36,650 bases of DNA from Nitrososphaerota archaeon (GTDB lineage: Archaea > Thermoproteota > Nitrososphaeria > Nitrososphaerales > Gagatemarchaeaceae). The position numbers were made by a program, and so were the translations under genes. Below, piece after piece: positions 1 through 36,650 of this stretch. The notes under the pieces are model-generated. The model was not told the origin of the DNA and did no database searches. It worked only from the letters and a program-made list of their open reading frames with translations. Position 1 is the stretch's first letter, and the number at the start of each line of letters is the position of its first letter. Location: the NCBI GenBank assembly GCA_016193005.1, contig JACPTA010000157.1, positions 1 to 36,650 of the forward strand, in the 5' to 3' direction.

Positions 1-338
1 CGTTGCCCGACGAGGAGAAGCTGATCCTCGACGTGGCACGGATGATACAGATAGGCTTCCTCCAGCAGAACGCGTACGACGACATCGACGCCTACTGCAG
101 CCCGCAGAAGCAGGTCAAGATGCTGAGGATGTTCATCACGTACCACGAGGAGGCGCTGAAGGCTCTCCAGAGCGGAGTCCCACTATCGAAGATGAGGGCC
201 ATGTCGGTCATCTCGAAGATGCTTCGATGCAAGTTCGCGATAAAGAGCGAGGACGTTGAGAAGCTCGACGTTCTCTACAACGAGATGCTCGGCGAGTTTG
301 CTTCACTCGGAGTACAGGAGGTGAAGGTCTCTGGCTAA
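1..338 (+). CDS. atpA: A-type ATP synthase subunit A, C-terminal part (partial)
   Basis: The visible 111 residues are the helical C-terminal domain of the catalytic A subunit of the archaeal A1Ao ATP synthase. They follow the family pattern, with an aspartate-rich segment after [15 protein letters not shown] and a run of amphipathic helices. The gene enters from the left edge, so its start and Walker A region are outside the window. The stop codon overlaps the proposed CTG start of atpB by 8 nt and the atpB Shine-Dalgarno lies inside this gene, so the two are probably translationally coupled. The subunit acts on the cytoplasmic side of the membrane, making ATP from ADP and phosphate using the ion gradient. 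The A-B-D neighbourhood makes the assignment secure. Confidence 0.9.
316..324 (+). promoter_or_regulatory. Shine-Dalgarno supporting a CTG start of atpB
   Basis: The nonamer aggaggtga matches the anti-Shine-Dalgarno of archaeal 16S rRNA and is spaced 6 nt from CTG 331. No standard start codon lies near it in the atpB frame, so it decides the start of atpB. Confidence 0.6.
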
Positions 339-1743
339 GGCCGCATCGGGCGTCGAGTACAGCAAGGTAGCGGAGATCAAGGGGCCTCTGCTGATTGTGG
401 ACGGCATCGACACGGCGGCCTTCGACGAGCTCGTCGAGGTAGAGGACCCATCGGGGGGCAAGAGGCTCGCAAGGGTCCTAGAGTCGGGTTTCGGGAGAGC
501 CATCGCTCAGGTATTCGAGGGGACCTCGGGGCTCTCGGTCGCTGGGACAAAGGCAAAGTTCCTTGGCAAGACCATGCAGCTACCCGTTTCGGAAGAGCTG
601 CTCGGCAGAGTCTTCGACGGTCTCGGCAGGCCGCTGGACGGACTCCCCGAGCCTGTCGGAAAAGAATTCAGAGATGTGAACGGAGCGCCCATTAATCCCG
701 AGAGGAGGGAGTATCCGACGGACCTCATCCAGACGGGAGTCTCCGCGATAGACGTCATGCTCACACTCGTCAGGGGCCAGAAGCTCCCCATCTTCTCCGG
801 CGCAGGCATGCCGCACAACAAGCTTGCCGCTCAAATCGCCCGGCAGGCGACGGTCGTCGGCGAGGGGGAGGAGTTCGCGGTAGTTTTCGCGGCGCTCGGC
901 GTCCAGCACGGAGAGGCGGCATTCTTCAAGAGGACGCTAGAAGAGTCGGGCGCGATCAGGAGGAGCATCCTCTACCAGAACCTGGCTGACGACCCCGCCA
1001 TCGAGAGGATCAGCACCCCGCGTGTCGCGCTTACGGCAGCCGAGTATCTTGCCTTCGACCTTGGATACCACGTTCTTGTCATCTTGACGGACCTGACCAA
1101 CTACGCGGAGGCGCTCCGAGAGATTTCAGCGGCAAGAGAGGAAGTCCCCGGAAGGAAGGGATACCCAGGATACCTATACACCGACCTGGCGACTAACTAC
1201 GAGAGGGCCGGGAGGATAAAGGGAATGAAGGGAAGCATCACGCAGATGCCAATCCTCTCGATGCCGAGCGACGACGTTACGCACCCCATCCCGGACCTCA
1301 CGGGCTACATCACGGAAGGCCAGATCTTCCTCGGAAGAGACCTCTTCAGAAAGGGCATCTACCCGCCGATCTATCTTCTCTCAAGCCTGAGCCGACTGAT
1401 GGGCCCGGCTCTGGGGCATGTCATCAAGGCGGGAAGGGCTAGGGCAGACCACCAGATGGTCGGAAACCAGCTCTACAACGCTTACGCTCGATCAGTCGAG
1501 CTCCGCGCACTCGCAGAGATCGTCGGCAAGTCCGGGCTCACGGGCGTGGATCTGAGGTACCTGAAGTTCGGCGACGAGTTCGAGCAGAAGTTCCTCAGCC
1601 AGGGATACGACGAGAACAGGCCCTTCGATGACAGCCTGAGGATTGCCTGGGAATGCCTCTCCGTCCTTCCCGACACGGAACTCACGAACATCAAGGAAGA
1701 CTTCGTCAAGAAGTACCACATCAAGGAAAGGTCGACGGAGTAG
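331..1743 (+). CDS. atpB: A-type ATP synthase subunit B
   Basis: This is the non-catalytic nucleotide-binding B subunit that alternates with A in the A1 hexamer. Family features include [18 protein letters not shown] at the N-terminus, [11 protein letters not shown] and [19 protein letters not shown] in place of a functional Walker [15 protein letters not shown], and a helical C-terminus. The first GTG (397) falls inside the conserved N-terminal beta-barrel and would remove about 22 conserved residues. The frame is open upstream to a TGA at 322-324 and has no ATG, GTG or TTG. I place the start at CTG 331 because a strong Shine-Dalgarno (aggaggtga, 316-324) sits 6 nt upstream. That gives about 470 aa, close to the family norm. 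It is followed by atpD after 6 nt. Confidence 0.9.
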
Positions 1744-1749
1744 CAAGGC

Positions 1750-2397
1750 ATGTCAGTAGCCGCGGCGGGAAAGGTCCTCCCGACAAAGATCGAGCTGATC
1801 AAGACAAGGAGGAGCCTCTCGACCGCGAGGAGAGTCTACAGGGTGCTCGACGATAAGAGGGAGGTCCTACTCAAGAAGCTCGAGGAGATGATCCAGAAGG
1901 CAGGGACCGCCAGGGAGGAGATCTGGCAGCCCATCTCGGACGCGTACTTCGCGCTCTACGACTCGTACCTCAGGCTCGGCCCGCTGAGGCTCGAGGGGAT
2001 AGCCGCACACACGCCGCCGGTCGTGGAGGCGGACGTGATCGTGAAGAGGATTGTCGACGTCGACGTTCCCGCGCTCAAGCTCACCGAGAAGAATGTCAAC
2101 ATGACGTACGGGTTCGCAGATAGCAGCGTATCTGTCGACAAGGCCTCGAGGCTGATAAGGAAGGCGCTCGTGTCGATATTCAAGGCAGCGGAATTCGAGA
2201 ACGCGATATTCCGCCTTGCGAGCGAGCTGGAAAAGACTCAGAGGCTGATAAACGCGCTCGAGTACCTCATCATCCCGAGGTACGAGAGTTCGATTCGATA
2301 CATCCAGGCAACACTCGAGGAGAGGGAGAGAGAAGAGTTCGTAAGGCTTAAACACGTCAAGCGGGTGCTCGAGGCCAAAGTGGCGAAATCAGGATGA
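1750..2397 (+). CDS. atpD: A-type ATP synthase subunit D
   Basis: This 215-aa protein is the central-stalk D subunit, a long antiparallel coiled coil that rotates inside the A3B3 hexamer and transmits torque. The N-terminal helix carries the family signature PTKIELIKTRRSLSTARRVY followed by LLKKLEEMI. The C-terminal helix has EKTQRLINALEYLIIPRYE and a basic tail. Length is typical. The ATG is 6 nt after the atpB stop, and its own TGA overlaps the ATG of the next small ORF (ATGA). Hence it is part of the same operon and is coupled both ways. Confidence 0.95.
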   Translation: MSVAAAGKVLPTKIELIKTRRSLSTARRVYRVLDDKREVLLKKLEEMIQKAGTAREEIWQPISDAYFALYDSYLRLGPLRLEGIAAHTPPVVEADVIVKRIVDVDVPALKLTEKNVNMTYGFADSSVSVDKASRLIRKALVSIFKAAEFENAIFRLASELEKTQRLINALEYLIIPRYESSIRYIQATLEEREREEFVRLKHVKRVLEAKVAKSG

Positions 2398-2528
2398 GCG
2401 ACATCGCTGAGAAGGCCTTCGAGTCCGTCTCGGAAAATGTTGAGAAGGAGTACTCCTCTACAAAGGCGGAGGTGGAGGAGAAGGTAAAGAGGGCGAAGGA
2501 GAAGGCGCTTTCGCAATTGAAGCCGTAG
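2394..2528 (+). CDS. 44-aa coiled-coil protein at the end of the ATP synthase operon
   Basis: This small ORF starts at an ATG overlapping the atpD stop by 4 nt (ATGA), the usual signature of coupling. The 44 residues are almost entirely charged and helical. It begins MSDIAEKAFESVSENVEKEY and ends in a Lys/Glu-rich heptad-like run and LSQLKP. There is no transmembrane segment, so it is not the membrane subunit K (c) often found near here. It could be a short peripheral-stalk (E/H-like) element or a lineage-specific assembly peptide; both are guesses. Coding potential rests on the overlap, the frame-consistent charged composition and the lack of another feature. Confidence 0.6.
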   Translation: MSDIAEKAFESVSENVEKEYSSTKAEVEEKVKRAKEKALSQLKP

Positions 2529-2704
2529 CTCTGGGCTTGGATACATGCTTGCAAAGCAGCCGGCTCTTTTCTTGGCAGAATTACCATTTACTAGCGCCTT
2601 TCGACCGAGTCAGGAATCCATAGGCAAAAATCGGCCTCGACAGTAATCGCAGGACTCTCGGCAATAATCGTGATCCTTGCGGACCTTCCAGGCCAATGAG
2701 GAAG

Positions 2705-2971
2705 CTATTGAGGCGCCGTTGGTTTGTCGGCCGTTTTCTCGACGAGCGCATCCCTCTTTACCATCGCATCCACGAACCTTGCCACGAGCACAATTGAAAC
2801 TCCAAGACCGATCGTGGCCATCGCGCCAGCAAGCAGCGCCTGCGATATGCCAAGCGCATCAGCCAGGTAGAAGCCGAAGAAGGTGAAGGAGATGACAATC
2901 ACCGCGATGATGATGGGCGCCACGAGCATCACCTTGATGTTGGTCGATTTTCTCCTCGCCTTGCTAGCCAT
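2705..2971 (-). CDS. Small membrane protein with two transmembrane segments
   Basis: Function unknown. The 88-aa product has a basic N-terminus (MASKARRKSTNIK), two hydrophobic helices at about residues 14-38 and 43-65, and a charged C-terminal tail. The positive N-terminus suggests an in-side N-terminus with both ends cytoplasmic. The ATG at 2971 is preceded on the same strand by an A/T-rich TATA-like stretch (about 3000-3010), giving near-leaderless spacing. It lies downstream of nrdJ on the same strand after a 90-nt gap with its own promoter-like sequence, so it is probably an independent unit. Confidence 0.65.
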   Translation of the reverse strand: MASKARRKSTNIKVMLVAPIIIAVIVISFTFFGFYLADALGISQALLAGAMATIGLGVSIVLVARFVDAMVKRDALVEKTADKPTAPQ

Positions 2972-3061
2972 GCAACTCGTTAGCGGCGACTTACCGCTGG
3001 TTATGTTAAGTCTTCGGCTCGAATAGAACGAACCGGTAATTCGGGTCGAGCTTGAACTCTT

Positions 3062-5341
3062 CTACTCGCACTTGCTGTATCCGCAGTTGGTGCAGCGATA
3101 GCAGCCGTTCTCAAAGATTATCGAGCTCTGCTCGCAGTCCGGGCAGGTCGACCCGGTCACCAGGTTCTGCGGCGCCTCCTTGGTCACCTTGCCCTGGACA
3201 AGTATCTCGAGCGCCTTCGAGACGGCGTCGGGGATGGATAACAGTTGTATGCCGTCGTCCCACGATACGTACTTCCCCCTAATCCCCTTGAGCATCCTTA
3301 CGACGTTCTGGATGTCGCCCCCGTGCTGGAGGTAGAGACTGATCAGCCTCCCAAGCGCCTCCGCGTCGGCCTTCTCGTCCCCTCCGAGCTTCCCGAGCGT
3401 CACGAAGACCTCCTTCAGCGAACCTCTCTCGTCAGAGTTGGCCGTCACGTACAGCCCTCCCTGGGGGAGCTTCAGCTTGAGCGTCCTGCCCGTCATCACC
3501 TTCGCCCTCTCGAACTGCTTCGACTTCTCCTTCTTCTCCACCTTGGCGGTCTCCAGAATCCCTTCTCTGCTCCCCTCCCTATAAATCGTGATGCCCTTGC
3601 ATCCGAGCTTCCACGCGAGGAAGTATATCTTCTGCACCTCTTCCACGGAGATCTCCTCGGGCAGGTTCACGGTGCTCGAGATCGCAGTGTCGATGTGCTT
3701 CTGGATCGCGGCCTGCATCTTCACCCTCATCTCAGGCTTTATCTGGTGAGCCGTCACGAAGTACGTCGGCAGGTTCTTCTCGTCGGTCACGTGGTGGACT
3801 CGCATGTAGTCTTTCACCAGCGGGTGGAAGACCTTGAACTCACCCTCGCTCAGAGACTTGCTCCTTCTTGTGTAGGACATTGCGAAGACAGGCTCGACGC
3901 CACTCGAGCTTCCAGCGAGTATGGAACCCGAACCAACGGGCGGAATCGTCGTCAGTGCGGCATTCCTGATACCCTGATTCCTGATCTTATCCCTCACCTT
4001 CACGTCAAGATTCTGGATGAAGGGCTGGGCCAGATGCTTGTCCGGGTCGAACGCAGGGAAGACTCCCTTTTCTTTCGCAAGCTCCGTCGAGTAATCGTAG
4101 ATCACGTTCACTATCCTCTCGAAGAGCTTGTCGACGAACTCCACGGTCGCCTCTTCGTCGTACTTTAGCCCGAGCTTGATCAGCATGTCACCCAACCCCG
4201 TGATGCCAACGCCTATCCTCCTGCTCCAGAGAGAGGCGGTCCTCTGCTGGGCGAGCGGGTGCTTGTCCGCGTTGTAGTCGAGGACGTTGTCGAGGAACCT
4301 CACGCCGTACTGGGTGGCCTTGACCAGATCGTCCCAGTCTACACTGCTGTGGTCGGTGAACGGCTCCTTTACGAAGTAGCTCAGGTTTACCGAGCCAAGG
4401 CAGCAGCACCCATAGTTTTCAAGAGTCTGCTCGCTGCAGGGGTTCACTCCTTGGACCTCCATGTTGTTGTACTCTGTCGTTGAATATTTCTTCATGGAGT
4501 CCCAGAAGATAACTCCAGGCTCGTCAGACTGCCACGCGGCCTTGATGAGCTGGTCCCAGATCTCTCTCGCCCTCACCTTCCTGCTGAACTCTACCTTCTC
4601 GTTCTTGAAGTGGAGCTCGAAATCACCGTCCCTCTCCACCGCCCTCATGAAATCATCGGTGACTTTGACGGAGACGTTCGCATAATTCACCCTCTTCAGG
4701 TCCTTCTTCACGTTGATGAAGTCGAAGATGTCCGGGTGGTCCACCCTGATCGTGATCATGAGCGCCCCCCTCCTCCCCTCTTGCCCGATAGTGCCGGTAG
4801 TGGTCGAGAGAAGCTCCATGAAGGAGACAGAGCCCGAGCTGTAGATCGCCGCATTATTGACTGGAGAGCCTCTCGGCCTCAGCCCCGAAATGTCGGTGCC
4901 CACCCCTCCTCCGAAGCTGTAAGTTCTTGCAGCTTCCTTGCACCAATCGAAAATTCCTTCTATGGAATCTTCCTTAATCTTGAAAAAATAGCAATTAAGT
5001 AGCGTTGCCCGTCTTGGCTGCCCCGCCCCGAACAGGATCCTTCCTCCAGGGACGAACCTGTAGTTTTCGAGGAGCCAGTGGAAATTTTCCGTCCACTCTT
5101 TCTTCTTCTCCTCCTTCTCGACCGAGGCCAGCTCGGCTGCCACTCTCTTCCACATCTGCTCGGGCTTGGTCTCCACCTTCTTGCCGGTTTTGTCCCGGAG
5201 AGCATACTTTTCGTAGAAGACCCTCGCGCGGAGTTCGTCTCCATCAAATGCGTCGAGAGTTTCTTTCGGCAGCGGTACCTCCACTACTTTCTGGAGTTTC
5301 TGGTCTCCAGTATCTGACCCTGATTCAAGTTCTGTTGTCAT
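3062..5341 (-). CDS. nrdJ: Adenosylcobalamin-dependent (class II) ribonucleotide reductase
   Basis: This 759-aa enzyme reduces ribonucleotides to deoxyribonucleotides using a radical generated from adenosylcobalamin. The ten-stranded barrel core is recognisable. Cys117 in LLNCYF is the first redox cysteine. Asn300-Pro-Cys302-Ser-Glu304 is the finger-loop signature with the thiyl-radical cysteine. Cys312-314 follows in a YGCCCLGSVNLS motif and contains the second redox cysteine. The C-terminus has a zinc-ribbon-like cysteine cluster (CPDC...CYRCTNCGY) as in many class II enzymes with a redox-active tail. I see no N-terminal ATP-cone, so dNTP control may rest on the specificity site and on transcription. 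The neighbouring upstream gene does carry an ATP-cone. The ATG at 5341 has a TATA-like box about 55 nt upstream. Confidence 0.95.
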   Translation of the reverse strand: MTTELESGSDTGDQKLQKVVEVPLPKETLDAFDGDELRARVFYEKYALRDKTGKKVETKPEQMWKRVAAELASVEKEEKKKEWTENFHWLLENYRFVPGGRILFGAGQPRRATLLNCYFFKIKEDSIEGIFDWCKEAARTYSFGGGVGTDISGLRPRGSPVNNAAIYSSGSVSFMELLSTTTGTIGQEGRRGALMITIRVDHPDIFDFINVKKDLKRVNYANVSVKVTDDFMRAVERDGDFELHFKNEKVEFSRKVRAREIWDQLIKAAWQSDEPGVIFWDSMKKYSTTEYNNMEVQGVNPCSEQTLENYGCCCLGSVNLSYFVKEPFTDHSSVDWDDLVKATQYGVRFLDNVLDYNADKHPLAQQRTASLWSRRIGVGITGLGDMLIKLGLKYDEEATVEFVDKLFERIVNVIYDYSTELAKEKGVFPAFDPDKHLAQPFIQNLDVKVRDKIRNQGIRNAALTTIPPVGSGSILAGSSSGVEPVFAMSYTRRSKSLSEGEFKVFHPLVKDYMRVHHVTDEKNLPTYFVTAHQIKPEMRVKMQAAIQKHIDTAISSTVNLPEEISVEEVQKIYFLAWKLGCKGITIYREGSREGILETAKVEKKEKSKQFERAKVMTGRTLKLKLPQGGLYVTANSDERGSLKEVFVTLGKLGGDEKADAEALGRLISLYLQHGGDIQNVVRMLKGIRGKYVSWDDGIQLLSIPDAVSKALEILVQGKVTKEAPQNLVTGSTCPDCEQSSIIFENGCYRCTNCGYSKCE

Positions 5342-5392
5342 GATTAGATATCACTTAGTAATCGTTGCGCGTCATGATACCAAACATCTTCA

Positions 5393-5401
5393 GTATTAAA
5401 G
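5393..5401 (-). promoter_or_regulatory. TATA-like box of nrdJ
   Basis: On the minus strand the segment reads ctttaatac, about 55 nt upstream of the nrdJ ATG, which predicts a 5' leader of roughly 25 nt. Two copies of TTAGTC (plus-strand 5421-5426 and 5437-5442) lie just upstream and could be an operator, though this is weak. Confidence 0.45.
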
Positions 5402-5577
5402 CACATGTCTAATTTTTTCGTTAGTCGTCTTGCATTTTAGTCAATGGAAATCAAATCGAACGAGGTAAACGTTTGCGCTGAAAACTTTCTCGCCATCACG
5501 TTGTAAATGCGGAAATGCTCCCTACCACAACCCAGCAACAGACTCGAGCTAAGGAATTCTAGCATTTTCCAAACCGA

Positions 5578-7665
5578 TTACTTCGCAGTCGAGTACTGGG
5601 CAGTGGCTGCGGACTTGCACCTCTTGCATCTTGTCGAGTCGGGCACAAGTTTTAATCCACAATTTCTGCAAACAGAGACCGTTCTGACGACTTTGAAGTA
5701 GGGAATCTTGTTGATTCCAGTCGAAAGGAGGTTGAATATCCCCCGGGTGTCAAGTGAAGCACCGTTCATCAAAACCGACATCCCGCCCTTGAGTCCGCTC
5801 GACAACCTGTTGAGGTAATCGACCTTTTCCTGATTCTGGAGGTCGCTGGTGCTCAGCACGGGGGATTGCGAGTATCCTGAACCCTGGAGGCCAGGCACAG
5901 TGGCCCTGCCATACTTCTCTGCGTCCAGCGCTGCCAGCCGGCTGGCGCCATCTTCCTCAATAATTGCAATTCCTAGGTGCTCATTCTTGCTAGATTTTTC
6001 AACTGCCACCTGGGCGGCGGTCTGGACGATCTTCTCGGCGAGCGCCGTCCTCGAGCCCGTGGAGGGGTCCCGTATGAGGCTGGCGAGGCTCTCCTCCAGC
6101 CCTGCCAGGCTGACTACGAGCGGCATGGCTTCAGATGTCACGGTCTCCGACCCGTAGCTGAGGGTGGGGAGTAGGCCTTTCTTCATCATTCTCTCCAGCA
6201 CCCTTCTCCTCGTGGTCAGGGCGTCGGCCCCTACGCCTATTAGCATGGCCAGTTTTGCCCTGAAGTACGTCTCATCTTCGTTGGAGTCGTACGCCAGCCT
6301 TGGGAGGTTCAGCGTGAGGTTGTGCAGCGCACTCACGTTGTCCCCCTGGAGTTCGTGAGGGAGGGCATCAGAGCTGATTCCCAAGAAGCTCCTCCTCTGG
6401 TCATTCGTGAAGAATGCGACCTTGCCGCCGATAAAGAGTATCGAGGCGGCATCCTTCAAGATGCCCGTCTCGTCCGCCCTGCTGGGCTTCCCCAGAAGGA
6501 GCTTGATCTCAGGCCTCGGCGTCTGCTCGACAAAGGCGCTGTAGGCCTCGAGGGTGGCCTCTAGGGTCTTCTGGACCAGATCCTTCCCTGCTTCGTCCCT
6601 GAGCGAGGGGTTGAGCTCCAGTGTGACTGTCGGCTTCTCCCATGACGGCAGGAGGGTGGAAACCACCTCGAAGAACCTCATCATGGCCTGGCGGGTCTCG
6701 TGCTTCGTCCTGGAGCGTGTGAACGCTGCGAGGTACTGGAGGAAGTTCCTGTAAACGAGCTCGGCCGAAGCCTCCTTCATGATGAAAGATGTAATGTTTG
6801 TCATTATGGTGGCAGCTTCCTCCAAATTCTGAGGTGTCTCCAGCATGGGCGCGTAGAGAAGTTTCCCCTTCGGGTTGAACCCCGAAGCTTTCACACTCAG
6901 CAGGTCAACGAATATGGTATCGGGAATGAGTCCCCACGACCCAGCGTTCGAGATGTGAATGTCACCCGCCAGATGGGCATCTGCCACGTCCCTTGGAAGC
7001 TGTTCGAGGAGCAGGTACTCCGAGAAGACAGCCTTGCCCGTCTGATGAATCAGCCCCTCGACGTCGCTGCCGTCCTCCCCTGCCCTGTTGAGTAGCTGGG
7101 TAACGTCATAGACGGGTATTCCGAGTCTCGTTAGCTTGTGCCTGTACTCCTCCAGGTTGTGTTCGACCAGTAAAGCGTTGACCATCTCCCTGATCAGGGG
7201 TGCCGTAAGGTACTGAGTCTGGAACTTGTAGAGCCTCGACTCTGTCTCGCTTGTAATCTTCTGGGCCAGCTCAACTGGCATGCCTGCCTCCTTCACCAAA
7301 GACTGCAAAATCCTGTCAGCGTTGAACTCCTCCATTGCCTGACGCGACGTTCGTACATACAACTTCCCGCTCTCGACCAGCGACTGCTCCTCGATCTGAC
7401 GCGTCAGGTTAAGAACCAATCTGCCCAAATTCGTGACGGTGTACTTTCTCTCCTGCCTATTCAGCTGGATCAGCAGCTGCCTTACCAGCTTCCGTAGATG
7501 GTAAGCAAACTTGCCAGACTCCTTCTTCGATTTGAAACCGGCCAGACTCTTGAGGGCACTGTACGTCAAGGGCCCCTTGATGTTCAGTATCTTGAGTATC
7601 TCCAGCCTCTGTGGAGACGCAATAACGCTGTAAATTGTTTTGACCCTACGAGGCGCCGCTTGCAA
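5578..7665 (-). CDS. HTH / ATP-cone / cysteine-less NrdD-like fusion, predicted nucleotide-sensing regulator
   Basis: The 695-aa protein has four parts. Residues 6-90 form an ArsR-like winged helix (SPQRLEILKILNIKGPLTYS, then a recognition helix and a YTVTNLGR wing). Residues 100-190 look like an ATP-cone. About 205-660 resemble anaerobic (class III) ribonucleotide reductase NrdD (DVADAHLAGDIHISN, LTLNLPRLAYDSNEDE, VVSLAGLEESL, IPYFKVVRTVSVC). Residues 666-683 are a CxxC...CxxC zinc ribbon. The only cysteines in the whole protein are these four, and the C-terminal glycyl-radical motif (RxxGY) is absent, so it cannot do reductase chemistry. From family knowledge, the ATP-cone binds ATP/dATP in reductases and NrdR. 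I infer a transcription factor that reads nucleotide pools and may control nrdJ, 236 nt downstream on the same strand. The start is TTG with leaderless TATA spacing. An unrelated regulatory target is possible. Confidence 0.8.
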   Translation of the reverse strand: MQAAPRRVKTIYSVIASPQRLEILKILNIKGPLTYSALKSLAGFKSKKESGKFAYHLRKLVRQLLIQLNRQERKYTVTNLGRLVLNLTRQIEEQSLVESGKLYVRTSRQAMEEFNADRILQSLVKEAGMPVELAQKITSETESRLYKFQTQYLTAPLIREMVNALLVEHNLEEYRHKLTRLGIPVYDVTQLLNRAGEDGSDVEGLIHQTGKAVFSEYLLLEQLPRDVADAHLAGDIHISNAGSWGLIPDTIFVDLLSVKASGFNPKGKLLYAPMLETPQNLEEAATIMTNITSFIMKEASAELVYRNFLQYLAAFTRSRTKHETRQAMMRFFEVVSTLLPSWEKPTVTLELNPSLRDEAGKDLVQKTLEATLEAYSAFVEQTPRPEIKLLLGKPSRADETGILKDAASILFIGGKVAFFTNDQRRSFLGISSDALPHELQGDNVSALHNLTLNLPRLAYDSNEDETYFRAKLAMLIGVGADALTTRRRVLERMMKKGLLPTLSYGSETVTSEAMPLVVSLAGLEESLASLIRDPSTGSRTALAEKIVQTAAQVAVEKSSKNEHLGIAIIEEDGASRLAALDAEKYGRATVPGLQGSGYSQSPVLSTSDLQNQEKVDYLNRLSSGLKGGMSVLMNGASLDTRGIFNLLSTGINKIPYFKVVRTVSVCRNCGLKLVPDSTRCKRCKSAATAQYSTAK

Positions 7666-7688
7666 TTGTCACAGGCTCGGGGTCAAAA

Positions 7689-7697
7689 GTATTTAAC
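7689..7697 (-). promoter_or_regulatory. TATA-like box of the NrdD-like regulator gene
   Basis: On the minus strand this reads gttaaatac, about 27 nt upstream of the TTG at 7665. That spacing predicts a leaderless transcript and supports the TTG start, which directly follows an in-frame TGA. Confidence 0.55.
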
Positions 7698-7741
7698 TAA
7701 TTGTCGAGTCTGAATCAAAGAACACGTTTCTTGAAAATGAG

Positions 7742-7881
7742 TGGGGTCGGCCGGATTTGAACCGGCGGTCTCAAGCGCTCCTGCACGAGCAATCGATTGT
7801 GCCCCAAGGCTTGAAGCCTAAACCAGACTGGCCCCACTTGGTTGAATGATTATCCAACATCATGGCCTAGCCGACGACCCC
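7742..7881 (-). tRNA. tRNA-Pro (TGG) with two introns
   Basis: The acceptor stem pairs GGGGTCG (7881-7875) perfectly with CGACCCC, followed by discriminator A (7742). The T-arm is GCCGG-TTCAAAT-CCGGC, the anticodon stem CAAGC/GCTTG and the loop CTTGGG/C with anticodon TGG. Two introns must be removed. Intron 1 (7866-7828, 39 nt) lies in the D-loop after nucleotide 15. Its BHB has central helix GGCT/GGCC, 3-nt bulges AGG and AGT, and intron helix CCAT/GTGG. Intron 2 (7802-7778, 25 nt) is at the canonical 37/38 site, with a 4-bp central helix and 3-nt bulges GGG and AGC. The spliced product is 76 nt with D-loop AGTCTGGTTTA. Read without intron 1, the gene would lack a proper acceptor and D-arm. 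A TATA-like sequence lies near 7904-7914. Confidence 0.85.
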
Positions 7882-7940
7882 TTTTCGTCCGTTCAGCGGC
7901 GTGGTAGTTATGCGTTCTCACACAAATAGCTCAGCGATGG

Positions 7941-8543
7941 TCACGATTTGTCTTGCACGGGCTTTCCCTTGGAGACGAAGGGGTTTCCTCGCACGAAGAA
8001 CCTCCACACATGATTCAAACCCACGCCTATCCCGATTCTAGTGCTGCTCTCTATCTCGATTTCCCGATTGGGGCCCTTCAGTAGATACAGCCTTTCTGAG
8101 GAGACGAGGTCTTCACCATTGAGTGATAATTCTATGTTCATCGCTTTCGTAAGTTTCCCGGGTCCACTCGTAAGCTCGGTCAGGTCGGCCACTCCTCTGT
8201 TCCTTATCATGAGCTCAATCCCATCGAGAGGCTCGACCGCTCTGATTAGTACAGCGCCTGGTGTCCCCTTTCTCTCGGTAGTCACGTTAAGGCATCGGTT
8301 GGCTCCATAGCTCAGATAGACGTAGGCGTGACCTCCTTCGCCAAACATAACCGCAGTCCTCCTTGTCAACCCCTTGTACGCATGACTCGCCGGGTCGTCT
8401 TCACCCCTGTATGATTCGACCTCGACGATTCTGCCGGAGAGCACGCCTTCGCCGGTCTCACGCACCAGTGTGCAACCGAGCAAGTCTCTCGCAACTTCCG
8501 GAGTGTACCGCTCGAAGAAAGAACGTTCGAACCTCTTTCCCAA
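7941..8543 (-). CDS. mpg: 3-methyladenine DNA glycosylase (AAG/MPG family)
   Basis: This 200-aa protein belongs to the alkyladenine DNA glycosylase fold, which removes alkylated and deaminated purines to start base-excision repair. Visible landmarks are ARDLLGCTLVRE near the N-terminus, GRIVEVESYRGEDDPASHAY (containing the catalytic Glu), the GEGGHAYVYLSYG beta-hairpin that intercalates in DNA, and the C-terminal SGPGKLTKAMNI signature. Length is typical. Family members usually have a His after YG(M/x); here the residues are ANR, a mild deviation. The start is TTG 8543. The gene is transcribed divergently from aIF1A, and a T/A-rich box at 8599-8606 could serve both. Confidence 0.9.
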   Translation of the reverse strand: MGKRFERSFFERYTPEVARDLLGCTLVRETGEGVLSGRIVEVESYRGEDDPASHAYKGLTRRTAVMFGEGGHAYVYLSYGANRCLNVTTERKGTPGAVLIRAVEPLDGIELMIRNRGVADLTELTSGPGKLTKAMNIELSLNGEDLVSSERLYLLKGPNREIEIESSTRIGIGVGLNHVWRFFVRGNPFVSKGKPVQDKS

Positions 8544-8598
8544 TTTTTCCGCTTGAAAATCGTTCTGGTTATTAATTCAATCGAACTGTCTAGGAGTC

Positions 8599-8608
8599 TT
8601 TTTATAGC
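8599..8608. promoter_or_regulatory. Possible shared bidirectional TATA element between mpg and aIF1A
   Basis: The plus strand reads tttttatagc and the minus strand gctataaaaa, so both orientations contain an acceptable TATA box. It lies 56 nt from the mpg start and 135 nt from the aIF1A start. A second minus-strand candidate (ttaataa, about 8571-8578) is closer to mpg. Confidence 0.4.
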
Positions 8609-8622
8609 GGAAACAAAACAAA

Positions 8623-8669
8623 TCAAGCAAGTCGGCAAGCAAGAATTCTGCGCTTGCTTGGTGGCTTGA
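8623..8669. repeat. Nested inverted repeat upstream of aIF1A
   Basis: An inner perfect 8-bp stem caagcaag/cttgcttg (8636-8643, 8653-8660; loop 9 nt) is enclosed by an outer tcaagc/gcttga pair (8623-8628, 8664-8669). It follows the TATA element and would form a hairpin in or at the start of the aIF1A leader. It may be a regulatory RNA structure or a protein-binding site. Confidence 0.6.
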
Positions 8670-8742
8670 CGCATAACACAAGATGGTCGGTCGATGGATG
8701 CTTGGAACTTACTCTCCCGGAAGTCGACGGAGGCGCGGGTAG

Positions 8743-9051
8743 ATGGGAAAACGAAAGGTTCTGAGCGAAGCCAATCTGAAGGAACTTGTCCTGCCAGAAC
8801 AAGGCGAACTTCTGGGGAGAGTCACAAAGATTTCGAGCGGGGACCATGTGATGGTCAAGTGCGTCGACGGAAAGATGAGGCTCTGCAGGATACGAGGTAA
8901 GATGAAGAGAAGGGTCTGGATCAGGGAGGGCGACATCGTCTTGATCGCCCCATGGGATTTTGATGACGACCGGGGCGACGTCATGTGGCGTTACATCAAA
9001 GCGCACGAAGAATGGCTTACTGCGAACGGTCGCCTCCCACCGAACTTCTAA
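8743..9051 (+). CDS. eif1A: Translation initiation factor aIF1A
   Basis: The 102-aa protein is archaeal IF1A, an OB-fold factor that binds the A-site of the small ribosomal subunit and helps select the start codon. The OB-fold core is clear: EQGELLGRVTKISSGDHVMV, KCVDGKMRLCRIRGKMKRRV, then WIREGDIVLIAPWDFDDDRG. It has a basic N-terminus and a short C-terminal helix. The start is the ATG at 8743. Its unusually long leader, compared with most genes in this window, contains a nested hairpin. The gene is monocistronic and divergent from mpg. Confidence 0.95.
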   Translation: MGKRKVLSEANLKELVLPEQGELLGRVTKISSGDHVMVKCVDGKMRLCRIRGKMKRRVWIREGDIVLIAPWDFDDDRGDVMWRYIKAHEEWLTANGRLPPNF

Positions 9052-9102
9052 ATCAGTTCCCCTCGTTAGTGTCCAATATTGTTCCATTACTGACAAAACT
9101 TG

Positions 9103-9252
9103 ATGGTGAATGAGCAGGTGCCTCCAATCCCACTGACCACGGACGCAGGAAAGGTCTTTGTGTCGATCACGGGATTTGTTTCTGTCGGGTCCGTCGTGAC
9201 AGCGTTGGTTTTCACGCTAGAACCTTTCGTGGCAAATCTCTGGAGAGAATGA
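9103..9252 (+). CDS. 49-aa single-pass membrane peptide
   Basis: This small ORF starts at ATG 9103 and ends at TGA 9250. The product has a polar N-terminus (MVNEQVPPIPLTTDAGK) and one hydrophobic helix (about residues 18-38) before a short tail ending in LWRE. A TATA-like ccaatattg lies about 27 nt upstream, consistent with leaderless expression. It has no recognised family. A further 29-codon ORF follows at 9259-9348 (TTG start) but I could not support it. The rest of 9253-9360 shows nothing else. Confidence 0.45.
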   Translation: MVNEQVPPIPLTTDAGKVFVSITGFVSVGSVVTALVFTLEPFVANLWRE

Positions 9253-9360
9253 CTAGAATTGGTCGAGAAGAAAGTTGGAGAAGGACCTACCGCACAGGGA
9301 GGGATGATCGGGAAGAAGGAAGGGTCTCAGTCTGAACCAGACCGATGACCTCTACGAGGA

Positions 9361-10493
9361 TCACTTCTGCGGACTGATCTTACGGAAGTTGGCGTAGAAG
9401 AGAACGACAGACGCCACGTAGAAACCAGTCGCGAGATAGAACGGCAGATCGTACTTACCCGTCTGCAGAATCATGCCACCAATGATAGTCGTGGCGCTAT
9501 TCGGCAGCCTCCACATCACAGAGTTGACAGAGCTCGCGAACCCTCTCTCTTCTTGAGTCGTAATCCCCATCAGGTAGGAGTCAGAGAGCGGTGCTGCGCG
9601 AGGCTGAGCATGAATATTGTGGAGAGACCTTGGGTGAGGACGATCGCGCTCACCAGCCCATACTTGGTCGAGAGTCTTGGGCTGACCACAGCGGCCAGCG
9701 CAATCGTGATGTTCGAGACCGCTAGAAGCGGTCCGCTGTACGTGTCCAGGATTCCGAACTTCAGAAAGAGCCACGTAGGGACGAGCGGTATTATGAACCC
9801 CGCCCCCAGCCCGATAAGGCTGTTGATTGCAGAAAATTTCAGAAGTCGAGGGAAGTTCCTTCCTCTCGCGAGCTTTCTTTCAGTTGGAGTTTCGGCATGA
9901 TCCCGCAAGAGAAATCCTAGCCACGCCGGGGTCGCCAGAGCAAGGATGCCCACAATAATCACGAAGTCTCTGTGCACAGCGACTGACCCAAGGCCAGTAA
10001 GGTGCTGAATCAGGGGGAAGAAAAATGGAAGGAGTGAACCAACCGCGAAGCTGCCCGTGGTGACGATGAATGAAAGCGAGAAGGCAGCGTCTCTGTTTAC
10101 CAGAGTCGTCTGGTCCGCGATTATGGCATTCCAAGTCGCGAGAGTTCCTGCCTCGCCAATACTGTAAACTATCACGCTGATTGAAAGGTAAAGCAAATTC
10201 GTTGTGAACGCAAAAACGATTACCGCCGGCGCCACGACGAGACTACTGAGGACAAGAATCACCTTTCTGCCCCTCTTGTCCGAGAGCACTCCCAGAGGTA
10301 TCGATCCGACGGACGCGACGATTCCCCCGAGGCCCAAGAGGAGACCAACGGCACTCGAGCTCACGTTGAGTTCTGGCAAGTACGCAACCAAGACCACTAT
10401 GATGTATCCAACGGCGATGTTCAGGAAGACGAGCGAGTAGATGATCATCCTAGTCTTTCGCGGGATGGCGGAGAATGTCGCGAGAATACTCAA
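9361..10493 (-). pseudogene. Major facilitator superfamily transporter, frameshifted
   Basis: The minus strand encodes an MFS protein in two frames. The first part has six or more transmembrane helices and the MFS loop motif GVLSDKRGRKV between TM2 and TM3. It runs from the start to about 9600 and continues out of frame to a stop at 9570. The last two helices (SDSYLMGITTQEERGFASSV through LFYANFRKIS) continue in another frame to 9361. One indel in about 9590-9612 separates them. It may be a true pseudogene or an assembly error. A GTG at 10550 is possible, but a TATA-like gttaaatac at 10521-10529 lies inside that extension, so I prefer TTG 10493. Substrate unknown; most such proteins are drug or metabolite exporters. 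Confidence 0.75.
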
Positions 10494-10587
10494 GCTTCCT
10501 CGGAGAAAGAGTGTCCCGGGGTATTTAACGGGAGATTCTTTTTGGTTCACAAACGCGAATTTGGCAGGAACGGCCGCCTATCGCAGA

Positions 10588-10596
10588 CATTATAAA
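10588..10596 (+). promoter_or_regulatory. TATA-like box upstream of the 10616/10675 ORFs
   Basis: The segment cattataaa has a strong TATA core. It lies about 25 nt upstream of ATG 10616, predicting a transcript starting at or near that codon. Confidence 0.5.
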
Positions 10597-10615
10597 TTCT
10601 CAAAATGATAGTAAT

Positions 10616-10678
10616 ATGGGTGCGCTGCGATTTCAGAAGAGTGTTGCGCTCCAGTTGCATACGTCCATGGAGGGGTGA
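10616..10678 (+). CDS. 20-aa leader-like ORF overlapping the next gene
   Basis: This short ORF begins at the ATG just downstream of the TATA box. It runs 20 codons (starts MGALRFQKSV, ends TSMEG) and its TGA overlaps the GTG of the 120-aa ORF in the arrangement GTGA. It could be a leader peptide that couples translation, or the true N-terminus separated by a frameshift. I cannot tell which. Confidence 0.3.
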   Translation: MGALRFQKSVALQLHTSMEG

Positions 10679-11037
10679 CTCTGAGCCCAAAGGCCCCCGG
10701 ACAGTTCTCGCTCGGCATCAGAGTCGACGTGGGCGTAGTTACGGCCTCGGTCACTGGTCCTGCCTTCGGGGACAACCACATAGTCTGGCATTACTTGGCC
10801 GTAGTCAAACCGGGACCTACCAGAATCAGATGTACGATAGGAGACGTCGCATCGGCGAAGGAGATTGAAGCCAAACCAAATCAGGTAACAATCGCAAACT
10901 TCTGCTTCGGCGAGCCAGTCACGACCACTCCATCAAAGAACTTCCCGAAGCGGAAGCAAAGAGAGAGAGAACGAGAGAAGGTTGTCGTCAAGCCGTCGCC
11001 TCCGTCCGCTGGAGAAGGACCTCGCCCGACTCAGTAG
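10675..11037 (+). CDS. Protein of unknown function, beta-rich with charged tail
   Basis: Unknown 120-aa protein with a GTG start. The first 85 residues are rich in beta-strand-like alternation (FSLGIRVDVGVVTASVTGPA, NHIVWHYLAVVKPGP, VTIANFCFGEPVTTTP). The end is a charged Arg/Lys/Glu run (KRKQREREREK) followed by a Pro/Ser tail. I see no signal peptide or membrane helix. It is preceded by a 20-codon ORF with a 4-nt overlap and a good TATA box. It is not connected to any neighbour by context. Confidence 0.5.
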   Translation: MTLSPKAPGQFSLGIRVDVGVVTASVTGPAFGDNHIVWHYLAVVKPGPTRIRCTIGDVASAKEIEAKPNQVTIANFCFGEPVTTTPSKNFPKRKQREREREKVVVKPSPPSAGEGPRPTQ

Positions 11038-11166
11038 ACTCCCCAGCCCGGAACAATCATGAGAACGTCGCAGGGCCTTCGAGGACTAGTCTATCGGAGA
11101 CTGACGCCTCTTCGAGACGCCTTACGTGTCGAATATGATCTTGGATTGGGAACGTTTCGCCAATAA

Positions 11167-11328
11167 CTAGCGGCGCCTGGACCTTCTCCTCATCATGTCC
11201 TGCGCACTAATCTGAGCACAAACAGGGCATTCAAGTCGACCACTTCTGAGGTCTTGCTGCAGCCTGACTTTGTGAGACGAACACAATTCGTAATGCTCTT
11301 GGCTCATGATTTCCTGCATTTGCCCCAT
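11167..11328 (-). CDS. 53-aa zinc-finger-like protein
   Basis: The minus-strand ORF runs from ATG 11328 to TAG 11167. It encodes a CxxxH...CxxC arrangement: LCSSHKVRLQQDLRSGRLEC followed by PVC, then a very basic tail (MMRRRSRRR). The spacing of Cys16, His19... Cys34, Cys37 (approximate) suggests one zinc site, and the basic tail suggests nucleic acid binding. It is transcribed divergently from TFB and shares the TATA element at 11393-11398. No family recognised. The surrounding 11038-11477 stretch otherwise holds only this gene, the shared promoter and an inverted repeat. Confidence 0.55.
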   Translation of the reverse strand: MGQMQEIMSQEHYELCSSHKVRLQQDLRSGRLECPVCAQISAQDMMRRRSRRR

Positions 11329-11351
11329 GTAATAAGGCTATGTCCTGCCCA

Positions 11352-11368
11352 GATGACTTTCCGTCATC
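11352..11368. repeat. Perfect 6-bp inverted repeat in the TFB/zinc-protein promoter
   Basis: GATGAC (11352-11357) and GTCATC (11363-11368) flank a 5-nt spacer. The repeat sits about where transcription of the minus-strand zinc-protein gene should start, so it could be an operator. Confidence 0.45.
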
Positions 11369-11392
11369 AACTTGCTCCGTCAACCAAACCCC

Positions 11393-11398
11393 TATATA
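11393..11398. promoter_or_regulatory. Symmetric TATA box between the zinc protein gene and TFB
   Basis: TATATA reads as a TATA box on both strands. It would place transcription starts near 11369 (minus) and 11423 (plus). Confidence 0.5.
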
Positions 11399-11495
11399 AC
11401 AGACGAACCGTTCTCGGTCCTGAAATCAAGTTATTTCGGACCTGTGATGCCAAATACCTTCAGATTCTTCGAGACAGCTGAAACTCGGAAGGGCT

Positions 11496-12386
11496 CTGGA
11501 TAGGTGCCCTAGATGCGGAAGGACTCTCATGATTACCGATAGCAACGTAGGAGAGCTCCTATGCAGCAAGTGTGGATTCGTCGTCAAGGAGAGGATCGAG
11601 GAGACCGGTCCGGAGTGGAGGTCCTTCTCCCGCGATGAGAAGGACGAGAAGGGAAGGACTGGAATGCCCACCTCAGTTGCGATTCACGACATGGGGCTGT
11701 CGACGATGATCGGGAGCATGGACAAGGACGCCTCGGGGAGGTCGTTGTCCGGGTCGATGAGGTCGACGGTCGCGAGGCTTAGGACATGGGACAGAAGAAG
11801 TCAGGTGCATGAATCCGCCGACAGGAACCTTCGCCAGGCTTTCAGCGAACTGAGGATCTTCTCAGACAAGCTCACGGTCTCCGAAGCTGTAACCGAGAAG
11901 GCCGCCTACATCTACAGGAAGGCTCACGAGAGAAACATGGTCAGGGGAAGGTCGATCAGTTCAATACTCGTCGCGTCGCTCTACGCCGCGTGCAGGGATA
12001 GGGGCATTCCCAGAACCCTGAAGGAATTGGCTGCAGTCAGCAACATCAAGAAGAAGGACATAGCTCGGTCATACAGGCTCCTGCTGAAGGAGATGGACTT
12101 CAAGATGCCGGTTGCCTCCCCGGCGAAATACGTATCGAAAATCGCGTCCCGGGCAGGGATGAGCGAGAGCACCCAGAGAAGGGCTCTCCAGATTCTGGTG
12201 AGTGCCGAGAAGATCAGGATATCGGCAGGAAAAGATCCGATGGGTCTAGCGGCCTCCGCGCTCTACGTTGCCTGCACACTCGCGGGCGAGAGCACCACTC
12301 AGAGAGAGGTCGCCGAGGCTGCTGGAGTCACCGAGGTCACGATTAGGAACAGGTACAAGGGTCTCAGGGTAGCCCTGGGCATCTAG
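11496..12386 (+). CDS. tfb: Transcription initiation factor B (TFB)
   Basis: This is archaeal TFB, which bridges TBP-DNA and RNA polymerase at promoters. It has an N-terminal zinc ribbon (RCPRCGRTL...CSKCGFVVKE), a B-reader/linker region (EWRSFSRDEKDEKGRTG), and two cyclin repeats (roughly from SADRNLRQAFSELRIF and from VASPAKYVSKIASRAG). It ends in a helix-turn-helix (REVAEAAGVTEVTIRNRYK). The first ATG, 11529, falls after the first CxxC of the ribbon, so the gene must start upstream. The frame is open back to a TGA at 11445 but contains no ATG, GTG or TTG. Candidates are CTG 11496 (preceded by ggaaggg) and CTG 11478. I chose 11496. It is monocistronic. Confidence 0.9.
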   Translation: MDRCPRCGRTLMITDSNVGELLCSKCGFVVKERIEETGPEWRSFSRDEKDEKGRTGMPTSVAIHDMGLSTMIGSMDKDASGRSLSGSMRSTVARLRTWDRRSQVHESADRNLRQAFSELRIFSDKLTVSEAVTEKAAYIYRKAHERNMVRGRSISSILVASLYAACRDRGIPRTLKELAAVSNIKKKDIARSYRLLLKEMDFKMPVASPAKYVSKIASRAGMSESTQRRALQILVSAEKIRISAGKDPMGLAASALYVACTLAGESTTQREVAEAAGVTEVTIRNRYKGLRVALGI

Positions 12387-12420
12387 TGCAGAGTTCGGCG
12401 CGAACAAACCAGTTGAACGA

Positions 12421-12594
12421 TGGTGGGGACGGTGGGATTTCCACCCGCGGAGAGGAGATCCCCTCCATGGACTTGAACCCACGGCCTACAGGTTTCTGCA
12501 GCTCCACTGCCATATCATCCACGTCTCCGTGTCATCAAACTTTTAGTGTAGTTGCACTGGAGCCTGTCGCCATACCTGGCTAGGCTACGTCCCC
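12421..12594 (-). tRNA. tRNA-Trp (CCA) with two introns, CCA end encoded
   Basis: GGGGACG (12594-12588) pairs with CGTCCCC, followed by A73 and an encoded CCA ending at 12421. The D-arm is GCC/GGC and the anticodon stem ACAGG/CCTGT with loop CTCCAG/A, anticodon CCA. Intron 1 (12556-12494, 63 nt) is at 37/38 and contains box C-like motifs (TTGATGA at 12538-12532, TGGATGA at 12521-12515). It also has TGGAGC, which is complementary to the anticodon loop. Intron 2 (12471-12438, 34 nt) interrupts the T-loop at 59/60. Its BHB has outer helix GTGGG/CCCAC, central helix TTCA/TGGA and 3-nt bulges. Splicing gives T-loop TTCAAGT and a 74-nt tRNA plus CCA. A TATA-like cttaaaa lies near 12622-12630. Confidence 0.9.
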
Positions 12595-12845
12595 CACAAT
12601 CTCGAATCCAGAGCGTACTTGTTTTAAGTTTGTCCTTTGTCTGACCTGACGCTCGAACCAGACGAGACAGAAGGGGAAGTTCGCTCCAAGATTCCAATGC
12701 GGTTAGGCCATTCCGTCATGAACAACCGACTTGCGTCTCCGCCGGGCGACTCCATCACTCCTCAACACCACTTCATTGTAACTAGGTTACCCTCAGGTTA
12801 GGCAGAATTCTTAACCAGAACAGGTTGCTTCTTCTGCGACCATAA

Positions 12846-13385
12846 TTGTCACTTTGGACAGTCTTGAAGAGGCCATCGTATCTGGCGTTAGCGTCCGTCG
12901 TGACTGTTCTCCTCAGCATCGTGTACTACTACCTAACCATTCGGGCGATGGGAGACGACCCGGCTGCCACCTACAACATAACACACTTCACCACTCCCGG
13001 GTTCATAATCAAGAACTGGGGTATCGGGCTCTTCGCAGGATCGGTTGTCCTGAACATCGCCGTCGCTGCCATGACGGGCATCCTGATTGCCGTGACCGTG
13101 GCGAACTACCGAAACCGTAAGCTCGCCGGAACGTGCACTGCGGGCTCGCTGGCCATCGCATTCTCTACCTTCACGTGCCCAGGCTGCGCAGTTCCGCTAA
13201 CAGCAACGCTCGGTGTCGCGGTAATGAGTACGGCCCTCCCCCTCTTCGGGCTCGAGTTCCAGATAGTGACCTTCCTGATACTACTGGTATCGCTGGTATG
13301 GCTCAGCAGAAGAATGAAGTTCCCGGAGCAAGTAAGGCCATCCGCCGAATCATTCAACACCGGAGCACGTGCGTCGTCGGCGTAG
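12846..13385 (+). CDS. Multi-pass membrane protein with CPGC motif
   Basis: Function unknown. The 179-aa protein has about five hydrophobic helices (approximately residues 12-33, 55-83, 92-110, 115-130, 135-155). It carries a conserved-looking TCPGCAVPL motif at the start of the fourth helix, placed like metal- or disulfide-bearing cysteines; a further Cys sits in GTCTAGS just before. TTG 12846 is chosen because a TATA-like ttcttaacc lies about 30 nt upstream, giving leaderless spacing. The C-terminus is polar. There is no clear operon partner. The gap 12595-12845 contains only the tRNA-Trp promoter and this promoter. The paired cysteines hint at a redox or metal role, but that is inference. 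Confidence 0.6.
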   Translation: MSLWTVLKRPSYLALASVVTVLLSIVYYYLTIRAMGDDPAATYNITHFTTPGFIIKNWGIGLFAGSVVLNIAVAAMTGILIAVTVANYRNRKLAGTCTAGSLAIAFSTFTCPGCAVPLTATLGVAVMSTALPLFGLEFQIVTFLILLVSLVWLSRRMKFPEQVRPSAESFNTGARASSA

Positions 13386-13562
13386 ATAAGAGGCCGAAAA
13401 GGCTCCCGAACAGATGCGAGCGGCATGCGCAGCTAGAGGAGAGCGTCTACGAAATCATATGACGCCCTCACGGAGGAAGGATGTGAGCGCCCGCGTGGCT
13501 GGTTGTGCCGTCAAACTCCGCCCCTAGATTCGATGAGGAGACGCGCAGAGTCCTGGAACCAT

Positions 13563-14132
13563 CTACCTGACTTCAGCCGAAATCATGTCGATCTTTGTAA
13601 TCACTCCTTCCACCTTGTCGCCGGAAGCAACGAGGACAGCCGGAACGAACTTGAAGAGTGAGAAGAGCGCCTCGATGGGGGTGTCCATGCTAACGACGGG
13701 GAAGCTAGGTTGCATGAAACTCGAGACTGCCTTGTTCATTATGCTGGTTGGATCTTCCGAATTGGACAGCAGAGCGACGATGTGGTTGTCGGTCACAGAA
13801 CCAACTAGCCTCCCCCCGCTGAAGACTGGGAGCTGAGAGATTCCATGCTTCTTCATCATGTTGATGCACTCGGTCACCGAGATGTTCGATTGAACGGAGA
13901 TCACAGGAGACGACATCACCCCCGAAGCCTTCTTTCCTTCTATTTTGATGTGCGACCTCAATGCCTCCGAGATCGCCTTCATCGTGCTGAACGAGGGGTC
14001 TACCAGTCCTGACTCCAGCTTCGCTATCAACGACTGGCTGACTCCGGCAGACTTGGCCAGGTCCGACTGTGTTATGCCAAGCTGAACACGAATTTTCTTC
14101 AGTTGCTTCGGGTCGACCGTAGAGACTGACAA
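13563..14132 (-). CDS. XRE-type HTH regulator with tandem CBS domains
   Basis: The 189-aa protein starts with a Cro/C1-type helix-turn-helix (KKIRVQLGITQSDLAKSAGV SQSLIAKLESG, residues about 11-42). It is followed by two CBS domains (about 70-128 and 129-189, with ASGVMSSPVISVQ and SFMQPSFPVVSM as strand-helix entries). CBS pairs bind adenine nucleotides or related ligands, so this is probably a ligand-responsive repressor or activator of a type common in archaea. TTG 14132 lies 26 nt from a TATA box embedded in a perfect 14-nt palindrome, which suggests a leaderless mRNA and autoregulation. The targets are unknown. Confidence 0.85.
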   Translation of the reverse strand: MSVSTVDPKQLKKIRVQLGITQSDLAKSAGVSQSLIAKLESGLVDPSFSTMKAISEALRSHIKIEGKKASGVMSSPVISVQSNISVTECINMMKKHGISQLPVFSGGRLVGSVTDNHIVALLSNSEDPTSIMNKAVSSFMQPSFPVVSMDTPIEALFSLFKFVPAVLVASGDKVEGVITKIDMISAEVR

Positions 14133-14151
14133 GAACAGCAGAGCCCACGTT

Positions 14152-14165
14152 ATTCATATATGAAT
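14152..14165. promoter_or_regulatory. Perfect palindrome overlapping the TATA box of the HTH-CBS gene
   Basis: ATTCATATATGAAT is a perfect 14-nt palindrome centred about 26 nt from the TTG start. It contains the TATA box itself, so a dimeric HTH protein bound here would block TBP. It is the natural candidate operator for autoregulation. Confidence 0.6.
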
Positions 14166-14200
14166 TTGCCGATTCAAGTTTTAGTAGGAATCCATGCGAC

Positions 14201-14473
14201 TCAGCTCAAGTTGATTGGCCTTCCGCTCTGGACTACCTCGCTTGGAAGTCTCTCCTTCCACCTTCTGAGGAAGTCTCTGTCCTCCTTCCCGTCCCTGAGC
14301 TCATCCGGAAGCATGACCGGTATCTCATCGATGATTGGATAGAACCGCCTGCATTTGTCACAGAGAAGCACTCCGTCCACGATCAGGTCTCCCTTGGTCG
14401 TGAATTCCAGCAAGTTGAGGGGGTAGTATTTGTCAATCGGGCACGCCAGAATATCCAGAAGCTTTCTCTGCAC
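14201..14473 (-). CDS. Trm112-like zinc protein
   Basis: The 90-aa product resembles Trm112, the activator subunit that stabilises several RNA and protein methyltransferases. Features are an N-terminal LLDILACPIDKYYPL, a central VLLCDKCRRFYPIIDEIPVM (the CxxC half of the zinc site), and a charged C-terminal helix. The first site is CP only, as in many archaeal members. The open frame extends to 14515, but GTG 14473 is chosen because it begins the family-type N-terminus and has a TATA-like sequence (cttaaattt, plus-strand 14496-14504) at leaderless spacing. It may serve tRNA or release-factor methylation, as in eukaryotes (family knowledge). Confidence 0.85.
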   Translation of the reverse strand: MQRKLLDILACPIDKYYPLNLLEFTTKGDLIVDGVLLCDKCRRFYPIIDEIPVMLPDELRDGKEDRDFLRRWKERLPSEVVQSGRPINLS

Positions 14474-14540
14474 GCCCCTTTTTCCGGAAGAGCCTCTTAA
14501 ATTTCTATTGCGCACCTAGCTTTAGAGTTCTTGTCGCGCT

Positions 14541-14663
14541 TCAGGAGAAGGACAAGGACGACTGACGATATGGATTGTCATGTTCTTCCCTCAGCAAGCC
14601 TTCTAGGATTGGCCTATTCACGTCTATGAGCCAGAAGATGTTATCTCCTAGGGAGTTGGACAA
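14541..14663 (-). CDS. Possible 40-aa small protein
   Basis: This weak ORF runs from TTG 14663 to TGA 14541, beginning MSNSLGDNIFWLIDVNRPIL and continuing EGLLREEH. The composition looks protein-like and the in-frame stop directly before the TTG sets a clean start. There is a palindromic gattaatc 14 nt upstream, which is rather close for a leaderless start and which I assign mainly to 5S rRNA. No family is recognised. Confidence 0.25.
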   Translation of the reverse strand: MSNSLGDNIFWLIDVNRPILEGLLREEHDNPYRQSSLSFS

Positions 14664-14676
14664 CTAACCTTCGAAA

Positions 14677-14684
14677 GATTAATC
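14677..14684 (+). promoter_or_regulatory. TATA-like box of the 5S rRNA gene
   Basis: The segment gattaatc is centred about 28 nt upstream of the 5S rRNA start, which fits archaeal promoter spacing. It is palindromic. Confidence 0.45.
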
Positions 14685-14708
14685 TACAGCAGGTTTATCG
14701 CAAGACTC

Positions 14709-14822
14709 AGCCGGCCATAGCGTACGGGTCCGACCTGGACTCATCCGAACCCAGCAGTCAAACCGTGCGTCGTCACTATGCTACTGAGCTCGGAAACGGC
14801 TCGGGAAGTAGTGATGCCGGCA
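14709..14822 (+). rRNA. 5S ribosomal RNA
   Basis: The ends pair as GCCGGC/GCCGGC (helix I). The conserved 5S core follows: ccatagcg after helix I, then the loop-B/C segment tccgaacccagcagtcaa matching the 5S consensus (CCGAACxCxGxAGUxAA). Then come loop E and helix IV, with gctcggaaacggctcggg. Length about 114 nt, slightly short for 5S; the exact ends are uncertain by a few nt. No 16S, 23S or tRNA is adjacent, so it is a solitary 5S gene, as in many archaea of the TACK group. It is followed by about 130 nt without a gene before the DUF1512 start. Confidence 0.9.
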
Positions 14823-14954
14823 CCCAACTTCTCCCGTCGGTCTATAGCATTCTCGATATCGTTGACTTGAGGAGGCAAAGGATTCCGCAACAGGATTCCA
14901 AGTCTAAAATGTTTAAGTCTAAGTGTTTTTACGGCATTTTGGAATCTGCTAGCT

Positions 14955-16073
14955 TTGCCCTTCCTCAGTGGTCTGGTGCTCCAGTTAGGTGACGGCGCCA
15001 ACGGTCTCCTGCAATTCGTCTGGCTAGCGTCATTCCTAGTCTTCATGCTCTACGGGCAGAGAATCCAGATTTACATGATAGCAAATGACGTTTCCAGGGG
15101 ACTGAACAGGCTGAAGCTCATGAAGGAAAGGTCAAGGAAAGAAACGATTGACTATTTCGCCAACTCGGGTAAGCCCGCAGGGGACCCAACAGAGAGGATT
15201 GATCAATTCCTCGATTACGTAACGATAATGCCGGTGGACCTCGACCCAAACGGGCTGGTTGGTAAGATAGAGCACATCACGGGCACTAGGGACGAGAGGT
15301 CCAGGGCAGAGGTGAAGAAGATGCTGCCTACCACTGAACCTGTCGGCGTCTCAGTCGCAGAGAACATACTTGAAGTGGCAACCGCGCTGAACATGATTCA
15401 CAAGATCGTGAGGCATTACTACCTCTTGGGCAAGAAGACGAACTCGTATTTCCTGCTCGTCCAGCTTCAGATGATAATGCCGCTTGTCCTTCAGGAGGCC
15501 GACGCATTGATAAACGCAGTCGATACTTTCAAGCTGAACCAGCCGATTGGCGATGGCATAGGGCCTGTGATCGCCTCAAGATACATGCTCAACCAGACGA
15601 AGCAGAATGTGGCCAAGGATACAGTGATGGCGATTACGGAGTACAAGGGAAGAACGCTTTACGTGCTCAAGGCAGAGGGACCCATGGGATACGTCGGGCA
15701 ACCCGGAGTGGCGCTCCAGAGGCTCGTCGAGGAGATGAACGTCTCACTCAATGCGATAATAATGGTCGACGCTGCCCTGAAGCTGGAGGGGGAGAAGACG
15801 GGAGACATCGCCGAAGGTATTGGAGCAGCAATCGGAGGCATAGGCGTCGACAAGTTCCAGATCGAAGAGGTGGCCGCGAAGCACAAGATACCCCTCTATG
15901 CGGTCCTGATCAAGCAGAGCATACTGGAAGCAATCACCGTCATGAGAAAGGAGATCGCGGAGGCCAGTGACAAGGTAGTGAGTACCATCACAAGGGTAAT
16001 CGAGGAGAAGACGAAGGAAGGGGACAAGATCCTCTTGGCGGGTATCGGGAACTCATTGGGTGTAGGACAATGA
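14955..16073 (+). CDS. DUF1512-family archaeal membrane protein
   Basis: The 372-aa protein matches what I know of the archaeal DUF1512 family. It has an N-terminal hydrophobic segment (about residues 15-35, FVWLASFLVFMLYGQRIQIY) followed by a large cytoplasmic domain (about 40-372). Repeated small-residue motifs there (IGDGIGPVIAS, GPMGYVGQPGVAL, AIGGIGVDKFQIEE, ILLAGIGNSLGVGQ) suggest a nucleotide- or dinucleotide-binding-like fold. Function unknown. TTG 14955 is the first usable start and a TATA-like aatgtttaa lies about 45 nt upstream. Its TGA overlaps the ATG of the zinc-ribbon protein (ATGA), so the two are coupled. Confidence 0.8.
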   Translation: MPFLSGLVLQLGDGANGLLQFVWLASFLVFMLYGQRIQIYMIANDVSRGLNRLKLMKERSRKETIDYFANSGKPAGDPTERIDQFLDYVTIMPVDLDPNGLVGKIEHITGTRDERSRAEVKKMLPTTEPVGVSVAENILEVATALNMIHKIVRHYYLLGKKTNSYFLLVQLQMIMPLVLQEADALINAVDTFKLNQPIGDGIGPVIASRYMLNQTKQNVAKDTVMAITEYKGRTLYVLKAEGPMGYVGQPGVALQRLVEEMNVSLNAIIMVDAALKLEGEKTGDIAEGIGAAIGGIGVDKFQIEEVAAKHKIPLYAVLIKQSILEAITVMRKEIAEASDKVVSTITRVIEEKTKEGDKILLAGIGNSLGVGQ

Positions 16074-16276
16074 TGCCCGCATCGTCGTCGGCAGTTCACG
16101 AAAAGAAGATCAAGTACAACGTCTTCACAATAGAGGAGTGCCCTGCCTGCAGTCAGAAGACGAAGCGTTCTTTCCAAGCGGGGGACTATGTCACCAAGGA
16201 AGGCGCAAAGTGCGCAAAGTGTGGCAACCAGACCAGGATAAGCCTGATCTACGCCGAGCCCCCACCGAAGACCTAG
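16070..16276 (+). CDS. Small zinc-ribbon protein coupled to the DUF1512 gene
   Basis: The 68-aa product has two CxxC pairs, ECPACSQKTKRSF and KCAKCGNQTRISL (Cys about 25, 28 and 48, 51), forming a single zinc ribbon. A flexible N-terminus (MMPASSSAVHEKK) precedes it. The ATG overlaps the preceding stop codon by 4 nt, so it is co-translated with DUF1512. A role as an adaptor of the DUF1512 protein is inference from this overlap. It ends convergently with map, the stop codons overlapping by 4 nt (16273-16276). Confidence 0.75.
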   Translation: MMPASSSAVHEKKIKYNVFTIEECPACSQKTKRSFQAGDYVTKEGAKCAKCGNQTRISLIYAEPPPKT

Positions 16277-17166
16277 GTCAGTATTACCGCTCCGTCACTA
16301 TCCAGCGCGACCGTATGCTCGAACTGGGCGACCGGTCTTCGCGACTGCTCCACGAGGGTGGGATAGGCCCTCACGAGGCGCCTTGCCTCGAGTTCCTTCA
16401 GGTATCTCACCATCTTAGCCATCTCGTACCCCTTTGCAAACCATCTGGGAGTGAAGGGGAGGCTCTTCCTCCCGCTCCAGATCATCTCCAGGAGTTCGTC
16501 CAGCTCCTTGCTCCCCGTCCTCTTTCTTGCGATGATTGAGAAGATTGTCTCAGGCTCAGAGTCGACAACGTAGCCAGAAGCATCCCCGAAAGTCAGGAAC
16601 GGCTCGATGGCAAAGACCTCATCCTGCCTCAGGACAGGGAGATTCGGCATGAACATATTCGGGATACTCTTCCCAGCGTGCACTACATACCTTTCGACCG
16701 TATGCCCGCTCAGGTTGCTTATCGTCTTGAAGCCATCCTTCGACGCCTCCCTGGCTATCGCCCTCCCTATCTCACCGACCCTCCTGTCACGCTTCACAAC
16801 CTCTATCGCAGCTTGAAGTGCCCGCTCCGTCGCCTTCAGGAGAGGCTGATACGCCGCGTTGTTCGTAACCGTAACCGACGTATCTGCGATGTATCCCTCG
16901 ATGTGCACTCCGTAATCCAGCTTCACCAGATCGTCATCAGTGATGAACCTCTTCTCTCCCTGCTCGGGCGAGAAGTGCGCCGTCACCTCGTTGACTCCAA
17001 GCCCAGAAGGAAAAGCAGGGTCCCCGCCCCTGCGGCGAATCTCATTTTCGACCCCTTCGCAGACCTCAAGGTATCCGACCCCGGGACGCAAGTTCGACAT
17101 TATCCACTCCCTGACCTCCCTAACTATCTTCCCGGCTCGAATGTATTGTTCAGGAGTCTGCGTGAT
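16273..17166 (-). CDS. map: Methionine aminopeptidase, type II
   Basis: This cytosolic enzyme removes the N-terminal Met from nascent proteins and uses two divalent metal ions. The pita-bread fold is clear. Metal ligands are two Asp in VKLDYGVHIEGYIADTSVTV, His in NLSGHTVERY, Glu in DEVFAIEPFLTFG and Glu in AQFEHTVAL. The insert RARLVRAYPTL-type C-terminal helical region marks type II. The first ATG is 17100, but the frame encodes conserved family sequence upstream (TPEQYIRAGKIVREVREWIM) as far as about 17148, and there is no ATG, GTG or TTG before an in-frame stop. A TATA-like gataaaaga at 17185-17193 predicts a transcript start near 17162, so I place a provisional near-cognate ATC start at 17166. 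This is uncertain. Confidence 0.9.
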   Translation of the reverse strand: MTQTPEQYIRAGKIVREVREWIMSNLRPGVGYLEVCEGVENEIRRRGGDPAFPSGLGVNEVTAHFSPEQGEKRFITDDDLVKLDYGVHIEGYIADTSVTVTNNAAYQPLLKATERALQAAIEVVKRDRRVGEIGRAIAREASKDGFKTISNLSGHTVERYVVHAGKSIPNMFMPNLPVLRQDEVFAIEPFLTFGDASGYVVDSEPETIFSIIARKRTGSKELDELLEMIWSGRKSLPFTPRWFAKGYEMAKMVRYLKELEARRLVRAYPTLVEQSRRPVAQFEHTVALDSDGAVILT

Positions 17167-17262
17167 GGTCTCACTCTCACAATTCTTTTATCTTGTCGGT
17201 GGAGTCATAGCCAGACTGCAAGAGTATATGAGAATTAGTCGATCTGTCGGAAGTGTCAACTT

Positions 17263-17745
17263 GTGAAAAAGTACGGCAAGGTTGCGACGGGTGGAACTTT
17301 CGACCACATCCACATTGGCCACCGACGACTCCTCGAGCGGAGCTTCGAAGTCGGGGAGATTGTGGTAATAGGTGTCACTTCCGACGAGTTCGTCCGGGAG
17401 CAAGGGAAGCGTCCAGATCACACCTACGAAGAGCGGGCAAGTCAGCTGGCGGACTATCTCGACAAGAATTTCCCAGGACGCAAGTACGTAATCGCCAGGC
17501 TCTACGATTTCTTCGGACCAGGTATTGCCTCTCCCGATGTCCAAGCGATCGTGGTCAGTCCCGAGACGGCGGCGAGAGTTCCACTTGCCAATAGACTCAG
17601 AGCGGAGAAGGGCTACCCATCACTCGAGATGGTGACGATAGAGAAGGTCCTCGCCGAGGATGGCCAGCCAGTCTCGTCGACGAGGATACGGAGTGGCGAG
17701 ATTGACACCGAAGGGAAGTTGGTGCGGAGGAAGAAAGTTGAGTGA
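17263..17745 (+). CDS. coaD: Phosphopantetheine adenylyltransferase (archaeal type)
   Basis: The 160-aa protein is an archaeal nucleotidyltransferase that joins ATP and 4'-phosphopantetheine to give dephospho-CoA. Evidence is the N-terminal ATGGTFDHIHIGHRRLLERS, with the (H/T)xGH nucleotidyltransferase motif, and the C-terminal VSSTRIRSGEID, which is the ISSTxIR motif. Length is typical. Start GTG 17263; a TATA-like gtatatg lies about 35 nt upstream (17225-17231). The gene is divergent from map and overlaps the start of the next membrane protein gene by 8 nt. Confidence 0.9.
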   Translation: MKKYGKVATGGTFDHIHIGHRRLLERSFEVGEIVVIGVTSDEFVREQGKRPDHTYEERASQLADYLDKNFPGRKYVIARLYDFFGPGIASPDVQAIVVSPETAARVPLANRLRAEKGYPSLEMVTIEKVLAEDGQPVSSTRIRSGEIDTEGKLVRRKKVE

Positions 17746-17995
17746 GGCTAGAAGGGAGAGACTCTCCCTGCTGGTAATCAAGTTGTGTCTCGGAGTGGGC
17801 GGCAGCTTCCTCGCCGCAGTCTTCATACTGCAGGCCTTCCTAGTGCAAGGTTTCATGATTGCGGGGGCGATCTCGACCTTCGTCTTGGTCACGATCGTGT
17901 CCTACCTGTTCGCCCGAATCAAGCCGAAGGTTTTCTCGGCCCTCACGCTCGCTTGGCTGATCGCCCTTCTCCTTCTTCATCTGTGGGGTGTCTAG
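17738..17995 (+). CDS. Small two-helix membrane protein
   Basis: Function unknown. The open frame begins earlier (17660), but the first 26 codons overlap coaD and are GC-rich out-of-frame sequence. TTG 17738 gives MSEARRERLSLLVIKLCLG and overlaps coaD by only 8 nt. The 85-aa product has hydrophobic helices at about residues 10-32, 34-53 and 61-83, so two or three transmembrane segments, with a basic N-terminus. It is coupled to coaD, but no functional link is evident. Confidence 0.6.
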   Translation: MSEARRERLSLLVIKLCLGVGGSFLAAVFILQAFLVQGFMIAGAISTFVLVTIVSYLFARIKPKVFSALTLAWLIALLLLHLWGV

Positions 17996-18016
17996 TCGAA
18001 GAGTCTGGGAGGTTCT

Positions 18017-18042
18017 GTTGCGTCTTCGTGTGACGACACAAC
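18017..18042. repeat. Hairpin downstream of tnpB, possible right-end or reRNA structure
   Basis: GTTG-CGTC (18017-18024) pairs with GACG (18032-18035) and CAAC (18039-18042), with a loop of 7 nt and a 3-nt bulge. It lies about 30 nt beyond the tnpB stop, where IS605-type elements have subterminal hairpins and where the right-end-derived guide RNA is encoded (family knowledge). Confidence 0.35.
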
Positions 18043-18070
18043 TTCCATCCTTCGGCTGGGCGGATTGGAG

Positions 18071-19258
18071 TCATCGTCTCGTTCCGCCCTCATCGCTACA
18101 TGCGGATGGCCGAGCCGCACGAACCAGAGGTGCGGCCATTATGTTCTTGGAGGCTATTACGTCCCCATCCCACTCTCGCCCACATGAAGGACAGCGCATC
18201 CTGCGTCCTTCGAGTTCTTCCATGCGGGAGCCACAGAGGCAGTTTCGGGACGTTCCTCTCGCGTTCACATATCTGACTGGAATACCTTCCCAGCTTGCCT
18301 TGTATTCGACCTGTCTCTGAATCTCTCTAAATGACCAAGAGTTGAGCCTTCCCCTGAAGCTCCTCCCTTGAAAATTTCCCTTGCGATAGAGCTTTCTGAT
18401 TCCTTTCAACTTCTCCATCACGATTCCGAGCTTGTTCTTCCTCGCATGTTCAACGACCTTCTTCGTGACCTGGTGAATCCTCTGGGCTGTCCTCTCCTTC
18501 TCACGTTTGCCATATTTCGAGAGAAGCCGTTGCTGAACTCTCCTATCTTTCTGAGTTCTCTGTGCTATCTCAGCTCGTATCGCCTTGTATCTCTCCCTAA
18601 TCTCGGCAACCTCTGAGATGTTCAATTGCTCGGTCTTTCCTTGCGTGTCGCTCCACGTCACGTTTCTCTCGTTCACGTCAATCCCGACTTGCCCGAGAGA
18701 TTCGATTGCTTCCACATTTCTACGGAAGGCGATGGTGATTATGGAATCCGTCAGGGTTATCGAGCCTCTCTTCAAACTCTTGTCGGCGAGGAACGAGCGA
18801 TGATAGAGCGAACCGTTGAGGGTGATGAAGATGAACTTCCTGGGTTGGACGGGGATTTGCAGGAGGAGGTAGTCCAACCGATATGCTTGGTTGTCGAGTT
18901 TCAGGAATGGCCTCCTGACGAATGGGAGAGAGATTCTTCTCTTGACCAACTCTTCCAGGATGCCACGCTTTCTGAAGTGCGGCAAGGTGAGTATCTGCCT
19001 CACCTTCTCAGGTGCGTCTTTTCTCCACCTCTGGTAGACCGCGTATGCGACCTCACAAGCATTCAGGATGTAGTGGGTATGGAGGCCGTACCGCTTCAGG
19101 TGATGATAGGACTCCGATATCAGGTCGAACCTGCTCGAAGCGTTCTGCGCTATTGCAATCCTTATCGCATCGTTGCACATCTGCGTGAATGTCTTGAATA
19201 GCCAGAGGATTTCGCTGCTCGGCCTGTAGGTGAACCTGACTCCTTTCACTGCCTGCAA
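18071..19258 (-). mobile_element. tnpB: TnpB (IS200/IS605 OrfB-type) RNA-guided nuclease, solitary
   Basis: The 395-aa protein is TnpB, an ancestor-type relative of Cas12 that cuts DNA under the guidance of an RNA from the element's right end. Catalytic residues are intact: Asp194 in VGIDVNERNV, Glu282 in IVMEKLKGIRK and Asp366 in WDGDVIASKNI, with a zinc finger at Cys340, Cys342, Cys356, Cys359. The first pair is CxC, one residue shorter than the usual CxxC. There is no tnpA nearby, so it is a single-gene, non-autonomous (IS1341-like) element. TTG 19258 or GTG 19249 may start it. Flanks are host genes (a small membrane protein and trpS). I could not fix the ends. Confidence 0.85.
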
Positions 19259-19365
19259 CGGATTAGAATAAGCTCACTAATGATTTAAGCCCCCATCTCC
19301 CGAAGACGAAACAGAACCGTCTGGGAAAAGGAATTTAATCCAACTACATTCAGGCACACAGCAGT

Positions 19366-20496
19366 GTGGAAAAAGAAACCCTCGACCCTTGGGGAACCAC
19401 TACTGTCCAGAATTATGATAGGTTGAGCTCTGAGTTTGGAATAGAGAGGCTCAAGCCTCTCATCCCAAGGTTCAAGAAACCGAGCCTGCACATAAGAAGA
19501 GGAATCGATTTCGGGCACAGAGACCTCGGCAAGATACTCGACGCGATCGACAACAACAAGCCGTTCGCAGTGATGAGTGGGATAAAACCGACTGGCATCT
19601 TCCATCTCGGAACCAAGATGACGGCAGACGACATGGTCTTCTTCCAGTCAACCTCGCCGAAGGCGACGGTCTATTACTGCATCGCCGACATAGAGGCGTA
19701 CAACGACAACGGGATCTCCCTTCAGGAGAGTTCAAAGATAGCGATACAGAACGTCGCCGACATCCTCGCACTCGGTCTCGACCCGGACAGAGCCGTGGTC
19801 TACAAGCAGAGCGAAGAGGTCAGGGTCCTGCAGTACGGGATGATCTTCTCGAGAGGTGTGACAAACAACATGCTTCGCGCAATCTACGGTGACAGGCCGA
19901 TCGGGCTCTACCTCTCCGCCTTGGTCCAAGTGGCCGACATACTGATGCCGCAACTGCCTGAGCTCGGTGGCCCAAAGCCCGTGCTTGTGCCGGTTGGCGC
20001 AGACCAAGACCCTCACATAAGATTGGCAAGGGATCTGGCAACCAAGTACCACGACGAGTTCGGCTTCATACCTCCCTCATCGATCTATCACAAGTTGATG
20101 AAGAGTCTCAGCGGCCAGGCCAAGATGTCGAAGCGAACCATCACCTCCTCGTTCACGCTCGGCGAGGAGCCGTCATCTGCAGCGAAGAAAGTCATGGCAG
20201 GCTTCACTGGTGGGAGAGCAACCGTGGAAGAACAACGGAAGATCGGAGGAGAGGCTGACAAGTGCCCGGTCTACGACCTGTACCTCTCTCACTTTGCACA
20301 CGAGGACGAGTACGCGAAGAGAGTCTACGACGAGTGCTACGGGGGGATCCGCATGTGCGGCGAGTGCAAGAGCGAACTTGCGAAGATAGTGAAGAAGGAC
20401 CTCGACGACCACAGAAAGAGGAGAGAGTCTTACATGAAAGACGCCGAAGAGCTCATCGCGAAGAGCAAAAGCTACCTAGGCTCGCTGGCAAGATGA
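19366..20496 (+). CDS. trpS: Tryptophanyl-tRNA synthetase
   Basis: The 376-aa enzyme charges tRNA-Trp, whose gene also lies in this window. It is a class I synthetase of the archaeal/eukaryotic type. The HIGH-like motif is PTGIFHLGTKM and the KMSKS loop is GQAKMSKRTITSS. It has an N-terminal extension (DPWGTTTVQNYDRLSSEFGI) shared with the archaeal and eukaryal enzymes, and SALVQVADILMPQLPELGG in the Rossmann fold. Start GTG 19366, with a TATA-like aatttaat at 19332-19339 giving near-leaderless spacing. It is followed after 13 nt by pheS, so trpS-pheS-pheT form a synthetase operon. Confidence 0.95.
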   Translation: MEKETLDPWGTTTVQNYDRLSSEFGIERLKPLIPRFKKPSLHIRRGIDFGHRDLGKILDAIDNNKPFAVMSGIKPTGIFHLGTKMTADDMVFFQSTSPKATVYYCIADIEAYNDNGISLQESSKIAIQNVADILALGLDPDRAVVYKQSEEVRVLQYGMIFSRGVTNNMLRAIYGDRPIGLYLSALVQVADILMPQLPELGGPKPVLVPVGADQDPHIRLARDLATKYHDEFGFIPPSSIYHKLMKSLSGQAKMSKRTITSSFTLGEEPSSAAKKVMAGFTGGRATVEEQRKIGGEADKCPVYDLYLSHFAHEDEYAKRVYDECYGGIRMCGECKSELAKIVKKDLDDHRKRRESYMKDAEELIAKSKSYLGSLAR

Positions 20497-20509
20497 GAGG
20501 GTCCATCAT

Positions 20510-21863
20510 TTGGAACAGATACCGCTCCATCCCATTGAACTGAAAGTGCTTTCCGCGCTCGAGTACAGGCAGTGGGTCGATTTCGCCTCAATAGTCTCTT
20601 CAGATCTCCACCCTGACCAGGTGAGACGGTCTCTGAGCTGGCTCTCCTCAAAGAAGCTGGTGGAGCTCAAGGAGGATGTCACAGTTACGCTTCGAGCGTC
20701 GACCATGCGTCCCCCTGAGCTCCTTCTCATCGAGAATTTGAGGGGGGAAGGCGGTGAGGTGAGCATCTCAGAGGTTGGAAGATTTCATCGGCCTAGCCTC
20801 CAAAGGGCTTCGGGATGACGCGGTCGCTCCCGAGCTCCGAAGATTAACAGCGGACCTGGTCAAGCGGGGCCTCCTGATCGAGACGGAGGAGAAGAATGTC
20901 GCGGTCATGATAACGGACGCCGGCCTATCCGCCCTCAAGTCAGCCGAGAAGAGAGATTTCGTTGAGCAACTGACGCCTGAGATGATTGCCTCCGGAAGAT
21001 GGAAGACAGCGGAACTGCGACCGATTGACGTCGAGGCTGCCGCTCCCGCATTTCATCCCGGGCGAAGGCATCCTGTCAGGGAACTCATCAACGAGGTAAG
21101 AGAGGTCTACCTCTCGATGGGCTTCACTGAGATAACCGGCGACTCCATCCAGACCGCCTTCTGGAATTTTGACGCGCTCTTCACGCCACAGGACCATCCA
21201 GCCAGGGAACTGCAGGACACTTTCTACGTAAAGGGGGGGAGAGATGCTTCCCTCTCGAGAAGGGGCGTCGTTGCGAGGGTCGCCTCCGCGCACGAGAACG
21301 GCTGGACGACAGGTAGCAGGGGCTGGAGGTACAGCTGGGGTGTCGAAAGTGGCAGGAGGCTCGTACTACGCACACACAACACAGTCCTGACGATAAGGGC
21401 AACGGCCGCGTCTTCCAACATGGAGTCCCGAGTCTTCAGCGTCGGAAGGGTTTACAGGAACGAGAACTTGGATTACAAGCACCTGGCAGAGCTCCATCAG
21501 ATGGAGGGAATAATCATCGGCGAGGGGCTGAACGTCAAGCACCTGATGGGTGTGCTGACAAAGTTCTACGCCAAGCTTGGGATGAGCGGGGTCAAGCTCT
21601 GGCCTTCGTACTTTCCGTACACGGAGCCCTCTCTTCAGGTCATGACCTACAATGACAAGGTCGGGAAGTGGCTGGAGATGGGAGGTTCAGGCATATTCAG
21701 ACCTGAGGTGACTCTTCCACTCGGCGTGAAGAAGCCCGTCCTCGCTTGGGGCTGTGGCCTAGAACGACTGCTGATGCTCAAACTCGGGATCGAGGACATA
21801 AGGGAACTGTACAACAACGACCTCGGATGGTTGAGGAGGGGACAGAGGAATGCCAGTAGTTAA
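20510..21863 (+). CDS. pheS: Phenylalanyl-tRNA synthetase alpha subunit, with apparent +1 frameshift
   Basis: PheS is the catalytic alpha subunit of the class II alpha2beta2 enzyme. The N-terminal winged-helix part (LHPIELKVLSALEYRQWVDF...) is read in one frame from TTG 20510. The rest, including motif 2-like VFSVGRVYRNENLDYKHLAE, motif 3-like LAWGCGLERLLMLKLGI and FWNFDALFTPQDHPARELQD, is in another frame that ends at 21863. The second frame has a stop at 20760-20762, so the switch must lie in about 20763-20777, where GAG-G-TTG shows one apparent extra base. The full protein would be about 450 aa, the usual archaeal size. Because the gene is essential, this is either an assembly/sequencing indel or programmed frameshifting. 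It overlaps pheT by 14 nt. Confidence 0.9.
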
Positions 21864-23484
21864 GATATTTCTCGACAGATTCGCGAGGATGGTAGGAAGC
21901 AAAAGGCATAGGATAATTGACAGGCTCCCTTACCTCGGCCTTGATATCGAGAGCGTCGACGACGAATCGATAAGGGTCGAGTACAACCCTAACCGGCCAG
22001 ACTTCTCGACCGACTACGGAATCGCGAGAGCGCTTCGCGGCCTCATGAGGTTAGAAACGGGTTTGCCGACCTACAGCGTGAGAGATGGGAGAATCAATGT
22101 CTTCGTCAATCGTAACCTCGCCAAGGTTAGACCCTACATCGCGTGCGCTGTGGCGAGGTACCTCCAGCTCGACGACGAGTCGATCAGACAGATTATCTCG
22201 ATGCAGGAAGACCTTCACAACGGACTCGGAAGGAGGAGAGCGAAGGTATCCATCGGTCTTCACAATCTCGACGCAGTGGTGCCACCTGTCCACTATGAGG
22301 GTAAGCCCTCTACCTTCTCTTTCGTTCCACTCGGCGAATCAAGGGTGATGACAGTTGCCGAGGTCCTGAAGAGAACGGAGACCGGGAGAGCCTACGGACG
22401 TATTCTCTCGGGCGCGAAACTTTACCCCATCCTTAGGGACTCGCTCGGAACCGTCCTCTCTTTCCCGCCGATAATCAACGGAACGGCAACCAAGGTGGAT
22501 AGCCGAACCAGGACTCTCTTCATCGACGTTACATCAACCGACGAGACTGCAGGTGAAGACACGCTGGCTGTCTTGGTGTCGACCCTCGCAGAAGCGGGAG
22601 CGAGTCTGGAGTCGGTGAGGATAAAGTACTCAGGGAAGGCGACAGTTACACCAGACCTCACATCACGGACCATGCGCATGGACGAGGACCTCGTGAACGC
22701 CATCACCGGCCTCAACATCTCCCGATCGCAAGTTAAGGCCTGCTTGAGAAGGTGCAGGATCGACTTGGCTGGTGCATCCGTGGTGATTCCTCGTTACAGG
22801 GTGGACATACTCCATCCGGTGGACATCGCCGAAGAGGTCGCAATTGGTTACGGACTGGACAAGGTCACCCCTCTCTACCCAGCCAGCTACCAGCCCGGCA
22901 GCTACGATCGGTCACTTGTCTTCTTGAACTGGGTAAGCGAAACGATGGCTCGGAGCGGGTTCATTGAGACTCTGAACTACGAATTGATTGACGAGGCATC
23001 TCTTTACACGAATTTTGGACGCGGCAACCGTGGAAAGATCGAGGTGGAAAATCCAAGGAGTCTAGAGCACTGCGTGCTACGCGACTCTATCCTCCCCTCC
23101 CTCATGACCGTCCTTTCTAGGAACATCAAGGAGGAGTACCCTCAGATGATTTTTGAAGTAGGAACTGTCTATCTGAGGTCCGGGAGTAGAATCTTCGAGG
23201 AATCCCACCTCGGTGCTGCGATCGCGCACACTTCAACAACCTACTCGGAGGCCAAGATGCACCTCTCCGCCCTCATACGAGAACAGGCTGGTGGCGGGAT
23301 CACAACAAGGAGTTCGACCCACTGGGCATTCGCGGATGGGAGATGCGCCGAAGTGATTCTTAACGGAACAAGAATGGGACACGTGGGCGAGGTCAAGCCC
23401 TCCGTGGTCGCATCCTTCGGCTTGGGAGTCCCTGTCTCGGCGTTCGAGGTCGACCTAGGAAAACTGTCCCAACGGAATGCCTAA
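21850..23484 (+). CDS. pheT: Phenylalanyl-tRNA synthetase beta subunit
   Basis: The 544-aa beta subunit is the archaeal/eukaryotic form, shorter than bacterial PheT and without the EMAP-like domain. It contains B3/B4-type editing sequence (DLHNGLGRRRAKVSIGLHNL), the B5 domain, and a class II-like catalytic-fold C-terminus (PVDIAEEVAIGYGLDKVTPL, EVGTVYLRSG, GHVGEVKPSV). Start ATG 21850 overlaps pheS, implying coupling. At its 3' end a TATA-like taatatacg (23483-23491) overlaps the stop codon and probably serves what follows. Confidence 0.95.
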   Translation: MPVVKIFLDRFARMVGSKRHRIIDRLPYLGLDIESVDDESIRVEYNPNRPDFSTDYGIARALRGLMRLETGLPTYSVRDGRINVFVNRNLAKVRPYIACAVARYLQLDDESIRQIISMQEDLHNGLGRRRAKVSIGLHNLDAVVPPVHYEGKPSTFSFVPLGESRVMTVAEVLKRTETGRAYGRILSGAKLYPILRDSLGTVLSFPPIINGTATKVDSRTRTLFIDVTSTDETAGEDTLAVLVSTLAEAGASLESVRIKYSGKATVTPDLTSRTMRMDEDLVNAITGLNISRSQVKACLRRCRIDLAGASVVIPRYRVDILHPVDIAEEVAIGYGLDKVTPLYPASYQPGSYDRSLVFLNWVSETMARSGFIETLNYELIDEASLYTNFGRGNRGKIEVENPRSLEHCVLRDSILPSLMTVLSRNIKEEYPQMIFEVGTVYLRSGSRIFEESHLGAAIAHTSTTYSEAKMHLSALIREQAGGGITTRSSTHWAFADGRCAEVILNGTRMGHVGEVKPSVVASFGLGVPVSAFEVDLGKLSQRNA

Positions 23485-23491
23485 TATACGG
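23483..23491 (+). promoter_or_regulatory. TATA-like box at the end of pheT
   Basis: The segment taatatacg overlaps the pheT stop and predicts a transcript start near 23512, about 200 nt before the Toprim gene. The intervening 23485-23713 has no convincing plus-strand ORF. It does contain several potential stems, such as gcatg/catgc (23529-23533 with the later copy near 23567-23571) and ggcggg/cccgcg. Confidence 0.35.
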
Positions 23492-23713
23492 GTGCCACCA
23501 GCAATCGACAAGACGGCTTCCGCCACAACGCATGTAAAACGGCCACCTGCGAAGGCACCAATCATGCTTTGATGAGCGGATGGTTTACCCAGACGTGCGA
23601 CAGGCGGGAGCCGTGCAAGGCCCGCGTAAAGAGGCGCGGCGATATCGGCGTAAGTCGAAGGATGAGTCGCGCTGATCAGAGGCGGGCCACAAATCACCAC
23701 AGAGGGAACCCCT

Positions 23714-24112
23714 ATGAATCCCAGCGAGCTCGAAAGGTTCGAAGAGTTCCTCACCGATTTTGTGAGAGAATTGAACCAGGTGTCCGACGAGAGAGGCGTG
23801 GTCCTCGTCGAAGGGAGACGGGACGCGATAGCTCTGCGCAGCATCGGCTACAAGGGAGAGATAGTGAGTATTGCGTCATTGAAGCAGAGAGAGCGCCGGG
23901 GCCTTCTCGAGAGTGCGAATATCGTGGTCATCCTGACCGATCTCGACAGAGAGGGGAGGCAGCTGGCGGCAAGGTACGTGAAGCTCTTGATTCACGACGG
24001 CATCAAGTCGTCTCTCGAATACAGGAAGAGACTCCTTATCGCGTCACACGGTACGTTCCTTCACATCGAGAACCTCAGCAGGTTCGCGCACCTTAACAGA
24101 GAGCTGGGCTGA
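23714..24112 (+). CDS. Small Toprim-domain protein
   Basis: The 132-aa protein is a free-standing Toprim domain of the kind found in archaea next to information-processing genes. The acidic catalytic residues are visible: Glu in GVVLVEGRRDAIALRSIGY, and the DxD of VVILTDLDREGRQLAARYVK. The first strand, helices and SIASLKQRER stretch follow the Toprim pattern. Family members include topoisomerase, primase and RNase M5-type enzymes; this one is probably a metal-dependent nucleic-acid enzyme of unknown substrate. ATG 23714 is chosen because the upstream frame stops at 23663 with no better start. It precedes dnaG, another Toprim protein. Confidence 0.85.
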   Translation: MNPSELERFEEFLTDFVRELNQVSDERGVVLVEGRRDAIALRSIGYKGEIVSIASLKQRERRGLLESANIVVILTDLDREGRQLAARYVKLLIHDGIKSSLEYRKRLLIASHGTFLHIENLSRFAHLNRELG

Positions 24113-24129
24113 CCCGAAATAAGCGAAGT

Positions 24130-24140
24130 TTAAATAAAGG
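24130..24140 (+). promoter_or_regulatory. TATA box of dnaG
   Basis: The segment tttaaataaag is a near-consensus archaeal TATA box. It is 65-75 nt upstream of the dnaG start, predicting a leader of about 40 nt. Confidence 0.6.
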
Positions 24141-24204
24141 TCGGATTCAGCAAGACCCGTAAGGCTTAGTTCTGTTAACTAGCTAAAAAACGAGTTGAAC
24201 GCAT

Positions 24205-25389
24205 TTGCCAGATTCGGGTATAGTAAAGTACCTCGTTAAACTGAGGTTCGAAGTAGATGGTGTAGTGGAACGGGCGGATCTGATCGGTGCCATCTTCGGT
24301 CAGACCGAAGGGTTGTTCGGCCCTGAGATGAATCTGAACGAGCTCCAGAAGAGCTGGAAGGTCGGACGGATAGAGATCAACCTCGAGTCGAAGAACGACA
24401 AGACCTTCGGAGAGGTTCTCGTTCCAATGTCTACCGACATCAACACGGCGGCGCTGATCGCTGCAGCCGTAGAGAGCGTCGACAAGGTGGGACCGTGCTC
24501 CGCAAGAGTGTGGCTGGATGCGATAGACGATGTCCGCGCCACGAAGAGAAAAGCAATCGTCGACAGGGCGAAGACGATCATCAAGGATTGGAGTTCTAGG
24601 ACAACGAGCGAAGGGGAGAACCTGCTCAAAGATGTGGCCGACTCAACGAAGAGAGCCAAGGTGATCAACTATGGAATCGAGAACCTGCCTGCTGGCCCGG
24701 GGGTGTACACCTCTGACCTGGTCTACTTGGTCGAAGGCCGAGCAGATGTGGTGCTCTTCCTCAGGGCCGGTATAGAGAACGTGGTCGCGCTCGAAGGGAC
24801 GAGCGTTCCAGATTCGATTATTGAGCTCGGCCGGAAGAAGAGGCTTGTAGCAATCCTTGACGGAGACAGGGGCGGAGACCTGATTGAGAAGGAGCTTGAG
24901 CAGGTCGTCAAGGTAGAGAAGGTAATCAGGGCTCCTCACGGGAAGGAGGTCGAAGACCTGACCCCGATGGAAGTCATTCAGATGATAAAAGGAGAGGCGC
25001 CTCATAGGGGATACCGGCCCGAGCGTGAGGAGAGGGCGGAGAGGGCCGAGAGACCAGAGAGGGCAGCGCCTGCCAGGGAGAGAGCTGCGGAACCCGTGGT
25101 TGAGAAGGTGAGGGAGATATTCCCGTCAATCAATGGCACGCTTGAAGCGATTGTGCTCGACGAATCTCTCAAGGAAACGGGAAGGTTCCCCATTAGTGAA
25201 CTCGTCCAGAAGATCGAGTCGAACGCCGGCGCGCGCTATCTTGTCTTTGATGGGATAATAACCCAGAGGTTGATCGACTCGGCGGTCAGGGCGGGAGTCA
25301 AGGGAGTGCTCGGCCACCGGATCGGAGACCTGAGAAATGTTCCCCAAGACCTGCAAGTGGAGACGTTCAGGGATATCGGCCTCGAGTAA
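24205..25389 (+). CDS. dnaG: Archaeal DnaG (Toprim primase-like protein)
   Basis: The 394-aa protein is archaeal DnaG. The N-terminal domain (KYLVKLRFEVDGVVERADLI, RIEINLESK) precedes the Toprim core at about residues 165-260, with Glu in VYLVEGRADVVLFLRAGIEN and the acidic pair in VAILDGDRGGDLIEKELE. A low-complexity Glu/Arg/Ala linker (about 270-300, EREERAERAERPERAAPARE) separates it from a C-terminal domain. Archaeal DnaG has primase activity in vitro and also associates with the exosome (family knowledge). Start TTG 24205; 9 nt separate it from the pelota gene. Confidence 0.95.
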   Translation: MPDSGIVKYLVKLRFEVDGVVERADLIGAIFGQTEGLFGPEMNLNELQKSWKVGRIEINLESKNDKTFGEVLVPMSTDINTAALIAAAVESVDKVGPCSARVWLDAIDDVRATKRKAIVDRAKTIIKDWSSRTTSEGENLLKDVADSTKRAKVINYGIENLPAGPGVYTSDLVYLVEGRADVVLFLRAGIENVVALEGTSVPDSIIELGRKKRLVAILDGDRGGDLIEKELEQVVKVEKVIRAPHGKEVEDLTPMEVIQMIKGEAPHRGYRPEREERAERAERPERAAPARERAAEPVVEKVREIFPSINGTLEAIVLDESLKETGRFPISELVQKIESNAGARYLVFDGIITQRLIDSAVRAGVKGVLGHRIGDLRNVPQDLQVETFRDIGLE

Positions 25390-25398
25390 TCCCGCTGC

Positions 25399-26457
25399 TT
25401 GATAGTTTCGCGCTTCACCCCAAAACAGGGAACCTGCTCATTACTCGTCGAGAACTCGGACGACCTCTGGACACTCAGGCGGCTCGTGAGCGTCGGAGAC
25501 ACGGTTGTCACCAAGACCTCTAGGGTCGTAAAGCACGAGGAAGAGTACTCAAGACCGGACCGAGGAGAGAGGGTCAAGATAACCATCGCCCTTGAGGTTG
25601 AAGCGATAGTCCTCGACAGGAGTGTCGACAGGCTTCGAGTCAGGGGAAAGATCGTCGAAGCGAGCGATGAGAGTGTTAGCAAGGCTGGCAGCCATTCCAT
25701 ATCGATCTCGCCGGGCCATGGGCTGACACTGAATAAGGGCGAATGGCTCCCACTCCATACAAACATACTCAACTCTTCCAAGAAAGTCGGGCGGAGGTTC
25801 CTCGTCGTCACGATAGACAGGAGAGGCGCCGGGATTGGACTCCTGACCGGCTCACACCTCACGATAGTCTCGACAGAGGATTCTGGGGTGGGAGGGAAGA
25901 GGTTCAAGGAGGGCAATCCGCAGTCTTTCTTCAAGGACGTCATCGGCGTGCTGAAGAACTCTTGGAGGGAGGGCGACACAATAGTACTGGCTGGCCCTGG
26001 CCACACCAAGCTCACCTTGGCAAATTTGCTCTCCTCCGAGCATGACCTTGCGAAGAACGTCTCGGTATTGGAAGGATTCGACCTCGCCGATGCCGACGGC
26101 GTCAGGAGCCTCATAAAATTCGAGGGATTCCAGAAGATAGCCTCGGACAGCGTCCTCGTCGAAGTTCAGACTATCGTCAACGAAGTCGTGAAGAGAATTT
26201 CCAAGGGCGACCCCAGGGTGGCCTACGCCCTCGATCGTGTGAAGGAGCGAGCAGAGGCAGGGGCCGTCGAATCCTGCGTACTTTCCGACGATGCCTTCAT
26301 ACACGGAGTGAGGGAAGAGGATGTAGTCGCGGTGCTGAACAGGATTGAACAGAAGGGAGGGAGAGTCTACCTCGCTGACTCATCATTGGAACTCGGGAAG
26401 CAGGTCTCCTCCTTCGGCGGAATTATTGCCTTGCTCCGCTACGCCGTTAGAGCTTGA
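25399..26457 (+). CDS. pelA: Pelota (Dom34), ribosome-rescue factor
   Basis: The 352-aa protein is archaeal pelota, which recognises stalled ribosomes with aIF1alpha/ABCE1 and promotes subunit splitting. The N-terminal Sm-like domain shows SLLVENSDDLWTLRRLVSVG and RVVKHEEEYSRPDRGERVKI. The central domain contains FFKDVIGVLKNSWREGDTI and IVLAGPGHTKLTLANLL. The C-terminal domain includes AVESCVLSDDAFIH and FGGIIALLRYAVRA. It has no GGQ motif, which separates it from release factor aRF1. Start TTG 25399, close behind dnaG. Its 3' end overlaps the convergent membrane gene by 11 nt. Confidence 0.95.
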   Translation: MIVSRFTPKQGTCSLLVENSDDLWTLRRLVSVGDTVVTKTSRVVKHEEEYSRPDRGERVKITIALEVEAIVLDRSVDRLRVRGKIVEASDESVSKAGSHSISISPGHGLTLNKGEWLPLHTNILNSSKKVGRRFLVVTIDRRGAGIGLLTGSHLTIVSTEDSGVGGKRFKEGNPQSFFKDVIGVLKNSWREGDTIVLAGPGHTKLTLANLLSSEHDLAKNVSVLEGFDLADADGVRSLIKFEGFQKIASDSVLVEVQTIVNEVVKRISKGDPRVAYALDRVKERAEAGAVESCVLSDDAFIHGVREEDVVAVLNRIEQKGGRVYLADSSLELGKQVSSFGGIIALLRYAVRA

Positions 26458-26770
26458 TTAGGGCCGGCAGGATGAACTCCGAGAGTACTGCCAGAAAGAG
26501 GCCTCCGGTTACCATATCTCTTCCAAGATTCTTGTGCAGCTGTGTGAAGTAGAGGAGGGCTCCAATCAGAAATGCGGCGACGTACGCCAATCTCGCTAGG
26601 CGTGTTGCGGCCGAGTCAAGCGCTATGACGAACTGGGTGGCGTTGGCCGCAATTCCGCCAGAGAGCTGCTGGATTACCGTGGCGATGTCTGGGTACCGTG
26701 AACCCTCCAACAGTAACGGAGCCAAGAGTAGCATACTCTCTATCGCAGCCAGCACGTTGGGTAACGGCAT
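26447..26770 (-). CDS. Small three-helix membrane protein
   Basis: Function unknown. The 107-aa product has hydrophobic segments at about residues 8-22, 57-75 and 86-105, and a polar loop (IQQLSGGIAANATQ) between the first two. It starts at ATG 26770, 42 nt from the S2P protease stop, and reads from the same strand. Its 3' end overlaps the 3' end of pelota by 11 nt. It may be in an operon with the S2P-type protease gene upstream; that is inference from spacing. Confidence 0.6.
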   Translation of the reverse strand: MPLPNVLAAIESMLLLAPLLLEGSRYPDIATVIQQLSGGIAANATQFVIALDSAATRLARLAYVAAFLIGALLYFTQLHKNLGRDMVTGGLFLAVLSEFILPALIKL

Positions 26771-26812
26771 CGCGTGACCATGATGCCAGATTATTTAACC
26801 GACGATAATTTG

Positions 26813-28081
26813 TCAGAAGATGAACGCGCTCAGGTAAGGCCCGGCGACGACCACAAGGATCATGGCAACAACTAACATGGTGACCCAAGATGTTATCCTC
26901 CTTGCGAAATCCTCGGTTATCCTGCCCTTCCCCAAGGACTTCACCGCGGCCTCGAAAGCCTGCCCCCCATCCATCGGATAGATGGGTAGGCTGTTGAAGA
27001 TTGCGAGGTTGAAGTTGATGAACCAGAGCCAAAAGAGCAAGCTGGTCACCGCTGGAAGAGCAGCTCCGAGGGGTGACTTGTAGAACGCCAACCACTGGTC
27101 GGCGATTGGAACGAACTGCTGACACCTCGGCAGGGTGGGTATGCAGACATAGACTAGAGGGTTCCTCAGTATCGAACTCCAGTAATTTCCCAACAGTTCA
27201 TTCAGCTGATCCAGACTGGTCTGCTCAACCCCCAAGAACGCGAAGGCCGAGGTCGTGTTCGTCCTCGTGTCAAGAACCACGATTTTTCCAAGCGTCAGAT
27301 TATCGAGCCTAATCGTATTTCCTTCTCTCCATATCGTGAGGTTGATTACTTGCCCTGGTCTGAACGTCGAATTGTCACGGAGTATGATAAGATTGTTAAC
27401 GGGCTTGTCGTTGATCGCGGTGATGAAGTCCCCCGGCATGACACCTGCCAAGTTGGCGGCCGAGTGAACGTCAGGGGTGTTCTGGACGACAGAGACTATC
27501 CCCGCGCCCTGCACCTGAGGAACCATCGTACCGACAGTGGCTACCAGCAAGAGTAACGAAATCACGGCGATGATGAAGTTTATCCCCGAACCAGCAGCGA
27601 GCACCCTCCCGGTGTCCCTCGCCCTGGCAGACTTGAGCTGCTTGTCGTCGACCTCCACGAACGCCCCGATTGGAATCACCAGGAACAAGAGCAGGCCAGC
27701 TGATTTCACCGGGAAGCCGAGGCTTCTTGCCACGATCCCGTGCGATGCCTCATGCACGAATACGGCGGCTATGAGCGCGAGCCATCCGTAGACTATGGGG
27801 ATGTAAGGATTGACGCCTGGGAAGACGACGTTGGCAAGCGGTGTGAGAGTCCTGACGTACTCGATGAGCCTGATCCCTTGCGGCGAAAAGAAGATGGTGA
27901 GCGTCCCAAGTATCAGAAACAATGCAGCTGCCGCAGCCACGGGCATTATGTAGAGCATGATCCAAGCGAGCGGCTTGGTCACCCTGAAGGCACCCAACCT
28001 GTCAAGCAGGCTCAGCCCCGTCTTCGTCCTGAGCATCAAGACGCCGTACTTGAAGGTGACCCTCCTGTACTCTTCTTCCAA
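26813..28081 (-). CDS. Site-2 protease-type membrane metalloprotease with PDZ domain
   Basis: The 422-aa protein is an M50 (S2P/RseP-like) intramembrane zinc protease. The HExxH metal site appears in AVFVHEASHGIVARSLGF (about residues 109-126). The third ligand motif appears in FNSLPIYPMDGGQAFEA (about residues 375-390). Between them lies a PDZ-like domain (AGVMPGDFITAINDKPVNNL). About six or seven transmembrane helices are visible. The family cleaves membrane-tethered transcription factors or signal peptides. Start ATG 28081, divergent from the tRNA thiolase gene with about 70 nt between them. The substrate is not evident from the neighbours. Confidence 0.9.
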   Translation of the reverse strand: MEEEYRRVTFKYGVLMLRTKTGLSLLDRLGAFRVTKPLAWIMLYIMPVAAAAALFLILGTLTIFFSPQGIRLIEYVRTLTPLANVVFPGVNPYIPIVYGWLALIAAVFVHEASHGIVARSLGFPVKSAGLLLFLVIPIGAFVEVDDKQLKSARARDTGRVLAAGSGINFIIAVISLLLLVATVGTMVPQVQGAGIVSVVQNTPDVHSAANLAGVMPGDFITAINDKPVNNLIILRDNSTFRPGQVINLTIWREGNTIRLDNLTLGKIVVLDTRTNTTSAFAFLGVEQTSLDQLNELLGNYWSSILRNPLVYVCIPTLPRCQQFVPIADQWLAFYKSPLGAALPAVTSLLFWLWFINFNLAIFNSLPIYPMDGGQAFEAAVKSLGKGRITEDFARRITSWVTMLVVAMILVVVAGPYLSAFIF

Positions 28082-28150
28082 GGAATCCGGAGGCGCCGCG
28101 ATAGGCTATCGCTTTAAGTCTTAGTATCGTGAGGAGCAGGATTCAGAATC

Positions 28151-29107
28151 ATGGGTGCCTCCGCATGCGCGAGATGCCAAGGGAAGGCCGTGTACACGAG
28201 GAGGTATTCTGGTGAGTCGCTCTGCGCTTCATGCTTCAAGGATTCGATCGTCGAGAAGACGAAGAGGACCATCTCAAAGTACGATATGCTCAACTATGGG
28301 CAGAGGGTCGGAGTCGCCGTCTCCGGGGGGAAGGACAGCCTCTCGCTTCTCCAGGTGCTGCACGGCATCAACAGGGACAAGAGATTCACTCTCGTTGCCT
28401 TGACGGTCGACGAGGGAGTCGAGGGATACAGGGAGGAGGCCGTCGATCACGCAGCGAACCTCGTCAGGAAGCTCGGCGTAGAGCACATCTTGGTTTCATA
28501 CAAGCAACTCTACGGTTTCACATTGGACGAGGCGCTAGACTGGAAGGACGAGAGAGACATGTCATCTTGCAGCATTTGCGGAGTCTTCAGGAGGCGGGCC
28601 ATCGACGAGGCCGCAGTTCGTGCGGGGGTCGACGTGATTGCCACGGCTCATAACCTCGATGACTATGCGCAAACTTTCCTCATGAACTTGCTGCACGGGG
28701 ACGCCGATAGGCTGGCATGGCTCGACCCTACAATCCTTGACGACGATTTCCCGCTCAGGAGGGTCAAGCCTTTCATGGAGATCTACGAAGAGGAGATTGC
28801 GCTCTACGCGTACTTCTCTGCGATACCATTCCAGAGCGTAAGCTGCCCGTACATGCACGAGGGTCTGCGGAGCGAAGTGAGGGACTTTCTCAACGAGATG
28901 GAGGCGAAGCATGCCGGAATGAAAAACGTGTTACTCAGGTCGAGCCTTCTGGTGGCATCCAAGCTCTCCTCTCTCGAGAAGGGCTTTGGCTCAATCCCCT
29001 GCTCCATATGTGGAAAACCATCATCAAAAGGCACCTGCAACGTATGCACGATGAAGAAGTTGGTTGCGGAGCATTCGAAGTCAGTCCTCAGCCCCAGTCG
29101 CGTCTAA
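28151..29107 (+). CDS. TtuA/Ncs6-type tRNA 2-thiolation protein
   Basis: The 318-aa PP-loop ATPase activates a tRNA uridine for thiolation. The N-terminal zinc finger is CARCQGKAVYTRRYSGE then CASC. The PP-loop is VAVSGGKDSLSLLQV. The C..C set in MSSCSICGVFRRRAIDEAA includes residues used in thiol transfer or [4Fe-4S] binding in the family. Motif IATAHNLDDYAQTFLMN follows, and a second zinc finger (CSICGKPSSKGTCNVC) ends the protein. It fits TtuA (s2U54 of tRNA, thermophiles) or Ncs6 (s2U34); I cannot decide which from sequence alone. ATG 28161-type alternatives are in other frames. It lies immediately upstream of the SRP RNA gene. Confidence 0.9.
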   Translation: MGASACARCQGKAVYTRRYSGESLCASCFKDSIVEKTKRTISKYDMLNYGQRVGVAVSGGKDSLSLLQVLHGINRDKRFTLVALTVDEGVEGYREEAVDHAANLVRKLGVEHILVSYKQLYGFTLDEALDWKDERDMSSCSICGVFRRRAIDEAAVRAGVDVIATAHNLDDYAQTFLMNLLHGDADRLAWLDPTILDDDFPLRRVKPFMEIYEEEIALYAYFSAIPFQSVSCPYMHEGLRSEVRDFLNEMEAKHAGMKNVLLRSSLLVASKLSSLEKGFGSIPCSICGKPSSKGTCNVCTMKKLVAEHSKSVLSPSRV

Positions 29108-29133
29108 CCTAGACCGGTAACCGAGGAGCAGCT

Positions 29134-29140
29134 AAATATA
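29134..29140 (+). promoter_or_regulatory. TATA box of the SRP RNA gene
   Basis: AAATATA lies about 25 nt upstream of the SRP RNA 5' end near 29160, which fits the spacing seen elsewhere in the window. Confidence 0.55.
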
Positions 29141-29159
29141 CTGCTGGCATGTTGCAATC

Positions 29160-29480
29160 TCGGTGGTGGGTAGGGTCTGGAGGTTAGCCGTCTCCGTCAA
29201 CTGAAACCGGCTACACGCAGTGGCCAGTAAACCGTCGGGTAAAGCTATCTCTCCTGCTACCTGCGAGTGACTGCAGAATGATCTCACGCCGAAGTGGGTG
29301 GTCATGAGGAGCGGTCTCCTCGAAGGAGGGGTCCCGACTCTTAATCGCCGAACCGAGCGAGGTCCGGGAGGGAGCATCTCTAAGGTGACGTGGCCACGCT
29401 GCTTCGTCTACGTGGAGGACTGTAACTCGCTCGTGATTGGGGCAGGGTGGGGTAGTGAACTCCGATGGAGCCGCCACCAT
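29160..29480 (+). ncRNA. 7S signal recognition particle RNA
   Basis: The stretch has no protein-coding signal. It does contain the SRP helix 8 signature ggtccgggagggagca (29361-29376), which matches the archaeal/eukaryal GGUCCGGAAGGxAGCA consensus apart from GGGAG for GGAAG. The 5' end ggtggtgg (29162-29169) pairs with ccgccacc (29471-29478), closing a long rod as expected of archaeal SRP RNA (about 320 nt). With SRP54 and SRP19 it targets secretory proteins to the membrane. The ends are approximate. It is preceded by a TATA-like aaatata. Confidence 0.85.
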
Positions 29481-29551
29481 CTACTGGTGAATCCTCAATC
29501 CATATTCGAGCATCGGAACAAATTCTTCACCATGCTTATGTGCAATAAACC

Positions 29552-29818
29552 GTGGCGGCCTCTTCCCCATTGGTCAAGGTTCCAACAGCAGAAGAGAAGG
29601 CCCAGAGGAGACTCGCGATAGTGCTCGAGGGTTACCTGAGCGGGGAGAAATGGGCGAAGGAGAGAGTCCTGCGAGACGAAGTGAGCAGATGGGGTCCCAA
29701 CACTCTGGAACAAGTCTTGGAGTCGGCCCGGTTTTCATACATGATGTCGATTAATCCAAGGAAGCTGGAACAGGTCAGAAAGAAATTTCTGAAGCGCCGA
29801 GTCGTTGTGCAGGTCTGA
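29552..29818 (+). CDS. Conserved-looking small protein, unknown
   Basis: The 88-aa product is a soluble, mostly helical protein, rich in Lys/Arg/Glu, with a helical hairpin (EEKAQRRLAIVLEGYLSGEK) followed by an amphipathic helix and a basic C-terminus (KKFLKRRVVVQV). It has a GTG start at 29552 and no cysteine or membrane segment. It follows the SRP RNA but shares no evident function with it. It may be a nucleic-acid-binding or chaperone-like protein; I recognise no family. Confidence 0.5.
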   Translation: MAASSPLVKVPTAEEKAQRRLAIVLEGYLSGEKWAKERVLRDEVSRWGPNTLEQVLESARFSYMMSINPRKLEQVRKKFLKRRVVVQV

Positions 29819-29961
29819 GATGCGTCACTCGCAAGAGAATGAGTCTTAACTGATATCGTCAGCTCAAGCAACGATGCGTAAGAACGATCAAGATGATTTC
29901 GGCTTTACCTTGCCGCTTCCTGAGTTCCTGAGCCAGGTGTTAAGAGGCCACTTCGTCGTAG

Positions 29962-29970
29962 GTTTAAATC
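29962..29970 (+). promoter_or_regulatory. TATA box before the 29995-30141 RNA candidate
   Basis: The segment gtttaaatc is a canonical TTTAAA-type box centred 29 nt upstream of the position where the terminal helix of the RNA candidate begins. Confidence 0.5.
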
Positions 29971-29994
29971 GTCTACTCCCTTTCATTTCTCTCT

Positions 29995-30141
29995 CGCCGG
30001 GGTTGCCTAACTCGGCAGGATGACCCTCTGGTTTCACCTGATTAGGCTAATGTCGGAGATCGAGGCACCGACGAGAAGACATAGGCTGCAAGTTGAAATG
30101 TCTCTCTGTTCGGAAGAGAGCCTGCTCGATAATCCCTAGCG
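29995..30141 (+). ncRNA. Candidate structured RNA of unknown identity
   Basis: The sequence can fold as a compact multi-helix RNA. A terminal helix joins CGC (29995-29997) and GGG (30000-30002) with CCC (30134-30136) and GCG (30139-30141). Inside are four consecutive hairpins: GCCTAA/TTAGGC (30005-30010, 30042-30047), GTCGG/CCGAC (30052-30056, 30068-30072), AGACAT/ATGTCT (30077-30082, 30098-30103) and CTCTCT/AGAGAG (30102-30107, 30115-30120). A TATA box sits at the right distance. It is not recognisably RNase P, 5S, SRP or a tRNA. The first bases (GCCGGGGTTGCC) resemble a tRNA 5' half, but no matching 3' half follows. This is a hypothesis. Confidence 0.45.
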
Positions 30142-30199
30142 CTCACGTACCTGCATTCCAAGTTCTATAGCCTGCCAGTTGGCAAAAATTGAGTTCAGT

Positions 30200-31480
30200 T
30201 TATGACGGCGGGAAGTTATCTGGGTCGATTACGAACCAAACCCCGCCGACTCCTTGGCCGTTCGTATCGCCTGGCTTGTTGTCGTTTGCGAAGTAGTATA
30301 ATGGCCAGTCCCTAAATGTAAGTTGTTGTGAGCCATCAGCTCGCGATATCTGTTTAAAGTCGCTCATGTTCATCGTGGAAGGTATTTCAACCGTAGCCGG
30401 GTTGAAGGGTGGCCAGGCGGCTGCGCAAGCATCAGAGCAATTGCTGACCCCGGGCTTATCAATCGCAAAGTAGTATAGTGTCCTACCTCTGTCATCAACA
30501 ATGTACAGCCCTATTCCAGCCTTGTTAGCCAGCATCAGGGTGTAGGATGGCTTCATTACGAACCACACCTTTCCAAGTCCTTCACCATTGGCCTCCCCTG
30601 GCTTGGCATCTCCGGCGAAGTAGTAGAGAGGCCAGCCCTTGTATGTAAGCTGCTTTGTGCCGTCCGCTCTGAAGATTGTCTTAAACTCAGAACTATCTAG
30701 GGTGGATGGGACATCAACCCGACTTACCGAGAAGGTGGGCCAGTTCCCGACGCATGCATCTACGCAGCTACTATTACCGCTACTTGGAACGTCATTAGCA
30801 AAGTAATATAGCGTCCTTCCCTGCGAGTCGACGAAGTACTGGCCGAGAGCCTGATTGTTGAGGAGCATCAGGCTGTAAAAGGGCTTTGCTACGAACCAGA
30901 CATTCCCCAAACCCTCGCCGTTCCTATCCCCTGGTACATTGTCATTCGCGAAGTAATAGAGTGGCCATCCTCGGTAAGCTAACTGCTGGGCGCTGTCCGG
31001 TCTCGTTATGACCATAAAGTCTGAGGCGTCGAGTCCGGGCGGCACATTGATACTCTTCACGAAGAATGCTGGCCATGCGGCTATGCAGCTGTCGATGCAA
31101 CTGCTAGCGCCGCTCCCGGGAATATCGATCGTGAAGTAATAGAGAGTCCTCCCCTCTGAATCTGTGAGGAATGTTCCAAGAATTTCATCCTGCGAGAGGG
31201 CTATGGAGAATTGAGGTACGGTTTCAGTTATCGTAATAGTCTTCTCCTCAGTTTTGGTGTTAGTTATCGTGGATGCCTCAGCCACAGTCATCGTCCTCTC
31301 CTCCGTCAACGTACTCGTCACTGTACTGGTCGAAGTATGTTCAACGGTCTGAGTTGTTTGGCCGGTAGCAAGAGTGCCTGAGATGTACGCTACCGCGCCT
31401 ACAACAATTATCAAAGCAATAAGCCCCGCTGTTAGACCAGAGATCTTGCCGCGTGATTGACTGCTCACGATGTCTGACAC
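30200..31480 (-). CDS. Surface protein with three YxFxxD-type repeat modules
   Basis: The 426-aa protein has an N-terminal transmembrane anchor (about residues 15-37), a Thr/Ser/Glu-rich stalk (about 40-92, with TVTSTLTEERTMTVAEASTI) and three tandem modules (about 95-200, 205-310, 312-420). Each module holds paired copies of a LYYFxxDxPG motif (SEGRTLYYFTIDIPGSG, then WPLYYFANDNVPGD), a paired-cysteine SSCIDSCIAAWP and NVWFVAKP. This matches predicted lipoproteins of the secreted-repeat family PF03640/COG4315, function unknown. Here the anchor has no lipobox cysteine. The start GTG 31480 lies within a perfect inverted repeat. Confidence 0.8.
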   Translation of the reverse strand: MSDIVSSQSRGKISGLTAGLIALIIVVGAVAYISGTLATGQTTQTVEHTSTSTVTSTLTEERTMTVAEASTITNTKTEEKTITITETVPQFSIALSQDEILGTFLTDSEGRTLYYFTIDIPGSGASSCIDSCIAAWPAFFVKSINVPPGLDASDFMVITRPDSAQQLAYRGWPLYYFANDNVPGDRNGEGLGNVWFVAKPFYSLMLLNNQALGQYFVDSQGRTLYYFANDVPSSGNSSCVDACVGNWPTFSVSRVDVPSTLDSSEFKTIFRADGTKQLTYKGWPLYYFAGDAKPGEANGEGLGKVWFVMKPSYTLMLANKAGIGLYIVDDRGRTLYYFAIDKPGVSNCSDACAAAWPPFNPATVEIPSTMNMSDFKQISRADGSQQLTFRDWPLYYFANDNKPGDTNGQGVGGVWFVIDPDNFPPS

Positions 31481-31491
31481 GAAAGTCAGAC
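31472..31491. promoter_or_regulatory. Perfect 7-bp inverted repeat spanning the start of the repeat-protein gene
   Basis: GTCTGAC (31472-31478) and GTCAGAC (31485-31491) are separated by 6 nt. The GTG start codon (31480-31478 on the minus strand) lies within the repeat. It would form an RNA hairpin at the start site or act as a DNA operator, and a TATA-like cgataaagc (31497-31505) is adjacent. Confidence 0.5.
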
Positions 31492-31545
31492 GAGCTTTAT
31501 CGTTTTTCCAAGATTGTTCCAGTTTTAGTCCCAGATTTTCTAGAA

Positions 31546-31836
31546 TTATCGGGAGGTAACCGCTAGCAGGAGAAGACTTCCTGCGAAGTAGAGTGTTTGA
31601 ATGACCATGATGGGAATGGCTACAGGCGGACCGTATGATTCTGCCAGATCAAGATAATAAAATACAGCAGAGATATTTGCGATTGTAAAGAGAGAGACGG
31701 CTACTATGACAAGGCCTAGGAGGCGGCCGCGAGTCTGGTACCAGTTTTTCACGTAGATTGCGAGGGCTATCATAAGCACTAGTGCGCTTACGCCAGCGAG
31801 GACTACGTCAAGCATCCATATGAAACCCAGCGCCAT
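31546..31836 (-). CDS. Small membrane protein (three helices)
   Basis: Function unknown. The 96-aa product has hydrophobic segments at about residues 3-27, 37-60 and 70-93, with a short basic loop (KNWYQTRGR). It sits between a winged-helix regulator (34 nt upstream) and the surface repeat protein (65 nt downstream) on the same strand, so the three may be one unit. ATG 31836 starts it. It could be a partner for anchoring or export of the repeat protein; this is inference from context. Confidence 0.55.
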   Translation of the reverse strand: MALGFIWMLDVVLAGVSALVLMIALAIYVKNWYQTRGRLLGLVIVAVSLFTIANISAVFYYLDLAESYGPPVAIPIMVIQTLYFAGSLLLLAVTSR

Positions 31837-31869
31837 CTAGTAGACCCACCCTCGTATCCCGAGGTTCAT

Positions 31870-32160
31870 TTATCTTTTCCAACTTTTCTCCAGAAACTCG
31901 CCTAGATCTTCCGGACGGATGCGATCTGATACGAAATAGGTCACAGAATACTTCTCGCCTAAGGCGTCAATGATCTTGTTCTTCACTAGGATGTCCAGAT
32001 GATGTTTGACGGTTGAATAGTCAAGATGTAGATCCTCAGCCAACTGGTTGGCGTTTGAAGGCTTTACCCTTATTGTCTGAAGGATCCTAGCCCGAGTCTG
32101 TCCTCCTCGGCTTGCTATCAAGAGCCACCACAGTAACCTTTTGGATCCTTCCTCGAACAA
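31870..32160 (-). CDS. ArsR-like winged-helix transcriptional regulator
   Basis: The 96-aa protein is almost only a winged helix-turn-helix: RARILQTIRVKPSNANQLAE then DLHLDYSTVKHHLDILVKNK, then a wing ending in YSVTYFVSDRIRPEDLGEF. It has no sensor cysteines. It resembles the archaeal winged-helix proteins that act as stand-alone local repressors. TTG 32160 starts it, and a TATA-like ctttatact (32188-32196) fits leaderless spacing. It probably controls the downstream membrane and repeat-protein genes; the palindrome at 31472-31491 would be an obvious site to test. Confidence 0.75.
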   Translation of the reverse strand: MFEEGSKRLLWWLLIASRGGQTRARILQTIRVKPSNANQLAEDLHLDYSTVKHHLDILVKNKIIDALGEKYSVTYFVSDRIRPEDLGEFLEKSWKR

Positions 32161-32441
32161 GGATAAACTCGACGATTTTCATTCAGAGTATAAAGATACC
32201 TACTATGAATGCTTCATTAAATCCTAACCCACGTTCGTATTCTCTTGCTGGGCTGTCGCCGACTGGCAGATTGATTTGGATGCGATTCTGTCCTCTTTCT
32301 GGTATCTTCCCTAGGTTCGAAGGCGGTGGGCAACTGCGAATCTGAAGCGCAGTTATTGTAAGAATTACGTTCAAAGTTCGCAGTCAGTCTCACGAATACC
32401 GTGAATTTTCGCGCAAATGGGTTTTGCCTATTCGCAAGAAG

Positions 32442-32447
32442 TTTAAA
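32442..32447 (+). promoter_or_regulatory. TATA box of tRNA-Ser
   Basis: TTTAAA lies 28 nt upstream of the tRNA-Ser 5' end. The interval 32161-32441 is otherwise empty of recognisable genes. Confidence 0.55.
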
Positions 32448-32471
32448 CTGGGTCCTTTTCAGAGGAATTGT

Positions 32472-32555
32472 GCCGGGGTAACCAAGCTCGGTATGGTGTC
32501 GGCTTGCTAAGCCGATGTCCGCAAGGACTCGTGGGTTCGAATCCCACCCCCGGCG
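32472..32555 (+). tRNA. tRNA-Ser (GCT)
   Basis: The acceptor stem is GCCGGGG/CCCCGGC with G73 discriminator. The anticodon arm is TCGGC-TTGCTAA-GCCGA, anticodon GCT. A long variable arm (tgtccgcaaggactc) is typical of class II tRNA-Ser. The T-arm is GTGGG-TTCGAAT-CCCAC. It has no intron and no encoded CCA. It is followed on the opposite strand by hisI. Confidence 0.95.
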
Positions 32556-32576
32556 CTCGTCTCTGAATGTATTGTT

Positions 32577-32912
32577 CTAGCGTCCCTTGTACTGCCTGAA
32601 GAAGCAGGTCTCGTTCCCGGTATGGCACGCGGGGCCCGTCTGATCCACAACATAGAGGAGAGTGTCACCATCGCAGTCCAAGAGAACTCTCTTCACCCTC
32701 TGTACATGTCCAGACTCTTCGCCCTTCTTCCACAGCTTCTTCCTGCTCCTGCTATAGTAGTGGGCGAAACGAGTCTTCATCGTCTTGGTGAGCGCCTCCC
32801 GATTCGCGTAAGCCACCATCAGGACCTTTCCCGATGACGCGTCTTGGGCGATGACTGGGACAAGCCCGTCTCCCTTTGCGAAATCGATCTCCTTGATCGC
32901 GGCTTTCTTCAC
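32577..32912 (-). CDS. hisI: Phosphoribosyl-AMP cyclohydrolase
   Basis: The 111-aa enzyme opens the purine ring of phosphoribosyl-AMP in histidine biosynthesis. The family pattern is complete: [41 protein letters not shown], the zinc/metal-binding [21 protein letters not shown] and the C-terminal CFFRQ. This is the free-standing archaeal form, without the HisE domain. GTG 32912 starts it and overlaps the hisF stop by 4 nt. It is the last gene of the operon. Confidence 0.95.
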
Positions 32913-33670
32913 GGTCTCACGATGACTCCGTTTCCTCTCAGATAATCCTTCACCTGAGCCACCGACAACTCCCCGTAGTGAAACAGAGATGCGGCGAGAG
33001 CGGCATCGCAGTTCGCCCTCTCGAACGCCTCCACGAAGTGGCTGAGCGTCCCCGCCCCACCGCTCGCGATGACAGGAAGTCTAACGCTGCGCGTGATCGA
33101 TCCCAGAAGTTCAAGGTTGTATCCGAGCTTCGTCCCGTCCCGGTCTATGGAGGTCACGAGCAGCTCTCCCGCCCCGAGTCTCTCGGCCTTCCTTGCCCAT
33201 TCGACCGCATCCAGACCCGTAGCCCTGGTCGCTGAGTGGCTGAATACCTCGTACCTCCCTGCCTTGCTCCTCTTCGCATCGATCGCCAGCACAACGCACT
33301 GGGAGCCGAAGACATCTGCCAACCTCCTGATGAGTTCCGGTCGCCGTATCGCCGCTGTGTTCACTGCCACCTTGTCGGCGCCGCTGCAGAGCACCTGCCT
33401 TGCATCGTTCATGCTCTTGATACCTCCGCCCACAGTAAATGGCATGTCCAGATTCTCTGCGACTCTCATCACAAGCTTCGTGAGGGTAGCGCGTTTTTCC
33501 ATGCTCGCAGTTATGTCAAGGAAGACCAGCTCGTCAGCCCCCTCGTCCCTGTACCTGACGGCGAGTTCCACGGGGTCTCCCGCGTCCCTCAGCCCCTCGA
33601 AGTGTACGCCTTTGACGACCCTCCCGCCCTTAACGTCGAGGCACGGAATCACTCGTTTGGCCAAGGGCAA
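32909..33670 (-). CDS. hisF: Imidazole glycerol phosphate synthase cyclase subunit
   Basis: The 253-aa (beta/alpha)8-barrel makes IGP and AICAR from PRFAR with ammonia supplied by HisH. The N-terminus is [19 protein letters not shown] with catalytic Asp. Other landmarks are [11 protein letters not shown], the second catalytic Asp in [20 protein letters not shown] and [14 protein letters not shown]. Start TTG 33670 lies right after the hisA stop (1 nt). Transcribed in order hisB-H-A-F-I. Confidence 0.97.
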
Positions 33671-33671
33671 C

Positions 33672-34376
33672 TCACACGTTCACCTCTCCCAACTTGATTG
33701 TCTCCTCGTACAGCGCCCTTCCCAGCACCACGCCGTGTGCACCCGCTTCTTCCAAGGCTTCCATATCCCTCTTGCTCCGTATCCCCCCCGAAGCAAGAAC
33801 TCTCATCCTCGTTGAAGCGCAGATCTTCCTTGTTGTGGTCACGTCGGGGCCTTCGCCCGTACCATCGAGCCCCACGGCCGTCGCGAGAATATTATCCACG
33901 CCGAGACTTTCAAACCGATTTATCGCGTCCATCACCGACACCCCTTCGCTGTCCTTCCACCCACCGCTGACGACCTTCCCATTCTTGTAATCGGTTGCTA
34001 CTACAATCTTCCCAGATCCGATCTTTCGCAGAAGCATTTCAAGAGCGGCTGGATCCTTGTATGCGAGAGTGCCAAGGACGACCCTGTCGGCTCCCAACCC
34101 CAGCAGTCGCTCTGCCTTCTCTCTGTTGCGCACTCCTCCGCCTACCTCTACGAGGATTTTTGACCGCTTGACGATTCTCTCTATTATCTTCTGATTCGAG
34201 CCGCTTTCGAATGCGCCATCGAGGTCGACTACGTGAAGCCCCCGCGCTCCCTCGTTCTCCCACCTCGCGGCCAGCTCCAGCGGTTCTTCTCTCCAGACCG
34301 TTCGCCTCGAAGGGTCTCCCTGGACCAAGGTAACCGCTCTGCCCCCGAGCAGGTCGATGGCTGCCCAGACCTCCAT
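33672..34376 (-). CDS. hisA: ProFAR isomerase
   Basis: The 234-aa (beta/alpha)8-barrel isomerises ProFAR to PRFAR. It begins MEVWAAIDLLGGRAVTLVQG and has LHVVDLDGAFESGSNQ, LVEVGGGVRNREKA, ILATAVGLDGTGEGPD and LASGGIRSKRDMEAL. The open frame extends 65 codons upstream to 34571, but that stretch overlaps hisH out of frame and has no family similarity. ATG 34376 matches the normal N-terminus and lies 2 nt from the hisH stop. Confidence 0.95.
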   Translation of the reverse strand: MEVWAAIDLLGGRAVTLVQGDPSRRTVWREEPLELAARWENEGARGLHVVDLDGAFESGSNQKIIERIVKRSKILVEVGGGVRNREKAERLLGLGADRVVLGTLAYKDPAALEMLLRKIGSGKIVVATDYKNGKVVSGGWKDSEGVSVMDAINRFESLGVDNILATAVGLDGTGEGPDVTTTRKICASTRMRVLASGGIRSKRDMEALEEAGAHGVVLGRALYEETIKLGEVNV

Positions 34377-34378
34377 GT

Positions 34379-34978
34379 CTATCTCCTTACCGATTTCAGG
34401 AAGTTCCGCAGGATTGTCCTTCCGGTCTTCCCTGATTTCTCCGGGTGAAACTGGGTTCCGAAGACGTTCTTCCAGGCCACAAGAGACGCGAACTCTACGC
34501 CGTAGTCGCTGGTCGCGGTGACCCAGGGTCCGCACGTCTCCGGGTAGAAGGAATGGACAAAGTACACCCACGGCTCCTCTGGAAGTCCCTCCGACAGCTC
34601 GTTGCTCTTTCTAATCTCCAGCGTGTTCCATCCCATCTGAGGAACTTTCACCGTTGATGGCAGGCGCTCGACCCTTCCCTTCAGGAGTGAGAGACCCTGC
34701 CCTGGGCCCTCGACGCTCCTTCCGAAGAAGAGCTGCAGTCCGAGGCATATCCCCAGAAGGGGCTTCCCGGAGTTCGCGGCGTCGCGAATCTGCTTCATCG
34801 GAAGGGTCTTCGTGGCCTGCGTGAAGCTACCCACACCCGGGAGGAGTATCGCATCAACGTCGCGTATCTCCGATGCCCCCTTTGTCAGCTTCGGTTCCAC
34901 CTGTTCTTTCCTCAACGCGGCTTGGATGCTGAAGAGGTTCCCGGCTCCGTAATTGAAGACGGCTATTCGCAAGGTCAC
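34379..34978 (-). CDS. hisH: Imidazole glycerol phosphate synthase glutaminase subunit
   Basis: The 199-aa class I glutamine amidotransferase supplies ammonia to HisF. The nucleophile is Cys in LLGICLGLQLFFG, and His/Glu are in FGTQFHPEKSGKTG. The oxyanion region is ILLPGVGSFTQA. The N-terminal IAVFNYGAGNLFSI is standard. GTG 34978 starts it, overlapping the hisB stop by 4 nt (GTGA). Confidence 0.95.
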   Translation of the reverse strand: MTLRIAVFNYGAGNLFSIQAALRKEQVEPKLTKGASEIRDVDAILLPGVGSFTQATKTLPMKQIRDAANSGKPLLGICLGLQLFFGRSVEGPGQGLSLLKGRVERLPSTVKVPQMGWNTLEIRKSNELSEGLPEEPWVYFVHSFYPETCGPWVTATSDYGVEFASLVAWKNVFGTQFHPEKSGKTGRTILRNFLKSVRR

Positions 34979-35553
34979 ATTACACCCTTGGATGTTGGAG
35001 GTCTCCTAGAGCGCCTCGGGTCCATTGCTATCGCTTCCCTGAAGGCCAGCGAGAAGGCCTTCACGGCCGCCTCGAACTTGTGGTGGTCGTTTCGCCCCGC
35101 CAAGACCTTGACGTGGATGGTCGCTTCCAGCGCTGTCGCAAGCGAAGCGAAGAAGTGTTCAAGGTCCTCTCTTGGCGCATCCTCAAGCATTGTCCGCTTG
35201 AGTTGCAGTTCCACCGATGCGTACGGCCTCCTGACGAGGTCGATCGCGGCGATCGCAAGGGCATCGTCCATAGGAACGATAGCCTGTCCAAATCTCCTGA
35301 TTCCCGCTCTGTTCCCCAGTGCCTTCTTCAGCGCCTGACCGAGCGCAAGGGCGGCATCTTCAACAATGTGGTGCTGGAGGTCTCCCTTTCCCTTCAGTTC
35401 GAGGTCGATGAGGCTGTGCGTTGCAAGCGAGTTGAGCATGTGGTCGAGGAACCTGACCCCCGTCCTCACACTCGACCTGCCCTCCCCGTCCACGTTGGCG
35501 GCGACCGTGATCCGGGTTTCTCTGGTTCCTCTCTCCAACTTCGCGCTTCTCAA
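34975..35553 (-). CDS. hisB: Imidazoleglycerol-phosphate dehydratase
   Basis: The 192-aa Mn-dependent enzyme dehydrates IGP. The two half-repeats carry the metal-binding motifs FLDHMLNSLATHS with DLQHHIVEDAALALGQAL and LEHFFASLATALEATIHV with RNDHHKFEAAVKAF. It is the monofunctional form, without the histidinol-phosphatase domain of some bacterial HisB. TTG 35553 starts it and overlaps the HAD-protein stop by 4 nt. Confidence 0.95.
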   Translation of the reverse strand: MRSAKLERGTRETRITVAANVDGEGRSSVRTGVRFLDHMLNSLATHSLIDLELKGKGDLQHHIVEDAALALGQALKKALGNRAGIRRFGQAIVPMDDALAIAAIDLVRRPYASVELQLKRTMLEDAPREDLEHFFASLATALEATIHVKVLAGRNDHHKFEAAVKAFSLAFREAIAMDPRRSRRPPTSKGVM

Positions 35554-36647
35554 CGCCTGAGCGCCTCCAGTACTAGCGGAACCTGGTTCACGCTTCTCAT
35601 CACTAGGTCTGCCCCGCGTCTCGTAAAGTACCTAATTTGCTCATCTTCATTCGCACCGGTCCCCGAGACCGCAGCGAAGAGTATCCCATCGTGCTTCCTC
35701 TTGGCATCTTCAACCATCATTTGGTCCTCTGCAGAGTCGCCGACGTAGAGCATTCCATCAGTTGCAAACTCGTCCATCGCTCTAATTAGGCTCTCCCCTC
35801 TCGGTTTTCTGTATTTTTCATAAGCTGCGGCCAGCTCCGTGTACACGTCCGCATCACCAATGTATGTCGAGGCTCTCCGGTCGAAGTAAGTCATCAGGTG
35901 GCGGAGGCTGTACTTTGTGGCGACGAATGGTCTCCCAGTCGACATCGCAATCTTCTTCCCACCGAGGATCCCCTTCAGCTTCTCGAGGATCTCGCGACTG
36001 ATTAGCACCCTTTCACGCTCTATCATCCCCTCCCCAAGATAGTAGTGAGCTGGGAAACCGTACATCTTCTTGAATAACTCCGGTCCACAGTACGTCTCGT
36101 CGAAGAGGGTCGCCATGAAGCTGTCTGGTGGGCTTCCCGGATACCCAAGGAAATCCCGAACGTGCTTGACCGCCGCCTTGAACGGCCTCGAGAGTTTCTT
36201 CCTGTTCTCAAGGAAGTGATTCACTGCGGCGTACCCTAACCCTCCTGAGGAAGAGCAGAATTGTTCGACGATGTTGCGCAATCGATTCACGTTAGCCCTG
36301 ACCTCGGTCTTGGGTTGGGAATACCTCGCACTGTAGTTTGAAACGCTCGCTTTCCCGATCATCCGCACCTTTGTCTCATCAAGGGACAGAATGGAGAAGA
36401 GCGTCATCGCGTATGTTGTGTCCCAGTCGTTGTTGAAGCCTCCCGTCCTTCTAAGCTTCAGAATCAAGTCAGGCAGCATGGCCTTGTACGGCAGCCGGAC
36501 TCTAGCGAACTTGCTCACCATCGTGCTAGTCACCTTCACGATGGTCGCGTCGTAGGAGCCACGGGTGTCCACCAAAACCCCATCGCAATCAAAGACCACC
36601 GCGTCGACATTTCCCAACGACTTGAGAATTGAAGGTTTGACTAGCAC
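35550..36647 (-). CDS. HAD-superfamily phosphatase of the histidine operon, probable histidinol-phosphatase
   Basis: The 365-aa protein has the HAD motifs. Motif I is VVFDCDGVLVDTRGSYDATI (nucleophile and acid/base Asp), motif II is AMSTGRPFVATKYS, and motif IV is MLYVGDSAEDQMMVEDAK. The large insert (about residues 50-220) is a cap domain. It is the gene directly upstream of hisB and overlaps it by 4 nt. The window shows no other histidinol-phosphatase, so I infer it performs that step. The open frame runs to GTG 36647, 3 nt from the window edge, so the true start could lie outside. A generic HAD phosphatase cannot be excluded. Confidence 0.75.
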   Translation of the reverse strand: MLVKPSILKSLGNVDAVVFDCDGVLVDTRGSYDATIVKVTSTMVSKFARVRLPYKAMLPDLILKLRRTGGFNNDWDTTYAMTLFSILSLDETKVRMIGKASVSNYSARYSQPKTEVRANVNRLRNIVEQFCSSSGGLGYAAVNHFLENRKKLSRPFKAAVKHVRDFLGYPGSPPDSFMATLFDETYCGPELFKKMYGFPAHYYLGEGMIERERVLISREILEKLKGILGGKKIAMSTGRPFVATKYSLRHLMTYFDRRASTYIGDADVYTELAAAYEKYRKPRGESLIRAMDEFATDGMLYVGDSAEDQMMVEDAKRKHDGILFAAVSGTGANEDEQIRYFTRRGADLVMRSVNQVPLVLEALRR

Positions 36648-36650
36648 CCT

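Follow-up and report, generated by a model that had tools for sequence, protein, structure and literature searches.

A winged-helix and ATP-cone protein built on a catalytically inactive NrdD: a probable regulator of ribonucleotide reductase genes in Nitrososphaeria

Introduction

What may a ribonucleotide reductase (RNR) do once its active site is gone, and what could it do beside a working reductase gene? The question is raised by the window, a stretch of 36,650 nucleotides from a genome of the archaeal order Nitrososphaerales, in which a gene encoding a winged helix, an ATP-cone and an NrdD-like body with a zinc ribbon is followed by nrdJ. The original prediction, made from the letters of the window, took the product of this fusion gene for an NrdR-like control protein derived from a dead reductase and acting on nrdJ. 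Our analysis supports this prediction. None of the three observations that would have overturned it was made: the body belongs to the NrdD family, orthologues show neither the glycyl-radical motif nor a catalytic cysteine, and the gene is linked to nrdJ. The protein is not a member of the NrdR family itself.

We consider it probable that the fusion is an autoregulated transcriptional regulator of RNR genes, which senses ATP and dATP and has evolved from an NrdD that lost catalysis. If this is true, an essential enzyme has been converted into a regulator of enzymes like itself, clearly so, and has been retained while the adjoining reductase was replaced more than once. The ammonia oxidisers belong to the class Nitrososphaeria, for which no description of the control of dNTP supply could be found in the open literature. 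The fusion is a concrete candidate for this role, with a defined candidate operator and a presence in almost all sampled genomes of the class.

Results

Domain architecture of the fusion protein

The domain layout read earlier by eye, namely winged helix, ATP-cone, NrdD body and zinc ribbon, agrees in its borders with the Pfam profiles (Table 1). The gene is on the minus strand, which the original prediction left unstated. DUF7347, a domain of winged-helix type, matches with 37 bits (cut-off 27.6) at residues 11-85, and from this match the N-terminal domain is predicted to adopt the winged helix of ArsR-like regulators. HTH_20 covers residues 16-66 with 24.3 bits, just below its cut-off of 27, and ArsR-type chains are the top PDB profile matches for this domain, although these matches are weak. 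The ATP-cone (30.1 bits, cut-off 25.8) and NRDD (111 bits, cut-off 26) both exceed their Pfam cut-offs. Alignment of the fusions reveals that the stretch SKKESGKFAYHLRKL in the winged helix is almost invariant throughout the order, and that residues V104, R105, E112 and F114 of the ATP-cone are invariant. The Lys/Arg signature of the cone is altered and reads VRT in place of the usual VxKR.

In the AlphaFold model of the fusion, the body is mostly predicted with pLDDT values of 70-96, whereas the HTH and cone are of low confidence, mostly with values below 75. Class III reductases (NrdD) account for every one of the first 36 PDB fold matches of this model, with a best E-value of 4e-21. Together with the NRDD profile match (6e-32), this places the body in the NrdD family and rules out a chance likeness.

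Table 1. Features of the fusion gene and its surroundings in the window.
Feature	Position	Strand	Details
Fusion gene (HTH, ATP-cone, inactive NrdD and zinc ribbon)	5578..7665	-	695 aa, TTG start at 7665
Winged-helix domain, residues 11-85	7411..7635	-	Pfam DUF7347 4e-9, HTH_20 3e-5
ATP-cone, residues 103-174	7144..7359	-	Pfam ATP-cone 7.5e-7
NrdD-family body, residues 202-687, lacking the thiyl cysteine and the glycyl radical	5605..7062	-	Pfam NRDD 6.1e-32
Predicted C4 zinc ribbon, Cys 666, 669, 680, 683	5617..5670	-	Conserved cysteines
TATA-box-like element TTAAATAC upstream of fusion gene	7689..7696	-	
Candidate operator TTTTGAC directly downstream of TATA box	7682..7688	-	
Fusion-nrdJ intergenic region, presumed nrdJ promoter	5342..5577	-	236 nt
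nrdJ, class II (B12-dependent) ribonucleotide reductase	3062..5341	-	759 aa, without own ATP-cone

Loss of the reductase active site

As had been noticed at the outset, the protein contains no cysteines other than the four at positions 666, 669, 680 and 683, and the glycyl-radical motif RxxGY could not be found in it. Genuine NrdD carries RVxGY at the C-terminus, beyond the zinc cysteines, whereas the chain of the fusion stops 12 residues past its last cysteine. The pattern of the four cysteines is that of the C-terminal C4 zinc site of NrdD, which is thus predicted to be retained, and the finger-loop cysteine that forms the thiyl radical in class III reductases is absent. The cysteine of 'MGCRSFL' in T4 NrdD (1h78) aligns with a variable position, where the window sequence has the glutamine (NDQRRSFLG) pointed out in the original prediction, and the cysteines of 'TNCCLVDL' in the same enzyme align opposite 'DTIFVDL' of the fusion.

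This loss extends through the whole family. The catalytic cysteine columns and the radical glycine motif are lost in 71 of the 71 fusions aligned and kept in 13 of the 13 genuine archaeal NrdD. Among the orthologues examined, none ends in a glycyl-radical motif and none has cysteine in the catalytic columns of NrdD. An ordinary NrdD misread by eye is thereby ruled out, as the catalytic residues are missing family-wide. Nearly all aligned fusions that extend this far have retained the four zinc cysteines. In a set of 64 sequences, CxxC...CxxC is conserved in 62-63.

Five short fusions of 540-630 aa (loci L127, L131, L136, L152 and L155) have a clear HTH and a NrdD body eroded to the edge of detection; in L131 Pfam barely detects the body. 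These members look as if the regulator sheds its reductase part.

Distribution and constraint

The fusion was found in 194 of the 199 good genomes of the class and in 52 of the 53 genera sampled in it, many of the sampled genomes being metagenome-assembled. Orthologues with open frames and 36-74% identity are present in 55 of the 61 relatives' genomes, and a genome-wide NRDD search of all 61 returned one clearly genuine NrdD. The open frames and the strong conservation across the sampled genera rule out a recent pseudogene. Other classes of the phylum have fusions with the same domain order too, which are about 540-790 aa long and likewise devoid of catalytic residues. Two paralogous fusions per genome, differing in the erosion of the body, were seen in G238 (L117 and L118) and G351 (L134 and L135).

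Constraint is distributed very unequally along the protein. Within the order, the mean pairwise identity is 0.77 for the HTH, 0.68 for the ATP-cone and 0.34 for the body, and the former finger-loop stretch (residues 391-443) is the least conserved part of all with 0.22. Genuine NrdD is least conserved in its cone (0.27), with a mean identity of 0.30-0.39 in the body. Judged from these alignments, selection has shifted away from the active site towards those parts of the fusion that are predicted to bind DNA and nucleotides. In a quick tree, genuine NrdD forms one side of a fully supported branch, which makes a single origin of the dead branch possible; finer placement is unsure because of the long branches among the short fusion members.

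Neighbouring reductase genes

The nrdJ gene of the window (NrdJ_Z, 542 bits, cut-off 400) lies downstream of the fusion gene on the same strand, with the gap that had been predicted (Table 1). The predicted co-occurrence holds in the order: a same-strand nrdJ follows the fusion immediately in 65 of the 65 distinct loci with room to judge. At least three nrdJ architectures occupy this place. NrdJ has TSCPD and no ATP-cone in the window and L059, whereas L075 encodes one with an ATP-cone and L065 one of the Ribonuc_red_2_N type. A sole role of the fusion in compensating for a NrdJ without ATP-cone is ruled out by its presence beside the cone-bearing NrdJ of L075. Four genomes of the order were without the fusion in the class scan, two of which were also without a nrdJ match, while in a third nrdJ fills a 3.3-kb contig. 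In G042 (locus L170), a near-complete genome of the order, an ATP-cone nrdJ is present in full context and no fusion was detected.

Outside the order, the arrangement is more variable. Within the class, a sister group has nrdJ convergent to the fusion (L172-L174). Many genomes of other classes have no reductase gene adjoining the fusion; in five (L102, L109-L112), the first reductase gene met downstream is a genuine nrdD, while nrdJ lies downstream in one (L101) and dcd in two (L121, L137). The pyrB gene, encoding aspartate carbamoyltransferase, is convergent and immediately adjacent to the fusion in many of these genomes, including L100, L103 and L104; the same arrangement was seen at L106, L108, L113, L116 and other loci. 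A small glutaredoxin-like frame (CxxC, by eye) is located between the dead fusion and genuine nrdD in L109, L111 and L112, which makes the locus look like a complete nrd operon. The partner reductase has changed in type and in class while the fusion stayed.

Candidate operator and promoters

A common DNA word, TTTGAC or GTCAAA, is enriched on both sides of the fusion gene. It occurs in 25 of 50 non-redundant regions before the gene (50%; Fisher p 5e-12) and in 27 of 48 that separate the fusion from nrdJ (56%; Fisher p 3e-14). In the remaining upstream regions of these loci, which served as control, it occurs in 20 of 275 (7%). The p-values are too small because the counts use related genomes. 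Dinucleotide shuffles agree with the enrichment; the background for the motif comprised the loci of relatives and one genome pattern search.

Before the fusion gene, the motif typically begins 9 bases past the start of a TATA-like TTAAATA and about 26 bases before the start codon. The 15-mer TTAAATANTTTTGAC, which combines TATA box and motif, is found once in the window's genome with at most one mismatch, at 7696..7682, and in the window's family patterns of this type lie mostly at the fusion promoter. Such near-uniqueness speaks against a wide regulon governed through precisely this site. A repressor bound at such a place would block initiation, and from this position of the candidate operator repression seems more plausible than activation.

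The fusion-nrdJ intergenic regions of relatives are rich in TGTCAAA/TTTGACA. An exact copy of the motif was not found in the nrdJ promoter of the window, which has a weaker ATTGACT near 5440-5445. Three convergent-nrdJ promoters of the sister group carry TGTCAA or GTCAAA, as does one nrdJ not linked to a fusion; two other unlinked nrdJ genes are without it. A search of the candidate operator for regular dyad symmetry gave sporadic inverted or everted pairs only, and before fusions or nrdD of distant classes the motif of the order appears in scattered copies only.

Nearby RNA features

A tRNA-like stretch, ending in CCGGTTCAAATCCGGCCGACCCCA, is present on the minus strand at 7740-7860, just upstream of the fusion gene, and a part of it, CCGGTTCAAATCCGG, is found again in the upstream region of about 14 of 62 relatives. 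Neither ARAGORN nor the Rfam gathering threshold gave a call for this stretch, perhaps because of an intron. A Rfam tRNA match on the minus strand at 12424-12594, with no ARAGORN call, is spread across 171 bases and therefore probably represents an intron-containing tRNA. Rfam further locates an archaeal SRP RNA at 29164-29479 and a 5S rRNA at 14707-14825.

Discussion

Proposed function and alternative explanations

In the proposed mechanism, a winged helix would have been joined to an ATP-cone-bearing NrdD, with catalysis lost since. The ATP-cone most likely senses ATP versus dATP, as suggested by the behaviour of ATP-cones in RNRs and in NrdR (PMC11226230, PMC12176259). The inert reductase body may provide the scaffold of a dimer and perhaps, at its old specificity site, a second sensor of dNTPs; dimerisation and dNTP binding by the body are a guess drawn by analogy with NrdD. 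In one nucleotide state, the winged helices would bind TTTTGACA-type sites, which lie in the nrdJ promoter and, at the regulator's own gene, behind the TATA box and ahead of the transcript start. Binding would most likely block transcription when dATP is high.

A broader form of this proposal is more tentative, and we regard it as possible rather than probable. Across the phylum, a dead reductase with two sensors, the ATP-cone for ATP/dATP and the old specificity site for other dNTPs, would switch whichever RNR class is present, acting in the window's order through the TTTTGACA operator. The transcription factor would then descend from a relative of the very enzyme that it controls.

Regulation could also take place at the protein level, with the dead reductase docking on NrdJ (or NrdD) and its ATP-cone acting as an on/off switch of the enzyme. 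In that case the winged helix would serve protein contact or autoregulation only. The NrdJ of the window is without an ATP-cone, homologous subunits could hetero-oligomerise, and the strict linkage of fusion and nrdJ (65 of 65) is consistent with such a partnership. However, the fusion is kept beside a NrdJ with its own ATP-cone (L075), also stands beside class III NrdD and is unlinked in some genomes. The winged helix is its most conserved part, and a common DNA word precedes both the fusion gene and nrdJ, which makes action by docking unlikely. The fusion could also be a transcription factor for a wider nucleotide regulon, or for another signal, with nrdJ as one target or a mere neighbour. 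In other classes it is often found without an adjoining reductase gene, and its neighbours there include the nucleotide genes pyrB and dcd, but within the order it is strictly linked to whichever nrdJ type is present, and we hold a regulator of this wider kind to be quite improbable.

It is very doubtful that the fusion is still an enzyme, be it a reductase whose radical route is altered or a protein with another nucleotide activity. The NrdD fold and zinc ribbon are kept and the patches NLPR, DETYFRA and LDxEKYG are conserved; nevertheless, the window protein has no cysteine outside the zinc ribbon and no radical glycine motif, conservation is lowest in the former finger loop, and short members such as L131 show still stronger erosion of the body. 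A transcriptional regulator of RNR genes is hence the explanation that we prefer.

Comparison with known systems

Archaeal NrdD and NrdJ and the rare archaeal NrdR are covered in RNRdb and the RNR evolution papers (PMC2795772, PMC3019208), and the sections of these sources considered here describe no inactive HTH-fused NrdD. An archaeal HTH/ATP-cone or dead-NrdD regulator was likewise not found in the openly accessible literature.

The fusion combines features of three known families. With the ArsR/HTH_20-type regulators (DUF7347) it shares the predicted N-terminal DNA-binding fold, but these regulators stand alone, whereas the helix of the fusion is joined to an ATP-cone and a reductase remnant. 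NrdD (PF13597, TIGR02487) shows the same arrangement, in which the reductase barrel comes after an ATP-cone and a C4 zinc site lies at the C-terminus; the fusion differs from it by the extra N-terminal winged helix and by the loss of the thiyl cysteines and the glycyl radical, and scores 97 bits against the NCBIfam NrdD equivalog (cut-off 326).

NrdR (TIGR00244), the RNR repressor of bacteria, resembles the fusion in its ATP-cone, zinc ribbon and presumed DNA binding, with RNR promoters as the presumed target. Binding of NrdR to its boxes at RNR promoters depends on ATP and dATP; for the fusion, a common candidate operator was detected before its own gene and before nrdJ. In contrast to the fusion, it is about 150 aa long, binds DNA by an N-terminal zinc ribbon and has neither a winged helix nor a reductase body. 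The fusion protein gives no match to TIGR00244, and NrdR above the cut-off of this profile was detected in none of the 61 relatives' genomes, NrdR being reported as rare in archaea (PMC9110341, PMC12176259). NrdR occurs with different RNR classes (PMC9110341, PMC12176259), as does the fusion. By analogy, the fusion may work like NrdR while standing outside the NrdR family.
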